Shown here: positions 1 through 64,000 of the stretch, piece by piece | Layout: each line of letters begins with the position of its first letter | Position numbering within the stretch: position 1 is the stretch's first letter | DNA from: a bacterium | GTDB lineage: Bacteria > Desulfobacterota > DSWW01 | Assembly (NCBI GenBank): GCA_028277985.1 | Contig: JANQFG010000031.1 | Location: 26,721-90,720, forward strand | Direction: 5' to 3' | Length of the DNA stretch: 64,000 nucleotides | Made by a program: the position numbers and the translations under genes | Notes under the pieces: model-generated | The model's input: only the letters and a program-made list of their open reading frames with translations | Databases searched by the model: none | What the model was told of the DNA's origin: nothing

Positions 1-928
1 GCCGGAAATCCTGCTCGAGGGCATCCACGTAGTTCTCGACTCCCTGGACGCCGTCCTTGGACAGGATCCGGAGAAAGGGCAGGGCGATGCCGCAAAGGTC
101 GGCCCCGAGCGAGATCGCCTTGGCCATGTGAAGGCCGTTTCGCAGCCCGCCGGTAGCGATGACGGGCAGCTCTGCACTCCTGGCTTCGAGGATGGATGCA
201 GCCGTCGGGATCCCCCACTGCCGGAAACGTGAAGAGTCCTTTCCGGACCGTATGCTGTCGATGAGGGTCCAGCTCGTTCCTCCCAGCCCACCCACATCGA
301 TGGCTGCCACGCCTGCCTTCTTCAGCAGCTCTGCCGCCTGCCGGCTGATCCCGTTGCCCACCTCCTTGCCGATCACCGGGAAACCGACCGCCGTGCAAAG
401 GCCGGCCAGCGCGTCTGCGCAGCCCGCGAAATCATCGTCCCCTTCGTTCTGGAAGATCTCCTGGCCCGGATTGATATGCACGCAGAGGCCGTCCGCCCCG
501 ATCGCCTCCACTGCCTGGGCCACCCTGTCCGGAGAGACCTGCTTGAGGGCCGTGATCCCGATGTTGCCCAGGAGCACTGTAGAAGGCGCCACGGACCGCA
601 CGGAAAAGGTCGGGGTCAGTTCCGGTTTTTCGATCATGGCCCGCTGGGACCCAACGCCGAAGGCGAGTCCCTTGCGCTCGGCCACCCCGGCCAGTGCCTC
701 GTTGATCTGCCTCGCTTCCTCGCACCCTCCGGTGATCGCCGCGATCATCAGGGGGAGCTCGAGCTTCCTGCCGAGAAACTCGCACGAGGTGCTTATCTCT
801 TCCAGATCCGTTTCCGGAAGGGATTGATGCACCAGATGGACATCATCGAACAGCGTGTCGCCCGCCTGGACTTCCTGGTTCAAGCAGATGTTCAGGTGTT
901 CGATCTTTCGAATTTCCGTGAGATTCAT
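1..928 (-). CDS. fni: Type 2 isopentenyl-diphosphate delta-isomerase (3' end outside window)
   Basis: FMN- and NAD(P)H-dependent interconversion of isopentenyl and dimethylallyl diphosphate. The reverse strand from an ATG at 928 stays open to the window edge (309 codons). It starts MNLTEIRKIEHLNIC and carries family landmarks: AAITGGCEEARQIN, the FMN-site GVGSQRAMIEKPE, HINPGQEIFQNEGD, the flavin phosphate loop VGGLGGTSW and ATGGLRNGLHMAKAISLGAD. The family is about 330-350 residues, so only a short C-terminal piece is missing. It is the last visible gene of the isoprenoid operon, 39 bp after the UbiA gene, which suggests it supplies dimethylallyl diphosphate for the upstream prenyl-chain enzymes. 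The family call is firm; operon membership is inferred from spacing. Confidence 0.93.
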   Translation of the reverse strand, partial: MNLTEIRKIEHLNICLNQEVQAGDTLFDDVHLVHQSLPETDLEEISTSCEFLGRKLELPLMIAAITGGCEEARQINEALAGVAERKGLAFGVGSQRAMIEKPELTPTFSVRSVAPSTVLLGNIGITALKQVSPDRVAQAVEAIGADGLCVHINPGQEIFQNEGDDDFAGCADALAGLCTAVGFPVIGKEVGNGISRQAAELLKKAGVAAIDVGGLGGTSWTLIDSIRSGKDSSRFRQWGIPTAASILEARSAELPVIATGGLRNGLHMAKAISLGADLCGIALPFLRILSKDGVQGVENYVDALEQDFR

Positions 929-967
929 GGTCGGGTCACATTCCTCTAGAAGGATTTGCCCTCGCTC

Positions 968-1831
968 CTATCCCCCGTACCAGCCGAAGAAGAGCCGCAC
1001 CATGATGGTGATCCAGACGATCCCGTACACGACCCGCAGCTTCATCCAGTAGGAGTCCATCTTCTGGTTCGCATTGAAGAACAGGGGCAGGAGCAGCAGA
1101 ACCCCCTGGATCTCTCCAAGGAGGAAAACCGTGTATGCGGCTGCGATGACATACATCGCCCGGGCGAGCAGGATCGCTTTTGGGATGCCGATCACGATCG
1201 GCGTGGTTTTCAGATCGTACTGTTTGTCCGATTCATAGTCCTTGATGCACTGGACGATTTCGAAGGAGGCGGTGAAGATCCCGATCAGCAGGATGAGCTT
1301 GATTCCCTGGGGAGAGAAATCCGGAATCGCCGGCCACGCCATCGAAACGCCCCAGACGAAGCAGCCGATGATGTCGAAATAGGCCATGTTCTTGAAGTAG
1401 TCGGTGTACAGGAAGATGATCAACAGGGCGAGGATCACGCCGAAGCAGACGCTCTGGCTGTAGAGCAGCGTCAGGATCAGCAAGGCCGCGCTCACACAGA
1501 CGATGAGCGCAAAGGCGGTTCGCTTGTGATCCCTGATGTAGAGCGCCTTGGTGTGGTCCTTTTCCGGGTTGGCCAGGTCGATGTCCACGTCGATGAAATC
1601 GTTGATGAAGTAGACGAGGACATTCAGTACGAAGGTGACCGCCATCCGGATCGCGATGTCCGCGATCCCGAAGTGGAACGCCAGAAGGAGCATGAAGTTG
1701 GTGATGAGGGAGTTCGCCTCCCTGCGCTTGAGCCGGTCGATGATCGCGTCCGCAAGCAGCTTGTAGCAGACCTTCAGGGTGTTTTCCTTGGCTTGCTCGG
1801 CACCCGGATCAAGGGCGTTTGTCTCTTCCAT
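968..1831 (-). CDS. UbiA-family membrane prenyltransferase
   Basis: Integral membrane enzyme of 287 residues that would transfer a polyprenyl or isoprenyl group. The first aspartate-rich motif is NDFIDVDID (around residue 77) and the second is DYESDKQYD (around 198). Together they form the Mg2+-diphosphate site of the UbiA superfamily. About eight hydrophobic segments are visible. A GGGAGG box precedes the ATG. It lies between a CruF-like gene and fni. In haloarchaea a UbiA-type lycopene elongase and CruF are adjacent in the C50 bacterioruberin pathway, so a carotenoid elongase role is attractive. Quinone, (bacterio)chlorophyll or ether-lipid roles cannot be excluded from sequence alone. Confidence 0.88.
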   Translation of the reverse strand: MEETNALDPGAEQAKENTLKVCYKLLADAIIDRLKRREANSLITNFMLLLAFHFGIADIAIRMAVTFVLNVLVYFINDFIDVDIDLANPEKDHTKALYIRDHKRTAFALIVCVSAALLILTLLYSQSVCFGVILALLIIFLYTDYFKNMAYFDIIGCFVWGVSMAWPAIPDFSPQGIKLILLIGIFTASFEIVQCIKDYESDKQYDLKTTPIVIGIPKAILLARAMYVIAAAYTVFLLGEIQGVLLLLPLFFNANQKMDSYWMKLRVVYGIVWITIMVRLFFGWYGG

Positions 1832-1879
1832 AGAAATGCGTTCCTCCCACCATGGTATCGGTTCTTTTGTCCTCCAGGC

Positions 1880-2602
1880 TTAGGTCTCGGGGTCCAGCCA
1901 GAGGTTCTGGACCGCCTTGACGCCTGCCAGGAGAACGAAGGGCATCATCCCGGCAAACCCGATCAGTGCGTATTGAGGATAGCCGTCCATACAGCTGAGC
2001 AGGGCAAAAAAGGCAAACATGCAGAAATAAACGCCGGATGGCAGGTAATGGATGAACTGCTTTCCAAGGGGGACATATCGGCCGACCCGCAGGTCATAGA
2101 GACGGACGAGCAGGCTGATCGTGAACCCGACCAGGAACCAGCCGATGAAGTTCTGGATCGGGATGTCGAAGTAGCTGCCGCCGAATTCCCAGACCCATCG
2201 CTTCCGTTCGGGGCACACCATGATCGGGTCGAAGAGCATGTCGAGATTCATGGCCATCAGGCCGTCCAGCCCGGCCATCCCGAGGACTGCGAGACAAAGG
2301 CGCAGGCCCTTTCCCTCGAGCCCTTTCAGGCTGCCCACGATCAGGTTCGTGGTGTTGTAGGCACAGTATAGGATCAGCCACCAGGACAGGGGCGTGAAGA
2401 TCGGAACCGTGCCGAGGAACATGACCCGATCCGGCTGGTAGTGGAACTTGCCGAAGACCCAACCGTACGTAGCACCCACGTGTTCGGACGCGAGCCCCAG
2501 CGTGAAGCCGATGACAAGAAAGAGGAGGGTCCGGGTCCTGCCGTGGACGTAAAGCGAATGCAGAAAGGCGAAGATGTGAATCGAATGGAGCCAGGGGATC
2601 AT
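1880..2602 (-). CDS. CruF-like carotenoid biosynthesis membrane protein
   Basis: A polytopic membrane protein of 240 residues. It resembles the carotenoid biosynthesis family that includes gamma-carotene 1'-hydroxylase CruF and bisanhydrobacterioruberin hydratase. Characteristic stretches are SEHVGATYGWVFGKFHY near residue 40, LDGLMAMNLDMLFDP, and FGGSYFDIPIQNFIGWF near residue 140. The last matches the family's G-x-Y-F-x-I-P-x-x-N-F-x-G-W block, and the conserved Glu, Asp and His residues of these blocks are present. The gene starts 27 bp after the HMG-CoA reductase fusion and precedes UbiA, so the order is that of a terpenoid operon. The family is recognised with good confidence; the actual substrate is unknown. 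The ribosome-binding site is weak. Confidence 0.8.
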   Translation of the reverse strand: MIPWLHSIHIFAFLHSLYVHGRTRTLLFLVIGFTLGLASEHVGATYGWVFGKFHYQPDRVMFLGTVPIFTPLSWWLILYCAYNTTNLIVGSLKGLEGKGLRLCLAVLGMAGLDGLMAMNLDMLFDPIMVCPERKRWVWEFGGSYFDIPIQNFIGWFLVGFTISLLVRLYDLRVGRYVPLGKQFIHYLPSGVYFCMFAFFALLSCMDGYPQYALIGFAGMMPFVLLAGVKAVQNLWLDPET

Positions 2603-2629
2603 AGCCAGCCCTTGTCGTAATAGCGATGA

Positions 2630-5428
2630 TCAGGGATGAATCCCTGCGGAGCGTGCGGCAATCAACCCACTCGCTGTCAGGGCGTGTGACACGGACTCTA
2701 CGTGGAATAGAAGCGGTCTCGGCCCGTACATCTCCGGCCTGCAGGGCCAGCTCCCGTCCGCCTTCTGCCGATCGAGGAGATAGACCACGCCGTTCCGGAT
2801 CACGCCTCGGTAGCGGTCCGCGTCACAGCGGCAGAGCTCGGTGATGGCGATGCCCGTGGCGCTCGCGCAGGACGAGGCGCCCGGCGTGATGCCCCAGCCA
2901 CCGTCATTGTTGACCGCCGCGAGCAGTGCGGCTCGTCCCTTGACCGCCGTACGCTCCTGGGCGGGAAGCCCTCTGAGGACCGCGGACTGAACACATGGGA
3001 AGTTCCGATAGAATCCCCCTGTCCACCCTCCGTCCAGGTCCTGCCGGCCGCTCAGCCACTCGATCGGTTTGCTGAAATCAAAGGGCTCGTCCTCTCCGCA
3101 CAACCGGATCGCCTCCATGATGTGTCCGAGCACGTCTGCCACGACCGCATCCCCGGCGGACTGCCAGGTGGACCAGAGCCCGTCCGGTCGAAGGCCCTCT
3201 TGCAGATGCTTAAGGCCGCTGCGGATTGCCTTTCGGACCTGCGTTCTCCTCTCTTCGTCTTCCTCGAATCGCTCGGCCTGCTTCAGGGCGATGATCACCT
3301 GGGCCGTGGATTCGTTGTCCGAGACGATGCCCGCCGAATAGCCCCATCCGCCATCCTCGTTCTGGTTCCTCAGGAGATAGGCCAGCGCCTGTGACAACCC
3401 GTTGTTCCGGAACTCCAGATCGGTCGCAAAGGCCTGGATGAAGCTCGATGTGCCCCAGATGTCCAGGCGGACGTAGTTCCAGTAGCCCGCGTCCTGTTGA
3501 GAATTGATCAGCGAGGAGGCCGCCAGCTTCGCTTCCCGCAGGCGGTTCGCTTCGCTGAAGGCCAGGAAGGCCATGGCGGTCGAGACCGGGTTGTTCCAGA
3601 TCGAGCCGTCTTCCCATTGAAGGGCCTGGAGAGGTTCGGCCGCCTCCAGGTCGCCCAGCAGGACACGCACCGCAAGCAGATCCGCAAGGGCCCACGGTTT
3701 GATCGTCTCCCGCTTCTGCTCGGTGTCGGTCAGGTCCCGGATGCCGGTCAGGATTTCGTCTTTCGGCACGTACGCGTTCAGGGACCGCCCGGCAAAATTG
3801 GCCAGGGCCGCAAGGGTCTCGGTCTTTCGCAGGAAGATCGGGTCGAACAGGAGCGGGTCCGACAGATCGATGGCGCCGAACTTTTCCATGGCAAGGGAGT
3901 AAGCCATCTGCTCGTAGGTCTGTGCGACCTGGTGGTGATCCTGGATGGCCTGGCCCCGGAGCCAGAGACGCGCCTTCTGCACGGCATCATCGTATTCACC
4001 CGACTTGTCGAGGGCGACCACCGCGATGGCCGTCTCGAAGATTCGCGGGCTGGAGAGTCCCGACCACTTTCCGCTCGCCTCCTGGGTGTCCAGTGCGTAA
4101 CCGAGCGCCTTGTGGATCGCCCGGGTCAACCCGGCGTCCGGTCCTCGCAGGTCTGTCAGGGCCCTCTGCACGGCGTCGGTGGTGATCTCTCCCTTCTTGA
4201 CCACGTCCCGAACCACGTGCTGCAACTCCTCACCTCTTGCGCCCAGGGTCAGAGCGATGCTTCGGGCGTGCATGGACATGTGTCCCCGCTGAATCCCCTC
4301 GGTCGCCAGGGCACGGACCGCAGCCAGGTTCTGGGCGATTCCTACGGCCGCGGCGATCCTTCCGAGATCCGATGCGTTCTGGACCTTCATCAGCTTGAGG
4401 CATGCTTGGGCGATCCGGTTCACGGACACGCCCCCGCCCACGATTCCTACCGCCATGGGTAGCTTGAGCTCGCCAGTGACGAACCGGCCGTCTTCGGCCT
4501 CCTCGAGCCTCCAGACCGCCAGGGGCTTGTAGGACCCGTCCCGGCAGGCGAAGGCATGGGCACCGGCTTCTATGCTTCGCCAGTCGTTGCCCGAGGCGAG
4601 GATGACGGCGTCGATCCCGTTCATGATCCCCTTGTTGTGGGTGGTAGCCCTGTAAGGGTCCAGTTCGGCGAACCGGGAGGCAGCCACGATGCCTTCGGCC
4701 ACCCTGTCCGCGGTGAAGTCCTTGGTGACGAATGCCTCCACCGGAATGCGTACGCGGCTCGTCACACAGCGCCGGTCTGCCAGGTTGGAGAGGATGCGAA
4801 GGCCTACCTTACCGCCCGTGAGCTCCTCGAAAGTGGCTGCCATCGCCTCGCACGCCGTGTTGATGAGGTTCGCCCCCATGGCATCACGGCAGTCCAGGAT
4901 GAGGTGCACCACGATATGACCGTTCGGGTCGTCCAGGATCCTGAACTCGATGTCCCGGGCGCCTCCGCCCCTTGCCTGGAGGCGGGGGTGGATCTGGTCG
5001 ATCTGTTCGATCAGATTGGCCTTCTCGCTCTTGAGCCGTTCCATGGCGGCCGGGACATCCGGCACGCCGCGGATCTCCACCTGCCCGATCATCCAGGGGT
5101 CATCGCACTCCGTAGTGATTCCTCCTCCTTCCTTTGAGAACTTGGCGCCGTACGATGCCGCCGCAATCACGGAAGGCTCTTCGATGGCCATCGGGACGAG
5201 CACCGGACGGCCGTCGATCACGAAATTGGTGGCAATGCCCAGGGGCATATAGGAAACGCCGATCACGTTCTCCACCGTGGTGGAAGCGACCCGCACGGCC
5301 TCCTGGGCCGCGACGAGGAGCTGTACGTCCTGATCGTTCAATTCGCCCTGCCGCACGAGCAGGGAAAGGCGCTCCTCAACCGAGAGGTTTCGGAAGCCGG
5401 ACATGCTCAAGGTCTCTTGCGCCATCAT
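2630..5428 (-). CDS. Class II HMG-CoA reductase fused to a squalene-cyclase-like domain
   Basis: A 932-residue two-domain protein. Residues 1-430 are class II HMG-CoA reductase: ENVIG (53-57), catalytic Glu in AIEEPS (81-86), DAMGAN (182-187), catalytic Lys in NKGIMNG (265-271), Asp in GNDWRSIEAGAHA (D282), GIVGGGV (328-334) and His in GHMSMHAR (H382). Residues 440-932 form an alpha-alpha-barrel terpenoid-cyclase-like region with QW-type repeats: QWEDGSIW (604), QNEDGGWGY (689), QDLDGGWTG (796), NNDGGWG (840) and QKADGSW (888). No DxDD protonation motif is visible. The place where it would be expected reads near LDIWGTSSF (655-663), so ordinary squalene-hopene cyclisation is doubtful. There is no stop between the domains. 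A second ATG at 5425 has better spacing from a GGAG box. First gene of the operon. Confidence 0.88.
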   Translation of the reverse strand: MMAQETLSMSGFRNLSVEERLSLLVRQGELNDQDVQLLVAAQEAVRVASTTVENVIGVSYMPLGIATNFVIDGRPVLVPMAIEEPSVIAAASYGAKFSKEGGGITTECDDPWMIGQVEIRGVPDVPAAMERLKSEKANLIEQIDQIHPRLQARGGGARDIEFRILDDPNGHIVVHLILDCRDAMGANLINTACEAMAATFEELTGGKVGLRILSNLADRRCVTSRVRIPVEAFVTKDFTADRVAEGIVAASRFAELDPYRATTHNKGIMNGIDAVILASGNDWRSIEAGAHAFACRDGSYKPLAVWRLEEAEDGRFVTGELKLPMAVGIVGGGVSVNRIAQACLKLMKVQNASDLGRIAAAVGIAQNLAAVRALATEGIQRGHMSMHARSIALTLGARGEELQHVVRDVVKKGEITTDAVQRALTDLRGPDAGLTRAIHKALGYALDTQEASGKWSGLSSPRIFETAIAVVALDKSGEYDDAVQKARLWLRGQAIQDHHQVAQTYEQMAYSLAMEKFGAIDLSDPLLFDPIFLRKTETLAALANFAGRSLNAYVPKDEILTGIRDLTDTEQKRETIKPWALADLLAVRVLLGDLEAAEPLQALQWEDGSIWNNPVSTAMAFLAFSEANRLREAKLAASSLINSQQDAGYWNYVRLDIWGTSSFIQAFATDLEFRNNGLSQALAYLLRNQNEDGGWGYSAGIVSDNESTAQVIIALKQAERFEEDEERRTQVRKAIRSGLKHLQEGLRPDGLWSTWQSAGDAVVADVLGHIMEAIRLCGEDEPFDFSKPIEWLSGRQDLDGGWTGGFYRNFPCVQSAVLRGLPAQERTAVKGRAALLAAVNNDGGWGITPGASSCASATGIAITELCRCDADRYRGVIRNGVVYLLDRQKADGSWPCRPEMYGPRPLLFHVESVSHALTASGLIAARSAGIHP

Positions 5429-5570
5429 GGTCTCCAGAGCTGAAAAAGTGTTTAGGAAACAGGCTGTAACGATTCAGATCCCGGGTGTCATCGCAGGCCG
5501 TATTATGAATCATTAGCAGGAAAAATGGAAGGCAGACCGGGTTGAGCCAGGGCTGAACCGAATCGACTCG

Positions 5571-6797
5571 TCAATATCTCTGTATGTCTTCGAGAGCCTT
5601 CTGGGCGGTTCCGCGGACGCGCTTGTCCTTGTCCCAGAGAGCTTCGGTCAGGGCCGGGACCGCGGCCCTCGCTTCCGGGCCGATCTTGCCGAGGATCCAG
5701 GCCGCGTACTCACGGATCGGCCCGTAGTCGCCCTCCAGGGCTCTGATCAGTTCGGGGACCGCCTCCGGGCCGATGTTGAGCAGCCTGTCGGCAGCGTATG
5801 AGCGCAGGTCATCGTACTTCAACGCCTCGATCAGCGCGGGGATGGCGTCTTTGGAGTCGAAGCCGATCTTCTCCAGCGCCTTCATGCTGGCTTCGTAGAC
5901 TTGAGGGTCCTTGAGGGCTTCGAACAGGGCGGGCACCGCTTCCTTGGCTCGCGAGCCGATCTTGCCCAGCGCGATCGCGGCCTGTACCGAGACGCCCCTG
6001 TCCGTGTCTTTCAGGGCAGTGGTGAGCGCAGGGACCGCCTGGCCTGCCTGGGGGCCGAGATTCCCGAGAATCCTGGCCGCGGTCTCGCGGATTCGGGCGT
6101 TCTCGTCGGTCATCGCCTCGATCAGCGCGGGGACCGCTTCCGTGCCGATCCGTTCCAGCTTCTCGGCGGCATACATGCGGAGGGATGAAGTCCTCAGGGT
6201 GTCGACCAGGGCAGGTGCCGCCTCGGCGGTATCCGAGCCGATATTGTCGAGCGCTTTCAGGACCTCATCGCGGATGCGGACGTCCCGCAGGGCCCCGATG
6301 AGGGCCGGGACGGCCTCCTTCGCCTGTGGGCCCATCTCTCCAAGGGCTGCCACGGCGTGAAGACGGACATTTCTGTCGCGGGCCTTCAGGGCTGCGATGA
6401 GGACCGGAACCGCGTCCCTGGCGCCTTGACCCATCTTTCCCAGGGCGGACACGGCATGAAGGCTGATCCATTTGTCAGTGTCCTTCACCGCCGCTGTAAG
6501 GGCCGGGACGGCTTCCTTTGCAGGTGGGCCGATTTCGCCCAGAGCGATGATGGCCTGCACGCGAACGACCCGGTCCCTGTCTTTCAAGGTCTTTATAAGG
6601 GCGGGTACCACCGTCTCGGACTGGGGGCCGATCTTGCCCAGGGCAACGACCGCGGACCTTCTTGCCTCAGGGTCCTTGTCCTTGAGCATTTTGAGCCATT
6701 GGCTCGTGGATTTGCCCTCGTAGTAGATCTCGTCTTTGGTGCACCCGAGGTGAAGGATGCCGATCAGGAGAAACAAAACGAGGAGCCGTCTTCTCAT
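5571..6797 (-). CDS. HEAT/PBS-lyase-repeat lipoprotein
   Basis: A 408-residue exported lipoprotein. The start is placed at the ATG at 6797 because it is preceded by GGAGAG and opens a lipoprotein signal ending in the lipobox LHLGC. An in-frame ATG at 6854 would add 19 non-signal residues. The mature part is about ten tandem 35-39-residue repeats of the kind ALGKIGPQAKEAVPALIxAL. These are HEAT/PBS-lyase repeats, which build an alpha-solenoid used for protein-protein contacts. No catalytic motif is present. The function is unknown; a scaffold on the periplasmic face of a membrane is inferred. It is separated by 142 bp from the isoprenoid operon and is probably transcribed separately. Confidence 0.85.
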   Translation of the reverse strand: MRRRLLVLFLLIGILHLGCTKDEIYYEGKSTSQWLKMLKDKDPEARRSAVVALGKIGPQSETVVPALIKTLKDRDRVVRVQAIIALGEIGPPAKEAVPALTAAVKDTDKWISLHAVSALGKMGQGARDAVPVLIAALKARDRNVRLHAVAALGEMGPQAKEAVPALIGALRDVRIRDEVLKALDNIGSDTAEAAPALVDTLRTSSLRMYAAEKLERIGTEAVPALIEAMTDENARIRETAARILGNLGPQAGQAVPALTTALKDTDRGVSVQAAIALGKIGSRAKEAVPALFEALKDPQVYEASMKALEKIGFDSKDAIPALIEALKYDDLRSYAADRLLNIGPEAVPELIRALEGDYGPIREYAAWILGKIGPEARAAVPALTEALWDKDKRVRGTAQKALEDIQRY

Positions 6798-7092
6798 TCT
6801 TCTCTCCGCTCGTTGTAACGATGCGGATTCATCGAGTGTTTTCCGCCGCTTCACTGGATCGTGTCGAATCGAATGTCCTCTACAGTGTTCTATCTAACCA
6901 TAACGAAATTCCGCGAAGAGATCAATAATATAGAACAATGTCTCCCCCTTTTCTCGTGCCCGTGTCCGTGCCCGCCTTCGAGCATGTCCCGCAATTCCTG
7001 TTCGGAATAGGGCTGCCCGCCCCCGGTCCCGATGAGCATGTTGAGGACGAACAGGGCCGGAAACACGTGTGAAAATGCCTTGACAAGCGCTG

Positions 7093-7112
7093 ACCGAGTG
7101 GGTAAAACTAAC
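7093..7112 (+). promoter_or_regulatory. Operator-like element, site 1 upstream of glycyl radical enzyme
   Basis: The sequence is ACCGAGT, seven bases, ACTAAC. It has the same arrangement and spacing as the element at 7182 and as the three elements at 25656-25879. It lies about 120 bp before the start of the glycyl radical enzyme. Binding of a TetR-type regulator is inferred. Confidence 0.4.
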
Positions 7113-7181
7113 ATAATGAGAGAAATCCGATCCCTTCTGCAAAATAATTCATACTAATTTCAGCTGTTTATGATAATACGC

Positions 7182-7201
7182 ACCGAGTAATGATTACCAA
7201 C
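7182..7201 (+). promoter_or_regulatory. Operator-like element, site 2 overlapping the likely transcription start
   Basis: The sequence is ACCGAGT, seven bases, ACCAAC. It begins 5 bp after the candidate -10 hexamer (7172-7177) and ends 29 bp before the ATG at 7231, a position typical of repression. It shares ACCGAGT exactly with the 7093 site. Confidence 0.42.
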
Positions 7202-7230
7202 CCAGAGCAAGAAGATAGGGAGAGAGACTC

Positions 7231-9645
7231 ATGTCGGAACGAACCGAAGCCTTGATGGTCAATACCCCGATCAAGGCACAGCAGATCGCGCTCAAGGAAA
7301 TGACGGACGAGATGAGGGCCACGAGGCCGGGATTCGAGTGGAAGCTGGACCTCGAAAGGGCGAGATTGCTCACCGAGTCCTACAAGAAGACCGAGAACGA
7401 ACCGATGACCGTCCGCAGGGCCAAGGCTCTGGCCAACATTTTGGACAACATGACCATCTACATAAGGTCCGAGGAGATGGTGGTCGGGAACTTTGCGCGT
7501 GACAAGGACAGCGTGCCCTTCTACCCGGAATTCGCCTGGAAATGGATCGTCCGGGATACGGCGCCCGGCCAGGTCTACAGCAGCATGCTCACCGATGAGG
7601 GCAGGCAGGAGCTGAAAGAGATCTGCGACTACTGGGGCAATTCGGCCTTGCACCACAGGCTTCGAAGTTACCTTCCGGATGAGTTGAAGGAAGTCTTCTG
7701 GATCTTCAACTGGGAGTCGAGCACGCCCAATTACGAGAAGATCCTCAGGGTCGGTCTGAAGGGAATCCTCGAGGAGGTCCTGCAGAGGAAGGAGAAACTG
7801 GAAGAGGAGTACATGGCCGAGACCATGACCGGCATCGATTACGTGAAGAAGCGGGACGAGCTCGATGCCATGGCCCTGTCGCTGGATGCGACGATTCGCT
7901 GGGCCAAGCGGTACGCGGCAATGGCGCGCGAAAAGGCGGAGAAGACTCTCGATCCGTCGCGAAAGGAAGAGCTGCAGACGATCGCCGACATCTGCGAATG
8001 GGTCCCGGAAAACCCTGCACGCACCTTCCACGAAGCCCTGCAGAGCTACTGGCTCGTTCATCTGATCATCAACTTCATCGAGATCCCCATGGTCGGCACC
8101 GGGATCCGGTTCGATCAGGTCATGAACCGGTTCTACGAGAAGGACGTGGAAGAGGGTAGAATCGACAGGGACCGGGCCCAGGAGCTGGTCGAGTTCCTGA
8201 TCGTGAAATTCCAGGAGACCGGCTTTCTGCACGCACCGCTCTGGTCAGGCTTCGGCGGCGGAACCCTCGGGTATCAGACCGTAACCCTCGGAGGCGTGGA
8301 TTCACAGGGCAAGGACATCACCAACGAGATGAGCTACATCTTCATGGATGCGGTGAAGACCGTGAAGGCGATCGTGCCTCCCCTCGCGCTGCGCTGGCAC
8401 GATGACATGCCGAAGGAGCTCGTCCAGAAGTCGATCGAGGTGCTCGCCTCCGGAATGCCCCAGCCGGCCATCTTCAACGACAAGGTGAACCTGCCCCGCC
8501 TGGTCGAGCTGGGATGCTCGATCGAGGACGCAAGAGAGTATTCGATCAACAACTGCATGGTGCCCACGATTCCGGGCAAGAACTTCAACCACATCTCAGC
8601 CTGGGCGGCCGGTGTGCCCCTCCCCATGTGCCTGAACGCCGCGCTCGATATTCCGGATCCGATTCCCTTCTACAAGAAGGCGGGCCCGAACAAGATCGAC
8701 CCGGCGACGATCAGCTCGATCGATGAGCTGCTCGATGCCACGGTGGAAAACTACAAGTGGGTGATTCACCGGCTCGTGCTCATAGGAAACATCTCCGATG
8801 CCCTGTACAAGGAGTATGCGCCAAGGCCCTTCCTGTCCACCCTGATCGACGACTGCATCGAAAGAGCCGAGGACGTGCGGAACTGGAACTACCAGCCGGA
8901 CTACCGGGACGTGACCCTCTTCGGGCTGAATACGGTTGCCGACTCTCTTGCCGCCATCAAGAAGGTGGTCTTCGACGACAAGAAGGCGTCCATGGAGGAG
9001 CTTCTCGAGGCGATACGGAACAACTGGCAGGGCCATGAGAAGCTTCAGAAGATGTGCCTGAACGCCCCGAAGTTCGGGAACGATGACGACTATGTGGATT
9101 TCCTCTCCCTTGAGTTTGCCAGCAGGGTCTCCGAGGAAACCATGAAGTGCAAGACCAATCTCGGGTCCCCTGTCATCCCGGACGGAACCGCCTCGACGGC
9201 CTGGTGGAGCTTCGGCCGCGTGTGTGCCGCAACCGCCGACGGCAGGCTCGCCGGGGATCCTTTCAACGACGGGACCGTATCCCCTATGACGGGCAGGGAC
9301 AAGAAGGGCCCCACCGCGGTCCTGAAATCCGTCGCCAAGGTGGACCCGATGAAGACATGGAACCACCTGTTCAACCAGACGGTTGTCCCCGAGTATCTCA
9401 CGGGTCACAATGCCGAGCTCTTTGCGCAGTATCTGAAGACCTTCGGTGACCTGGGGATTCATCACATTCAGTTCACCACCGTGGGCAGGGACCTGCTGCA
9501 CGATGCTCAGAAGCACCCGGAGAACTACCCGAACCTGATGGTGAGGGTAGCCGGCTTTGCGGCGTACTTCATCGATCTGGACAAGAACCTCCAGGAGGCG
9601 ATCATCGACCGAACGCCTCAGAGCGCCTGCTCTGCGGGACTGTGA
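7231..9645 (+). CDS. Glycyl radical enzyme of the pyruvate formate-lyase family, substrate unassigned
   Basis: An 804-residue oxygen-sensitive radical enzyme. The C-terminal glycyl loop is LMVRVAGFAAYF (candidate radical Gly775), and the active-site cysteine is in SINNCMVP (C442). In glycerol/diol dehydratases, choline lyase and aryl-acetate decarboxylases the corresponding motif is G-C-V-E. Here the Glu position is Val, so general-base chemistry of that kind is unlikely. The C-terminus reads IIDRTPQSACSAGL instead of the usual ending near RTxH. There are no small BssB/BssC-type subunits nearby, so a classical benzylsuccinate synthase complex is not supported. The activase follows with a 4-bp overlap, and downstream TetR, acyl-CoA dehydrogenase and other genes suggest catabolism to acyl-CoA. 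The start has an AGGGAGAG site. Confidence 0.9.
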   Translation: MSERTEALMVNTPIKAQQIALKEMTDEMRATRPGFEWKLDLERARLLTESYKKTENEPMTVRRAKALANILDNMTIYIRSEEMVVGNFARDKDSVPFYPEFAWKWIVRDTAPGQVYSSMLTDEGRQELKEICDYWGNSALHHRLRSYLPDELKEVFWIFNWESSTPNYEKILRVGLKGILEEVLQRKEKLEEEYMAETMTGIDYVKKRDELDAMALSLDATIRWAKRYAAMAREKAEKTLDPSRKEELQTIADICEWVPENPARTFHEALQSYWLVHLIINFIEIPMVGTGIRFDQVMNRFYEKDVEEGRIDRDRAQELVEFLIVKFQETGFLHAPLWSGFGGGTLGYQTVTLGGVDSQGKDITNEMSYIFMDAVKTVKAIVPPLALRWHDDMPKELVQKSIEVLASGMPQPAIFNDKVNLPRLVELGCSIEDAREYSINNCMVPTIPGKNFNHISAWAAGVPLPMCLNAALDIPDPIPFYKKAGPNKIDPATISSIDELLDATVENYKWVIHRLVLIGNISDALYKEYAPRPFLSTLIDDCIERAEDVRNWNYQPDYRDVTLFGLNTVADSLAAIKKVVFDDKKASMEELLEAIRNNWQGHEKLQKMCLNAPKFGNDDDYVDFLSLEFASRVSEETMKCKTNLGSPVIPDGTASTAWWSFGRVCAATADGRLAGDPFNDGTVSPMTGRDKKGPTAVLKSVAKVDPMKTWNHLFNQTVVPEYLTGHNAELFAQYLKTFGDLGIHHIQFTTVGRDLLHDAQKHPENYPNLMVRVAGFAAYFIDLDKNLQEAIIDRTPQSACSAGL

Positions 9646-10589
9646 GCGAAATGGCGGTCGAGAACAGCGAGCAGGATGCCGATGTCCCGAAGGGTCGGAT
9701 CTTCAGCATCCAGAGGTTCAGCATCCAGGACGGGCCCGGGATCCGAACAACGGTCTTTGTCAAGGGCTGTCCCCTTCGATGCACGTGGTGCTCGAACCCG
9801 GAGTCCCAGAATCTGCACCCTGAAATCATGGCCAGGCAGCAGAAGTGTGAAGGGTGTGGAGAATGTGTCGAGGCCTGTCCGAAGAAGGCCGTCGAGGTGG
9901 TCGATGGGGTTGTGCGCATCGACAGGGCCATCTGCGATCTCTGCATGGACTGTGTGGAGGCCTGCCCCACGGGCGCGCTCGAGGTGACCGGAGAGGAGAT
10001 CGTCATCGAGGATGCGGTTCACGAGAGCTGCCAGGACGAGCCCTTCTACAAGAACTCGGATGGCGGGGTGACGCTGTCGGGCGGAGAGCCCCTGTTCCAG
10101 CCCGAGTTTGCCCTTCGATTCCTCAGGGAGTGCAAGGAAAAAGGCCTCAGCACGGCACTGGACACTTGCGGATACGCGCCATGGGAGGTGTTCGAGGCAA
10201 TCCTCGAGTACACGGATCTGGTCCTGTTCGACCTGAAGCACCTGGATCCTGAGATGCACCTCCGGGGCACGGGTGTAGAGAACGATCTCATCCTCGAGAA
10301 TCTGCAGAAGATGGCCGCCTCGGGACGGACCAGGGTGTGGATACGCATTCCCCTGATTCCGGGCTACAACGATTCAGAGGAACACGCACGGGCCCTTTCG
10401 GATCTGCTGGCAGGGATGAGCGTGGAAAAGATCTCGCTCCTCGATTACCACGAATGGGGAAAGCCGAAGTACGGTTTCCTGGGGAAGGACTACCCCTTCG
10501 AAGGCGAGGTTTCGGAAGACCCGGAAAGATTGGAGAGACTGAAGAGCATCATCGAGGCAACGGGTCTCTCTGTTACGATTGGCCATTGA
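9642..10589 (+). CDS. Glycyl radical enzyme activase (radical SAM, two extra Fe-S clusters)
   Basis: A 315-residue radical SAM protein that would install the radical on the upstream enzyme. It uses a GTG start overlapping the upstream stop (GTGA), which indicates translational coupling; an ATG at 9651 is an alternative. The radical SAM cluster is C43-x3-C47-x2-C50 in the motif CPLRCTWC. A bacterial ferredoxin-like insert follows with C69, C72, C75, C79 and C98, C101, C104, C108, enough for two additional [4Fe-4S] clusters. This three-cluster layout is usual for activases of choline lyase, glycerol dehydratase and the fumarate-adding enzymes, and differs from the short PflA type. The SAM-binding GGEP motif (SGGEPLFQPEF) is present. 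Confidence 0.94.
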   Translation: MSEMAVENSEQDADVPKGRIFSIQRFSIQDGPGIRTTVFVKGCPLRCTWCSNPESQNLHPEIMARQQKCEGCGECVEACPKKAVEVVDGVVRIDRAICDLCMDCVEACPTGALEVTGEEIVIEDAVHESCQDEPFYKNSDGGVTLSGGEPLFQPEFALRFLRECKEKGLSTALDTCGYAPWEVFEAILEYTDLVLFDLKHLDPEMHLRGTGVENDLILENLQKMAASGRTRVWIRIPLIPGYNDSEEHARALSDLLAGMSVEKISLLDYHEWGKPKYGFLGKDYPFEGEVSEDPERLERLKSIIEATGLSVTIGH

Positions 10590-10617
10590 ATCGCAAGGTG
10601 AAAGGGCAAACCTCTTA

Positions 10618-10641
10618 ACCTTTCGCCTTTGACCTTTGTCC
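10618..10641 (+). repeat. CCTTTSR heptamer tandem repeat, copy A
   Basis: Three consecutive 7-bp units (CCTTTCG, CCTTTGA, CCTTTGT) plus CC, in the gap between the activase and the TetR gene. A related inverted fragment lies just upstream (10595-10611, containing AGGTGAAAGGGC). The matching array sits on the other side of the TetR gene at 11371-11400. Confidence 0.6.
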
Positions 10642-10675
10642 TGCGGTTTTACCGCAAGAGGAGGCTGGCCGGGAA

Positions 10676-11329
10676 ATGGCAAGAACGAAAACCGTATCCG
10701 TTGAACAGGGCAAGAGCTCTTCAGAGGGAAGCACGCGCGAAAGACCCTTCCCTCCGGGCCGGATCAAGATCGCCAATGCTTTCATCGCCCTGCTCGAGCA
10801 GAAGGAATTCAGTGCGATTACGACCGCCGAGATCGCGAAGAAGGCGGGTGTCACCGAAGCGCTCATCTACAAGTACTTCGAGGACAAGCGAGGCCTTCTC
10901 CATCAGGTCCTCAAGGAGTATCTCGAACAGTATCTCGTTCAGTTCGAGAGGGACCTGAAGGGAATCAAAGGGGCCCTGAACAAGATTCGGAAGCTGATCT
11001 GGGGCCACATCAGCGTCTATTCCGCGAACAGGGTCTTTGCAAAGATCCTGTTTCTCGAAGTGCGCAATCACCTCGACTACTACAGCAGTGACACGTACCA
11101 ACTGATCCGCGCATACAGCAAGATCCTGCTCGAGATCATCGATGAGGGTGTCAGCAACGGAGAGATTCGAAGCGACGTACCTCCCAAATTGATCCGGCAG
11201 GTGATCTTCGGGAGCATCGAGCATGTCTGTCTCACGGGGGTGATCTTCAAGGGAGAGATCTCGCCCGACGACCTGACGGAAGACCTCTGCAAGTTCATCT
11301 TCAGAGGAATCGAGCCTGTAAGAGAGTGA
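10676..11329 (+). CDS. TetR/AcrR-family transcriptional regulator
   Basis: A 217-residue one-component regulator. Residues about 23-70 form the TetR helix-turn-helix, with TAEIAKKAGVTEALIYKYF and the following DKRGLLHQVL. The C-terminal two-thirds is the helical ligand and dimer domain (pattern LIxGSIEHVCLTGVIF). An AGGAGG box lies 11 bp before the ATG. It sits between the glycyl radical pair and the acyl-CoA dehydrogenase gene on the same strand, so it is the best candidate for control of this catabolic set. It could recognise the GAGT-N7-ACYMAC elements found upstream of the glycyl radical enzyme and between the DUF1329 genes; that link is inference. An acyl-CoA or aromatic acid ligand would fit the neighbourhood. 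Confidence 0.92.
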   Translation: MARTKTVSVEQGKSSSEGSTRERPFPPGRIKIANAFIALLEQKEFSAITTAEIAKKAGVTEALIYKYFEDKRGLLHQVLKEYLEQYLVQFERDLKGIKGALNKIRKLIWGHISVYSANRVFAKILFLEVRNHLDYYSSDTYQLIRAYSKILLEIIDEGVSNGEIRSDVPPKLIRQVIFGSIEHVCLTGVIFKGEISPDDLTEDLCKFIFRGIEPVRE

Positions 11330-11370
11330 CGAAAGGATCCGCAAGTCCTTTGTGATGCGCCGTGGCCGAC

Positions 11371-11400
11371 CCTTTCACCTTTGCCCTTTGACCTTTCGCC
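11371..11400 (+). repeat. CCTTTSR heptamer tandem repeat, copy B
   Basis: Four consecutive 7-bp units (CCTTTCA, CCTTTGC, CCTTTGA, CCTTTCG) followed by CC, about 40 bp after the TetR stop codon. The unit is the same as in the array at 10618-10641, so the two arrays bracket the regulator. Short heptamer arrays of this type resemble the STRR repeats known from cyanobacteria. Confidence 0.6.
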
Positions 11401-11453
11401 TGGGGCGGGGTGGATGGCTCCACGCATTTCCAGAGAGAGTAGGGGAGGGTTGA

Positions 11454-12608
11454 ATGGATTTTGAGTTGACGGAAGACCAGAAGATGCTCAAGGAAACCGT
11501 GGCAAGGTTCGTGGACAACCACGTGATCCCCCTCGCCCCGGAGTTGGACGAAGAAGAGAGGTTCCCGCACGAGAGTTTCAAAGCGATGGCGGACATGGGC
11601 CTCTTCGGGATCTCCATCCCTGAGGAGCACGGGGGAAGCGGATCCGATTTCCTGTCCTGCGTCCTCGTGATGGAGGAGTTGTCCCGCGGTTGTGTTTCCA
11701 CGGCAAACACCTACGGAGCACACGCGATCCTCTGCACGGAGAACCTCTACCGAAACGGAAACGAGGAGCAGCGGCGCAAGTATCTTCCCGACCTGATTGC
11801 CGGCAGAAAGATCGGCGCCCTGTGCATCACCGAGCCCGAGGCGGGCTCCGACGCGATGTCCCTGCGCACCCGGGCCGTCCGGGACGGGGACAAGTACATC
11901 CTCAACGGCACGAAGATGTTCATCACGAACGGACCGATCGCGGACCTGGCCGTGGTCTATGCGAAGACGGATCCGGATGCAGGGGCCAAGGGCATCACCG
12001 CCTTTATCGTTGAAAAGGATTTTCCCGGGTTCTCTGCCGGTAAGACCCTGAAGAAGATGGGGGTACGGGGCTCTCCCACGGGAGAGCTCATTTTCGAAGA
12101 CTGTGAAGTGCCGGCCGAAAACGTCCTCCTGGAGGAAAACAAGGGCGTGAGGGTCCTGATGAGCGGGCTCGACCGGGAGAGGATCGTCTATTCGATCTCC
12201 CCCATCGGCACTGCGCAGGGAGCTTTTGATGTGGCCCTAAAGTATGCGATGGAAAGAAAGCAATTCGGGGCCCCCATCGGGAGCTTTCAGATGATCCAGG
12301 AGATGCTGGCCGACATGGCCACGGATCTGCAAGCCGGCCGGGTTCTGGCCTACTGGGCCGCGACCCAGTGCGAAGCAAAGGAACGGGTGAGATTGGAGGC
12401 CTCCTACGCGAAGCTGTTCTGCTCCAAGGCAGGTATGCGGGTGGTGGACAAGGCGATGCAGATCTTCGGCGGATACGGCTTCATCAAGGAGTTCCCCGTG
12501 GAGAGGATGTACCGTGATGTGAAGGGCATCGAGTTCGGTGCAGGGACCACCCAGATTCAGAAATTGATCATCATCAGAGAACTCCTCAAGCAGATGGCAG
12601 GAGGCTGA
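11454..12608 (+). CDS. Acyl-CoA dehydrogenase, isovaleryl-CoA-dehydrogenase-like active site
   Basis: A 384-residue FAD enzyme that introduces an alpha,beta double bond into an acyl-CoA and passes electrons to ETF. Family signatures are CITEPEAGSDAMS (around 124) and GGYGFIKEFPVERMYRD near the C-terminus. The usual catalytic glutamate position near the C-terminus reads FGAGTTQIQ (Ala for Glu). A glutamate is instead present in SGLDRERIV (E242), exactly the arrangement of isovaleryl-CoA dehydrogenase. A branched-chain or otherwise bulky acyl-CoA is therefore a reasonable substrate guess. It follows TetR by 124 bp and precedes the flavin enzyme by 8 bp, so those two are probably co-transcribed. 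Confidence 0.92.
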   Translation: MDFELTEDQKMLKETVARFVDNHVIPLAPELDEEERFPHESFKAMADMGLFGISIPEEHGGSGSDFLSCVLVMEELSRGCVSTANTYGAHAILCTENLYRNGNEEQRRKYLPDLIAGRKIGALCITEPEAGSDAMSLRTRAVRDGDKYILNGTKMFITNGPIADLAVVYAKTDPDAGAKGITAFIVEKDFPGFSAGKTLKKMGVRGSPTGELIFEDCEVPAENVLLEENKGVRVLMSGLDRERIVYSISPIGTAQGAFDVALKYAMERKQFGAPIGSFQMIQEMLADMATDLQAGRVLAYWAATQCEAKERVRLEASYAKLFCSKAGMRVVDKAMQIFGGYGFIKEFPVERMYRDVKGIEFGAGTTQIQKLIIIRELLKQMAGG

Positions 12609-12616
12609 GGTAAAGC

Positions 12617-13597
12617 ATGGAGCAGGTCTTCAATACCAAGATAACGGAAATGCTAGGCATCGATCATCCCATCCTGTGCGGAGGGATGCAGTGGATCAGC
12701 AAGGCGGAGTTCGTGGCCGAGATCTGCAATGCCGGGGCCCTCGGATTCATAACGGCTGAGTCCTTTGAGACGGCCGATGAATTCCGGGACGAGATCCGGA
12801 AGATGCGGGATCTCACGGACAAGCCTTTCGGGGTGAACATCTCCATGCTGCCCGAGTTCAAGGTCCGGGAAAGGACCTTCACCTTCCTCGATGTGGTTTG
12901 TGAGGAAGGGATCGTCGCGGTCGAAACGGCGGGGAGGAACCCGGAACCCCTGATGTCACGGTTCAAAGAGGCTGGGGTCAAGGTGATCCACAAGATCACG
13001 AGCCTTCGCCACGCGGAAAAGGCCCAGGCCGCCGGGGTAGACGCGATCACCTTCATCGGGTTCGAGGCGGCCGGCCACGTTGGAATGGATGATGTGGCCT
13101 CCTTTATCCTGATCCCTCTCGCCGCATCCCGGCTGAAGGTTCCCGTGATTGCCGGCGGCTCGATCTGTAACGGCAGGGGGCTTCTGGGGGCGCTGGCAAT
13201 GGGCGCAGAGGGTGTATTGTTGGGGACCCGCTTCATGGCGACGGATGAATGCCCCGTACATCCCGTTGTCAAGGAACGGATCGTCCAGTGTGGGGAGAAG
13301 GATACGATTCTCGTGATGCGATCGATCTTCAATCCCCTTCGTTGCCTCAAAAACAACCTGGCCGAGGAAGTGATGGCCATGGAGGAGAGGGGCACGACCC
13401 TGGAGGAGATCATCGAGAAGATGGCCGGCGGGAAGGGGAAGATAGCATACGAACTCGGGGATCCGGAGATGAGCCCGATCCCCTGCGGCCAGATCGCGGG
13501 GCTGATCGATGAGATTCAGCCGGTGAAGGAGGTCATTCACGGGATGATTGCCGAGGCCGAGGAGCTCCGCGGCCGGCTCAACGGCATGGCTTCCTGA
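12617..13597 (+). CDS. Nitronate monooxygenase / 2-nitropropane dioxygenase-family FMN enzyme
   Basis: A 326-residue TIM-barrel flavoprotein. It has the N-terminal block TKITEMLGIDHPILCGGM, the central VDAITFIGFEAAGHVGMDD and the phosphate-binding region PVIAGGSICNGRGLLGALAMGAEGV, diagnostic of the COG2070 family. Members include nitronate monooxygenases, FabK-type enoyl-ACP reductases and enzymes in anaerobic aromatic or acyl-CoA pathways. True nitronate oxidation needs O2 and would be surprising next to a glycyl radical enzyme, so an enoyl reductase or unknown redox role is at least as likely. It starts 8 bp after the acyl-CoA dehydrogenase stop. Confidence 0.85.
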   Translation: MEQVFNTKITEMLGIDHPILCGGMQWISKAEFVAEICNAGALGFITAESFETADEFRDEIRKMRDLTDKPFGVNISMLPEFKVRERTFTFLDVVCEEGIVAVETAGRNPEPLMSRFKEAGVKVIHKITSLRHAEKAQAAGVDAITFIGFEAAGHVGMDDVASFILIPLAASRLKVPVIAGGSICNGRGLLGALAMGAEGVLLGTRFMATDECPVHPVVKERIVQCGEKDTILVMRSIFNPLRCLKNNLAEEVMAMEERGTTLEEIIEKMAGGKGKIAYELGDPEMSPIPCGQIAGLIDEIQPVKEVIHGMIAEAEELRGRLNGMAS

Positions 13598-13754
13598 GGT
13601 CGTGCGGCCCGGGTTGGAGATTTGTACCCGGTCGTGGTAAGAAGCGTGCGAACAGAGGAAGGCATATAGAAAGAGGCAAGTGAGCAGGGGGGCCTACAAG
13701 ACGAAAAGGCCACTTCTTCTTTTTTCCGGAATCAGAAGAGTCGGGGGGACAACC

Positions 13755-15383
13755 ATGATTCACTGGAAAGGTTTGAAGCGTGTCGGCGTCTTCTCTTTGC
13801 TTTTCCTCCTCGGATGGGCATGGAACGTCCACGCGGTCTATGTCGATGAGGCAAGAACCCTGGAGGTGACCGGGAAGTTTCAGACCCGGACCTCCCTGCG
13901 TCTGCAGAAGTCGGAAGACTTCACCCATCCGTTGGCGATTGCACCGGGCAACCTGGTGCAATGGCGAAACCTGGCCGTGATCGAGGTCAACCATGATCTG
14001 ATGAACCTCACCTACGATCTCGGGATCCTGAAACCCCTCAAGGCCCTGGATATCAGTGCGAAGTACCATATCGTGGGTCGCTTCATGTATGAAGCGGTCT
14101 ACAACGTGGGCCCCCAGGCCTTCAAGGACGTCCGGGCCGCGGACAAGGAGAACATCGACAGCTTCAAGGAGCAATACGATCTCTGGGAGTTCTATGTGGA
14201 TCTTTCCAGAGGCCCGATCTTCCTGAGGCTCGGAAAGCAGAACCTGGCCTGGGGAGAGACGGACACATTCCGCCTCCTCGACTCGATCAACCCGTTGGAC
14301 AACACCTTCGGCGGGCCCTTCGAGGACCTGGATGACCGGCGAATCCCCCTCTGGATGCTCCGGGGGAGCTGCAACTTCGGCAACATCGGGCCGATCTCCT
14401 CGACGTCGATCGAGGCCTTCTGGGTGCCGGGCACCTGGGATGCGAGCGTGGCGCCTTACGCACCCTCCGGAACCCCCTATGCAGCCCCGATCCCGGATAC
14501 GGGCATGCGAAGATTCCAGGTGAGACCTGACAAGAAGATGTCCAACAGCCGGTGGGGTGTGCGCCTGATGGGGGTCCTTGGGAACAACCTCAACTTCTCC
14601 ATCGCCCACTACAAGACATTCCCGGATATGCTCACGGCCCGCGTGGGGGTCGAGCCGGGAACAACGGTCGTTACCGGGACGAGCAGTCTGTTTCAGGAGT
14701 TGATCTGGGAAGACGTCCAGATTACCGGCGGCTCGTTCAACTACTGTGATCCTATGACCGATATCATCTTTCGCGGGGAGGTGGCCTGGTTCTGGGAGGA
14801 GGCGGTCTACATACCGGAAGAGAACCTCAAGATCTCCGATGATGAGATCCCGTTGCCGCCCGCCATCGTCGATCTGATCAGCGACTTGACCGGTACGGAT
14901 CTAGCGGCGCTCGGATTCTCCGCCCTGCCGATCAATCCCACGGGAGGGCACGTCCCGAAGAAGAACGTGTTTCGCTACATGATCGGTTTCGATAAGTACC
15001 TGTGGCTCCGCCCCTTGAACCCACGCACCACCTTCATGATATCCGGCCAGTACTTCGGGCAGTGGTACCCCGACCATGACCCTCGCCAGAAGCAGCTCCT
15101 GGCCCTGTACCCGAAGCCGCTCGATTTCGCGAAGCTGAAGGAGGTGGAGCACACCTTCACGTTTCTGGCTCGTACCAATTACATGAACGGTGTCATCAAC
15201 CCGCAGCTCGTGGTGGCGTACGACGTGCGGGGTGCCTGGCTGCTCATGCCCTCGGTCATGTTCCTGAGGGAACCCTTCCGGTTCATGGTTCAGTACAGCG
15301 GCATCGTGGGCACCTTCACCAATTTCGGAGCCTTCCGGGACCGGGACCAGATCTCGTTCATGTTCTCCTATCTGCTGAACTAG
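13755..15383 (+). CDS. DUF1302 family outer-membrane protein
   Basis: A 542-residue secreted protein. The ATG at 13755 follows a GGGGGGA box and opens a signal peptide (MIHWKGLKRVGVFSLLFLL...NVHA). An in-frame GTG at 13680 would put 25 residues before the signal, so it is rejected. The mature part has many amphipathic beta stretches, motifs typical of DUF1302 (GKQNLAWGETDTFRLLDSINPLD near residue 155, DDRRIPLWMLRG near 190) and a C-terminal beta-strand ending in SYLLN, as in outer-membrane barrels. DUF1302 and DUF1329 genes are commonly paired near hydrophobic-compound catabolic genes, and here a DUF1329 gene is convergent just downstream. A role in movement of hydrophobic substrates across the outer membrane is inferred. 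Confidence 0.85.
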   Translation: MIHWKGLKRVGVFSLLFLLGWAWNVHAVYVDEARTLEVTGKFQTRTSLRLQKSEDFTHPLAIAPGNLVQWRNLAVIEVNHDLMNLTYDLGILKPLKALDISAKYHIVGRFMYEAVYNVGPQAFKDVRAADKENIDSFKEQYDLWEFYVDLSRGPIFLRLGKQNLAWGETDTFRLLDSINPLDNTFGGPFEDLDDRRIPLWMLRGSCNFGNIGPISSTSIEAFWVPGTWDASVAPYAPSGTPYAAPIPDTGMRRFQVRPDKKMSNSRWGVRLMGVLGNNLNFSIAHYKTFPDMLTARVGVEPGTTVVTGTSSLFQELIWEDVQITGGSFNYCDPMTDIIFRGEVAWFWEEAVYIPEENLKISDDEIPLPPAIVDLISDLTGTDLAALGFSALPINPTGGHVPKKNVFRYMIGFDKYLWLRPLNPRTTFMISGQYFGQWYPDHDPRQKQLLALYPKPLDFAKLKEVEHTFTFLARTNYMNGVINPQLVVAYDVRGAWLLMPSVMFLREPFRFMVQYSGIVGTFTNFGAFRDRDQISFMFSYLLN

Positions 15384-15440
15384 CCGCATATTGCGCGAAG
15401 CCTTCTGCAGCTCTTGCGATGAAGTTCGCGCAATATGCGG
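15384..15440. terminator. Perfect 16-bp inverted repeat between convergent genes
   Basis: CCGCATATTGCGCGAA (15384-15399) is repeated in perfect inverse complement at 15425-15440 with a 25-nt loop. It starts directly after the TAG of the DUF1302 gene and lies 22 bp from the stop of the opposing DUF1329 gene, so it could terminate both transcripts. There is no strong T tract, so it may instead be a REP-type palindrome. Confidence 0.5.
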
Positions 15441-15462
15441 GCGCATCGACTGCGGTTCTACC

Positions 15463-16902
15463 CTACTTCTGCCGCAGCATGTTGCGGAGGCTCAGGTCCT
15501 TCCGTTCCAGCCACAGGGCCGGGTAGGTGGGCGAGTAGGTCCACGTGCAGTGGGTGTCGATCCAATCACAGTTGGTCACGTGAATGGAGTTGAGATACCC
15601 GAGAGGGGCCACCACCCCCCACTCGACGTCCAAATGGCGGTAGTATCTTCCCTTCTGGTCGTACATTTCCTCGAAGTGAGGGGTCAGGGTCTCCTGGTCG
15701 AAATAGAGAACCCGCTTGCTGTAGATGTAGTTTCGATCCAGCTGCTTCATCTCGATCACCCACATGGGCCTGCGTTCGAACTTAAGCCCCTTCCATTTCC
15801 AGCCGTCCTTGCTGTCCAGGTAGGAGGCTCCGTCGAACGTGTAGGCAGGCATCAGGAATTCCCGCTCGGCGATGAGGCGGGTCTCGTAGGGATAGCGATC
15901 CGGCCTCAGCGAATGGGAGAGAAACCCGACATCGTCAAAGGCTAGATCCTGGCCCACGGCCTGGTCCTGCGTGTCGGTGGCCGAGACCTGTCGGATCCTC
16001 CGGAGGAAGTTCACGTACACCATGGCCACGTCATCTTTCATTGGATCCTCGAATGTGAGAGTGAAATAGACGTTGCCAAACAGGTCGCGGGGGGAGTGGA
16101 CCGTATACAGAGTGATCAGCGCTTCGCCGTTTTTCTCTGCACGTTTGTCGAACCATCCCAGGGGCGGGTACATGACACGGGCCTGGGTGGCCAACCAGAG
16201 GAAACTGGCCGTACCCTCGTGGTCGATCTTGCCCCTGGAGTTCACACCGATCGTGATGTCATAGTTCATACCGCTTTCGGGGCCAGCGCCCCCCGTGTGC
16301 AGGTTGTATACGATCTGCATCGCCTTGTGTTTTCCCGAGGGTCGGGGAAAGGCAAAGCCGGCTATGTGGGTCTTGTAGAGGATGTAACCATCTTCGTCGA
16401 GCTGGGTCTTTCCCATGTGCTCGATCGTTGCATTCGCCACCGCCTCGGCATGCCAGATCTGCTGGGTGTCGATCACCTCGAACTCTGTGAAGTATCCGAT
16501 GTGCTTTGGGAGCCCTTCCTGGCCCGGCTGGTTGAACCGCTGGTAGTGATAGGGGGTCATCAACTCCTTGAAGGGTAGCCTCTCCTTGTCCGCCAGGGTG
16601 TATTTCCCCGGTTTGATCTCCGGCGCGATCCGGCCGACCCGGTCTTTGGAACGAAAACCCACCGCCTTTTCCCAGGCGATCCGGCTTGCTTCCTGGTCTA
16701 CCGTGATCCGGTCCCAGATCTTGGGAGGGATGAACTTCTTGAAATACTCGCACTCGGTGTAAAAGGGGGTGGGATCGTCCAGAGCCGCCTTCACGTCGAG
16801 GATCTCTTTGACCGAGACCTCATAAGGCGGAATCGTCCAGGCGGTGGTTGTCAAGAGGAGCCCGGACAACAAAGACAGGGCAAGGTACGAGACCTTCTTC
16901 AT
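15463..16902 (-). CDS. DUF1329 family periplasmic/outer-membrane protein (copy 1)
   Basis: A 479-residue protein with an N-terminal signal peptide (MKKVSYLALSLLSGLLLTTTAWT). It has DUF1329 features: an N-terminal IPPYEVSVKEILD region, a central RPSGKHKAMQIVYNLHTGGAGPE block and a C-terminal R-x-M-W-V-I-E-M-K-Q-L-D-R-N-Y-I-Y-S-K-R-V-L-Y-F-D segment. The latter is a twisted beta-sheet reminiscent of LolA/LppX lipid carriers. It is more diverged than the two DUF1329 proteins at 24.3-27.4 kb and lacks their IRRVRRMSAANRSD motif. It converges with the DUF1302 gene. Function inferred: lipid or hydrophobic ligand handling in the periplasm. A GGGAGGTGAG ribosome site precedes the ATG. Confidence 0.82.
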   Translation of the reverse strand: MKKVSYLALSLLSGLLLTTTAWTIPPYEVSVKEILDVKAALDDPTPFYTECEYFKKFIPPKIWDRITVDQEASRIAWEKAVGFRSKDRVGRIAPEIKPGKYTLADKERLPFKELMTPYHYQRFNQPGQEGLPKHIGYFTEFEVIDTQQIWHAEAVANATIEHMGKTQLDEDGYILYKTHIAGFAFPRPSGKHKAMQIVYNLHTGGAGPESGMNYDITIGVNSRGKIDHEGTASFLWLATQARVMYPPLGWFDKRAEKNGEALITLYTVHSPRDLFGNVYFTLTFEDPMKDDVAMVYVNFLRRIRQVSATDTQDQAVGQDLAFDDVGFLSHSLRPDRYPYETRLIAEREFLMPAYTFDGASYLDSKDGWKWKGLKFERRPMWVIEMKQLDRNYIYSKRVLYFDQETLTPHFEEMYDQKGRYYRHLDVEWGVVAPLGYLNSIHVTNCDWIDTHCTWTYSPTYPALWLERKDLSLRNMLRQK

Positions 16903-17170
16903 CTCACCTCCCGGACGTCAATCGAGATCCGGAGCACAGGCGTCTTCCAAGGTAGCCCTCGAGGTCTTCAATTGTACCTTATCTCGGACGAAACGGAATC
17001 TTTGTCTCGAAAAAGACATACGCCCCTGTCTGAGTGAGGAAGCGCTCGGCGGTCCGGACAGGCTGCGAGGCGGCCGGATTGCAGCCAGGGACGGGGAGAG
17101 ATAGATTCATTGTCACTTTACAGGTTCCGCGTGACTGACAGCGGCGTCTTGGTGATGCGGGTGGCGAGTG

Positions 17171-19465
17171 CTATTGCACCTTCTTGAACCATCTCACTTC
17201 GCTCACCTCCCATGCATCCGGCTCTGGGGTGGTGTCTATCCCCAGGACCACCCAGGCAGCCCATGTGTCGGGAGCAATCAGGGCCGAGTTCCAGAACCAC
17301 GTCGGCAGTTGAAAGCTCAGTTCACTCGTAGGAACCTGAAGTTCATAATATCCATAACCGGGAAGAGGAAGCACAAGGAAGAGATAGAACGCGTCGCTCA
17401 ATCCCGCTTGCCACGTGAAGGCAGGGCTGGGTTCGTGCTCCGTGCCGTTGTCAGGGGATACAAGCGCCAGAGCACAGCCTTCATCAACCTGTCCATATCC
17501 CTCATCTCCAGAGCACTGATTGTCCTTGTAATCGCATAGTTCCACCGCGTTCGGGTATGTGGAGGCATCCGTGTCATCGCAGTCGATGGCGCCGCAGACA
17601 TCGCCTTCGATCGCGAATCCGTCATCGTCCTCGTCGGTGCACGAAAAGGGAAAACTGTAATGAAAACCCAGGTCGACAATACCGTCATCTGGAATTTCAT
17701 CCGTTCTGGTGGTTCGGAAATTCCAGCCCCAAGGCTCTGTCGAGACATCTCCCGCATCGACACAGGGACTGTCGGCCCCTTGGCCCGCCTGAATCTGGCT
17801 GAGATAGTAGTCTCCCAGAGGGCCACTCACGAAAAGAGGAGCGGATGAGAAGTTCCCACCGATATCATTCAAGAAACAGGTCGGTTCCACGTGGACCCCT
17901 TCCGCCCCGCCCTCGACGTCACTGTATCCCAGAAAGACCGTCGACGGGTCAGTCGTAGAACCGATCCAGATCTGCGGACCCTCGGGGGCGGCATTGTTCC
18001 ACAGTATGGAATTCGTAATCGATGCAGTGGCCGGCCCGGACGGGCTGCCAACACAAACCACTCCCCCACCTTGTTCCGTTGCCGTATTATCAGAGATCGT
18101 GGAGTTTATGATATCTTTGCTTTCCTCCGACGTGAAGAAGTAAACGCCACCGCCGAATCGTGCGGAGTTGTTTGTTACGAGGCAGTTCACCAGGGCTCCA
18201 GATTCCTCGAAGTTGATGCCACCACCGTAGCTATCTGGTGTGCCTGAGGCCACGTTCTGAGAAATCGTGGAGTTCTCGATCAAACACGAATCCTGCGCAT
18301 CAATATGTGCTCCGGCACCGCGAGCATAATCTGCAGGATCCCCATCGGATGCGGTAGAGGCCACGTTCTGAGAAATCGTGGAGCTTCCGATCAAACATGA
18401 ATTCCCACGAAAGAAGAGGCCGCCGCCGAGCGCGTGTCCACCAGCACCGCCGTAATGACCTTCCAAGATATTGTGGGTGATGCTGCTGTTCTGTACTTCC
18501 AACCTGTCTGCAAAGCCAACGGACAAGCCTCCCCCATAGGACGGGGATGCACCGCGCCCCTCCCCGGTCTTGTTCTCTGTTATCAAGGAATTCCGAATGA
18601 TAACGTTGTCCGAAGAGCTGATCGAGATGCCACCATACCCATACCGAGGTTCCGTTTGGGCATCGCCGTTCTCGCTGATCGTGCTGTCTTCGACAGTCAG
18701 AGACCGCATACTCTCACAGAAGATACCCGCTGTAGGATGACCCATTATGGTCGAACCAATTACGGTCAGCGTGGCCCTACGGAAATATATTCCGGAACCA
18801 CCGGTAGAGGAGGGATCGCCACGAATCGTGCAAGAATCGACGGTCAAGACGGAGTCTACATCAGGGGAAGAGCTTCTGATCCCAGTACCCTGCACGACGT
18901 CGATGGTGCAGCCCGATATTTTTAGAGAAGGGACTTGGACAAAGGAGACAGCGGCGCCGGTGCTCGAGATTACGAGGCCCTTAAGTCTTGGCGAAGACTC
19001 CTTGACGTAGATTGCGTTGCCTTCGTTCTCTGCCGTGCAGCCTTCGATCACACAGTTCTCGATGAGGGGCCCGGAACCCTGGATACATTGAATCCCTCCG
19101 CCATTGGTGAAGTGGCCGTTTCGTATGGTGATTCCCCTGAGGATCGAAGTCTCTGTTTCCCCGGAATGGAAATAGAACGCCTGGCCGTCCCCTTCACAAT
19201 CGATGATGGTCAGTTCAGGGCCGTTCTCGGATTCCACGGTGATCGCCTTCCCACCGTAATCCAGGAACTTGTTTCCTGCGCCCGTGTAGGTTCCGTCCTT
19301 CACCAGGACGGTATCCCCGCCCGAGGCAGCCCCAATTCCCTCTTGAATGGTCAGGAAATCTCCTACTCCGCCCTGGTCGACGATCCAGGTGGTCTGGGAA
19401 TGAGAAAGCACGGGAAAGGCGAGAACCGTTGTGACGACAATTGCAGCTAGGCTGGCAAGCTTCAT
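17171..19465 (-). CDS. Secreted parallel beta-helix protein with metal-binding motif and C-terminal FN3-like domain
   Basis: A 764-residue secreted protein: signal peptide MKLASLAAIVVTTVLAFPVLS, then a right-handed beta-helix (about 25-560) with many repeats of the type LIENSTISQNVAS / GGGIxFEESGALVNCLVTNN. Two consecutive coils are almost identical in DNA (18246-18272 and 18357-18383 match over 27 bp). At about 630-670 comes a Ca-type motif DEDDDGF...DCDDTDASTYPNAVELCDYKDNQC, as in MopE-like surface proteins. The last ~90 residues (SPDNGT...PAFTW...VRWFKKVQ) form a domain that recurs in the LRR protein at 48347. No catalytic residues are evident. It is likely surface-exposed, for binding or adhesion. 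A CGGAGG box precedes the ATG. Confidence 0.85.
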   Translation of the reverse strand: MKLASLAAIVVTTVLAFPVLSHSQTTWIVDQGGVGDFLTIQEGIGAASGGDTVLVKDGTYTGAGNKFLDYGGKAITVESENGPELTIIDCEGDGQAFYFHSGETETSILRGITIRNGHFTNGGGIQCIQGSGPLIENCVIEGCTAENEGNAIYVKESSPRLKGLVISSTGAAVSFVQVPSLKISGCTIDVVQGTGIRSSSPDVDSVLTVDSCTIRGDPSSTGGSGIYFRRATLTVIGSTIMGHPTAGIFCESMRSLTVEDSTISENGDAQTEPRYGYGGISISSSDNVIIRNSLITENKTGEGRGASPSYGGGLSVGFADRLEVQNSSITHNILEGHYGGAGGHALGGGLFFRGNSCLIGSSTISQNVASTASDGDPADYARGAGAHIDAQDSCLIENSTISQNVASGTPDSYGGGINFEESGALVNCLVTNNSARFGGGVYFFTSEESKDIINSTISDNTATEQGGGVVCVGSPSGPATASITNSILWNNAAPEGPQIWIGSTTDPSTVFLGYSDVEGGAEGVHVEPTCFLNDIGGNFSSAPLFVSGPLGDYYLSQIQAGQGADSPCVDAGDVSTEPWGWNFRTTRTDEIPDDGIVDLGFHYSFPFSCTDEDDDGFAIEGDVCGAIDCDDTDASTYPNAVELCDYKDNQCSGDEGYGQVDEGCALALVSPDNGTEHEPSPAFTWQAGLSDAFYLFLVLPLPGYGYYELQVPTSELSFQLPTWFWNSALIAPDTWAAWVVLGIDTTPEPDAWEVSEVRWFKKVQ

Positions 19466-19632
19466 GTCAAGGCCTCCGGGTCAGTCCGTTAGGGGACACC
19501 GGAGAGAGTCTAGTACAGATAATAGGGTTATGCAAGAGGTTTTCGCAGTCTTCCCTTTGGAAGAAGAAACGAATTCCTTGACATCTTCCATGCTTGCACT
19601 GTTTGGGAGTAGAAGGCTTCGTGGAGGATGGT

Positions 19633-20499
19633 CTAGTCTAGCCGACCCACTCTTGTGAGTCTTAGATCGTCATCTCTTGATCGGTAGTACATCACACTCT
19701 TTCGCACTTTGACCCTGATATTGATGGTCGGAGGATTGTCCCCGTAAAGACGAATCTGTGATTTCCCCCACGCATATTCCTTGCCGGTGTAGTAATACTT
19801 ATCCTGCGACACGTCCGCCTTGCTCAATACGAATAATGCATCTCCTCTCGAAAACTTGTCGATGCTGTCTTCTGTGACAATTGCACGATATCCGGCAGGC
19901 GTACTCTCGATTCTGAGGACCGTTGTTTGTCCATCGAATTTCCAATATCCTTCGATCGCTGACTGACTGCGCCGGCGTCTGACCTCCATAAGGTATTTGT
20001 GGTGTTCCCGCTGCAGAGCATGCATTCGTTCTTTGGCGGCAGCGAGCTTTGATTCTGCGACAGAGAGCTTTCGCTGAATTTCGTGCTGGTCCTTTTCGGT
20101 TCGCTTCACATAGGCTTCGAGGTTCCCGTAATTGTCAAATACGAAGCCATTGGATAGACGGATATTGGAATCCTCGACGATTTGATTGACGTGTTCGGTT
20201 CCCTCGTAGGCATAGAGTCCGAAAGGATCTGTTTTACAGTTTCCTTCGTCACATTCTTTCTTGATTCGGGCAATTCGACGATACTCTTCGCTGGCTTTCT
20301 CGAAGTCGGAGATTCTATCCTTGTTTGCTTTGATTTCTTGATGCAAATCATCCATGGCTTTTTTGTGGATCTGCTTGTCGTCTTCGATAAGATACAGCCG
20401 CTGCTTTAGTTCATTTATGTGCAGATCGCCAGGATCTTCATCATATGCATACAGACTGCTTGAGAACATCAGAACCAGTAGAATCAGAAGAAATCGCAT
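19633..20499 (-). CDS. Secreted coiled-coil protein with C-terminal beta domain, unknown function
   Basis: A 288-residue exported protein. The ATG at 20499 is preferred over a GTG at 20508 because GAGAGG lies 8 bp upstream and the signal peptide MRFLLILLVLMFSSSLYA then begins at once. Residues about 30-180 are charged and helical with heptads (ELKQRLYLIEDDKQIHKKAMDD, then SVAESKLAAAKERMHALQREH), i.e. a coiled coil. The last ~100 residues start IEGYWKFDGQTTVLRIEST and look like a small beta-barrel. A similar pattern (IVGVWQNKLFKLSITKT) ends the TPR protein encoded just upstream on the same strand. No family is recognised. The two genes are probably co-transcribed (41-bp gap). Confidence 0.72.
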   Translation of the reverse strand: MRFLLILLVLMFSSSLYAYDEDPGDLHINELKQRLYLIEDDKQIHKKAMDDLHQEIKANKDRISDFEKASEEYRRIARIKKECDEGNCKTDPFGLYAYEGTEHVNQIVEDSNIRLSNGFVFDNYGNLEAYVKRTEKDQHEIQRKLSVAESKLAAAKERMHALQREHHKYLMEVRRRRSQSAIEGYWKFDGQTTVLRIESTPAGYRAIVTEDSIDKFSRGDALFVLSKADVSQDKYYYTGKEYAWGKSQIRLYGDNPPTINIRVKVRKSVMYYRSRDDDLRLTRVGRLD

Positions 20500-20540
20500 T
20501 GATGTCACCTCTCAATCCGACAAGGGTTCCGTTCTTCAAG

Positions 20541-22028
20541 TCATCTCACTTTTCTCATATAGTCGGAGAAGGAATGTCCACCTGCTTCACCGAAATAGAG
20601 TCGAAGGAGAAGCTCTCCGTTTTGCCGGGTCAATATCAATTGCTGTAAATCCCATTTTCTTCCGGACGGACCGCCCCAGGTCCATCCCTTTCCAACATAT
20701 TTCAGAAAGACGGAACCTCCCCCTCCATGGCCTTCGCCGAACCTGCCGCAGATTTCACCGGGGGCAAAAGGATACCTGGTTAAGCCCTTTCGGTCTTTTG
20801 TCGGGATGGCGTACGTTTCGAGTACCGTGGCCGTATACTGTCTTTTGGCGGTCTTGGTTATGGAAAGCTTGAAGAGCTTGTTCTGCCAGACGCCAACGAT
20901 CGTATCTTTAGGGACATTTAGAGGAGGATGCCACTCATAATCCTCATCTATCAAGTGGTCCGGAACCGGCTGACCCATCAGGACGATCCGGTCGGATTCT
21001 TCCTCTGCTTCGCTGTCTTTAAAGCGTATCTTGTGGCCTTGCCTTTGCGCCGCAAGGTCTTGCGTGTTCGGTTGTGTCGCTTGAGGTTGTCGATTCATGG
21101 ATGCAATGCTGTCCGCCATGAAGGCCATCTGATTCGAGAAGACGGATTGCGCCAGCTGGTTCATTAGATCGTCAGTGGCCCTGCTTGCGGCGAGCGATTC
21201 ATTCCAGGCCTTGTTGAAAGCGGCATCGCGACGAGCCATTTCCTCCTTGAAGGATTGCTCATCGAGCATCCAGGGGGTTTCTCTCTTTATTCTCGCGAGA
21301 AGCTGCACATCCTGAAGCACATTGCTGTGGAACTCGCATCTTCTCTGGTCGACCCGTGAGGCCAGTTCCACCGCCCGGTCTATGTCTCGTGCATTCACAG
21401 CACGCATGATCTCCAGCTCTTCCTTGCAGAGACACCTTTTGCCCGTAAACAGGGCATCTTGCTGACAGCCTGATTGCCTGGATTTTTCAAGTATCTTCAC
21501 ATGCTCTCGTACGGTATCTCTGTTTGCACCGGAAGGGGCCAGAGCCAGATATTTCTTGTAGTACTCTATCGCTTCATCTCTTTGTCCGATGCGTTCCAGC
21601 GAGTCGGCCATGTTGAAGTAGTTATTGGAAGACCCTTTTCTGTTCTGAAGACCTGTTTTGAAGTGTTCGACAGCTCTGTCATGTTGTTTCAGGCGGCGGT
21701 GGAGATATGCCAGGTTCAGGTGTCTCGCGGGCGTTTCGGAAATCTCGAGCGCTCTCTCCGTTGCAGACAGGGCTTTACGGTACTCTCTCTTCTTCATCGA
21801 GACAGCCGAACGAAAATCCCACAATTTGGCGCTTCGGGGATAGTCTACAAGCATGGAAAGAATGCGCTCTTCTGTGAGTTCACCCTTTTCCCATGCTTCC
21901 ATGGCAATCGATTCCATGATGTCTTGGGGCAAGCGTCGGCTCGGTTCGTCGGCGAACAGGGTAGGGATCGTGAATTCCAGCAAGCAGAGAATCAATATGG
22001 AGAGCGCAACATGTCTGCAAATAGCCAT
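20541..22028 (-). CDS. Secreted TPR-repeat protein, unknown function
   Basis: A 495-residue exported protein: signal peptide MAICRHVALSILILCLLEFTIPTLFA. TPR repeats lie at about residues 70-175 (RKALSATERALEISETPARHLNLAYLHRRLKQHDRAVEHF, then NNYFNMADSLERIGQRDEAIEYYKKYLAL). A Cys pair or triplet (SGCQQDALFTGKRCLCKEE) and a long helical region follow, then a C-terminal module beginning DTIVGVWQNKLFKLSITKT. This module resembles the C-terminus of the downstream 288-residue protein. An AGGAG box stands before the ATG. G+C is lower than in the flanking metabolic genes. Function unknown; protein-protein scaffolding in the periplasm is inferred from the repeats. Confidence 0.78.
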   Translation of the reverse strand: MAICRHVALSILILCLLEFTIPTLFADEPSRRLPQDIMESIAMEAWEKGELTEERILSMLVDYPRSAKLWDFRSAVSMKKREYRKALSATERALEISETPARHLNLAYLHRRLKQHDRAVEHFKTGLQNRKGSSNNYFNMADSLERIGQRDEAIEYYKKYLALAPSGANRDTVREHVKILEKSRQSGCQQDALFTGKRCLCKEELEIMRAVNARDIDRAVELASRVDQRRCEFHSNVLQDVQLLARIKRETPWMLDEQSFKEEMARRDAAFNKAWNESLAASRATDDLMNQLAQSVFSNQMAFMADSIASMNRQPQATQPNTQDLAAQRQGHKIRFKDSEAEEESDRIVLMGQPVPDHLIDEDYEWHPPLNVPKDTIVGVWQNKLFKLSITKTAKRQYTATVLETYAIPTKDRKGLTRYPFAPGEICGRFGEGHGGGGSVFLKYVGKGWTWGGPSGRKWDLQQLILTRQNGELLLRLYFGEAGGHSFSDYMRKVR

Positions 22029-22113
22029 AGAAATCTCCTACGAATTCTACTATATATATGCTGATGACAAACTATCATAATGTTGATCTAATGGCTATAG
22101 GAGCCGGTAAGTC

Positions 22114-22542
22114 ATGAAACGCACATTTCAGAATGACCAAGGCACGATTGAAGCCCTGAACGGTGAGCGTATAAGCCGCTTCATCTGCCTTCAAAGCCGG
22201 GACGATGATTCCGGCAGGCTGCATCCATGTATATTCCTGCTGAAAACGGCCGAGGGTGCGAGGTGGCACCGCTTCTACCTGGATGCCGGTATTTGTTGCT
22301 GGGATGAATATGATCAGTTGCCTCAAGACGATTTCGCTGATCCGGAGAGCTATCCATGGGTTGATCTGGGGCCTGCCCATCAACTGAACGGACTCAGGAT
22401 CACGTCGATTGGTGTAACCCCACATCTGACAGGAGTACGTCTCGCGCTCACAGTGTCGGATGGGCGGACCGTAGAGATATGCACGCGGCACCCGGAGGAC
22501 GATACTCGTATAGCCATCGATTCATGCGAGTTGAAGATGTAG
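22114..22542 (+). CDS. Hypothetical protein, 142 residues
   Basis: An open frame beginning ATG AAA CGC with AGGAG at a good distance. It is divergent from the TPR gene and 52 bp before the acyl-CoA ligase. The product is soluble, without signal or membrane segment, and acidic, with a well-mixed composition (RWHRFYLDAGICCWDEY, PWVDLGPAHQLNGLRI), which supports a real protein. No family is recognised. Its AT-richer composition groups it with the preceding secreted genes more than with the ligase downstream. Confidence 0.6.
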   Translation: MKRTFQNDQGTIEALNGERISRFICLQSRDDDSGRLHPCIFLLKTAEGARWHRFYLDAGICCWDEYDQLPQDDFADPESYPWVDLGPAHQLNGLRITSIGVTPHLTGVRLALTVSDGRTVEICTRHPEDDTRIAIDSCELKM

Positions 22543-22594
22543 ACGGTGCCGCCCCGCATTTCTTCCTCTACAGCAAGCATCGGGAGGGAAGAGA

Positions 22595-24268
22595 ATGAAC
22601 CCAACGCAGAAGCCCCCCCTGGAGTGGCCGAAAACAGGGGTCATCACCGCCCGCTTCAACGAGGAAGTGCAAGATGTCTGGGCGAGCCGGTACGGCAACC
22701 TGACGGAGCTTGCCAAAGAGGGGGCCGCCAGGTTCGGAGACCGGCAGATGTGGTTCTTCCCGGATTCCGGGATCCGCTGGACCTACAACGAGTTCGACAC
22801 CGTGGTGAACAATGTCGCTTACGGCCTTCACGAGGGCTACGGCATCCGAAAAGGCGACCGCGTGGCCATCATGGCCACCAACATACCGGAGGCTTTTGTA
22901 GGCTACCTTGCCCTGTCCCAGATCGGGGCGATCTCGGTCATCATCAATGCCAGGCTGGCCGCCGAAGAGGCGGAGCGCCAGTTCGAGGATTCGAGTTGTA
23001 GGGCAGCCATCATCGAGGGCGGCCTCTGGGACCGAATGAAGGAGATCTCGGGCAAGGTTCCGGGTCTCAAAGACATCTTCGTCACGGGCTCGGAAGGTGG
23101 ACAAGGGGCTGTTCCCTTCTCCGGCCTGATGGAGAAGAAGGCTTCCCGGGAAGTCCTGGTCGATGTTTCCGAGAGAGACATCTGCAGCCTCATCTACACC
23201 TCCGGCACCACGGGCCGGCCGAAGGGGACGATCACGCTCCATCGCGGCGTGATCAACAACGCTATGAACGGAATCAGTCTCATGGACAGTGTCTATGACA
23301 CTGGGGAGCGGCCCGAAGACATCAAACAGATGATCATCACCCCATTCTTCCACGTGACCACCCTTCACACGCTCATCAACAACGCGTTGCTCGGGTCGTC
23401 CTCGGTGGTCCTGTCCACCTTCAAGGCTGATCAGGCGATCGACGTGCTGATCGACGAGAGAATCGCCTCTCTGCCGATCGTGACGGCCATGTACTGGCTC
23501 TTCAAGCTGCAGCCCCGATACCCGGAACTGGTGAAGGCCGGTGCCCTGAGGTACATAAGCCAGGGAGGCTCTCCCATGGCGCCGGAAATGTGCACCCAGC
23601 TTGCAGAGGAGTTCCCGGACGCGAAGATCGCCAACGGCTACGGTTTCACGGAAGGAGCTTCCATCGGCTGGCTCCTGCTGATGGCCGGCGGCTGGGACGA
23701 GATGCTCGAGAAGCCGGGCACGGTGGGTGGGACGTTGGGGAACAGCCGCGCAAGGATCGTGGACGACCAGATGAGAGACGTTCCGCGCGGTGAGCCCGGG
23801 GAGATCCTTGCCTCGAGCCCCGGAGTCAGCCCCGGGTACTGGAATCTGCCGGAAGAGACGGCAGAGGCGTTCTTCATGGACCATGAGGGCCGCAGATGGT
23901 TCCGGTCGGGCGACATCGGCTACATGGACGACGACGGCTACACCTTCATCGTCGACCGGATCAAGAGCATGATCTGCAGGGGGGGCGAGAACGTCTACTC
24001 GGTGGAACTGGAGAACCTGCTCAGCCAGCATCCGAAGGTCATGGAGGCGGGCGTGGTCGGCGTGCCGGACAACGTGCTGGGCGAAAAGATCAAGGCGGTG
24101 ATCTGGCCGATGCCGGGGGAGAAGCTCACGGAGCAGGACGTGAAGGAGTTCTGCAAGGGCCGGATAGCCGACTACAAGGTTCCGGATTACGTTGCATTCA
24201 CCGAGCTGCCGCTGCCGAGAAACCCGGGAGGAAAGATCCTCAAGGCCGAACTCAAGGACACCGAGTAG
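22595..24268 (+). CDS. AMP-dependent acyl-CoA synthetase/ligase
   Basis: A 557-residue adenylate-forming enzyme that activates a carboxylic acid with ATP and CoA. The P-loop-like motif YTSGTTGRPKGT is near residue 196. The A5-type motif NGYGFTEGAS (around 347), the hinge region GDIGYMDDDGYTFIVDRIKSMI (around 435) and the C-terminal acylation lysine context PRNPGGKILKAEL are all intact. The substrate class cannot be read off; medium- or long-chain, aromatic or sterol-side-chain acids are all possible. It stands at the head of the 22.6-34 kb catabolic block and converges with a DUF1329 gene (21-bp gap). A GGGAAGAG ribosome site precedes the ATG. Confidence 0.93.
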   Translation: MNPTQKPPLEWPKTGVITARFNEEVQDVWASRYGNLTELAKEGAARFGDRQMWFFPDSGIRWTYNEFDTVVNNVAYGLHEGYGIRKGDRVAIMATNIPEAFVGYLALSQIGAISVIINARLAAEEAERQFEDSSCRAAIIEGGLWDRMKEISGKVPGLKDIFVTGSEGGQGAVPFSGLMEKKASREVLVDVSERDICSLIYTSGTTGRPKGTITLHRGVINNAMNGISLMDSVYDTGERPEDIKQMIITPFFHVTTLHTLINNALLGSSSVVLSTFKADQAIDVLIDERIASLPIVTAMYWLFKLQPRYPELVKAGALRYISQGGSPMAPEMCTQLAEEFPDAKIANGYGFTEGASIGWLLLMAGGWDEMLEKPGTVGGTLGNSRARIVDDQMRDVPRGEPGEILASSPGVSPGYWNLPEETAEAFFMDHEGRRWFRSGDIGYMDDDGYTFIVDRIKSMICRGGENVYSVELENLLSQHPKVMEAGVVGVPDNVLGEKIKAVIWPMPGEKLTEQDVKEFCKGRIADYKVPDYVAFTELPLPRNPGGKILKAELKDTE

Positions 24269-24289
24269 CGTGCAGGACTTGCCGAAGCC

Positions 24290-25597
24290 TCACTTGCAGT
24301 ACTTCTGAAAGCCGGCCAGGGTGAAGTCGTTCGGATTGACGGCCGCGAAGAACGTCCAGATGTTCTCGGGACACAGGATCTTGGTCACCGTCGAGTGATC
24401 GTAGCGTTCGTCCACCACATTCTGACACGGGCCGGCGACGAAGTGGACCGTCTTGTCCGCGTTCTCCAGGAATGCCGCCGCTGTGAACAGCGTCTTCCAG
24501 TAGAGGCCGGCACGGTCATGGATCACCTTGAAGGTGGCGCTGAAGGTCGGGGCGCTGATCCATATGTAGTGCGTTCCGTAATTGTAGTACTTGTCTTTCG
24601 GCGTCATCTCGAGTTTGTACATGGTGTTCTTCGCCCACACTAGATTCGTGGGATGCCAGGGGGCCCCCTGCCATCCGTCCACCTCGTAACCGTAGGTCAC
24701 GCGCTTCACATCTTTTGTGGACTGCCACTCTCCACGCCGGGTCTTCACGAGAGCTGAGGGGCGTACCTCCAGAAAGGGCCGGAGCATTTCCTTCTTTTCT
24801 ATGAACTTCCAGTGAAAGGCCGCCACCTTTCCGTCGTAGCCGCTCGAGTCATCCACGCACTGATCCGTACCCACGAATCCGTCCGACCGGTTCGCCGCGC
24901 TCATGCGCCTCACCCTTCGGATCGCCGGGAGATAGCCGAAGGTATTGTCCAGCTTGTTCGGGTCCATGAAACGATGGGTCATCACCGACGTGCCGGCCAC
25001 GTCGTACGGTTTCTTCACACCAATGATGAAGCACTTCTCCAGTCCATCCGGGTTGGGGATCTTCGCGGCCCCGGGCCATCCTGTTCGTGCCGACTGGAGA
25101 AGCTCGATCTCTGCCTCACGCTCGTATCCGGAAGAGCGACCGACCCATATGAGCTGGGATCGAAACCGGAAATTTCCCTGCTGGTAATTCGTGAAATTCT
25201 TGTTGTGCATGATCTTTTCGGCCGCCTTCGGATCGTTCGTGTCGATCTCCGGAAAGGGGAAGCCGGAGATGAACTTGGCGGTCTTGCCGGTGGCCGTCTC
25301 GATGATGCCGCTGTTCTCGTCAACGTCATAGTTGCCGATATTCGCCTTGTTCCCTTCCAGGGTGAAGGACGGATACATCAGCCTGGGATTCACCTCGAGC
25401 TCACCTATCTCGAGGGTCAGTTCTCCCTTCCGGACCCACTGGAGAACGGGGTCCGGGAGCAGACCCTGTGCCTTTTCCCAGTTCGAGCTATCGATCACGT
25501 CCCCGGGGGACACATCGGCTCGGGCGGGCGGGCTCCAAATCGGGATCAGGATGAACGCGGACAGGAGGATGGTCAGGAAACGGGCAGAGCGTCTCAT
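24290..25597 (-). CDS. DUF1329 family protein (copy 2)
   Basis: A 435-residue exported protein. The ATG at 25597 has AGGAGAGGG upstream and opens the signal peptide MRRSARFLTILLSAFILIPI...ARA. A longer in-frame start at 25687 would cross the operator region and is rejected. It shows the typical DUF1329 opening VSPGDVIDSSNWEKAQGLLPDPVL, FISGFPFPEIDTNDPKA, and the family hallmark LPAIRRVRRMSAANRSDGF with YEVDGWQGAPWHPTN later. It is a clear paralogue of the divergently transcribed copy at 26125. The two share a 0.5-kb control region with three operator-like sites. A LolA-like carrier role for hydrophobic substrates or lipids is inferred, not shown. Confidence 0.87.
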   Translation of the reverse strand: MRRSARFLTILLSAFILIPIWSPPARADVSPGDVIDSSNWEKAQGLLPDPVLQWVRKGELTLEIGELEVNPRLMYPSFTLEGNKANIGNYDVDENSGIIETATGKTAKFISGFPFPEIDTNDPKAAEKIMHNKNFTNYQQGNFRFRSQLIWVGRSSGYEREAEIELLQSARTGWPGAAKIPNPDGLEKCFIIGVKKPYDVAGTSVMTHRFMDPNKLDNTFGYLPAIRRVRRMSAANRSDGFVGTDQCVDDSSGYDGKVAAFHWKFIEKKEMLRPFLEVRPSALVKTRRGEWQSTKDVKRVTYGYEVDGWQGAPWHPTNLVWAKNTMYKLEMTPKDKYYNYGTHYIWISAPTFSATFKVIHDRAGLYWKTLFTAAAFLENADKTVHFVAGPCQNVVDERYDHSTVTKILCPENIWTFFAAVNPNDFTLAGFQKYCK

Positions 25598-25655
25598 CTC
25601 ATTCCCTCTCCTATTCGTGAGGTACGGGATGTACGGCCATCTGCGGGGAGTCTGT

Positions 25656-25675
25656 GGTGAGTGAGTTATACCCAC
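25656..25675 (+). promoter_or_regulatory. Operator-like element, DUF1329 region site 1
   Basis: GGTGAGT, seven bases, ACCCAC. About 60 bp upstream of the leftward DUF1329 start, in a position to control that gene. 16 of 21 bases agree with the 25744 site. Confidence 0.45.
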
Positions 25676-25743
25676 TAATCTCTGCACCTGTCAAGGATAT
25701 TTTCCGGTTCATCCAGGAGCTCTGATAGACGGCACATTCCCAT

Positions 25744-25764
25744 GGTGAGTTAATTTTACTCACC
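25744..25764 (+). promoter_or_regulatory. Operator-like element, DUF1329 region site 2 (best palindrome)
   Basis: The 7-bp arms GGTGAGT and ACTCACC are a perfect inverted repeat around the 7-bp AT-rich centre TAATTTT. This is the most symmetric of the five related sites, and a size and symmetry typical of TetR- or FadR-type dimers. Confidence 0.55.
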
Positions 25765-25842
25765 TCCTCGTTGTGTCGGGAAAGCGCCTTGCCCGAAAAG
25801 GCCCGGAAACAGGACGGAGCCGGCAGGAAATGGAGAAAAGCC

Positions 25843-25879
25843 TTGACAAGACCGCCTAAGTTAGTATTATTAACTCAGA
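25843..25879 (+). promoter_or_regulatory. Sigma70 promoter with overlapping operator-like site 3
   Basis: TTGACA (25843-25848), a 16-bp spacer and TATTAT (25865-25870). The inverted element CTGAGT-N7-ACTAAC (25860-25879, reverse strand) covers the -10, a repressor arrangement. It drives the rightward DUF1329 gene. Confidence 0.55.
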
Positions 25880-26124
25880 CCTCTTTTCTCTCTGAAGCCA
25901 TGATCCAGCTTGAAAAAACCGTTCCGAGTGGTGTCAATCTGCAGCGCAAAATGCCGTGTAAGTGATCCTCGCTTACAAAAAGAGCCACGGGTTTCCGATA
26001 TTCGGGTTTCAACCGGCGCGTTCTTCGACTAGAATGGAGCCGAAGCTGGGTGCCGAATGCACTCAAACCAGGATGCCTGTTCTGATTCGAAGGCAAATCT
26101 GCTGAACAGGGGGGAGGGCTAGAA

Positions 26125-27429
26125 ATGTCGAGAGTATCAGGGTGCCTGGGCGTTTTTCTGATCACCTTTGCGTGCTGGGCCTGGGCGGTGTCGCCTGCCT
26201 GTGCGGACGTTGTTCCGGGGGATGTCATTGATAAAACGAACTGGCAGAAGGCCGAGGGCCTGCTGCCCGAGCCCGTGCTCGATTGGGTGAAGAGGGGCGA
26301 ATTCATCCTCGACATTGGCGAGCTCGACGTGCCGGACCCGACCAAGATCCGCACCGACTACGTTCTCGAGGCCTTTGAGACGAACCGCGGCAAGTATGGC
26401 ATCGACGAGGACGGAGGCGTCATAGAGAAGGCGAGCGGAAAGCTCGCCACGTACCTGGTCGGTTTTCCGTTTACCGTACTCGACCCGGAAGATCCCGTGG
26501 TCGTGGAAAAGCTCATGTACAACCACCTGTACGGCCAGCACGTGAACGGGTTCTTCAAGTTCCGGTTCCAGCTCATCTGGGTCGCAGAAGCCGGCTTCGA
26601 ACGGGAGGTGGATTGTATGTGGCAAGGCGCGTCCCTGACCGGCTATCCTGAGGCAAAAAAGATACGAAACCCGGGGGGGGTCGAGAAGTACTCGATCATG
26701 GTGGTCCGAAAACCCTACGATCTCGCCGGCACGGCCATCATGACGCACCGCTTTCTTGACCCGAAAAAGGGGGACAACACTTTCGGGTACATCCCGGCGA
26801 TCCGCAGGGTGCGGCGAATGAGCGCTGCCAACCGTTCGGATGCCTTCATCGGCTCGGACGAATGTGTGGACGATGTCAACGGCTACGACGGGAAGATCCC
26901 GGCCTTCGATTGGAAGCTCCTGCGCGTGCAGGATGCCCTGGTAGCCTTTCTGCCCGGTGTCTATCCTTTCGTGCAGAATCGCTACGGTGAGTGGGTGACC
27001 ACCAAGGACATCCCAAAGGTGATCTACGGGTACGAGGACCCGAACTGGCAGGGCGCACCCTGGGCCCCTACGAACCTCGAATGGGTGAAGCGGCAGGTCC
27101 ACGTCATCGAGATGACCCCGAAGGACAAGTACTACAATTACGGGGTCCACTACATCTGGGCCAGCCCGGAGACGTATGCATGCCCGTTCAAGGTGGTGAA
27201 CGACCGGGCCGGTCAGTACTGGAAGTCCCTGTACATGGTCAACACGTTCGTTCAGAGCGCGGACAAGCGGATGGCCGTCATCGGCGTGCCGGGCCAGAAC
27301 GTGATCGACGAGCGGTACAAACACGCCACGGTCACCCAGATTCTCAACCCGGACAATCCCTGGACCATGAAGGCGCGCTTGAACCTGGACGACTTCTCCA
27401 TGGCAGGCTTCCAGAAGTTCTGCAAGTAG
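26125..27429 (+). CDS. DUF1329 family protein (copy 3)
   Basis: A 434-residue exported protein with signal peptide MSRVSGCLGVFLITFACWAWAVSPACA and the DUF1329 opening VVPGDVIDKTNWQKAEGLLPEPVLDW. It also has LVGFPFTVLDPEDPVV, IPAIRRVRRMSAANRSDAF (about residue 220) and YEDPNWQGAPWAPTNLEW. It aligns over its full length with copy 2 on the opposite strand, so the pair arose by duplication and inversion or by ancient divergence. A long leader from the promoter at 25843 is expected. It lies upstream of enoyl-CoA hydratase, separated by a REP-like palindrome. Substrate carriage at the outer membrane is inferred. Confidence 0.87.
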   Translation: MSRVSGCLGVFLITFACWAWAVSPACADVVPGDVIDKTNWQKAEGLLPEPVLDWVKRGEFILDIGELDVPDPTKIRTDYVLEAFETNRGKYGIDEDGGVIEKASGKLATYLVGFPFTVLDPEDPVVVEKLMYNHLYGQHVNGFFKFRFQLIWVAEAGFEREVDCMWQGASLTGYPEAKKIRNPGGVEKYSIMVVRKPYDLAGTAIMTHRFLDPKKGDNTFGYIPAIRRVRRMSAANRSDAFIGSDECVDDVNGYDGKIPAFDWKLLRVQDALVAFLPGVYPFVQNRYGEWVTTKDIPKVIYGYEDPNWQGAPWAPTNLEWVKRQVHVIEMTPKDKYYNYGVHYIWASPETYACPFKVVNDRAGQYWKSLYMVNTFVQSADKRMAVIGVPGQNVIDERYKHATVTQILNPDNPWTMKARLNLDDFSMAGFQKFCK

Positions 27430-27447
27430 TCCCGGCAAGACACACTT

Positions 27448-27525
27448 GGGGTCAGGTCTACACACTTGACAGAACCATCATCCACCAGAGCCAGACAGTT
27501 CTGTCAAGTGTGTAGACCTGACCCC
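27448..27525. repeat. REP/MITE-like palindrome with perfect 28-bp arms
   Basis: The left arm 27448-27475 starts GGGGTCAGGTCTACACACTT. The right arm 27498-27525 is its exact reverse complement, with a 22-nt loop. The GGGGTCAGGTCT end is characteristic of REP-type elements mobilised by Y1 (TnpA-REP) transposases in many proteobacteria. It lies between the DUF1329 and enoyl-CoA hydratase genes and could also act as a transcript-stabilising or terminating hairpin. Confidence 0.8.
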
Positions 27526-27612
27526 TTCCGGCGCCTGTCCCCGAACTCCACTTCACTGATTTCCCAGCTGTTCAGGGCACTACACGGCCGGCGGCAGAAG
27601 GAGACACATGGA

Positions 27613-28446
27613 ATGAGTGAGGCGAATGCGGAAACCTCCGGACTGGTAACCTATTCCCGGAAGGGGCACGTCGGGGCCATTACCCTGAACCGGCCTGACA
27701 AACGGAATGCCTTGAATCCCAAGGTCTGGGACGCGCTGGACGAGGCGGTCGCTCAGGCCGAGCAGGACACAGAGGCGCGGGTGGTTCTCCTCAGGGGAGA
27801 GGGCAAGTCCTTTTGCGCCGGCCTCGACCTGAGCCCGGACAACGAGTTGTTCTCCGTGGTGACCGACGCTCCGAACGTGCCGGACACGATGGCCTTCTAC
27901 CGCGAGGTCAGGAGGGTTCAAGGGATTCACGTCCGCCTTGAACGGCTCGCGAAGCCGACGATTGCGGTCATCCAGAGACACTGCCTGGGGTCGGGTCTGG
28001 AGCTGGCCCTCTGCTGCGACATCCGGCTCTGTTCGGAAGGGACGCAGTTCTCCCTGCCCGAGGCGAGGCTTGCCTTCATCACCGACATTGGTGGTTTGCA
28101 GAGACTGGCCAGGGTGGTGGGGCCGGGGCATGCCCGGGAGATCTCCTTCAGGGCGCACTCGTTCGACTCGGCGAAGGCGCAGGCGATCCACCTCGTGAAC
28201 GAAGTATACGCGGACGAGGAAACCCTGATGCAGAAGGCGCTCGAGATGGCGGAGGAGATCGGCGGCAACCCGCCGCTCGCCGTCCAGGGCGCCAAAGAGG
28301 TCTTCCTCTACGACCAGGAGGTGACCCTGGAAGAGTCCCTCGAGTACAACGCGGCGAGATCGGCCATGATCGTGCCCTCGGAGGACCTGAAGGAGGCGAT
28401 CTCCGCGTATATTGAAAAGAGAAAAGGAAATTTCAAAGGCGCATGA
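27613..28446 (+). CDS. Enoyl-CoA hydratase/isomerase family protein
   Basis: A 277-residue crotonase-fold enzyme. The start is set at the ATG at 27613, preceded by AAGGAG; further upstream the frame runs into the REP palindrome. Crotonase landmarks are ITLNRPDKRNALNP, the oxyanion-hole segments GKSFCAGLDLS (around 66) and CLGSGLELALCCDIRLCSE (around 122), and LPEARLAFITDIGG with acidic residues. The position of the second catalytic glutamate of canonical hydratases has an Asp in this last segment, so an isomerase activity such as dienoyl-CoA isomerase should be considered (ECH1-like enzymes have D...D). It is followed 13 bp later by the flavoprotein gene. Confidence 0.9.
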   Translation: MSEANAETSGLVTYSRKGHVGAITLNRPDKRNALNPKVWDALDEAVAQAEQDTEARVVLLRGEGKSFCAGLDLSPDNELFSVVTDAPNVPDTMAFYREVRRVQGIHVRLERLAKPTIAVIQRHCLGSGLELALCCDIRLCSEGTQFSLPEARLAFITDIGGLQRLARVVGPGHAREISFRAHSFDSAKAQAIHLVNEVYADEETLMQKALEMAEEIGGNPPLAVQGAKEVFLYDQEVTLEESLEYNAARSAMIVPSEDLKEAISAYIEKRKGNFKGA

Positions 28447-28459
28447 ACGGGAGGTCTTT

Positions 28460-29959
28460 ATGGCAGACTATGACGTAGTCGTCGTGGGCGCCGGGAACGC
28501 CGGCATGACAGCCTCGGCCGCCATGGCCCAGAAGGGGCTGAAGGTACTGCTTCTGGAGAAACACAACATACCCGGGGGGTGCGGCACGAGCTTCTGCCGC
28601 GGACGGTTCGAATTCGAGGTCGCCCTGCATCAGCTCAGCGGGATCGGGACGGCCGAGAACCCGGGGCCCCTGCAGATGATGCTGAGGGATCTCGGGGTCT
28701 TCGAGGACCTGGAGTTCGTGGAGATTCCTGAACTGTTCCGGGTCGTCATGCCCGGTACGATCGATGTGAGGCTCGAGACGAACAAGGAGCAGGTGATGGC
28801 CGAGTTGCAGGGCCACTTCCCGAAGGAGAAGGAGGGGATCGAGAAGTTCTTCGATCTCTGCTACGCCTTCTCCACCCAGATGCTCTCGGTCTTCTATTTC
28901 AACGACCCGGACGCGACCCGCGAGAAATACCCGATCCTGTACGAGTACGCCTTCAAGACCAGCCAGGAGGTGATCGACGCCCATTTCTCTGATCCTCTGC
29001 TCAAGGCCGTGATCAGCGTCTACTGGGGCTATCTGGGGCTGCCTCCCAACCGTTTGTCCTTCGCCTACCTGGCGATCCTCTACTTCAGCTTCATCGAATT
29101 CAAGGCCTTTCACGTCAAGGGTGGATCCCAGGCCATGTCGAACGCGATCGTGAACAAGTTCCTCTCCCATGGGGGCGAGGTACGATTCAATTGCGGCGCG
29201 CAGAAGATCCTGGTTGGCTCGGACGGCGTGAATGGGGTCGTGACCGAGCACGGCGAGGAGATCTCGACAAGGTACGTCGTGTCCAATGCATCGCCCGTGG
29301 CCACGTACCTGCAGCTTCTCGATCCCGAACACGTGCCGGATCAGGTGCACACCGAGATGAGAGGCCGTAGTCTGAGCATGTCCGGCTTCACTCTTTACAT
29401 GGGGCTCGACTGCGAGCCGGGGGACGTGGGGATCGAGGACTCCACGAGCTTCGTCATGTCCAATACGGAGACCGGGGACAAGGTGTACGATCAGATGCAG
29501 CAGCTCCGGGTGGAGGACGATCTCATGGTGCTGAGCTGCTACAACATCGCAGATCCGGACTTCTCGCCCAAGGGAACGAGCCAGGTCAGCCTGGTCACGC
29601 TCAAGTTCGGCGAGCCCTGGCTTCGTCTGCCGCCGACCGACTATTTCCGCGAGAAGTACCTCTCGGCCGACAACATGTTGCGTACCCTTGAAAAGGTGTA
29701 CCCCGACATACGCGATCGGATCGAGGAGCTCGAAGTAGGAACGCCCCTGACCCACATGCGCTACCTCGGGCATCCGGCCGGGTCGATCTACGGCTTCCAA
29801 CAGCAGATGAAGGATTCCCTTTTCTTCCAGCCGGGAGGTGAGTCGCCCATCAAGGGCCTGTACTTTGCCAGCGGCTGGGCAGGTGATCCGGGCTTCCAGC
29901 CCACCCTGGAGGCGGGCAAGGCAGCGGCCAAGTCCGTCCTGAAAGAACTCGGTGCTTAA
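28460..29959 (+). CDS. Phytoene-desaturase-like FAD-dependent oxidoreductase
   Basis: A 499-residue flavoprotein of the CrtI/CrtN-related amine-oxidase superfamily. The start at 28460 has GGGAGG upstream and leads straight into the FAD motif VVVVGAGNAGMTASAAMAQKGLKVLLLEKHNIPGG. A longer start at 28412 would overlap the preceding gene. C-terminal features are GSIYGFQQQ and LYFASGWAGDPGFQPTLEAGKAAA, the second dinucleotide-contact region. The family includes carotene desaturases, retinol saturases and uncharacterised catabolic enzymes. The tight operon with enoyl-CoA hydratase and a ferredoxin reductase argues for acyl-CoA or cyclic-compound redox chemistry over carotenoid synthesis, though terpenoid genes do occur elsewhere in the window. 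Confidence 0.85.
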   Translation: MADYDVVVVGAGNAGMTASAAMAQKGLKVLLLEKHNIPGGCGTSFCRGRFEFEVALHQLSGIGTAENPGPLQMMLRDLGVFEDLEFVEIPELFRVVMPGTIDVRLETNKEQVMAELQGHFPKEKEGIEKFFDLCYAFSTQMLSVFYFNDPDATREKYPILYEYAFKTSQEVIDAHFSDPLLKAVISVYWGYLGLPPNRLSFAYLAILYFSFIEFKAFHVKGGSQAMSNAIVNKFLSHGGEVRFNCGAQKILVGSDGVNGVVTEHGEEISTRYVVSNASPVATYLQLLDPEHVPDQVHTEMRGRSLSMSGFTLYMGLDCEPGDVGIEDSTSFVMSNTETGDKVYDQMQQLRVEDDLMVLSCYNIADPDFSPKGTSQVSLVTLKFGEPWLRLPPTDYFREKYLSADNMLRTLEKVYPDIRDRIEELEVGTPLTHMRYLGHPAGSIYGFQQQMKDSLFFQPGGESPIKGLYFASGWAGDPGFQPTLEAGKAAAKSVLKELGA

Positions 29960-29973
29960 GGAAGGGGGAGAAG

Positions 29974-31131
29974 ATGAGCAAGGCTGTTTTCACGGATTTT
30001 GACGGCTACCAGGAGGTTGCCGACGCGGTCGAGATGAGCAGGAAGCTCGGAACGAACTTTACGGCCAAGCGGGACCTGGCCGATCAGTACATCAAGCGTC
30101 TCCATCCGCCCAAGATGCGGCTTCGTGTCACGGACATCTTCGACGAGACCGTGAGCACGAAGACCTTCCGAATGGTCTCCGAGGATCCTCCCATGCCACC
30201 CTTCCAGGCCGGCCAGTACATCGCCCTGGCGGTCGAGGTGGACGGGGTGAGGACGAGCAGGCCCTATAGTATTGCCTCGCCTCCGAACCAGCTCGGCTTC
30301 TACGATATTACCGTGCGGCGGGTCGATGACGGTGTGGTGTCCAACTACCTGCTCGACCATGTAAGGAAGGGAGATGTTCTCGAAAGCACGGGGCCTGTGG
30401 GGGAGTTCTACCACAACCCGATCTTCCACAAGAACACGATGGTCTGCATTGCAGGAGGTTGCGGCATTACTCCCTTCATGAGCATGATCCGCGAGATCCT
30501 CGAATGCGACATCGACCGCACGGTTCACCTGTTCTACGGAAACAAGGATTTCGAGGACGTCATCTTCCATGAGACCTTCCAGTGGCTCTCGGAACGGTTC
30601 GAGAACTTCCACTACTATCCGGTGATCGAGGAGCCTCCGGAGGGTTACGACGGATGTCGCGGGTTCATCACCGGCAAGCTGGTGAAGGAGACCCTCGGAG
30701 ACCTGGATGACAAGACCTATTACCTTTGCGGGCCGCGGGCCATGTACGACTTCTGCCTGCCCGAGCTGGAAGGGTTGGGCATCCCGAGGAGCCGGCTGAG
30801 GAGAGAGGTGTACGGCGCACTGCCGGACATCACCAAGGATGTGAGCTGGCCGGCCGAGGTCAAGGGCGATGCAAGCTTCACCGTACAGGTACAAGGTAAG
30901 GGAAGCTTCGCGGTAAAGGCGTCCGATTCACTGCTCACCGCGCTGGAGAAGAACGGTTTCATCCTTCCGGTCCAGTGCAGGTCCGGTGAATGCAGCATGT
31001 GCCGGGTGAAGCTCCTTGGGGGAAAGGTTTTCCAGCCCCCAGGGGTGCTTCTGCGAAAATCGGACCGAAAGCTCGGGTACATCCATTCCTGTGCCGCCTA
31101 CCCCCTGGAGAACCTGGAGATATCCCTCTAG
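29974..31131 (+). CDS. FAD/NAD(P)-binding oxidoreductase with C-terminal [2Fe-2S] ferredoxin domain
   Basis: A 385-residue electron-transfer protein. Residues about 45-140 are the FAD domain with RPYSIASPPN. Residues 150-265 are the NAD(P) domain with AGGCGITPFMSMIREI and the CGPRAMYD motif. The C-terminus is a plant-type ferredoxin with C335, C340, C343 and C373. The order FNR then ferredoxin matches the reductase components of ring-hydroxylating or oxygenase systems and PaaE/Hcr-type reductases. No oxygenase is nearby; the adjacent phytoene-desaturase-like protein is the obvious redox partner. A GGGGGAG box precedes the ATG. It is the last gene before a terminator-like hairpin. Confidence 0.92.
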   Translation: MSKAVFTDFDGYQEVADAVEMSRKLGTNFTAKRDLADQYIKRLHPPKMRLRVTDIFDETVSTKTFRMVSEDPPMPPFQAGQYIALAVEVDGVRTSRPYSIASPPNQLGFYDITVRRVDDGVVSNYLLDHVRKGDVLESTGPVGEFYHNPIFHKNTMVCIAGGCGITPFMSMIREILECDIDRTVHLFYGNKDFEDVIFHETFQWLSERFENFHYYPVIEEPPEGYDGCRGFITGKLVKETLGDLDDKTYYLCGPRAMYDFCLPELEGLGIPRSRLRREVYGALPDITKDVSWPAEVKGDASFTVQVQGKGSFAVKASDSLLTALEKNGFILPVQCRSGECSMCRVKLLGGKVFQPPGVLLRKSDRKLGYIHSCAAYPLENLEISL

Positions 31132-31214
31132 CGGGAAGGACACTACGTAGGGCCAGAAGCGTTCCTGTCCGTCATTCCCGCGCCCGTCTGGTGATCGCGG
31201 GGACAGGTTCCCCC

Positions 31215-31255
31215 GGGAATCCAACGGCATCCGTGCTGTCGGATTCCCCTTTTCT
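31215..31255 (+). terminator. Probable rho-independent terminator
   Basis: A stem from GGGAATCC (31215-31222) to GGATTCCC (31241-31248), extended inward by further pairs, is followed by CTTTTCTTC. It lies about 85 bp after the reductase stop. The flanking GTCATTCCCGCG resembles a common dispersed repeat with GGGAATCC ends, so the hairpin may have been recruited from such an element. Confidence 0.55.
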
Positions 31256-31332
31256 TCAGGAGACGGCTATAATCGGCTGACGAATCTCTGTTGGACAAGT
31301 CATTTTACTTCTTGGGCAAAGTGGAGCGGATC

Positions 31333-31812
31333 ATGATCGAGGAAAAGTACAAGGTGTCTGCGGAATACGTGGAGACCGGGGTGGAAGGCATCGCGAGGAC
31401 CGGAATTAAGGTCCTGGCGATGAAGGACAGGTACGTGAAGATGCTGATGCCCCTCGAGGGGAATGTGAACCACGTGGGGATCATGTATGCGGGGTCGCTC
31501 TTCACTATCGGGGAGTGCATGGGAGGCGCCATCTACGGTGTTGCCTTTGACGTCCGGCGCTTCTTCCCGATCGTCAAAGAGGTGACGATCAAGTTCCGGC
31601 GCCCGGTGACCACGGATGTGACCCTGGAGCTGGACATGAGTGAGGAAGAGGCGGATAAGATTCAGCAGGAGGCCGAGGACGCGGGAAAGGCGGATTTCGC
31701 TCTGGATCTGGAGCTCAAGGACACGAACGGCGAAACGGTATGCCTGGTGAGCGGGATCTGGCAGATCCGCAAGATCCCGGATGGGATGGACAGCCCCTTC
31801 CCCAAGGGGTAA
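31333..31812 (+). CDS. Hotdog-fold thioesterase-like protein
   Basis: A 159-residue protein with the hotdog pattern NHVGIMYAGSLFTIGECMGGAIYGVAFD, a central helix wrapped by sheet, then PIVKEVTIKFRRPVTTDVTLELDMS. It resembles the PaaI/YiiD-C or DUF4442 group. The start is placed at the ATG at 31333 with GGAG upstream; a TTG at 31291 would add 14 residues. It would hydrolyse an acyl-CoA, consistent with the surrounding acyl-CoA genes, but the catalytic acid of PaaI enzymes cannot be pinpointed confidently. Thioesterase is the best guess, not proven. Confidence 0.72.
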   Translation: MIEEKYKVSAEYVETGVEGIARTGIKVLAMKDRYVKMLMPLEGNVNHVGIMYAGSLFTIGECMGGAIYGVAFDVRRFFPIVKEVTIKFRRPVTTDVTLELDMSEEEADKIQQEAEDAGKADFALDLELKDTNGETVCLVSGIWQIRKIPDGMDSPFPKG

Positions 31813-31852
31813 CGGGGACGCCCAAGCGGTTCTGACACGCTACACCAAAGAT

Positions 31853-31922
31853 AGGGGACGTTGTTTATTTCGTTGACTTCCTTTATGAGCTCAGGAAGTT
31901 AACGAAATAAACAACGTCCCCT
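31853..31922. repeat. REP/MITE-like palindrome with 30-bp arms
   Basis: The left arm 31853-31882 starts AGGGGACGTTGTTTATTT. The right arm 31893-31922 is its reverse complement with a single mismatch, and the loop is 10 nt. It differs in sequence from the palindrome at 27448 but has the same architecture, with G-rich outer ends. It lies between the thioesterase and the flavin oxidoreductase genes. Confidence 0.8.
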
Positions 31923-31956
31923 CAATAGATCCGCAGAAACAGAAAGGAACAGCCGA

Positions 31957-33963
31957 ATGGAGATCGTCAAGCTGCTGGAGCCGATCACGATCAACGGCCT
32001 GGTGATACCGAACAGGACCGTCATGCCTTCCATGGGCCTGGCCTACACGAGTGACTACACCTTGACCGATCGGTTCAAGGCCTTTTACCGGGAGAGGGCC
32101 GAAGGGGAGGTCGGCCTGATGACGATCGGGCCGCTCGCCATCGACAAGGCGGGCAGCGCGCCTTTCATGCCCGCCCTGTTCGACGATCAATATGTGGAAC
32201 CCATGAAGGCCTATATCGATGAGCTCCATCGGGACACGGACACGAAGGTGGCCAATCAGCTCATCCATCTGGGGCGGGCCGCCTGGGCGATGATCACGGG
32301 GGTCGAGTCGATCGCCCCCTCTGCGATTCCGAGCAAGCTGAGCGGGGAGACCCCGCGGGAGATGACCAGGGAAGACATCGAAGAGGTCCAGAACGCCTAC
32401 GTCCAGGCTGCAAGAAGATCCAAAGAGGCGGGCTTCGATTTTGTCGAGGTTCTGGCCTGCACCGGCTATCTGATCAGCCAGTTCCTCTCCCCTGTGACGA
32501 ACAAGCGGACCGATGAGTACGGCGGGCCGATCGAGAACAGGATGCGCTTCGGCATCGAGGTGATCACGCGGGTGAGAGAAGTGCTCGGAAAGGACTATCC
32601 GCTCGGGATCCGGATTGCCGGGAACGATTTCATGGAGGGCGGCCATACGAACGAGGAGTCGGCCATTTTCGCTGCCGAGGCGGTGGAGGCGGGGGTGGAT
32701 GCGATCAATGTGACCGGCGGCTGGCATGAGACCTACGTGCCCCAGCTCAACACGGGCGTGCCGTTGGGCACCTACGTGTATCTTGCAGGGGGGATCAAGG
32801 CAGCAGTGGACGTGCCGGTCTTTGCCTCGAACCGACTGGGAGATCCCTTTGTGGCCGAAAGGGCTCTTCGGTCCGGGGCCTGTGACATGGTCTGCTGGGG
32901 AAGGCCGCTTATCGCGGACCCCGAGCTTCCGAAAAAGGTCAGAGAGGGAAGGTTCGAGGAGATCGTGCCTTGCATCGCCTGCAATCAGGGATGCTTCGAC
33001 TCCATTTTCGGCGCTCAGGCGGTCTTCTGTATCCTGAACCCCCGGGCGGGCAGGGAGCTGGAGGTCGAGGTCCGCAAAACCGAGAAACCGAAGCGGGTGA
33101 TGGTTGCAGGCGGTGGGCCGGCAGGCATGGAGTTCGCCCTCACGGCCGCCGAGGCAGGACACGATGTCACCCTTCACGAACAGGAAGACGTCCTGGGAGG
33201 CCAGATCAACCTGGCAATGGCCTCACCCGGAAAGGCGGACCTGGGAAGGATCACAGACAGCATGCGCGGCCGGATGAACCGGTACGGAGTGAAGCTGGAG
33301 TTGGGCTCCACCCTCACTGCCGAGACGATCGAGCAGGAGAAGCCGGATGTGCTGGCCGTGGCCTCGGGGGCCCGGCCCGTGGACATTGCCGTGCCCGGTG
33401 TCGACAAGCCGCACGTGCACTGCGCGTGGGATGTCCTCATGGAAAGGGTGCCGGACATCGGCAAGAATGTCGTGATCGTTGGCGGGAATGCCACGGGCTG
33501 TGAGACGGCCCACTTCCTGACCGCCATGGGCACGCCGGACCCGGCCATCTTCACCTTCCTCATGTACCACACGGCCGAGAATCCCGAGACGGCCAAGAAG
33601 ATGCTGCACAATTCGGGAAGAACGATCACCGTTGTGGAGATGGTCAGCCGCCTGGCCGGCAATGTGGGCCGCTCGGCCCGCTGGCCCCTCATGAAGAGCC
33701 TCCGAATGATGGGCGTGGACATGAAGCGCGGCTCGAAGCTCCTGGAGATCCGGGACGACTCGGTGCTCGTGGAGACCGAAGAGGGTCAGGAGACGATCCC
33801 GGCCGACACGGTGATCATGGCCGTGGGATCCCGGTCGGTCAACGAACTCGCCCCGGCCGTGATGACCGAGGGGGTGAAGGTCATTACCCTCGGGGACGCC
33901 AAAGAGCCGCGGAAGCTCACTGAGGCCATACGCGAAGGCTTCGAAGAGGCCCTGAAACTGTAG
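31957..33963 (+). CDS. 2,4-dienoyl-CoA reductase-like Fe-S flavoenzyme (OYE family with FAD/NAD domain)
   Basis: A 668-residue multi-domain oxidoreductase. Residues 1-330 are an old-yellow-enzyme TIM barrel with FMN (QFLSPVTNKRTDEYGGPIENR, around 178-200). C339, C342, C346 and C358 form the CX2CX3CX11C [4Fe-4S] site typical of 2,4-dienoyl-CoA reductase (FadH) and trimethylamine dehydrogenase. Residues about 380-668 hold an FAD motif (VMVAGGGPAGMEFALTAAEAGHDVTLHE) and an NAD motif (NVVIVGGNATGCETAHFL). It would reduce an enoyl or dienoyl-CoA, or a related cyclic enone, with NAD(P)H, and fits the acyl-CoA block. The segment after the NAD motif carries an insertion (FTFLMYHTAENPETAKKML), not found in FadH as I know it. 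Confidence 0.92.
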   Translation: MEIVKLLEPITINGLVIPNRTVMPSMGLAYTSDYTLTDRFKAFYRERAEGEVGLMTIGPLAIDKAGSAPFMPALFDDQYVEPMKAYIDELHRDTDTKVANQLIHLGRAAWAMITGVESIAPSAIPSKLSGETPREMTREDIEEVQNAYVQAARRSKEAGFDFVEVLACTGYLISQFLSPVTNKRTDEYGGPIENRMRFGIEVITRVREVLGKDYPLGIRIAGNDFMEGGHTNEESAIFAAEAVEAGVDAINVTGGWHETYVPQLNTGVPLGTYVYLAGGIKAAVDVPVFASNRLGDPFVAERALRSGACDMVCWGRPLIADPELPKKVREGRFEEIVPCIACNQGCFDSIFGAQAVFCILNPRAGRELEVEVRKTEKPKRVMVAGGGPAGMEFALTAAEAGHDVTLHEQEDVLGGQINLAMASPGKADLGRITDSMRGRMNRYGVKLELGSTLTAETIEQEKPDVLAVASGARPVDIAVPGVDKPHVHCAWDVLMERVPDIGKNVVIVGGNATGCETAHFLTAMGTPDPAIFTFLMYHTAENPETAKKMLHNSGRTITVVEMVSRLAGNVGRSARWPLMKSLRMMGVDMKRGSKLLEIRDDSVLVETEEGQETIPADTVIMAVGSRSVNELAPAVMTEGVKVITLGDAKEPRKLTEAIREGFEEALKL

Positions 33964-34030
33964 AATCTGCGATCGCCTGTCTCGTGACAATCCTCTCGGC
34001 CTCTGCGACAATACGGGTCCGTGTAGTCAT

Positions 34031-34354
34031 ATGAACTGCCGGGCAAGGGGGCGGATTTGCGAGTTGACCGAGGAGAGCAAGGCAGATGTGCTGAGGGTTC
34101 AGGAGATCTGGTCCGGTTGTCGCAAGGAGTTTGGCGGCCGGGGCAAATGGCTTTTTGGTGATTTCAGCGCTGCAGACGCAATGTATGCCCCTGTCGTCAT
34201 CCGGTTCAAGGGGTATGGGATCCGGTGTGACGAAAGATGTTCTCTATACATGGAGTCCGTTCTAGAGCATCCGGCCCTGGAGGAATGGATGCGTCACGCA
34301 CAAGTGGAATCGGAAATCATCGAGGAGTTTGAAGTCGGGGAAGAACCTGCGTGA
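34031..34354 (+). pseudogene. 5'-truncated glutathione S-transferase remnant (C-terminal domain only)
   Basis: 107 codons that match only the all-helical C-terminal half of a GST: VLRVQEIWSGCRKEFGGRGKWLFGDFSAADAMYAPVVIRFKGYGI and the end HPALEEWMRHAQVESEIIEEFE. Full GSTs are about 215-230 residues. The N-terminal thioredoxin domain that binds glutathione is absent. Only 67 bp separate this frame from the previous stop codon, and that interval shows no thioredoxin-like reading. I infer a deletion that fused a GST tail to the oxidoreductase 3' end. The frame is still open and could be expressed, but glutathione chemistry is not expected. Its TGA overlaps a GTG for the next frame. Confidence 0.7.
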
Positions 34355-34365
34355 AAGGAGCTTGC

Positions 34366-34734
34366 ATGGTTACCCTGATCGAAAAGCCGACGATTATCGA
34401 ATCTGCCGGAAACAAACCTAAATCGATCGAGGAATTCGTAGGGCGCGTGAATTCGGGCCATGAAAGCGTGAGCGTGGCCAGGATGAAATCGCCCGAGGGG
34501 TGGCAGGAGCCTGGCCAGAGGCCGGAGTTCGAAGAGCTCACCCTCGTCCTGAAGGGGTTTGTGAGGGTGGAGCACGAAGAAGGCGTCCTGGATGTGCAGG
34601 CGGGTCAGGCGGTGGTGGCTGAACCGGGTAAATGGGTACGGTACAGTACGCCGGGCCCTGAAGGTGCCGAGTATATAGCCGTCTGCATGCCCGCGTTTTC
34701 ACCCGATACCGTGCATAGGGACGCGGAAGAGTAA
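34366..34734 (+). CDS. Small cupin-domain protein
   Basis: A 122-residue single cupin. The ATG at 34366 has AAAGGAG 5 bp upstream; a GTG at 34351 overlapping the GST-remnant stop would add five residues. The cupin core is visible: PEFEELTLVLKGFVRVEHEEGVLDVQAGQAVVAEPGKWVRYSTPGPEGAEYIAVCMPAFSPD, shown here only as pattern. The classical metal ligands are only partly recognisable (a Glu-Glu pair and the H/E around VEHEEG). The substrate is unknown. It may be a sugar- or ethanolamine-type cupin or a small-molecule sensor. Confidence 0.8.
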   Translation: MVTLIEKPTIIESAGNKPKSIEEFVGRVNSGHESVSVARMKSPEGWQEPGQRPEFEELTLVLKGFVRVEHEEGVLDVQAGQAVVAEPGKWVRYSTPGPEGAEYIAVCMPAFSPDTVHRDAEE

Positions 34735-34804
34735 CCCGAAGCATCGTATGCGGCATGTAGCCGCGGACGACTCAACGGCCGTCCAGTAGAGCCAGAGGAT
34801 CGCA

Positions 34805-35353
34805 ATGTGTTCGTCATTCAAGGTGTGGGGGGTGAGCCCGAGCGAGTGTGAGTTGAGCTACCCCTGTGATGCCTTCATGGAGGCCCCCGATGCAGCCTAC
34901 TATCGGGGGGTGACGATTCAGGCCTCCGCGGCTACGATCTTCCGATGGCTCTGTCAGCTTCGAGTGGCGCCTTACAGCTACGATTGGCTGGACAACATGG
35001 GTCGAAAGAGCCCCAGAGAGCTCTCTCCCGGGCTCGACGCGATCGAGGTGGGGCAGGAGTTCATGACCATCTTCGAGCTTGCCGCTTTCGAAGAGAATCG
35101 ACATCTGACCCTGCGCATGAATCCGGATGCTCACGGATACAAGCTCTTCGGCGACGGCCTGGTGAGCTATGTGATCCAAACCGAGAACGAGCGCTCCTGC
35201 CGTCTTCTCGCGAAAATCATCATGCGGTTTCCAAGGGGCGTTCTCGGGCAGGTGATGCGCCTCATCCTGCCTCCGGGGGACTGGATCATGATGCGGCGCC
35301 AGTTGCTCAACTTCAAGGCGTTGTCGGAACGAGATGAACTTCGGTCCGGATGA
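34805..35353 (+). CDS. SRPBCC (START-like) family protein
   Basis: A 182-residue soluble protein. The pattern YYRGVTIQASAATIFRWLCQLRVAPYSYDWLDN is typical of SRPBCC proteins, whose helix-grip fold binds hydrophobic ligands: an initial beta strand, an A-x-x-I-F-x-W-L helix and a YSYDW segment. Later come a strand-rich part (LTLRMNPDAHGYKLFGDGLVSYVI) and a C-terminal helix (MRRQLLNFKALSE). The ribosome site is AGAGGA. The ligand is unknown; lipid or polyketide handling is typical. It sits alone between the cupin and the lipoprotein gene. Confidence 0.78.
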   Translation: MCSSFKVWGVSPSECELSYPCDAFMEAPDAAYYRGVTIQASAATIFRWLCQLRVAPYSYDWLDNMGRKSPRELSPGLDAIEVGQEFMTIFELAAFEENRHLTLRMNPDAHGYKLFGDGLVSYVIQTENERSCRLLAKIIMRFPRGVLGQVMRLILPPGDWIMMRRQLLNFKALSERDELRSG

Positions 35354-35383
35354 ACTGCCGGGTCTAATTCGCAGGAGGGAATC

Positions 35384-36223
35384 ATGCGACAGATAACGAA
35401 TGCTTTCATGGTCTGTGCTCTCTTCTCTTTGGCCGTGGTTCTCGGAGCCTGCTCCAACGGTATCAACTTCGACAGCGACGACATCCTGTATGTAACCAGT
35501 ATCATGAACAGCGAGATCGTTTTGCTGGATCGGGAAACCGGCGAAGTACTCGAGAGACTGGGTGCGGCGCAGGGTGCGAACGGCCCGGATGATGTTGCCA
35601 TTGCGCCGGACGGGACCATTTACTGGACCAACTATTCGAGCGGGGAGGCATGCCGCAGGGCGGCCGGAATCACCACCTGCCAGTTCGTCGGGGCCTTTAT
35701 CAATCCGGTCACGATCTCCGACGAGGGCCGTGTGTTCGTTGCCACGGCTCTGCCCCCAGCCTCCGACGCTCTGTATGAGCTGGATCCGGATCTCGTTCAG
35801 GCCCCCGAACGCATCTTCAACAACGCTGGCATGTTGAACGGAATGGACTTCGGCCCGGACGGATTCCTTTACGCCCCGAGCTGGGTAGAGGCGAACATCC
35901 TTCGCATTGACGTCGATGCATGCGACGAGTCCGAATGGTGTGAAAACGAGACCGTCGTGGCCGGGACGATCGCCATGCCCGCGGCCGTGAAATTCGATTC
36001 CCAGGGGAATCTCCACGCATTGGACTCCCTGTCCGGAGAGGTCCTTCTGGTTGACACGACCACCGGAAGCCTGACCGTAGTCGCCGACCTGGGAATCGGT
36101 TTGGACAACCTTGCGTTCGACTCCGAAGACCGCCTCTTCGTATCCAATATTGTGAACGGCCTCGTTGTGGAGGTTCTTCCCGACGGCTCTACACGTAAAG
36201 TGAGCGGAGTGGGCCCTCCCTGA
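35384..36223 (+). CDS. NHL/SMP-30-like beta-propeller lipoprotein
   Basis: A 279-residue exported lipoprotein: MRQITNAFMVCALFSLAVVLGACSN, with the lipobox LGAC. The mature part has repeated propeller blades, e.g. LYVTSIMNSEIVLLDRETGEVLERL, DDVAIAPDGTIYWTNYSSGE, MDFGPDGFLYAPSWVEANILRIDVDA and LAFDSEDRLFVSNIVNGLVVEVLPDG. These resemble gluconolactonase/SMP-30 or NHL repeats with D-G turns. An enzymatic lactonase role is possible, but the metal ligands are not clear. Binding or a structural role in the periplasm is equally likely. A GGAGG site precedes the ATG. Confidence 0.82.
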   Translation: MRQITNAFMVCALFSLAVVLGACSNGINFDSDDILYVTSIMNSEIVLLDRETGEVLERLGAAQGANGPDDVAIAPDGTIYWTNYSSGEACRRAAGITTCQFVGAFINPVTISDEGRVFVATALPPASDALYELDPDLVQAPERIFNNAGMLNGMDFGPDGFLYAPSWVEANILRIDVDACDESEWCENETVVAGTIAMPAAVKFDSQGNLHALDSLSGEVLLVDTTTGSLTVVADLGIGLDNLAFDSEDRLFVSNIVNGLVVEVLPDGSTRKVSGVGPP

Positions 36224-36343
36224 GCGAACGCGCAGTTTCCAGGCTGAACGCAGCAGAACCCTATTTTCCATGACACGCATCCAACTCGAAAGAGAATCGA
36301 GTTTGTATGGGTGAATGGAAAGACAGACAGATGGGGTTTGAAA

Positions 36344-36796
36344 ATGAAGACTTCGACGATATCGGCAGGGATCCTCGCAGCTCTTGCGGTCACCCTATAC
36401 ATGGTAGAGGTTGACCGGCCAATCGCCTCTGCATCCGAAGCCCGTCTGGTCAGAGTCTGGGCAGCGGGAGAGGAAAAGCCCGGAGCCTTGAAGATCGATC
36501 CTTCTCCGCTGCACATCGACAAGAACACGATCGTCCTGTGGATGAACGGGGTTAGAGGTGGGGAAATTCAGGTGGTCTTCGAGTCAGGCAAAGCGTGCAG
36601 AGATGTGACTGCGAATCCGAACACGAAGAGACCGGCTTTCTTTCTCGACGCCAAGAGCTGCTACGTGACGAGCTACATGGGTCATGGTGAGACCTCCGCT
36701 CTGGAGTTTGCCGAGGCGGGTACGTTCGAATACATCGTTCAGACGGGTGAAGGCGGGGTCCAGGCGAAGGGCAAGATAGTCGTTCGTGGCGACTGA
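36344..36796 (+). CDS. Secreted cupredoxin-like protein
   Basis: A 150-residue exported protein. The ATG at 36344 begins the signal peptide MKTSTISAGILAALAVTLYM; a GTG at 36311 adds 11 polar residues in front and is less likely. The mature part has the cupredoxin-type layout: ALKIDPSPLHIDKNTIVLWMNGVRGGEIQVVF, then CYVTSYMGHGETSALEFAEAGTFEYIVQTGEGGVQAKGKIVV. A normal type-1 copper set (His, Cys-x2-4-His, Met) is not clearly present; C98-type residues occur but the spacing is unusual. It may be a copper-free cupredoxin fold. The role is unknown. Confidence 0.62.
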   Translation: MKTSTISAGILAALAVTLYMVEVDRPIASASEARLVRVWAAGEEKPGALKIDPSPLHIDKNTIVLWMNGVRGGEIQVVFESGKACRDVTANPNTKRPAFFLDAKSCYVTSYMGHGETSALEFAEAGTFEYIVQTGEGGVQAKGKIVVRGD

Positions 36797-37117
36797 GACG
36801 ATCATCACGAACGGGATCTCCCGTGCCGGTTGAAGAATAGGGCCAAAGCGATTCCGGGTCGGCCGATATGGCCGGAGACGAGTCGGTCGGCCTTCTTCCT
36901 CGCTGCCAACCCCTTTCTGAAGCATCCTTTTAGCGCCTTCCAAACCACCGAATCCAGTATTGTCGCCTCTCTTGACGCACATTCGCCTTACCCCGTATGC
37001 TGTTCCTTCCTGAGAGCGGGCATCCGGCTGTTGCGACTTTGCACCGTGACAAGGAGGCCGAAAAGGCTCCCGGACATCTGGAAAGTAGACATATTGTGAA
37101 GAGGTGAATGAGAGAGA
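36797..37117. other. Intergenic region upstream of lysA
   Basis: 321 bp without a convincing gene. It holds a candidate promoter at 36972-37001, after which an untranslated leader of about 110 nt runs to the lysA ATG. A GCCGGAG-rich stretch at 36860-36880 shows no clear structure. Confidence 0.5.
36972..37001 (+). promoter_or_regulatory. Candidate sigma70 promoter for lysA
   Basis: TTGACG (36972-36977), an 18-bp spacer and TATGCT (36996-37001). A leader of about 110 nt follows to the ATG at 37118. The match is only by eye. Confidence 0.4.
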
Positions 37118-38383
37118 ATGAGCTCGAAGACATTGCCCTTAACCGGAGAAATGCTGGCCGCCATCCTGGAGAAGCATCCCACGCCCTTCCACCTCTATGA
37201 CGAGGCGGCGATCCGAAGGAATGCCCGCGCCCTGACCGAGGCGTTTTCCTGGAACCGAGGCTTCAAGGAATACTTCGCCGTGAAGGCGGCGCCGAACCCG
37301 TACCTTCTCAAGCTGCTCGCGAAAGAGGGCTTCGGTGCTGATTGCAGCTCTCTGCCGGAGCTTGTGCTTGCGGAGAAGGTCGGCGTTGTGGGCGAGGACA
37401 TCATGTTCACGTCCAACGACACCCCGCCCGAGGAGTTCCAGAAGGCGAAAGAGCTCGGGGCTATCATCAATCTGGACGATGTCTCGCACATTCCTTTTCT
37501 GGAGGCGTGCGCGGGCCTTCCGGAGACGATCTGTTTTCGATACAACCCCGGCCCCCTCAAGAAGGGGAACGTGATCATCGGTCATCCTGAAGAGGCGAAG
37601 TACGGCTTCACCCGGGAACAGCTCTTCGAGGGCTACCGTACCCTTCGTGACAAGGGGGTCAAGCGATTCGGCATCCACGCCATGGTCGCCTCGAACGAGC
37701 TCGATCCGATGTATTTCGTCGAGACCGCGGAGATCCTGTTCAGCCTCGTCGTGGAAATCTCCCGGGAGTTGGGCATTCGATTCGATTACGTGAACATCGG
37801 CGGAGGTCTGGGCATCCCCTACCGGCCTGAAGAGGAGCCTGTCGACTTGCAGGTGGTGAGCCAGGGGATACGTGGAAGGTACGAGGAAATCATCGAAGGG
37901 AACGGGTGCGGCCCCATCGATCTCTACATGGAATGCGGAAGGCACATCACCGGCCCGTACGGCTATCTGGTGGCCCGGGTGCGGCACATCAAGAAGACGT
38001 ACAAGAACTTCGCCGGGTTGGATGCCTGCATGGCCGACCTGATGCGACCGGCCATGTACGGCGCCTATCACCACATCACGGTCATCGGGAAGCAGGAAGC
38101 ACCCCACGACGTGATGTACGACGTGACCGGGTCTCTTTGCGAGAACAACGACAAGTTCGCGATCGACCGCAAGCTTCCCGAGCTCGAATCAGGGGATGTC
38201 GTGGTCATTCACGATTCGGGTGCACACGGCCACGCCATGGGATTCAACTACAACGGCAAGCTCCGGTCCGCAGAGTTGCTCCTCCGTGAGGATGGTACGG
38301 TGGAGCAGATTCGAAGGGCGGAGACCGTTGAAGATCACTTCGCGACCCTGGATTTCGACCGCCTGGAGGGCTTTTCCGTCTAG
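37118..38383 (+). CDS. lysA: Diaminopimelate decarboxylase
   Basis: A 421-residue PLP enzyme of fold type III converting meso-diaminopimelate to lysine. The PLP lysine is in YFAVKAAPNP (K56). The glycine-rich phosphate loop is VNIGGGLGIPYRPEEEP. The substrate-site block is MECGRHITGPYGYLVA, and the C-terminal dimer-interface motif is GSLCENNDKFA, with Cys and Glu contributing to the neighbouring active site. Some members of the family act on arginine, ornithine or carboxynorspermidine, but the CENND motif fits DapDC. The next gene starts 2 bp after the stop. Confidence 0.9.
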   Translation: MSSKTLPLTGEMLAAILEKHPTPFHLYDEAAIRRNARALTEAFSWNRGFKEYFAVKAAPNPYLLKLLAKEGFGADCSSLPELVLAEKVGVVGEDIMFTSNDTPPEEFQKAKELGAIINLDDVSHIPFLEACAGLPETICFRYNPGPLKKGNVIIGHPEEAKYGFTREQLFEGYRTLRDKGVKRFGIHAMVASNELDPMYFVETAEILFSLVVEISRELGIRFDYVNIGGGLGIPYRPEEEPVDLQVVSQGIRGRYEEIIEGNGCGPIDLYMECGRHITGPYGYLVARVRHIKKTYKNFAGLDACMADLMRPAMYGAYHHITVIGKQEAPHDVMYDVTGSLCENNDKFAIDRKLPELESGDVVVIHDSGAHGHAMGFNYNGKLRSAELLLREDGTVEQIRRAETVEDHFATLDFDRLEGFSV

Positions 38384-38385
38384 CC

Positions 38386-38694
38386 ATGATCTTCGCACTG
38401 ATCGTTTTGCTGCCGATCCTGGCCGTGGCACTCTGGTGGTTCTATAAGTTCTCACCCATTGATGCGGAAAAGCGTCTCGTCCGGCTCTACAACAACGCCG
38501 TGTTGCTGGCAGGCGTGTTGATCTGCACCGGGTTGACGCTCAGACTCAGGGAGATGCTGGCAGACACCCCGGATCGGGCCTGGTGGCCGGTGCTTTCGGC
38601 AATCGCCGCATTGCTTGTCCTTCCCCTGTGGCTTGCCGTCTGCGGGGTCGTACGAAATCTCCTGGTCTTTCGGTCGGGGCAAGGATCCGGGTAG
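38386..38694 (+). CDS. Small membrane protein, three predicted helices
   Basis: A 102-residue hydrophobic protein that begins 2 bp after the lysA stop and is thus probably co-translated. Segments at about 2-20 (MIFALIVLLPILAVALWWF), 38-53 (NAVLLAGVLICTGLTL) and 65-95 (AWWPVLSAIAALLVLPLWLAV) look membrane-spanning. No family is recognised. It precedes the MerB-like gene by 47 bp. Function unknown; a transport partner is one possibility, but it lacks the Cys pairs of MerT/MerC. Confidence 0.65.
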   Translation: MIFALIVLLPILAVALWWFYKFSPIDAEKRLVRLYNNAVLLAGVLICTGLTLRLREMLADTPDRAWWPVLSAIAALLVLPLWLAVCGVVRNLLVFRSGQGSG

Positions 38695-38741
38695 AACGGG
38701 GAGTCAAGAAACCGGAAAAAAGGGGATCTCAGAAAGGAGGC

Positions 38742-39497
38742 ATGCCCGTGAAGAACAAACTCATGCTCGGCGTTTGGCGGCTCATGCTGTCGATTCCCCC
38801 CTTTTTGTGGGAGAAGGAGGTCGAAAAGAGCAGGAAGAAGATCCGGGATGAGCTGGACTTCATGTCCCCGGACCACCGGAAGGTGCATCATTGTGCGGTC
38901 AGGGAGCTCCCCAGGGTGGGCAAGCCCATGTCGCCCGAGTTCATTGCAGGCGAGATGGGCCTTTCAACGGACCGGGTGATCGAGATTCTGGACGATCTCG
39001 AGAAGCACATGACCTTCCTGTTCAGGAACGAGGAGGGTGCGGTCGTCTGGGCCTATCCCGTCACGGTGGACAAGACACCTCACCACCTGACATTCAGCAC
39101 GGGAGAGCAGCTCTACGCGGCCTGAGCTGCGGACGCGATTGCGACGCCCTTCGTGCAAGGGCAATTGAGAGGAGAATCGTTGTCCGTCGTGATCGGGACG
39201 GAGTGTGCTCATTGCTCCGAGCCGATGCACCTCAAAATCGACAGTCAACTCAACAGCAGGGTCCGTGAGGAGGGAGCCGATCCGGTCGTCTTCATCCCGC
39301 AGGTGGACTTCAAGGCCTTGGAGGACCCCAGCATTATCGACTCCTTCTGACACGAGTGTGTATTCTTCTGGTCAGAAGAACACGCACGGGAACATAGAAA
39401 GAAGACCCACCGAGTGACGGGCCAGTACTTCACATCACAACAGATGGTGAAGCTTACGAAACTCATTCAAAGCGCACTTTTCGGGTTTGACCTTTGA
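38742..39497 (+). CDS. MerB-like (organomercurial lyase family) protein with two in-frame UGA codons, probable selenoprotein
   Basis: The frame starts at the ATG at 38742 with AAAGGAGG upstream and continues, without shift, through TGA at 39123-39125 and TGA at 39348-39350 to a final TGA at 39495-39497 (251 residues). Residues 1-115 are the MerB-type winged-helix region (PMSPEFIAGEMGLSTDRVIEILDDL). GEQLYAA-U128-AADAIATPF aligns with MerB LYxWC96ALD99, and the Asp three residues on is kept (D131). TECAHC follows. IIDSF-U203-HECVFFWSEEHARE aligns with MerB SFC159CHVHFF. So both catalytic Cys positions are UGA. Each UGA is followed by a SECIS-like hairpin. A coding-quality reading persists for 48 residues after the second UGA. 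A normal pipeline would stop at 39125. Selenocysteine insertion is inferred; two nonsense mutations at exactly these sites is the alternative. Confidence 0.85.
39138..39165 (+). promoter_or_regulatory. SECIS-like hairpin 1, after UGA at 39123
   Basis: The stem is CCCTT (39147-39151) with AAGGG (39157-39161), loop CGTGC, plus outer pairs ATTG (39138-39141) with CAAT (39162-39165) and a 5-nt bulge. The loop begins 26 nt after the UGA and has G as its second base. Both fit the bacterial SECIS rule as I know it (loop 16-37 nt downstream, G in the first two loop positions). Confidence 0.7.
39356..39385 (+). promoter_or_regulatory. SECIS-like hairpin 2, after UGA at 39348
   Basis: A perfect 7-bp stem TTCTTCT (39363-39369) with AGAAGAA (39374-39380), loop GGTC, and an outer stem GTGTG (39356-39360) with CACGC (39381-39385). 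The loop starts 19 nt after the UGA and its first two bases are G. This is a second element matching the bacterial SECIS pattern. Confidence 0.75.
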
Positions 39498-40573
39498 AGG
39501 ACAAGATCCTCGTCATAGGCGGATACGGGCAGGTGGGGCGGGTCGTTTCCGAGGCGCTGGCTGAGCGATATCCGGGACAGGTGTTTGCGGCCGGCCGGCG
39601 ACTGAAGGAAGCGCAGGCTTTCTCGGAAGAGACCGGGGGCCGGGTCCTGCCCCTGCGCATCGATCTCCTCTCGCCCCGTGACAGTCGCGCGGATCTGGAG
39701 GACGCCAGAGTTGTCGTCATGTGTGCAGAGTCGGACGACGAGAGCTTCCCGCGTGCCTGCATCGAGGCGAAGAGCCACTACGTAGATGTTTCCGCCACCC
39801 ACGAGCACATCCTCGAGGTCGAGACCCTTCGTGACTTCGCCCGGGAACAGGGTGTTGTGGCGGTAATGAACGTCGGGCTCGCACCCGGGCTCACGAACCT
39901 GCTCGCACGGTTCGTGAAGGAACGCCTGGAAGAAGTGGAGCGTATCGACATCGATATCCTTCTCGGTCTCGGAGAAGCGCACGGCCTGCACGGCATGCAG
40001 TGGACCCTGGAACGGGTCGGCCGGCCCTTCTCGGTGATGACGGCTCGGGGACCGGTTTCGGTGCGAGGGTTCATGGATCCGAAGCAGACCCGGTTCCCGG
40101 GTCCCTACGGACAAAGGACCACCTATCGCTTCGACTTCTCGGACCAGCACGCCCTGCCGGCAACCCTGGGAGTTCCGGAAGTGTCGACCCGGATGTGCTT
40201 CGACTCCAAGTGGGCGACTCTGCTCTTTGCGATGATGGCGAAGACACGCCTCGCCAGGGTTACGGAAAGGTTGGGCGCCGCCCGGGTGAATGCTGCCTCC
40301 GGTCTCTTTCGTCTGGGCAGTGAGGATTGCGTCGTCAGGGCGGAAGCCTTCGGAAGAAAGCCAAACGGTCCGTCATCGGCGTCCGCCGTGATTGCCGGCG
40401 AGCGCGAGGTGCGTGCCACCGGGCTGGTGGCCGGCTACGTGGCCGAGAGGCTCTACGAAGAGGCCCTCCCGGCGGACGTCTTCCACATCGAGCAGGTTTG
40501 TGAGCCCCGGCCCGTCTTTGACCGGCTGGAGCCGCATGGGTATCGATTCGAGTTTTCCGACGGTGAAGGGTAG
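39494..40573 (+). CDS. Saccharopine-dehydrogenase-like NAD(P)-binding protein
   Basis: A 359-residue Rossmann protein of the saccharopine dehydrogenase/LYS9-like family, with [25 protein letters not shown] at the N-terminus, [15 protein letters not shown] and [20 protein letters not shown] in the middle. The only start that keeps the nucleotide motif is a TTG at 39494, which overlaps the final TGA of the MerB-like gene (TTGA). Translation is therefore probably coupled to ribosomes that have passed both upstream UGA codons. The substrate is unknown; many such proteins are trans-acting enoyl reductases or carboxynorspermidine/saccharopine enzymes. Just after the stop, yciH begins. Confidence 0.82.
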
Positions 40574-40574
40574 G

Positions 40575-40943
40575 ATGATGGGCGCCGGAAAAGATGGGGA
40601 AAGCCGTGTCGTATACTCCACCGAGCACGGCAGGATGTGCCCGGCTTGTGGCAAGCCAGCTGCGAAATGCAGGTGCCGCAAGGCCGTAGAACTTCCTGCG
40701 GGGGACGGCATCGTTCGGGTTGGAAGAGAGACGAAGGGGCGCAAGGGAAAGGGCGTGACCGTGATCACAGGGCTTCCCCTGGATCCGGACGGTCTCCGGG
40801 ATCTCGCCAAAGAGCTGAAGCGGAGATGCGGCACGGGAGGAACCGTGAAGGAGGGCGTGATCCAGATCCAGGGTGATCACCGGGATCTGCTGGTGGAAGA
40901 GCTAAAGGCACGAGGCTATGCAGCCAAACGTACGGGGGGCTAG
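40575..40943 (+). CDS. yciH: SUI1/YciH-family translation initiation factor
   Basis: A 122-residue protein with a Cys-containing N-terminus ([14 protein letters not shown], a possible zinc site) and the eIF1/SUI1 fold at about 55-122: [44 protein letters not shown]. The start is one of two tandem ATGs (40575, 40578) directly after the previous stop. YciH affects start-codon selection in bacteria that have it. It is encoded in a run of short co-directional genes with tag downstream (7-bp gap). Confidence 0.9.
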
Positions 40944-40950
40944 GTAATTC

Positions 40951-41538
40951 ATGGGCCGCAAGAAGACCCGCTGCACATGGTGTGGGGAGGATCCCCTGTA
41001 CGTGGCGTACCATGACGAGGAGTGGGGCGTTCCGGTGCACGATGATCGAAGGCTCTTCGAGAAAATCGCCCTGGAAGGCGCGCAGGCGGGGCTCAGCTGG
41101 ATTACCATCTTGAGGAAACGGGAAAACTACCGGAAGGCCTTTGACCATTTCGATCCGGCACGGGTCGCCCGCTACGGTGAAAAGCGCATAGAGCGTCTCC
41201 TTGGGAATGCCGGCATCGTCAGGAACCGGCGCAAGATCGAGTCCGCCATTCGAAACGCCAAGGAGGTTCTGAGAATCCAGGAGGCATTCGGCTCTCTGGA
41301 CGCGTTCCTCTGGAAATACGTGGACTTCGAACCGAAACAGAACGCATGGAAGACCCTCTCCGAGATCCCTGCGCAGACCAAGGAATCGGAAGCCATGAGC
41401 AAGGATCTGAAGAAGCGAGGGTTCTCCTTTGTGGGTCCCACGATTTGCTATGCCTTCATGCAATCCGTGGGGATGGTCAACGACCACACGACCGACTGCT
41501 TCCGTTACAAGGAACTGAAGAGATACAAACAGGCCTGA
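40951..41538 (+). CDS. tag: DNA-3-methyladenine glycosylase I
   Basis: A 195-residue base-excision repair glycosylase. It contains CTWCGEDPLYVAYHDEEWGVPVHDDRRLFEKIALEGAQAGLSW, with the N-terminal zinc Cys (x-C-x-W) and the conserved E-W-G and F-E-x-L/I-x-L-E-G-A-Q-A-G-L-S-W blocks. The central NRRKIESAIRNAK and the C-terminal GFSFVGPTICYAFMQSVGMVNDHTTDCF provide the remaining zinc and base-pocket residues. Length and motifs are normal, so it should be active in removing 3-methyladenine from alkylated DNA. Confidence 0.96.
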   Translation: MGRKKTRCTWCGEDPLYVAYHDEEWGVPVHDDRRLFEKIALEGAQAGLSWITILRKRENYRKAFDHFDPARVARYGEKRIERLLGNAGIVRNRRKIESAIRNAKEVLRIQEAFGSLDAFLWKYVDFEPKQNAWKTLSEIPAQTKESEAMSKDLKKRGFSFVGPTICYAFMQSVGMVNDHTTDCFRYKELKRYKQA

Positions 41539-41611
41539 TCCATCGGCGTAGCGAACACGGATGCGAAGTAGGGATGGATCAGTCTCGTGATATAGCCACG
41601 GAGTGAAATCG

Positions 41612-42322
41612 ATGGTCCTGCAAGGCCTGCTGTTGGACAGCTTCCGGTTCTTTCGCAATCACCTGTTCTCCATCCTGCTCATCATCGTTCCGGTGGTGTT
41701 CCCGATCGAGCTGTTTCGGACCCGCTACGCAGAGTCCCTTGTAGGCCAGGAGTCGAATCTATCCGCCGATCTTCCCATGCTGGCGCTCGGCCTTCTTGCG
41801 TATCCGATCTATGCGGGCGGAGTCATCTTCTTCATCGCTTCCGTCATCTCGGGAAACCGGCTCAAAGTAAGATCCTGCTGGCTCCTCGGCCTGAAGTACT
41901 GGGGGCCCTTCCTCCTTCTGTCGCTTCTGCTGGGCGCCGTCACCGGCCTGGGCTTCATCCTGTTCCTCGTCCCCGGGGTCATCGCTCTCGTGCGTTTCTC
42001 CTTCGCAGAGTTCGAGCTGCTCCTGAAGGGCCAGAGCCCTCCGGATGCCCTGCGAAAGAGCTGGGAAGCGACCCGGCCCTACTTCTGGTTGATTCTGGGT
42101 GGATACCTGATCATCTTTGCCGCCGTCTATGTGCCCTATTTCGGGCTCATCTTCGTGCTGGAAGATCTCAAGGTCGAGCTGGGTATCTTCGAAGTCCTTC
42201 TGGATACGCTGTATGCGGTGTTGAGCGTGCTGTTTACCGTTTTCAGGTTCCGCGTCTATGAATTCGTGAAGGAGCGGCAGAATCTGGGGCTTCGGCCCGA
42301 GCCTTACGACGACCCGATCTAA
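41612..42322 (+). CDS. Polytopic membrane protein (GPDPase-membrane-domain/YciC-like)
   Basis: A 236-residue membrane protein. The start is set at the ATG at 41612 with GGAG 8 bp upstream; a GTG at 41603 is too close to that box. Five or six hydrophobic segments are visible (e.g. LFSILLIIVPVVFPIELF, LGLLAYPIYAGGVIFFIASVI, FLLLSLLLGAVTGLGFILFLVPGVIALVRF), and the phrase LVPGVIALVRFSFAEFELLLKGQSPPDALRKSWEATR is typical of the YciC/DUF975-like group, shown as pattern only. Function unknown; it may affect envelope maintenance. Confidence 0.75.
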   Translation: MVLQGLLLDSFRFFRNHLFSILLIIVPVVFPIELFRTRYAESLVGQESNLSADLPMLALGLLAYPIYAGGVIFFIASVISGNRLKVRSCWLLGLKYWGPFLLLSLLLGAVTGLGFILFLVPGVIALVRFSFAEFELLLKGQSPPDALRKSWEATRPYFWLILGGYLIIFAAVYVPYFGLIFVLEDLKVELGIFEVLLDTLYAVLSVLFTVFRFRVYEFVKERQNLGLRPEPYDDPI

Positions 42323-42400
42323 CGGGCTCTCGAAGGAACTCTGAACCGCAGGCTTCACAAAGATCCCTATGCGGGACGACTCTTCCGGGGAGGGTGTGAC

Positions 42401-42730
42401 ATGGCATGGGTGTTCCTTGCGATCGCCGGTCTGTTCGAGTGCGGGTGGGCGATCGGCTTGAAATACACAGAAGGCTTTTCCAGGCTCTGGCCGTCGATCT
42501 TCACGATCGCCGCGATGATCGTGAGCTTCCAGTTGCTTTCCCTGTCCATGAAGTCGATACCCGTGGGAACGGCCTACGCGGTGTGGACCGGGATCGGTGC
42601 CGTGGGCGTGGCACTGCTCGGCATGGCCCTTTTCGGGGAGTCCAGGGAATTCATGCGGATCGTGTGCATCCTGCTCATCGTGTCCGGTGTGATCGGCCTG
42701 AGGGTGTTCGCCGGGGGGAGCAGCGGATGA
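42401..42730 (+). CDS. sugE: SMR-family guanidinium exporter (Gdx/SugE type)
   Basis: A 109-residue, four-helix small multidrug resistance protein. The conserved membrane Glu is in [24 protein letters not shown] (E13). The K-x-x-x-G-F-x-R segment and the W-T-G-I-G motif place it in the Gdx/SugE subgroup, which exports guanidinium, not in the EmrE-type Qac group. A guanidine riboswitch, common upstream of such genes, is not recognisable here. Its stop codon overlaps the next start (ATGA). Confidence 0.9.
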
Positions 42731-43104
42731 ACCTGTGGTTTCTCGCCGGCTCGATCCTGTCCTATGTGCTCGGCATCGGGCACACGGTTCTTGCGGAATG
42801 GGCGGGAGACAGGGTCCTTGTCAAGAGAATTCAGGGAATCGCCCTGTTCGAGGAAGCTGAAAAGGACATCTTGGCCAAGCGGATCATCCGACTCGCCTGG
42901 CATGCAACCTCCATCCTCTGGTGCGGGGTAGGGACCCTCCTGCTCTATGCAGCCTTCATCGAATTGAGCCCTCAGATCATCTGGATCATGAGGATCGTGT
43001 CAGCAACCTTCCTGCTGACATTCTTCCTGTCGTTGGCGACCGTGCCTCGAAAGGCAGGACTCTTCCTGGCGATTTCCGTCACCGCCTGGATGGGAACCTG
43101 CTGA
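42727..43104 (+). CDS. Small membrane protein, 125 residues
   Basis: It starts inside the sugE stop (GGATGA), so it is translationally coupled. Hydrophobic segments at about 5-20, 55-75, 80-95 and 102-120 suggest four membrane helices ([68 protein letters not shown]). No family is assigned. The coupling suggests a role with the exporter, possibly as an accessory membrane protein. Confidence 0.75.
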
Positions 43105-43133
43105 CCTGATCGAGACGTCACGGGGGGGAACAA

Positions 43134-44069
43134 ATGGACGAACTGAAAGCCATTGGCGAGCACATCGCGGTGGATGGAAGGCTTCTGGAGGAGCGGGCTG
43201 CCGCCCTGGCCAAATACACGGAAGAGGTGGTTGCGGACATAGGCAGTAGGGTCATCTATGACGGATGGGAAGCGAAGTACGATACCTACACGAACCCGGA
43301 CACGGGCCAGGTCGCACACCACTCGAAACCCGATGCCTTCGAGAACGCAACGATTCTGACGTCGGGACACATCCCCCTCGACGAGGCGGTGAAGAAGAAG
43401 CTGATCGCCTACGAGAAGCTTCTTCCCGCCTTCCGAGAAGAGTACGAACAGGTGCCGAACGCAGACACCGTGACGATCGTAGACGTGGAATCCGGTCTGG
43501 CCAATGTCCCTTATCTCTTCTATATGGACTGGGCCCCGCCCGGGTTTGACGCCAATCTTGCATATGAGGCCGGCTTCTACCGGTTCGACTGGTTTGGCTT
43601 GATAGGGGAGGAGAACAACCCTGAGCGGAAGCCCGTGTGGTCCCCCATCGTGATCAGCCTGTTCGGCAATCTGAGCCCCGCGATCCTCGCCCCTGTATAT
43701 AAGGACAACAAGCTCCACGCCTTCTTCGAGTTTCATTGGGACCTGGTGGGGTTGATGGCCGACACCATCGACCGGAGCGACAGCAGGCTTCTGGTGATCT
43801 CCGATGACGAATCCATCCTGCTGGGAGTGAACCCTCGGGCACGGGAGGCGACCGGGATCCAAGGTTTCGTTCGGGGTGAGACGACCCAGCTGGAATCGCT
43901 CATGCTAGGGCAGCATCCCCTGCCGGGAATGCATGAGCTCGCGGCGAGGATCAAGGCGCGTGAGACCGACTTCTTGATTCGACTCCACGATACCGACCAT
44001 CGGGTCATTACGCACTACCTTCCCGGGATCCTCAACGGCATGACTCTGCTCAAGCTCATCGATCCATGA
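43134..44069 (+). CDS. Soluble Cache-like sensor protein, unassigned
   Basis: A 311-residue protein with no signal peptide or membrane segment. Its middle resembles double-Cache sensory domains: the N-terminal KAIGEHIAVDGRLLEERAAALAKYTEEVVADIGSRV helix, then LFYMDWAPPGFDANLAYEAGFYRFDWFG and WSPIVISLFGNLSPAILAPVYKDNKLHAFFEFHWDLVGLM. A strand pair LLVISDDESILLGVN follows, as in PAS/Cache folds. Normal Cache domains are extracytoplasmic parts of receptors, so a free-standing cytoplasmic copy is unusual. The similarity is by eye and moderate. A GGGGGGAA site lies before the ATG. Confidence 0.55.
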   Translation: MDELKAIGEHIAVDGRLLEERAAALAKYTEEVVADIGSRVIYDGWEAKYDTYTNPDTGQVAHHSKPDAFENATILTSGHIPLDEAVKKKLIAYEKLLPAFREEYEQVPNADTVTIVDVESGLANVPYLFYMDWAPPGFDANLAYEAGFYRFDWFGLIGEENNPERKPVWSPIVISLFGNLSPAILAPVYKDNKLHAFFEFHWDLVGLMADTIDRSDSRLLVISDDESILLGVNPRAREATGIQGFVRGETTQLESLMLGQHPLPGMHELAARIKARETDFLIRLHDTDHRVITHYLPGILNGMTLLKLIDP

Positions 44070-44099
44070 CCGGTAGTGTCAACATAGAGGAGACACTCC

Positions 44100-45530
44100 A
44101 TGATCAGACCCGAAGAAGTTGCCTTTTTGGACGCAACCGCACAGGCCGAGCTGGTGCGGAAAAAGGAAGTCACACCCGCCGAGCTCCTTGAAGCCGCTAT
44201 AGAGCGTATCGAGCGGATCAATCCGAAAATCAACGCCGTGGTAACGCCCATGTACGAACAGGCGCGGGCCGCAGCTGCCGGCCCTCTGCCGGAAGGGCCT
44301 TTCACGGGCGTGCCTTTCCTGCTCAAAGACATTCTGGCTCCCTATGCCGGTGTACGCCTGACCTACGGTGCCGAGCTGTTGGCCGGCTCTGTCCCGGATC
44401 ATGACGGTGAGCTGACCATACGATTCAAGAACGCAGGTCTGGTCATGTGCGGAAGGACGAATGCCCCGGAATTCGGCTTTCTTCCCACCACGGAATCGAG
44501 ATTTCACGGGTCCTGCCGCAACCCCTGGAACCTCGACTACAGCACCGGAGGTTCAAGCGGGGGGTCAGCCGCGGCGGTGGCGGCCGGTCTCGTCTCCATG
44601 GCACACAGCAATGACGGCGGTGGGTCTATCCGCATTCCGGCCTCTTGTTGCGGCGTATTCGGTCTGAAGCCGACTCGTGCCCGGAATCCCTTGGGACCGG
44701 ATACAGGGGATCTCGTCTCCGGGCTCGTGTGCGAGCACGTCGTTACCCGTTCGGTGAGAGACAGCGCAGCCGCTCTCGACGCTACTTCGGGTCCCGACGT
44801 CGGCGACCCGTACTGGGCACCGCCGCCGGAAAGACCGTTTCTCCATGAAGTGGGCGCTCCTCCGGGAAAGCTGCGTATAGGTTTCGCCAAGTCTTCAGAA
44901 GGGGGCTCAGTCCACCCTGAATGCGTCCGCGCGGTCGAAGAGGCAGCAGCTCTGTGCGCCGACCTCGGCCACCGGGTCGAGGAAAAGACACTCGACATCC
45001 CCCAGGATCGATTCGGAGAGGCCTTTGCCGTCCTCTATGCATCCAACATGCTCCGCATCATGACCGCGTTCGAAAAAGCTACCGGGACGACCCTCAAACC
45101 CGAGCAAATGGAAATCACTTCCTGGCTCATGTGCGAGCTCGGCAAGAACTACACCGGAGGTGACTACCTGAATGCCGTGGGCGAGCTGCAAGTGATCTCT
45201 CGTCAGGTCGCCCGGCAGATGGTGGACTATGACGTGATGCTCACACCAGTGCTGGCCAAACCACCGCTGCCCCTTGGCACATTCGATGCCACACCCGAGC
45301 AACCTATGAAGGCTCTGGAAGCCACCACCGAGTGGGTTCTCTTTACCACGCTGTGCAATGCCACCGGCCAGCCGGCCATGTCCGTGCCCCTCTACTGGAC
45401 GGACGATGACCTGCCCATAGGGCTGCAATTCATCGGTCGGTTTGGTGATGAATCCACCCTGTTCCGTCTCGCAGCCCAGCTGGAGGAGGCCCGGCCCTGG
45501 TTCGGTCGACGCCCTGCGGTATCCGCCTAG
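44100..45530 (+). CDS. Amidase-signature (AS) family amidase
   Basis: A 476-residue amidohydrolase. The Ser-cisSer-Lys triad can be placed: Lys76 in GVPFLLKDI, the cis-Ser in [18 protein letters not shown] (S152/S153) and the nucleophile Ser176 in [22 protein letters not shown]. The substrate is not predictable; the family includes aryl-acylamidases, nicotinamidase-like and GatA-like enzymes. GatA is excluded by absence of GatB/C neighbours and by length. It follows the Cache-like gene by 30 bp. Confidence 0.93.
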
Positions 45531-45661
45531 CCCCGAGAACCGCGTGCCACCACATGATTGCCGATCGACCTGGCGAACCGTAGGCACCCCCGGGGGGGTG
45601 GCCATATCCGGTAATGCCGACCCCCCTTTCCGGTGTTACCTGGTTCGGCCTTTCCTCTTTG

Positions 45662-45690
45662 TTGACCGGCCACCCCAATTCCAGTATATT
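45662..45690 (+). promoter_or_regulatory. Sigma70 promoter for the Cys-rich lipoprotein
   Basis: TTGACC (45662-45667), a 17-bp spacer and TATATT (45685-45690), 46 bp upstream of the GTG start at 45737. Good hexamers and exact spacing. Confidence 0.6.
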
Positions 45691-45736
45691 TTCTAGTTAT
45701 CAATTTCGACAGCCAAAACGATCATGGGAGAATAAC

Positions 45737-46087
45737 GTGAAAAGCCTCAAGTTCTCAGCATTCATCTTGTCACTTGCCCTTGGCATCAGCTTCTTCTCAG
45801 GGTGCGGGGATGATGCGGAGGAACAAACGGGAAATCCGTTATGTAAAGCATCCTGTGAGAAATTCGATCAATGTGGAATGATGACATACGATTCGGTAGA
45901 AATCTGTGAAGGAACTTGCATCGAATTCTTTGAAGATGAGCGTGGAAACTGTGAAGCAACCTGTGATACCTCCCTTGACTGCCAGACGTATGAGGAATGT
46001 TTGGATGGTTGCTCTGGCTTGAGAGGTCTTACCATAACAATCATAAGCCTTCCCCCTGTTGAAGACGAAGAAGAATCCAACCAATGA
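45737..46087 (+). CDS. Cys-rich lipoprotein, 116 residues
   Basis: The start is a GTG at 45737 with GGGAG upstream; it opens a lipoprotein signal (KSLKFSAFILSLALGISFFSGC) with lipobox FSGC. The mature part is acidic with ten Cys in patterns such as CKASCEKFDQCG, CEGTCIEFF, CEATC and DCQTYEECLDGC, suggesting four or more disulfides. No family is recognised. Such short Cys-rich lipoproteins are common in myxobacteria-like genomes. Its own promoter and lower G+C mark the beginning of the accessory stretch. Confidence 0.72.
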   Translation: MKSLKFSAFILSLALGISFFSGCGDDAEEQTGNPLCKASCEKFDQCGMMTYDSVEICEGTCIEFFEDERGNCEATCDTSLDCQTYEECLDGCSGLRGLTITIISLPPVEDEEESNQ

Positions 46088-46148
46088 GTGTACTAACGAT
46101 CCCCGCAGATTGTGTCAGGGTTGGCTTTCAGGGCAAGGCAGAATTGCC

Positions 46149-47183
46149 CTAAGAGTCCGAATGGTTGATACGTTCTTCCAACTCGGCCAGGTCCTTCAAG
46201 ATTTCTTCAAAGGAGGGTGGAGTCTCAAGAAACATCGGTTGCATGGCTTGGTAGTCCCTCTTCAGGTCACCGATCCGGGATTCTGGAGGTACCAGTCTTA
46301 AGGTCCCTGGCATTGCGGTCTCGTACCTAGCCCACGATGAACGGAAGTACGTGTGTTTGAATTCTGCCACCCGGCGGAGGAGTGCCAAATCCGCAAGTGC
46401 TCGCTGTCCGGACTCATGCGCGGCCATAAGGACCACATCATAGCAGTCCCTTGACAACCGAGTCCTCATTTGGCTCTCTATGGGGCGATGGTACTCCGCA
46501 TGCAGAATAGTCGCCTTTTCCCAGAATGACCTCTCGGCTGCCAGAGCAACCACCTCAGAGTAGGGATCCTCGAACACTTCGGGAAATTCCTCAGCAACCC
46601 ACGGCACCACTTTGTATGTACCGGTTGGGGATTGATCCGTGAGTGATCCAAGCTCCAATTTGACTTGCGGGCGAATATAGCCTTGTGAGTCCGGTTCTTC
46701 AGTTGGATAGTGAAATAGCAGGACTGGCGAGTTGGTCTGCGGATCGACTTCGAAAACCAAATAGCCGGGCTGTGAAGGCGATTTCCCTATTGCTTCGGTG
46801 AGTGCGCGTTCGAGAGTTGGTCGTACCCTGTCCTCAACGGCCTCGATACAAGCCTGCTCCAACTTCTTGCATCGTTTCACGAGCTGGGAGCGGGAAGAGG
46901 CCCTCTCGGGACTCATCTCACCACCAAAGCCTAGCCACTCAGGGCATAGAGACAGATCGACGTCTTCGGAGAACCGTTTGATGATCCCGAACACTTTGGA
47001 AAGGGAGGTGCCCCCTTTGAAAACGAAGTTGTCCGCCAACTCCGGGAGACTGAAAACCATTCTCAGCATTAAGCATACCCAGAAGTCTTTCTCGACAATC
47101 AGTCTGGATAACCCTTGGCGGTTGGCCACTTCTTGAAAATATGTGGCCCGTTCTTCTGAAGGGAGAGCAGCGAAGTCAATCAT
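46149..47183 (-). CDS. abiEii: AbiEii-type nucleotidyltransferase toxin
   Basis: A 344-residue protein of the DUF1814/AbiEii family, the toxin of type IV AbiE abortive-infection toxin-antitoxin systems. The nucleotidyltransferase motif is NFVFKGGTSLSKVFGIIKRFSEDVDLSL (about 53-79), i.e. G-G-T-S-L-S-K and S-E-D-V-D-L. Upstream, SRLIVEKDFWVCLML also fits the family. A conserved Lys/Asp motif further on cannot be pinpointed. It overlaps the antitoxin gene by 8 bp (start at 47183, antitoxin stop at 47176), the usual bicistronic arrangement. The defence role is inferred from family knowledge. Confidence 0.92.
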   Translation of the reverse strand: MIDFAALPSEERATYFQEVANRQGLSRLIVEKDFWVCLMLRMVFSLPELADNFVFKGGTSLSKVFGIIKRFSEDVDLSLCPEWLGFGGEMSPERASSRSQLVKRCKKLEQACIEAVEDRVRPTLERALTEAIGKSPSQPGYLVFEVDPQTNSPVLLFHYPTEEPDSQGYIRPQVKLELGSLTDQSPTGTYKVVPWVAEEFPEVFEDPYSEVVALAAERSFWEKATILHAEYHRPIESQMRTRLSRDCYDVVLMAAHESGQRALADLALLRRVAEFKHTYFRSSWARYETAMPGTLRLVPPESRIGDLKRDYQAMQPMFLETPPSFEEILKDLAELEERINHSDS

Positions 47184-47784
47184 CCGTGATTTCCACTATT
47201 CGATCGATAATGGGATGCATCCAACCAGGCGCATGGGCTTTGTCTCTTCTTAGCTGCAGTTTCTCGTCCCGGCCCAGAGCGTTCCTCAGCCGACTCACAT
47301 GTTCTTCAGAGACCTGACTCTTTCCCACATGTCTTAGCGCTTGTATCACCGTTCCGCTTGGTCGCCCCGCCGTAGCCATGTTTCTGGGAGTGGTATTCTT
47401 GAGTGCTATTTCTTGTGAGCCTATCTTGACACTTCTGGTCGGCCCTTCCGTCAGGAAGACAATCTTTGCGGGGACTTGCTCGGATAGACCAAGCAGGTTT
47501 GCGGCGTAGGCCCCGGACGGTTGGAGGCGGGCGCTGTCCCTATCTGTGAGAGCCCGAGCAACAGCACTCGGGTTCGGGGCGAGCAGGCCAATCTTTGGAT
47601 GCTTTCGCGGATAATCATACAGGCCACGGGCAAGCCGACGTATGGTCCCTTTCTTCGTGAGGCGCGATAGCGCTGAGTCGATGGTGTTTCGCCCCCCAAT
47701 GTCCAGAAATTCTCTTGGAGTGAAGCACCAACCCCTGCCTTTTCCATATATCCTGCTAACTATCTGTTTTTCAATTGTTTTCAT
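47176..47784 (-). CDS. abiEi: AbiEi-type antitoxin (DUF6088-like transcriptional regulator)
   Basis: A 202-residue antitoxin with an N-terminal winged helix: FTPREFLDIGGRNTIDSALSRLTKKGTIRRLARGLYDYP. The start at 47784 has AGGA upstream. A longer in-frame ATG at 47841 would encode across an inverted repeat and the likely promoter, so it is rejected. The C-terminal part (RSVKIGSQEIALKNTTPRNM, then SGTVIQALRHVG) is typical of the DUF6088/AbiEi group. It probably represses its own promoter by binding the 12-bp inverted repeat at 47804-47835, as AbiEi proteins are known to do. Confidence 0.9.
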   Translation of the reverse strand: MKTIEKQIVSRIYGKGRGWCFTPREFLDIGGRNTIDSALSRLTKKGTIRRLARGLYDYPRKHPKIGLLAPNPSAVARALTDRDSARLQPSGAYAANLLGLSEQVPAKIVFLTEGPTRSVKIGSQEIALKNTTPRNMATAGRPSGTVIQALRHVGKSQVSEEHVSRLRNALGRDEKLQLRRDKAHAPGWMHPIIDRIVEITDD

Positions 47785-47803
47785 TAGCCCATCCTGCATC
47801 TTT

Positions 47804-47841
47804 TTGCAAGAAAAAATACCCTCTTTTTCTTGCAAGATCAA
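47804..47841 (-). promoter_or_regulatory. Autoregulated promoter of the abiE operon
   Basis: On the reverse strand: TTGATC (47841-47836), a 17-bp spacer and TATTTT (47818-47813). A perfect 12-bp inverted repeat, TTGCAAGAAAAA (47804-47815) and TTTTTCTTGCAA (47824-47835), spans the spacer and the -10. Binding of AbiEi here would block RNA polymerase. Confidence 0.65.
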
Positions 47842-48346
47842 GGGGGGCGTTGGGAGACAATCTGGAGATGGAAAGGTTGTCAGTGAAGCCCGTGTAGAAG
47901 TGTTCCGGCTCGCAGCCTTTGCTTCTCACTGGCGTTCGAAGCGAAGGTTGGTGGAAGCGGTGGGAGTTGAACACTCAGCCCCACTTAAAAACTCAGTTAA
48001 ATAATAAGACCAGATGATGCAGGATCCCCCAATCCACAAGTTTTCTACAAAACTCATATCGCACAATGATGCTTGAGGCCAATTCTTGGCAAGAAACCCG
48101 TACCGCCCTTCACGTCTTGCTTCGAGATATTCAATCCTGCAGGGGCGATCCCGAGCATCCCGAACGGGCGGCCTACGAGACAGAAACGGGCGGCCCGGCT
48201 GTTCCGGCTGGCTACACAAAGTATGGAATCCGGTCGCATTCGAGAATGGCGACCCCGGGTCTTGGGCTTGACTTTGGAATATCGGCTTTCTATTCTATAA
48301 ACTATCTAGATTGAAGGCCCCATCTTTGGCAGGGGAGGAGGCAGCT
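47842..48346. other. Intergenic region between abiE operon and LRR gene
   Basis: About 500 bp with no convincing gene. Several short overlapping frames (e.g. 48066-48314 plus) have no ribosome sites and do not resemble proteins. The only clear signal is the promoter at 48268-48296. Confidence 0.45.
48268..48296 (+). promoter_or_regulatory. Sigma70 promoter for the LRR protein
   Basis: TTGACT (48268-48273), a 17-bp spacer and TATTCT (48291-48296), about 50 bp upstream of the GTG start. Confidence 0.55.
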
Positions 48347-49441
48347 GTGAGGCGAACCGCATGTGTCGCCATTCTTGCTTCATTCATCGTGTGCATCGCA
48401 TCCGTTCCTGTTCTCGCTACGGACTTCAGACCCATCTTCCCGAAACAAGCACAGAAAATGGTAGCCCCTCCCAATTTCACGTGGGCAACCGGTGACTATG
48501 ATTTCTTCGTCCTGCTGGTCCTTGCTCCTATCCCCGGCCATTGGTATCAGCCTATAGTGATCCCGCAAGCGAAGAGCTTCTTTCTCATGCCGGAGGAATG
48601 GTGGGAAGCGATGGTTACGGATGGGCGGGGACTGTGGTTCGTCCTTGGCATGAACACGAGTGCCTGGGATTATTCCGTGACGCCGTGGCAGTATTTTCAT
48701 AAGGTGACTGATTGCGAGGTGCAGTTCCCGGATCCGAACCTGGATGCAGAAATCAGATGGCAGATAGAGAAACCCAACGGACCTATTCTGGCCTCTGATT
48801 TGTCGGCAGTCATCTCGCTTGAGGTATTCGCACCTGGGGGAGACATAATCGATTTGCACGGCCTGGAGTACTGTGTGAACTTAAGTCTTCTGAATATTGG
48901 GGGCGGGGCGGTTGAAGACCTGACTCCTCTCGCTGGAATCGTAGATCTCTGGGCATTCGGAGTACTTGTTGACCATGCTGGCTTTCTTTGTAATCCTGAT
49001 GGTCCGCGCCATGATCTACCGATAGTCGACCCAAGCCCAATCGCGGGCCTTCAGAACCTTGGTGTCTTAGCCTTTTACCCCAATCCGATCACAGATTTGA
49101 CTCCACTTGGAAGTCTATCGAATCTTCAAGCTCTTGGTCTCGTTTGCGGCGAGGTCGAGGATATCACTCCCTTGGGTGGTTTGAGTCAACTCGAAATGCT
49201 CTCCCTTGCGCAAAACGAAATCAGCGACCTATCACCTCTGGCAATGATCCTTAGTCTGAGCTTCGTACACCTCGGCGATAACGAGATCAGTGATGTCTCC
49301 CCGCTTGTTGAGTATTTTAGTGAAGGTCGGTACGACGAAGGCGTAGATCTATACGGCAATCCCCTTAGCACGACTTCATGCGAAGTGACGATCCCGATTC
49401 TCGAAGGTTGGGGCGTCCCAGTGTGGCATGACTGCCCATAG
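48347..49441 (+). CDS. Secreted leucine-rich-repeat protein with N-terminal FN3-like domain
   Basis: A 364-residue exported protein. The start is a GTG at 48347 with GGGGAGGAGG upstream and a signal peptide RRTACVAILASFIVCIASVPVLA; an earlier TTG at 48311 precedes this box. Residues about 35-125 are a domain (PPNFTW, IPGHWY, WFVLGMNTS, YFHKV) that is also the C-terminus of the beta-helix protein at 17171. Residues about 145-345 are internalin-like LRRs: LGVLAFYPNPITDLTPLGSL, LQALGLVCGEVEDITPLGGL, LEMLSLAQNEISDLSPLAMI, FVHLGDNEISDVSPL. The C-terminus has a Cys (STTSCEVT...WHDCP). It probably mediates surface interactions. Confidence 0.82.
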   Translation: MRRTACVAILASFIVCIASVPVLATDFRPIFPKQAQKMVAPPNFTWATGDYDFFVLLVLAPIPGHWYQPIVIPQAKSFFLMPEEWWEAMVTDGRGLWFVLGMNTSAWDYSVTPWQYFHKVTDCEVQFPDPNLDAEIRWQIEKPNGPILASDLSAVISLEVFAPGGDIIDLHGLEYCVNLSLLNIGGGAVEDLTPLAGIVDLWAFGVLVDHAGFLCNPDGPRHDLPIVDPSPIAGLQNLGVLAFYPNPITDLTPLGSLSNLQALGLVCGEVEDITPLGGLSQLEMLSLAQNEISDLSPLAMILSLSFVHLGDNEISDVSPLVEYFSEGRYDEGVDLYGNPLSTTSCEVTIPILEGWGVPVWHDCP

Positions 49442-49598
49442 CACAACCACTTCGTGTTGAACAGTTTGCGCATAAATCGAAATCGATGGCTGCAAGAGGG
49501 ACTTCTTTTGCGGTTCCTAGATGTCATGTTTCCACCCGGAAAAACGTCTCGCCGGAACAGGTCATAGAGGAAGATAAGGTGCCAAGGGATTTCGAGAG

Positions 49599-49802
49599 AT
49601 GAATCAGAAGAGATCACGGAATAGGAAAGCGGGTCTATCAGTAATCAGGAAGAATCGAAGATCCCTCGGAATATTGTTCGTGCTTGTGCTCGTATGTATA
49701 TTGCTTCTGATGACTCTCGGCTACCACTTGGGTCCTGACAGACTCTGGATCACCCCAACAGGCAGCGTCCCTGAACGCGAAATGCCTCAAGCTCGTGAAT
49801 AG
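49599..49802 (+). CDS. Small single-pass membrane protein (tentative)
   Basis: A 67-residue frame with a basic N-terminus (MNQKRSRNRKAGLSVIRKNRR) and one long hydrophobic segment (LGILFVLVLVCILLLMTLGY), ending in a polar tail. The ribosome site (GAGAG directly before the ATG) is poor. It may be a real positive-inside membrane protein, but nothing else supports it. Confidence 0.35.
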   Translation: MNQKRSRNRKAGLSVIRKNRRSLGILFVLVLVCILLLMTLGYHLGPDRLWITPTGSVPEREMPQARE

Positions 49803-49931
49803 CCTACTTGGAGGAGAAGGTCGTGCAGAATGTTGTCATGAGCGTCCCGTTTTCGCTACCTACATGTTGACTCTGTACTATCGCCTCAGAGTCCATTTCT
49901 TTTTGAGTTTACCTTTGGTGCTTTTGAGATT

Positions 49932-50207
49932 ATGACTGACAAGCAAGAAATGAGAAGAAGAATCTCTAAGATGGGGCCGATCCTTCTGGCTCTCTCCTTC
50001 AGTGTCACTCTGGTGGGGGCTGTATATCTTGGCGTATATTATTCGGTTCTGCTCGTACTGGAGAGGTTCATGCCCGATTCAGGATCGGCGGTGGCGGTTT
50101 TCATAATTCTGGCATTAGCCTTGCTGATTTTCGGTTATCTCACATGCTTTAAGTGGCTATACGGCTTCTCTAAGAAGCTCCTAAACAGTGAAACGTTCCG
50201 TCTATGA
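49932..50207 (+). CDS. Small membrane protein, two helices
   Basis: A 91-residue frame with a charged start (MTDKQEMRRRISKMG) and two strong hydrophobic segments: PILLALSFSVTLVGAVYLGV and AVAVFIILALALLIFGYL. The ribosome-binding site is weak. It has no recognised family. Together with the neighbouring short membrane genes it forms a run of small envelope proteins. Confidence 0.45.
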   Translation: MTDKQEMRRRISKMGPILLALSFSVTLVGAVYLGVYYSVLLVLERFMPDSGSAVAVFIILALALLIFGYLTCFKWLYGFSKKLLNSETFRL

Positions 50208-50269
50208 ACTTGCGCTGCGCGTATGCCTAACCCCATAATCTGATGTGGATCTACCAGCAGGGGGAGGAC

Positions 50270-50434
50270 ATGAGACTGGTTGTCGGCATGTATGCTGCCT
50301 TGATCACTGGGTTGGTCCTGACTGGGATCAGCTACGGATTAAGCAGGAGAGACATGTCTAGGACCAAGAAGATCCTGTTCTCGCTCGTTACGTTGGTGTA
50401 TATAGCCTACGGTGTTTGGTTGTTCTTATCTTAG
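50270..50434 (+). CDS. Small membrane protein, 54 residues
   Basis: The ATG at 50270 has a strong GGGGGAGG site. The product MRLVVGMYAALITGLVLTGI... has two hydrophobic segments flanking a basic loop (SRRDMSRTKK). The ribosome site makes this the best supported of the short membrane frames here. Function unknown. Confidence 0.5.
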   Translation: MRLVVGMYAALITGLVLTGISYGLSRRDMSRTKKILFSLVTLVYIAYGVWLFLS

Positions 50435-50638
50435 GGTCGCCTAGGTCAAACCGAATTGCACATACACCGCATGCTCATTGTTACATCTATCCGGCCCCCT
50501 ACGTGGAGTGCATATGGAAGGTTTGCAGCGACTGACATGTGGGCAAAACGGAAGCGTATTCCTATAGTGCGGATATAGCATGCCCGGGAATTAGGTGGCA
50601 GATCCAAATCATCCCTAACCCGTGAAGGAGGGTTCTGC

Positions 50639-51136
50639 ATGAGATGGTTTGTCTATCCTGCAATTGCGGTACTTCTTACTGGCTGTGGTGGCAAAATCAA
50701 TGTTGAGAATGAGACGCCTTCCCAACCAGAGAAGATGACGATGACAGGTGAGGTTGATACCGAAGAACTGAAGGAGTGCACGGGAGGGGGTAAGAGTCTT
50801 GCTACCTGCCTTGAAATGCAGAAGGTAAGCGTAAGAACTGAAGAGGACCCTTGCACTGAACAGATGGATTGCAGGGAGTGTCCGAACAAAGCTGACTCCT
50901 TGGCCAAACAGGGAAAGTATCGGCAAGCACTCCAATTGTGGGAGACCATTACCTCTTCTCAATGCCTGGATCCAGAGCAGTACGTTGGCAACAGGGAGAC
51001 AGCCAGACTCAACCTGGCAATCAAGACTGGAGACGAAGCACTCATGGAGGAAGCATGTAGATACTTCCGAAGCAGAGGCATGGATCTGATCAAGTGTAAG
51101 AAGCATCAGGGAACCAGGGGCGCAAATAAACAATGA
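50639..51136 (+). CDS. Lipoprotein, 165 residues, unknown function
   Basis: Start ATG at 50639 with AAGGAGGG upstream. The signal MRWFVYPAIAVLLTGCG has lipobox LTGC. The mature protein has several Cys (CTGGGKSLATCLE, CTEQMDCRECPN, CRYFRSRGMDLIKC) and a helical TPR-like stretch (KADSLAKQGKYRQALQLWETI and ETARLNLAIKTGDEALMEEACRYF). It may bind a partner protein in the periplasm. It belongs to the AT-richer accessory section and is the last gene before pgm. Confidence 0.7.
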   Translation: MRWFVYPAIAVLLTGCGGKINVENETPSQPEKMTMTGEVDTEELKECTGGGKSLATCLEMQKVSVRTEEDPCTEQMDCRECPNKADSLAKQGKYRQALQLWETITSSQCLDPEQYVGNRETARLNLAIKTGDEALMEEACRYFRSRGMDLIKCKKHQGTRGANKQ

Positions 51137-51291
51137 TCAGCATTCCATATTTACCGCACCTATACGAACTTTCAGAATTGCATGTTTCCCTGGATACGCT
51201 ATAGGTTTCCGTCTGATCTGCTTGGGACGGTGAGGCTCCCGATCTCCGGATGGACTCGCAAGCCTCCCAACTAGATGAGGGCGGAACAGGG

Positions 51292-52944
<1,653 letters not shown>

Positions 52945-53122
52945 GGTCACACCTCCTCGAACGAATGAATTCTGCAAATCAACGAACAGGACGCGACCCG
53001 GGGGCAGGGCGTCCACAGAGTTCAGGATTGAGAATACTCGAATCATGGGTCGGCCTGCAATCATCTTACATGAAACAAGGGCCCAATCGGGTCGCTTCAC
53101 AATCCGAGGACAGGAGAGAGTT

Positions 53123-53944
53123 ATGGGAGACCTCAAGGGGAAGACGTTATTTGTTACGGGTGGAAGCCGGGGTATCGGAAAGGCGATCGCCCTGCGCGCG
53201 GCCCGGGATGGGGCAAACGTGGTGATCGCGGCCAAGACCGCCGAGCCGCACCCGAAGCTGGACGGGACGATCTACACATCGGCCGAGGAGATCGAGGCGG
53301 CGGGAGGCAAGGCGCTGCCTGTCATCGTGGACATCCGCTACGAGGATCAGGTCCAAGCCGCCGTGGAGAAGGGTGTGGAGGCCTTCGGCGGAATCGACAT
53401 CCTCGTCAACAACGCGAGCGCGATCTTTCTGGCCGGGGTCGAAGCTACGCCGATGAAGCGGTTCGACCTAATGCACCAGATCAATGTGCGCGGCACCTTT
53501 GCAGCCTCCCAGGCCTGCCTGCCCCACCTGAAGAAGGCGGAAAACCCGCACATCCTGGTCCTCTCTCCCCCTCCCAAGCTGGACCCGAAGTGGTTCGCCA
53601 GCCACCTGGCCTACACCATGTCCAAGTACGGCATGAGCATGTGCGTCCTCGGGATGGCCGAGGAGTTCAAGCCTCTCGGTATCGGGGTGAATGCCCTCTG
53701 GCCGCGAACGGTGATCGCGACTGCCGCCGTGCAGAATCTGCTGGGAGGGGATTCCACGATCCAGCGAAGCCGCAGACCGGACATCATGGCGGATGCGGCC
53801 TATATCGTCCTGAACAGCGACAGCCGAAAGAACACGGGAAACTTCTTTGTAGACGAAGATGTGCTCGCATCCGACGGGGTCACGGACCTGGACCATTACG
53901 CCCTGAACCCCGGGAGCGATCTCATCCAGGATCTGTTTCTCTGA
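53123..53944 (+). CDS. Short-chain dehydrogenase, HSDL2-like
   Basis: A 273-residue SDR. The start ATG at 53123 has AGGAGAGAG upstream. The cofactor motif [19 protein letters not shown], the NNASAIF (NNAG-type) motif and the active-site Tyr-x3-Lys in [10 protein letters not shown] are intact, and [12 protein letters not shown] supplies the Ser. The phrase [32 protein letters not shown] is typical of the hydroxysteroid-dehydrogenase-like protein 2 group, in which such proteins are thought to act on lipids. It is divergent from pgm. Confidence 0.93.
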
Positions 53945-54033
53945 TGCTCCGTCGTTGCTTTTGGGGGGAACCGCTGTGCACTTCTGTGAGAGCACGGGTC
54001 TATGATCGATAGGACGTTTCGTCCCCTCTTGGG

Positions 54034-54531
54034 CTAGCTGTCGTTGCCGGCCTTTCGCGAGGCCGCCTGCAGCTCGAAAAGGCGAAGGTATTCCTCCTCG
54101 GATTTCTCCAGGTCCTGGTGGAGATCATCCACGCGTCGCGCCAGGAAGTCGCGGTGTGCTTTGAGCTCGAGGTGAGTCCTGATCCTCGCAAGGGCAACGT
54201 CGACGTTGAAGGGCTTTCGAATGTAGTCGCTTCCTCCTACTTCCAGACCCCTGGTCTCGGCAGTCACGTCGGTCTCTCCGGTCAGGAAGATCACCGGGAT
54301 GTTCCGGCATCTCTCGTACTCCATGAGCCCTTGGCATACCTCGTAGCCGTTCAGATCCGGCATCGTGACATCGAGCAGGATCAGGTCCGGTCCGGGTATC
54401 GACATGGCTTTCTCGATCCCCTCCTGCCCGGACCTGGCCAGGGTAATTTCGAAGTGTTCCTTGAGAACCTCATGAAACATCTCCATGGTCTCGGGCTGGT
54501 CATCCACGATCAGGATCATCGGCTTTTTCAC
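54034..54531 (-). CDS. Stand-alone response regulator receiver protein
   Basis: A 165-residue CheY-like protein with a C-terminal coiled coil. The GTG at 54531 has a CAGGAGGA site at ideal spacing; longer frames upstream are not protein-like. The receiver domain occupies about 1-120: ILIVDDQPETMEMF (acidic pair D-D), the phosphoacceptor in DLILLDVTMPDLNGYE (D51), the Thr in PVIFLTGETD and the Lys in YIRKPFNVD. Residues 120-165 are a charged helix (LKAHRDFLARRVDDLHQDLEKSEEEYLRLFELQ) with no output enzyme, so it acts by protein interaction. There is no sensor kinase alongside. Confidence 0.92.
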   Translation of the reverse strand: MKKPMILIVDDQPETMEMFHEVLKEHFEITLARSGQEGIEKAMSIPGPDLILLDVTMPDLNGYEVCQGLMEYERCRNIPVIFLTGETDVTAETRGLEVGGSDYIRKPFNVDVALARIRTHLELKAHRDFLARRVDDLHQDLEKSEEEYLRLFELQAASRKAGNDS

Positions 54532-55223
54532 GGCTTCCTCCTGTCCGGCTTCGTTGAAATATGATGGCGAACAAATCGTTATATTAGTCATCAGAGAAAA
54601 AATATCGGTTCTGTCCAACAAGTCCTCCATCTTCTTCAAAGGGATCGGAACCGGAACGCGCACTAGTACCCGTATCAACGTCAAACTAGATGAAGCACTC
54701 CTGAAATCGGTGCAGGGGCACCCGTAGGAACTGCTTCTGTTGCATCCGGGCCACCCATAGAGAGAGCAACACACGTGCCAATTGCCACGAAAGATGAGCG
54801 GCTGGGTCGCCTGTAGAAAACCTATCATTCTCGTTGGTGAATCACGAAGGGGAGCAGCACGCACGCTGAACCGGAAGACGCGATCCGGTCTTGTCCGGGG
54901 AGATGGGGTCTCGCTGGACAAGATTCCTGTCTTGTGAGGGAATCTCCTGTTAGGTATTTTCACCTACGTATGGTAGGGGGCCTTTTCAGCCGGTTGCGGG
55001 CTCGAGGATCTCGGTAAACTTGGCTTAGCGCCGCCCACACGGTTCCGGTCCGCTGGGAGGGCGTCTCTCAAGAGGAAGAGATTCCGGCCTCTAACCGTCG
55101 TTATATCAGTAATGGGGAGCAGGGAAGCGCGGCCCTGACGCGCAGGGATAGCGTCAGGGCCACAGTGTTTGCCTGCAAGTGTTTCACCATCATCCTGCCA
55201 GACTTCCCAACTCGTGCACGAAC
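54532..55223. other. Intergenic region without recognisable gene
   Basis: Almost 700 bp between the response regulator start and the secreted-protein stop. Reverse frames such as 54964-55251 have no ribosome site and are unlike any protein. It includes the hairpin at 55131-55161. Promoter elements for the response regulator should lie at 54540-54640 (an AT-rich block around 54575-54610 is visible), but no clear hexamer pair could be fixed. Confidence 0.45.
55131..55161 (-). terminator. Inverted repeat downstream of the DUF11/dockerin gene
   Basis: Perfect 11-bp arms GGCCCTGACGC (55131-55141) and GCGTCAGGGCC (55151-55161) with a 9-nt loop, about 60 bp past the stop of the secreted-protein gene. 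No T tract follows on the minus strand, so it may be a weak or factor-dependent terminator. Confidence 0.4.
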
Positions 55224-57614
55224 CTAGGGTGGCGGCGGTGGACTGGCGCACCTAGGAAGGCTGCAAGCCACCACGCACATTCGCGCATCGAGCACCGTGA
55301 TCCATCCGTCACCGTCACGATCGCGCGGATCGTCGGGTCCTGCGGCCGGCGTGTTTCGTGCTGCGAGGATGAGCATGATGTCCATGATATCCACGTCGCC
55401 GTCGCCGTCGATGTCACAAGGAACCGGTTCCTGGCTGTCACAGACATCCCCGATTCCGTCGTCATCCGAGTCTGCCTGATCCGAATTCGCGTTGTCCGGG
55501 CAGTTGTCGTCGTCGTCCGGTACGGCGTCGTTGTCACGGTCGGGCAGGGATCGAACTTCGCGCGTGGACTCGTCCCCCTGCAGGTTCTCCCAGCGGATGA
55601 GCCACAGCAGGGCTCCACAGGGGTCTTCCGGTGTCTGTGTGTCGAATGCGATGAGCTCTCTGCTCATCGTCGTTGCGTTCGGAATCACCGTTGCCAGCAC
55701 GTCCGGGTCTTCGTCGTCCGTGTGGGCGAAGGCCGCAACGCCCGAGGTCACGTTGACTCCCGGCGGCGGGTTCAAGATCTCCGCTGTCACGTTGTAAGCG
55801 AAGCCGGAACCTTCGTTCACTAGATAGACCTTCCACATACCGCTGCCCGGGGGCATCTCCTCGCAGTTCCGGACTCTCAAGTCGGGCTCGATCGGGAATT
55901 CGGGTATGACGTGCTCGACGAAATCGGTGTCGATCCGTGTCGGAGGGTCCGCATTGGGAAAGATGATCGTTCCTACGTTGCGCACCCGCGTCCCCGGCGT
56001 GGCATCGTCCCGAACGTCGATCTGGAAGCTCACGGCCCTTGGGGTGGTGGGCGGCACGACCGGGTCGGTCCAGCGGATCGTCCGGGTTGCCGGGTCGTAG
56101 GTCCCGCCGTCGTTGATCGTGAGGGTCGTGTCATCCAGGTCCGGATCAAGCGAATCGAGGATCTCCACATCGAGGGCGTCCGCGTTGCCGACGTTCTCGT
56201 AGTGGATCGTGTAGGTCATGGCGCGGCCCGCTTCGGTGAGCCCATACCCCGCGATGTTGACCGTGGGGTCCGACTCCTTGAAGTTCGGATCCACCGGCGC
56301 ACATCCCGGCACACCAACGTTGCATCGTTGGAGCGCCTGCGAGCCGTTGAGGCTCGGGTCTGACCAAGTGGAGGGATCACAGCAGTAGGCCGGGACCGTC
56401 ACGCCTCCGCAACGCCCTCGCGGAACCATGCAGGAGTGATTGTCCGAGTCGTTGTTTATGGGGTTGCACATGGGGTCAATGATGATTGGAGGATCTCCCG
56501 GAGGGCCCTCGATGATCCCTCCCCAACACTGCTGGTCACCGCCAGGGCCTGGAGGCAGGGTGGGCCGGCAGTCGCATTCCGAGTCGGCGCATTCGAAGAA
56601 ACCGTCGCACTCGTCGTCGATTCCGTTTCCGCAGATCTCGCCGGTAGATCCCAGTCCTCTCACGGCGGCCTCATCGAATCGAACCGAGCTCGTAGACAGG
56701 TTGTTGCCGAGAAACGGGTCAGGGGTGGCGCTGTTCACCGCTGCAACATTGAAAAGCTCAGAGTTGCAGCTGAATTCCGTCCTCGAGGCGGGCGTCGTGA
56801 TGTCCACGAAGTAGTCGGCCCCGATCCCCGGACCGAAGTCCCCGGCATTCCAGACGACGACGTTTTCGGTCGGGTCGAAAATGACGGGAGGTTCTGCGTC
56901 CGTGAACGTGCTCTGCGGCGGGAAGTCGATGATCTGTACGTCTTCCGCCGTGTCAGGTCCTGCATTCTCCACCTCCAGCTGGAACTCGATCGGCACACTG
57001 TTGAGTGCGACCGTTTCGGAGGCAGACTTCTCGACAGAGACGTCGGCATCTCCCATGGGAATGACCGAGGGAGGTACGTAGCAAAGCTCGGTGACGAGGA
57101 ACACGGAATTGAAATTCTCAAGGTTGACTGTTCCCATGTTGCCGATGTCCGCCGCCCCGAAGAAGCCGTTGCAGGGGATCTGTCCGTCGAGATTGACCTC
57201 CTCGTTGTCGAAGGCCCCGATGAAATTGCCCCCGGGGCATCCATCCAGCTCCTCACCGAAGAAACCGATGGCGGGTACTGGCGGGTTGGCGGTGACGACC
57301 ACGCCGTTGCCCGGCCCGCCGAAACTGAAGACCACGATCCCGTCGGGGCCGAAGGCGTCGAGCGGGGTGCCGCTCGTGCTTTCGAACCCGAAGTTCACCC
57401 CGTTGGGTGAGAACTCGTGCTCCAGGGCGCCCGGCGGCATTCCTAATGCCGGTGGGCCCAGGTCGAAGCATTCCGCATCGTCAAAGGCCGGGTCGGTCGG
57501 GTCGAGGACCTCCCTTGCATGGGCAAGTGGCTGGGTTATGAGAAGGACCGCAAGGGCTGCCAGGCATCCCGCCAGCAGCCTGCGGATTTGGGCTGGTTCT
57601 GTAGTTCGGCTCAT
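55224..57614 (-). CDS. Large secreted protein: DUF11 repeats, thrombospondin-3-like repeats, C-terminal dockerin
   Basis: A 796-residue secreted protein. The start at 57614 has GAGGAGAGGGGG upstream and gives a signal peptide MSRTTEPAQIRRLLAGCLAALAVLLITQPLAHA. Regions: an N-terminal lectin/PEP-type beta domain (FDLGPPALGMPPGALEHEFSPNGVNFGFES); DUF11-like repeats (DADVSVEKSASETVALNSVPIEFQLEVENAGPDTAEDVQI and TEAGRAMTYTIHYENVGNADALDVEILDSLDPDLDD); a calcium-binding type-3 repeat (DRDNDAVPDDDDNCPDNANSDQADSDDDGIGDVCD); and a dockerin-I-like end (DIDGDGDVDIMDIMLIL...DRDGDGWITVLDARM). A surface protein held by calcium is likely; no cohesin is in the window. Confidence 0.85.
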   Translation of the reverse strand: MSRTTEPAQIRRLLAGCLAALAVLLITQPLAHAREVLDPTDPAFDDAECFDLGPPALGMPPGALEHEFSPNGVNFGFESTSGTPLDAFGPDGIVVFSFGGPGNGVVVTANPPVPAIGFFGEELDGCPGGNFIGAFDNEEVNLDGQIPCNGFFGAADIGNMGTVNLENFNSVFLVTELCYVPPSVIPMGDADVSVEKSASETVALNSVPIEFQLEVENAGPDTAEDVQIIDFPPQSTFTDAEPPVIFDPTENVVVWNAGDFGPGIGADYFVDITTPASRTEFSCNSELFNVAAVNSATPDPFLGNNLSTSSVRFDEAAVRGLGSTGEICGNGIDDECDGFFECADSECDCRPTLPPGPGGDQQCWGGIIEGPPGDPPIIIDPMCNPINNDSDNHSCMVPRGRCGGVTVPAYCCDPSTWSDPSLNGSQALQRCNVGVPGCAPVDPNFKESDPTVNIAGYGLTEAGRAMTYTIHYENVGNADALDVEILDSLDPDLDDTTLTINDGGTYDPATRTIRWTDPVVPPTTPRAVSFQIDVRDDATPGTRVRNVGTIIFPNADPPTRIDTDFVEHVIPEFPIEPDLRVRNCEEMPPGSGMWKVYLVNEGSGFAYNVTAEILNPPPGVNVTSGVAAFAHTDDEDPDVLATVIPNATTMSRELIAFDTQTPEDPCGALLWLIRWENLQGDESTREVRSLPDRDNDAVPDDDDNCPDNANSDQADSDDDGIGDVCDSQEPVPCDIDGDGDVDIMDIMLILAARNTPAAGPDDPRDRDGDGWITVLDARMCVVACSLPRCASPPPPP

Positions 57615-57922
57615 GATCGTTCCCCCTCTCCTCAAGCGATGAAGACTCCGCCTCGACAAGCTGCCTTCACTGCCATCGCACCACGGGGGAACCGAGCATC
57701 TCTTCCGCGGCACGCTTCAAGGTGTTCGCGGGTCTTGACATCGCGGTTCTTGGTTTTGTTTACCGTCAACCCTTGGATTCGTGCCGCTTCTTAAGGGTTC
57801 AGGTGAAAAGTGAAGGGGAGCGGGCCCGCACTTCTTTCCAATGAAAGAGTTTTCTGTAGAGAATAATAAACTTGCCAGCCGGCCCGGACTTAACTATAGT
57901 AGAGGGAAAGGAGGAAAGAGTG
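57615..57922. other. Divergent intergenic region
   Basis: About 308 bp between the divergent starts of the secreted DUF11 protein and the small exported protein. The rightward promoter at 57872-57900 is clear; no hexamer pair was found for the leftward gene. Confidence 0.45.
57872..57900 (+). promoter_or_regulatory. Sigma70 promoter for the 176-residue exported protein
   Basis: TTGCCA (57872-57877), a 17-bp spacer and TATAGT (57895-57900), with an AT-rich stretch just upstream. The start codon follows at 57923 after an AAAGGAGG site. Confidence 0.6.
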
Positions 57923-58453
57923 ATGAAGAGAGCGATCGTTTTCGGGTTGTTTCTTGCTGCCCTTTTCGTGTTCGTCAGTAGCACCATGGCGGAGGATTGC
58001 CTCTACGTCGGCAAGACGCCGGTCTGCATCGGGATGAAGAAGAAAGCCGTCATCAATGCCCTGGTAGCAGAGTACGATATGCGGGCCAAGATGGAGGAGG
58101 ACGGAAAGGCGAGCGAGGACATCTGGCTGTTGCGGACCAAGTCGGGAGGCCTGGGTGAGGAGATGAAGGGGATCATCGAGTTCGATGACGGCAGGGTGCG
58201 GAGTGCCTACAAGAGCTGGGGCAGGTTCGATGATGCGGATCAGCTCTTTGATGTCATTTTCCAGCTTCTGTCCACGTCGAAGGACGCTGAAAAGGTGCGT
58301 CCGGAGATCGTTCTGAACGAGATCGCCCTGCAGCCGGGATCGGACTGGAAACAGATCAAGATCAAGTTCGATGCCAAGGAGATCGAAATCAAGAAGATCT
58401 CCGATCGTGACGGAGCCACGATCGTGCTCGATGAGAACTTAAGGAAGGAGTGA
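57923..58453 (+). CDS. Exported protein of 176 residues, unknown function
   Basis: Start ATG at 57923 with an AAAGGAGGAAAGAGTG leader. The signal peptide MKRAIVFGLFLAALFVFVSSTMA is clear. The mature part has a Cys pair (CLYVGKTPVC) and the pattern GMKKKAVINALVAEYDMRAKMEEDGKASEDIWLLRTKSGG, with a following strand FDDGRVRSAYKSWG. This resembles the SmpA/OmlA-type or BLIP-like fold in layout (a helix-strand module), but not enough for assignment. It converges with the phosphomannomutase gene and overlaps its end by 15 bp. Confidence 0.78.
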   Translation: MKRAIVFGLFLAALFVFVSSTMAEDCLYVGKTPVCIGMKKKAVINALVAEYDMRAKMEEDGKASEDIWLLRTKSGGLGEEMKGIIEFDDGRVRSAYKSWGRFDDADQLFDVIFQLLSTSKDAEKVRPEIVLNEIALQPGSDWKQIKIKFDAKEIEIKKISDRDGATIVLDENLRKE

Positions 58454-59923
58454 GGACTCGAGGGCCGCTCGAATGATATCGAGTGCGGTCCGGTTGAGCT
58501 CGGTCGCACGCGCCTCGGATGAGGATTCGGAGTAGCAGCGAAACTCGGGTGCATTTCCCGAGGGCCGCAGGTGGACAATATCCCCGGTTGAGAAGGTGAT
58601 ACGCGCGCCGTCCGTGCAATCCATTCCCTGGAAGGCACCGAAAGATTTCCCGAAGACCTTGCTCACCTTCTTTCCGGACTCCTTTCTGAATCCTTCGACC
58701 ACAGCCTTTCCGGTCTCCGCAGGAATTCCCCTCAAGAGCCCGCTCACCGTGAAGCGCGCAGGCAGAGATGAGACGAGCGAAGAGATCGGCTGCCCGCGGC
58801 GCAGTGACATGTCCAGCAGCGCGACGATGGGAAGGGCCGCGTCCCGGGTCGGCAGGGCCGACAGGCTCTCGGCCGCATGCTCGCGGGTCAGGTCCGTAGC
58901 CGTGAGGAATCCGCCGTTCGCCTCGTAGCCTACTACCCTCTTGTATCCTGCTTCGACCGCGTTCAGCATCGATTCGATGACGTAGGGGGAGCCGATGCGT
59001 GTGCGATCGACATTCACGAAGCGCACGGATTGTTCCAGGGCGGTGTTGCAGCTCACCGGCACCGAGACCGAATCGGCCTCCAGATAGTCCGCCACCAGGA
59101 TTCCCAGCACGTCCCCGCGCACGACCTTCCCCTTTTCATCGACAACTAGGGGCCGATCCCCGTCCCCGTCGGCCGTCACCAGAGCGTCGGCCCCGTGCTC
59201 GACCACCCATTCGGCGAGTCGCTCGGCATCTTGCACTGCCTCGGTGTCGACCGGAACGAACGTGTCCGACCAGCCCACCTCGACGAGCTTTGCCCCGAGC
59301 CGCTCGAGTATCTCCGGAAGGATCCGGCGAGAGACGCAGGAGTGCTGGTAGAAGACGACCTTCATGCCCTCCAGGCAACCTTCGGTGAAGAACGAGACAA
59401 TCCTGTCCACGTAGTCCTGCCTCGCAGCAGGGTTCTCGCGGCCAAGCTCGAATTCGAGCTCCGGCTTGAGGCCTCCTTCGCCGGTGAAGGCTGAAGTGCC
59501 GTTTCGGATTAGCTCGGCCTCCAGCTCGGCCAGATCCCGGTACCGGAGCGAGATCTCCTGCTCGTCCGTCTTCAATACCTCGCCCCAGGGCATGTTGTAC
59601 TTGATTCCGTTCCGGTCTTCCGGGATGTGGCTTCCGGTAACCATGATGCTGGGTATCCGGAGCTTCAGGCCCTGAACGGTAACGGCCGGCGTGGGCACCA
59701 GGCCACAGTAGTCGACCTCCAGCCCTTCTTGCTGTGCTGCGAAGGCGGCGGCCTTTAGGATTCGCGGCGTGCTCTTTCGATGGTCCCCGGCGAGGGCCAC
59801 CGCGCGTGGCGAGGACCCGGTCTTTACGTAGCGAAGAAAGGCCAGGGTATAGAGGCAGCACTCCCGGTCCGTCATGTCGGACACAAGACCTCTCACGCCA
59901 CTCGTCCCGAACTTAAGTGCCAC
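58439..59923 (-). CDS. Phosphomannomutase/phosphoglucomutase family protein
   Basis: A 494-residue alpha-D-phosphohexomutase. The GTG start at 59923 shares a base with the ManC stop (TAGTG), so the two are translationally coupled. Motifs: KFGTSGVRGLVSD; the phosphoserine loop is VTGSHIPEDRNGIKYNM instead of the more usual TASHNP. The Mg motif is DGDGDRPLV, the sugar-ring motif is GYEANGGFLTA and the phosphate-binding end is RPSGNAPEFRCY. Together with ManC it would supply GDP-mannose. The GSHIP form is known from some mutases, but specificity (Man versus Glc) cannot be decided. Confidence 0.9.
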   Translation of the reverse strand: MALKFGTSGVRGLVSDMTDRECCLYTLAFLRYVKTGSSPRAVALAGDHRKSTPRILKAAAFAAQQEGLEVDYCGLVPTPAVTVQGLKLRIPSIMVTGSHIPEDRNGIKYNMPWGEVLKTDEQEISLRYRDLAELEAELIRNGTSAFTGEGGLKPELEFELGRENPAARQDYVDRIVSFFTEGCLEGMKVVFYQHSCVSRRILPEILERLGAKLVEVGWSDTFVPVDTEAVQDAERLAEWVVEHGADALVTADGDGDRPLVVDEKGKVVRGDVLGILVADYLEADSVSVPVSCNTALEQSVRFVNVDRTRIGSPYVIESMLNAVEAGYKRVVGYEANGGFLTATDLTREHAAESLSALPTRDAALPIVALLDMSLRRGQPISSLVSSLPARFTVSGLLRGIPAETGKAVVEGFRKESGKKVSKVFGKSFGAFQGMDCTDGARITFSTGDIVHLRPSGNAPEFRCYSESSSEARATELNRTALDIIRAALESSLLP

Positions 59924-61371
59924 TACTCTGTCCGCCCATAGTCGTCTTCGTATCGAACGATGTCGTCTTCACCCAGGTAGTCCCCTGCCTGAACCTCCAC
60001 CACGCGAAGCAACACGTCTCCTCGGTTCTCGAGCCGGTGTTTCGCTTTGAAAGGGATATAGATGTGTTCGCCGCAAGGCACCTCGATGACCTCGTCATCC
60101 AGGGTGACCGTTGCGGTGCCCTTGACCACGGCCCAGTGCTCGGATCGCTGTTCGTGCGACTGATAGCTCAAGCGTGCGCCCGGTATGACATCCAGCCACT
60201 TCACCTGGTAAGTGTCCCCTAGATCCAGCACCTTGTAGGCTCCCCAGGGCTTGTCTACTTTCCGGTGGATCTCGGCCTCGGTTCTGTCCTGGTCCCGGAG
60301 ATGCTCCGCGATCTCCCGAACATCCTGGCTTCGCTTTTCATCGCAGACCAGCACGGCATCGGTCGTGTCCACCACGACCAGACCCTCCACCCCCAGGGTG
60401 GCTACCAGCCGTTCACCGGATCGGACCAGACTGTTGCGCGTGTCCAGGGCCAGCACATCGCCCTGGAGCACGTTCCCGCTCCCGTCCTTGTCGAGCAGTT
60501 CCCGCACGGTCTCCCAGCTTCCCACATCGCTCCATCCCATGTCCGCCGGGATCACCGCGACGCGGTCGCCATGCTCCATGATTCCGTAGTCCACCGAGAT
60601 CGAAGGCAGGCCGCTATAAATGTCCGCGATTCGACCTGAACGATCCGGCTGTTCCTGCTCGAGGAAACCGGCTATTTCCTTCAGGCCTTTGTGATGCTCC
60701 GGAAGGTGCTGCTTCGTTTCTTCCATGAAGCGATCCGCCCTCCAGATGAAGATCCCGCTGTTCCAGTAATACTCGCCGGACCCTACATATGCGGTCGCCT
60801 TTTCCCGGTCCGGCTTCTCGGTGAATCGGATCACCCGAGCAGGCGGCTCCCCCGGACCCGCTTGCTCCTCTTCCAACGGTGCGCCCCTCTGGATGTAGCC
60901 ATAGCCTGTTTCCGGGCGCGTCGGCTTGATCCCGAGTGTTACGAGCCACCCTTGAGATGCGACTTCCCAGGCCTTTCGAATGAGATCCTGGAAACGCGCA
61001 TCCTCCTGGATATGGTGATCGGCCGGAAAGACCGCGAGGGTTGCCTCAGGATCGACCGCCAGCACGTGCACGGCGGTCAGGCCGATCGCCGCCGCCGTGT
61101 TCTTGCCCGCAGGTTCCTCGATAACACGCACTTTGTCGAACCCCAGCGTGCCGAGTTCCCTCTTGATTTCTCCCGCCTGGGACCGGGTGGTGACCACCCA
61201 GATCCGCTCTTCCGGGACGAGGGGTTTTGTCCTCTCCAGCGTTAGGGCGAGCATGCTCCGATCGCCCACGATGCTGAGAAGCTGCTTGGGCGAGAGTGAC
61301 CGGCTCAGAGGCCAGAAGCGTGTGCCGGTTCCTCCCGCCAGGATCACCGCATGAAGTGTTCCGGTCGGCAT
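59923..61371 (-). CDS. manC: Mannose-1-phosphate guanylyltransferase / mannose-6-phosphate isomerase
   Basis: A 482-residue bifunctional enzyme. The start at 61371 has GGGGAGA; the upstream ATG-like codon at 61422 lies before the site. The N-terminal GDP-mannose pyrophosphorylase part has LHAVILAGGTGTRFWPLSRS, then PADHHIQ and VRFTEKPDREKA. The C-terminal cupin part (about 360-482) has KPWGAYKVLDLGDTYQVKWLDVIPGARLSYQSHEQRSEHW, with the metal-ligand Gln-Ser-His and Glu, and VEVQAGDYLGEDDIVRYEDDYGR. It feeds envelope polysaccharide synthesis. It overlaps the mutase start by one base. Confidence 0.95.
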   Translation of the reverse strand: MPTGTLHAVILAGGTGTRFWPLSRSLSPKQLLSIVGDRSMLALTLERTKPLVPEERIWVVTTRSQAGEIKRELGTLGFDKVRVIEEPAGKNTAAAIGLTAVHVLAVDPEATLAVFPADHHIQEDARFQDLIRKAWEVASQGWLVTLGIKPTRPETGYGYIQRGAPLEEEQAGPGEPPARVIRFTEKPDREKATAYVGSGEYYWNSGIFIWRADRFMEETKQHLPEHHKGLKEIAGFLEQEQPDRSGRIADIYSGLPSISVDYGIMEHGDRVAVIPADMGWSDVGSWETVRELLDKDGSGNVLQGDVLALDTRNSLVRSGERLVATLGVEGLVVVDTTDAVLVCDEKRSQDVREIAEHLRDQDRTEAEIHRKVDKPWGAYKVLDLGDTYQVKWLDVIPGARLSYQSHEQRSEHWAVVKGTATVTLDDEVIEVPCGEHIYIPFKAKHRLENRGDVLLRVVEVQAGDYLGEDDIVRYEDDYGRTE

Positions 61372-61491
61372 CCCATTCTCCCCTGTCGATTCGCCTGTCC
61401 GGGATAGTCTATAAAGCACCAATAAATCTCAGGAATCCATACTGCATTCTTATCGGAAAAAGTGGGAAGGGTCAAAAGAGGAAAATTCGGC

Positions 61492-61530
61492 TTGACATAC
61501 AATTAGGCACCTAATAGTATGGCACCTAAT
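61492..61530 (+). promoter_or_regulatory. Promoter with embedded MarR-type operator
   Basis: TTGACA (61492-61497), a 17-bp spacer and TAGTAT (61515-61520). The spacer contains the near-perfect palindrome ATTAGGCACCTAAT (61502-61515), and GGCACCTAAT recurs at 61521-61530, 15 bp after the first copy. Binding would cover the spacer and the start site. The marR gene follows directly, suggesting autoregulation. Confidence 0.65.
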
Positions 61531-61547
61531 CTAAATGGAGGATATCC

Positions 61548-62078
61548 GTGTTCTTCCTTAGAGACCTGCCGACGAGTAACCTGCTGTACGATCTCTCCCA
61601 ACGCTACCCCGAACTGGATCCCCCGGCCCTGATGAGCTGCATCGCACTGTTGCGCACCGGGAGCGACATGCTGGCAGCCCTTGAGCGGATTCTCGGTCGC
61701 TACGGCCTGTCACAGGGGAGGTTTCTCACCCTGATCGTCTTGAACAGGGATCCGGAGGAAGAGGTCACGCCATCGGACCTTGCGGAGAGGGTCGGAGTGA
61801 CCCGGGCGACCATGACCGGTTTGCTCGACACCCTTGCCAGAGGCGGGTGGATCGAGCGCCTACAGCACAACGAGGATCGAAGACGGGTGGTGGTGCGCCT
61901 GACAAGGGACGGATTGAAACGTCTCGGCACGATGCTTCCGGGCTACTACCGGGAGATCTCCAGTATCATGGCAGGCCTGACCGAGGAGGAGCACGAGATG
62001 CTCGTGAGGGTCCTGGGCAAGGTGCGAGATGGGATGTCAGCTCACGCAGCGAAGGGCTTGAGTCGAGGTTCTTCTTGA
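61548..62078 (+). CDS. MarR-family transcriptional regulator
   Basis: A 176-residue winged-helix regulator. The start is a GTG at 61548, preceded by GGAGG at 61537-61541. The MarR core is present: DMLAALERILGRYGLSQGRFLTLIVL, the recognition region TPSDLAERVGVTRATMTGLLDTLARGGWIERL and the wing HNEDRRRVVVRLTRDGLKRL. It probably represses itself through the ATTAGGCACCTAAT-type palindrome in its promoter, and perhaps also the SDR and PrpD genes downstream. The ligand is unknown; phenolic or acyl compounds are typical. Confidence 0.94.
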   Translation: MFFLRDLPTSNLLYDLSQRYPELDPPALMSCIALLRTGSDMLAALERILGRYGLSQGRFLTLIVLNRDPEEEVTPSDLAERVGVTRATMTGLLDTLARGGWIERLQHNEDRRRVVVRLTRDGLKRLGTMLPGYYREISSIMAGLTEEEHEMLVRVLGKVRDGMSAHAAKGLSRGSS

Positions 62079-62167
62079 TTCGTTCTTCGATGCTCGATTG
62101 TGCGCGTTCGCCCGGTAACACTTGATGGGGTGGCAAAACGAGCCGGCCAGAAGGGAGGAAGAGGATC

Positions 62168-62983
62168 ATGCCAGAGGTTGCCTCGGGAAGGTTTCAGGAC
62201 AAGGTTGCGATTGTGACCGGTGCGGGTGGTGATATCGGCAGAGAGATATCCCTTCACTATGCCCGGGAAGGGGCGAAGGTCGTTGTCTCGGACGTCAATC
62301 CGGCTGCCGCGGAAGAAACCAAGGCGGTCATCGACGCCGAAGGAGGCGAATCCCTGGTCGTGCAGGCGAATGTGATGGATTCCGAAAGCGTCAAAGGCAT
62401 GGTCGAGACGGTCATCGATGCGTGGGGAAAGATCGATATCCTGGTCAACAACGCGGGGATCGGCGAGCGAAGCTCGCTGCTGGAGACCCGGGAAGAGATG
62501 TGGGACCTGATCATGGCCGTGGACGCGGGCGGCGTGTTCAGGTGTTCGAAATACGTGGCACCCGAGATGATCAAGGCCGGGGGCGGCCGCATCGTGAATA
62601 TCGCCTCTCTCATGGGCATGATCGGGATGGGCGCGCCCTCCTACACGGCAGCCAAGGGCGCGATCATCGCCATGACGCCCATCGTGGCGGCCGAGCTCGG
62701 CCCCCACAAGATCAACTACAATACGATCTGCCCCGGATTCATCGTAACCAAGCTCAACCGGGACATGTTGGAAAGCGGGGTCGGCGACCAGGTGATCGAC
62801 AAGATTCCCCTGCGACGATTCGGCAACACGGCGGACACGGCCAGGCTCGTGCTGTTTCTCACCTCGGACGATGCAGACTACATCACCGGTGCGGTCATTC
62901 CCTTGGACGGCGGTATGGGAAGATTCCTGGATCTGGGTGAGGACTATCGGACCTATGACCCTTTCAAGAACTTGCAGGGATGA
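62168..62983 (+). CDS. Short-chain dehydrogenase/reductase (FabG-like)
   Basis: A 271-residue SDR with the cofactor motif VAIVTGAGGDIGREISLHYA, the second-strand Asp VVSDVNPA (suggesting NAD preference), NNAGIGERSS and the catalytic Ser-Tyr-Lys set in IASLMGMIGMGAPSYTAAKGAI. The C-terminal LPLDGG-like AVIPLDGGMGRF is normal. The substrate may be a hydroxyacyl-CoA or hydroxy acid. It has a GGAAGAGG site, 89 bp after marR and 38 bp before the PrpD gene, so it is likely one operon. Confidence 0.93.
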   Translation: MPEVASGRFQDKVAIVTGAGGDIGREISLHYAREGAKVVVSDVNPAAAEETKAVIDAEGGESLVVQANVMDSESVKGMVETVIDAWGKIDILVNNAGIGERSSLLETREEMWDLIMAVDAGGVFRCSKYVAPEMIKAGGGRIVNIASLMGMIGMGAPSYTAAKGAIIAMTPIVAAELGPHKINYNTICPGFIVTKLNRDMLESGVGDQVIDKIPLRRFGNTADTARLVLFLTSDDADYITGAVIPLDGGMGRFLDLGEDYRTYDPFKNLQG

Positions 62984-63021
62984 GTGATTCCAGACGGACT
63001 CGGTAACGAGGAGGAGGCGTA

Positions 63022-64000
63022 ATGGACAAACCGATCGCAGTGCAACTGGCGGAATTCGCCGAGAAGACGAAGTACGAGGACCTGCCGCAGCAAATCGTCG
63101 ACAAGGTGAAGCACTACATTCTGGATGTCATCGGATGTGCGGTTCGGGCCTGTGATGAGAAACAAGCCCAGGCGGTGACCACGGTGATGAAGGAGCAGGG
63201 CGGATCACCCGTCTCCTCGGTCTTTGCCAAGGGCTTCAAGACCTCGCCCATGAACGCCGCCTTCATCAACGGCACCATGGGGCACATCTTCGACTATGAC
63301 GACGATCATCGGGAAGGGACCATGCACCCGTCGGTGTCCGTGTTTCCAGCAGTCTTTGCCCTGGGAGAGAAGAACGAGGTCACAGGAAAGGAATTCATGC
63401 GTGCCTTCATCCTGGGGCTCGAGGTCATGATCCGCACGGGTGAGGCCTTCCTGGGAAAGACCTACTATCAGGGGTTCCATCCCACAGGGACGTGCGGTGT
63501 GTTTGGTGCGGCCCTGGGCAGCTCGATGATTCTCGGCCTCAATGCCGAGCAGGCCGCCTGGGCACTGGGTCTGTCCGGGAGCTTCGCCGCCGGCACGCTC
63601 GAGTGGGCCACGGAAGGATCCTGGCAGAAGCCGATCCAGGCCGGCGAGCCGGCCATGAGCGGGGTCCTGTGCGCTTCCCTTGCGGAGCAGAATTTCGTCG
63701 GCGCAAGGACGATCTACGATGGGCCGGTTGGATTCATCCGGGCCTATTCGCACCAGGACACCTACGACCTCGGGCGGTTGACCCAGAACCTGGGCGAGAA
63801 GTGGGAGATGGAGGACACGAGCATCAAGGTGCACGCCTGCTGCCGCTTTGCCGGGCCCATTGCCGACTGTGCCATGGACCTCTACGACCAGGGGGTTAGG
63901 GCAGAGGACGTGGAAAGCCTCCATGCAAAGGTGAGCAGCTGGACGATCACCGCCCTGTTGGAGAACAAGGAGCGCAAGTATCGGCCCCAGACCCATGTGG
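63022..64000 (+). CDS. MmgE/PrpD family protein (3' end outside window)
   Basis: The first 326 residues of a 2-methylcitrate-dehydratase-type protein. The start ATG at 63022 has GAGGAGGAGG upstream. It opens PIAVQLAEFAEKTKYEDLPQQIVDKVKHYILDVIGCAV. It has AAFINGTMGHIFDYDDDHREGTMHPSVSVFPAV, the family's conserved D-D-D-H motif, then GFHPTGTCGVFGAALGSS and KPIQAGEPAMSGVLCASLAEQ. Members include methylcitrate dehydratase PrpD, cis-aconitate decarboxylase and iminodisuccinate epimerase. The exact substrate is unresolved, and no PrpB/PrpC neighbours are visible in the window. Confidence 0.93.
   Translation, partial: MDKPIAVQLAEFAEKTKYEDLPQQIVDKVKHYILDVIGCAVRACDEKQAQAVTTVMKEQGGSPVSSVFAKGFKTSPMNAAFINGTMGHIFDYDDDHREGTMHPSVSVFPAVFALGEKNEVTGKEFMRAFILGLEVMIRTGEAFLGKTYYQGFHPTGTCGVFGAALGSSMILGLNAEQAAWALGLSGSFAAGTLEWATEGSWQKPIQAGEPAMSGVLCASLAEQNFVGARTIYDGPVGFIRAYSHQDTYDLGRLTQNLGEKWEMEDTSIKVHACCRFAGPIADCAMDLYDQGVRAEDVESLHAKVSSWTITALLENKERKYRPQTHV

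Follow-up and report, generated by a model that had tools for sequence, protein, structure and literature searches.

We identified a MerB-family gene in which in-frame UGA codons take the place of both catalytic cysteine codons of the organomercurial lyase MerB (Cys96 and Cys159). With both codons translated as selenocysteine (Sec), the protein would likely cleave carbon–mercury bonds using two selenolates and an aspartate, a reading to which we assign a probability of roughly 70%. The frame runs through both UGAs, the UGAs align with the catalytic cysteines, and of the 80 relatives kept as the best of 93, 79 carry TGA at each of these codons. A double-Sec MerB-like protein had been proposed in the initial annotation of the window, by which we mean the whole 64,000-nt stretch of DNA analyzed here. 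That interpretation is supported by our analysis, in which the insertion of selenium and the mercury chemistry are predictions.

A MerB-family gene with UGA at both catalytic positions

The forward-strand frame from ATG 38742 is interrupted only by TGA 39123–39125 and TGA 39348–39350 and closes at TGA 39495–39497, in agreement with the continuous frame described initially (Table 1). Numbered from this ATG, the first UGA is residue 128, in the context LYAA-U-AAD, and the second is residue 203, in the context IIDSF-U-HECVFF. Translation more likely starts at GTG 38748, because the end of an AGGAGG motif lies 7 nt from this codon versus 1 nt from ATG 38742, and because many homologues start near the equivalent residue. 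The gene as first delineated is thus retained in its frame, UGAs and stop but probably not in its start. From GTG 38748, the protein would be 249 aa long with UGAs at residues 126 and 201. The overlap of the terminal TGA with the TTG start of the next gene fits translation that reaches 39495.

Table 1 Features of the double-UGA gene, in window coordinates
Feature	Position	Strand	Basis
AGGAGG ribosome-binding site	38735..38740	+	sequence; likely start GTG 38748, alternative ATG 38742
MerB-family gene through two UGA codons	38742..39497	+	frame, Pfam MerB match, 80 related loci
UGA 1, predicted Sec at MerB Cys96 position	39123..39125	+	alignment; TGA in 79/80 loci, TGC in 1 (best 80 of 93)
Hairpin after UGA 1, predicted SECIS; 6-bp stem, loop CGUGC 39152–39156	39146..39162	+	folding, conservation
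UGA 2, predicted Sec at MerB Cys159 position	39348..39350	+	alignment; TGA in 80/80 loci (best 80 of 93)
Hairpin after UGA 2, predicted SECIS; upper stem 39363–39380, loop GGUC 39370–39373	39356..39387	+	folding, conservation
Terminal UGA overlapping TTG start (39494) of next gene	39495..39497	+	sequence

With TGA translated as Cys, the protein scored 60.9 bits against Pfam PF03243 (MerB), above the gathering cut-off of 27, and fell below the NCBIfam equivalog cut-offs for MerB (58.3 versus 193 and 50.1 versus 200) and below that of the SaoL model NF040728 (43 versus 140). It shares its Pfam family, and the same fold over 205 residues, with MerB (PDB 1s6l, 3f0o and 3f2f) and MerB2 (5c17), with about 16–20% identity in the structural alignment. 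Neither catalytic position has a Cys codon in the window gene, while Asp131 aligns with MerB Asp99 and is Asp in all 80 loci (best 80 of 93); MerB Cys117 is also kept. The alignment therefore bears out the earlier claim that UGA falls on both catalytic cysteines and that the aspartate is retained.

Conservation of the two UGAs

Related loci were collected with scan patterns placed clear of both UGA codons and applied to a single genome of each species, which yielded 93 relatives; the best 80 were kept, and 53 of these make up alignment A2. The sole exception to the double TGA among them is L089, with TGC at site 1 and TGA at site 2. Relatives share 45–64% protein identity and carry the host names Desulfobacterales, Chloroflexi/Anaerolineae, Acidobacteria, Nitrospirae, Zixibacteria, KSB1, Acidimicrobiia and others, although single placements may be wrong because the records are metagenome bins. 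Within the window's phylum, 23 of 395 genomes had some match, and the 14 that held a full-length member all showed two TGAs, the other 9 matches being weaker. The gene was absent from both same-genus draft genomes searched.

A decaying pseudogene or sequencing errors could in principle have placed two nonsense changes in a former MerB, and nothing beyond the two stops speaks for such an origin. We rejected it, as exceedingly improbable, because 79 of the 80 relatives kept (best 80 of 93) share both TGAs at this level of divergence and none of the 80 loci has another in-frame stop.

Protein database searches listed 102 of 102 homologues and, in a second search, 120 of 321, giving 168 combined; these are protein records, in which residues and not codons were seen. 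Among the 102, 61 end just before site 1 and 6 stop just before site 2 (with Cys in 4, Trp in 1 and Arg in 1 at site 1), so that 67 end at residue 127 or 202, where gene callers cut the frame. The initial annotation had suggested looking for Cys at residues 128 and 203 of homologues. It was found at site 1 in 43 of the 168 listed homologues, none of which covers site 2, as well as in L089; at site 2, P0113 is the only one of the 168 to have it, together with Ser at site 1. Where site 2 is not covered, the 168 listed homologues also include Arg (P0032) in one case and Trp in four at site 1. In P0024 and P0122 a Trp at site 1 is followed by an end at 202; P0034 carries Asp at site 1 and Ser at site 2. 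Judged by their residues, P0032, P0024, P0122 and P0034 appear to be exceptions to a Sec/Cys pattern, and we have no explanation for them.

In a further 31 of the 102 homologues (for example, P0002–P0017), Trp fills both positions, as would result if their genes had been called with code 4, and is apparently an artefact of annotation. Taken as translated by database gene callers, these records would suit a variant code that reads UGA as Trp or another ordinary residue. However, TGG occurs at neither site in any of the 80 loci read as DNA (best 80 of 93), Cys predominates among natural replacements (43 of 168 listed; where site 2 is not covered, Trp occurs in 4 and Arg in 1), and in-frame TGA is limited to the two sites, each with its hairpin. 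On these grounds the variant code was rejected, its probability being minimal.

In a tree of 81 chosen rows with an arbitrary root, well-supported branches force at least 7 changes between Cys and Sec labels within family 1, the family of the window gene. One plasmid MerB (L183) joins family 1 by long branches, from which we drew no inference. A plasmid search with both MerB families returned only remote matches of less than 60% identity.

Conserved hairpins downstream of the UGAs

The apical loops of the two predicted SECIS hairpins begin 26 and 19 nt after their UGAs, the distances given in the initial annotation. For 81 genes (the 80 loci and the window gene), we folded the 46 nt that follow each codon. 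A hairpin whose loop starts 14–30 nt downstream, with G at loop base 1 or 2, formed in 83% of genes at site 1 and 91% at site 2. Among 228 codon positions, these frequencies ranked 8th and 5th, with all higher ranks held by codons within four of the same sites; mean folding energy corrected for G+C placed the sites at ranks 17 and 11 only. In the window itself, hairpin 2 is unusually stable over 46 nt (z = −2.88 versus shuffles); hairpin 1 does not outperform shuffled sequences across the same length (z = 0.47), which counts against the proposal, and reaches z = −2.52 when the 19-nt hairpin is cut out alone.

Both hairpins are conserved beyond the needs of the protein. Scored for synonymous codon conservation given the amino acid, the 11 top columns of 233 were codons 135–140, 208, 209 and 211–213, all of them inside the two hairpins (chance 1e-12 for 24 hairpin-window columns, with the windows picked once the hairpins had been identified). 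One scan pattern spans residues 134–142, and hairpin 2 lies outside the scan patterns; amino acids at 134–142 are therefore partly conserved by construction, but synonymous codons should not be. Together with the recurrence of both TGAs, this constraint upholds the argument made at the outset that the placement of the UGAs is beyond chance.

The loop sequences are nearly invariant, with CGUGC in 81 of 81 genes and GGUC in 80 of 81. Pairing was found in 477 of 486 cells for the inner six pairs of hairpin 1 and in 567 of 567 for the seven upper pairs of hairpin 2, the outer pairs of hairpin 1 being weaker (7/81 for pair 18–38, and 57/81). Over the full pair sets, 83.5% (hairpin 1) and 94.9% (hairpin 2) of cells were paired, versus 28–62% when the sets were slid. 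Two-sided changes were seen, including T-A to C-G at one hairpin 2 pair in two genes. Counting against the proposal, L089, with TGC at site 1, keeps hairpin 1. Rfam at the gathering threshold gave no match in the window, whether to a curated SECIS family or to any other.

Selenocysteine machinery

The initial annotation had also pointed to selA, selB, selD and a tRNA-Sec with anticodon UCA as genes to look for. SelA (593 bits), SelB (372.4 bits) and SelD (391.6 bits) are all present in the same genome, each over its cut-off and on contigs other than that of the window. The UCA tRNA-Sec was not found in this draft with Rfam, two patterns or a same-genus tRNA-Sec as BLAST query, and no tRNAs occur in the 20-kb stretches around SelB, SelA and SelD or in the 64-kb window. 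The two same-genus genomes do have it, as do 10 of the 13 genomes besides this one that hold the gene, and an assembly gap is the likely reason for its absence from the draft (291 contigs, 95.69% completeness, 7.85% contamination). Both the missing tRNA and the contamination, with the sel genes and the window on separate contigs, speak against the double-Sec reading. SelA exceeds its cut-off in 355 of the 395 genomes of the window's phylum, including all 14 with the gene, so its co-occurrence is uninformative.

Selenium supply could also act as a switch: without selenium, termination at UGA 1 would release a 127-residue winged-helix protein with a regulatory role of its own, which we consider very unlikely.

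The only match over the tRNA-Sec cut-off in the genome (47.2 bits; L002:1501-1592; G000:C46:27654-27745) has anticodon GCA according to ARAGORN. Another tRNA with this anticodon, which reads Cys codons, scored as tRNA-Sec in Rfam in L135 (genome G088; 56.7 bits). The SelD gene of the genome (L016; G000:C19:9880-10803) is itself predicted to encode a selenoprotein, given an in-frame TGA within the N-terminal motif GGUACK.

A second double-UGA family and SaoL

A search with the SaoL model also gave further MerB-like genes with TGA. One of them, L158 (L158:1828-2577; G000:C137:131227-131979), is a second, distant MerB-like gene of the same genome, scoring 77 bits against Pfam MerB and below every NCBIfam cut-off. 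Together with 16 further loci it forms a sister family, which has no NCBIfam name, with TGA at both sites and no other stop in all 17; the loci were chosen from rows showing one TGA, such that the site-1 TGA is there by selection and the site-2 TGA is not. Like the window gene, this family has two UGAs at the same positions, a hairpin after each and GU at loop positions 2–3. It differs in its own supported tree branch, in its UxxE at site 1 in place of UxxD, and in sequence, L158 showing 24% identity to the window protein and a U-S-T-M motif. The loop of hairpin 2 is GGUC in 17 of 17 loci, and one of its pairs is T-A in 3, C-G in 12, T-G in 1 and unpaired in 1.

A protein search with the sister family listed 120 of 314 homologues. 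Of these 120, Trp occupies both sites in 51 and Cys does so in 3 (P0187, P0212 and P0235). Another 64 carry Cys at site 1 and do not cover site 2 (61 ending just before it); one Ser and one Trp were found at site 1 without site 2.

SaoL (MerB-like organometallic lyase, NF040728) is likewise a MerB-like selenoprotein, and its members L150 and L151, both over the NF040728 cut-off, have UGA at the Cys159 position. Unlike the window gene, in which neither of the two UGAs is preceded by Cys, SaoL has Cys at the Cys96 position and a single Sec in a CU motif.

Proposed mechanism and relation to known selenoproteins

MerB Asp99 protonates carbon, and mercury is bound more tightly by selenolates than by thiolates. 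Tight selenolate–mercury binding would suit anoxic, sulfidic habitats in which methylmercury sits on sulfur ligands. In the proposed double-Sec lyase, SelB and the two hairpins, as SECIS elements, would place Sec at each UGA. Following MerB chemistry, the organomercurial, arriving as a thiol or sulfide complex, would then pass to one selenolate, and Asp131 would donate a proton to the carbon that leaves. Hg(II), the product, would stay on the second selenolate until its release by a cellular thiol, sulfide or selenide, of which sulfide or selenide may serve in anoxic cells. In MerB, as set out in passages of an earlier study, Cys96, Asp99 and Cys159 surround the mercury and thiols take Hg(II) off at the end (PMC4525700). 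A bis-selenolate might grip Hg(II) too tightly for turnover, making product release a possible weak point.

Selenoprotein lists already contain an 'Organic mercuric lyase MerB2' (PMC7435645) and an 'Alkylmercury lyase MerB-like protein' (PMC9312934), although the passages concerned give no number of Sec residues. In the available text of a 2026 review, the only mention of MerB is a table row for SaoL, with one Sec (PMC13188914), and the main texts of PMC5029168 and PMC2398784 do not mention MerB. A MerB-like selenoprotein is thus already known; in the open-access literature searched we found no description of Sec at both catalytic sites, as predicted here for two families, in line with the initial annotation, in which a MerB-like protein with two Sec was not known to have been described.

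The double-Sec lyase would have been overlooked because gene calling ends such genes at their first UGA. MerB surveys, in the parts describing their screens, rely on conserved cysteines (PMC9948709, PMC12997803) and would likely miss these genes. Sec at both catalytic ligands of a metal–carbon lyase would be a new use of selenium, in metal capture and protonolysis and not in thiol redox, and two SECIS elements within about 270 nt would make the gene a natural model for double UGA recoding. Mer-independent loss of methylmercury in anoxic settings, named as a separate pathway in a passage of one survey (PMC12997803), would in part become directly testable.

Gene neighborhood

Neighboring genes were clustered by BLAST, which can miss remote relatives, and no cluster was shared by over 9 of the 81 loci, the window counted among them, leaving no conserved operon partner. 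No merA-type gene was present among the 10 neighbors scanned around the window gene and no mer gene recurs beside the 81 genes; three plasmid MerBs used for comparison adjoin merA.

This setting would also suit a genuine double-Sec protein of the MerB fold that does not act on organomercury and serves instead in the cleavage of other organometal(loid)s, in metal binding or in redox work. Pointing the same way are the scores under the NCBIfam MerB cut-offs, the name of the selenoprotein relative SaoL (an organometallic and not a mercury lyase) and the Glu that replaces Asp in the sister family. Set against them, all catalytic triad positions and MerB Cys117 are kept in sequence and the fold is that of MerB, and we regard such a function as unlikely, though far from negligible. 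For the double-Sec organomercurial lyase, we tentatively extend the proposal: many phyla may run a merA-independent enzyme of this kind, a MerB with Sec at both metal-binding residues that passes mercury to sulfide or selenide, which is possible but doubtful. If true, anoxic sediments would harbor a pathway of methylmercury demethylation that is hidden and unannotated.

Upstream sequence of at least 700 nt was available for 75 of the 80 loci. On the same strand, 17 of the 80 (best 80 of 93) have a regulator-like gene upstream, 9 from one cluster and 8 from another, and Pfam assigned one member of each cluster to MarR (9 loci) and MerR (8 loci), respectively (for example, L024:7469-7915 and L022:2981-3559). 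The window gene has neither regulator, and its neighbors include a decarboxylase, a saccharopine dehydrogenase-like protein, SUI1 and a methyladenine glycosylase. It is flanked by the PLP-dependent decarboxylase (37118–38383) and the saccharopine dehydrogenase-like gene (39494–40573), a pair that presumably recalls carboxynorspermidine synthesis. Farther downstream in the window, a bacterial homologue of the translation factor SUI1 and a small multidrug resistance family protein are encoded in 40392–40943 and 42401–42730.
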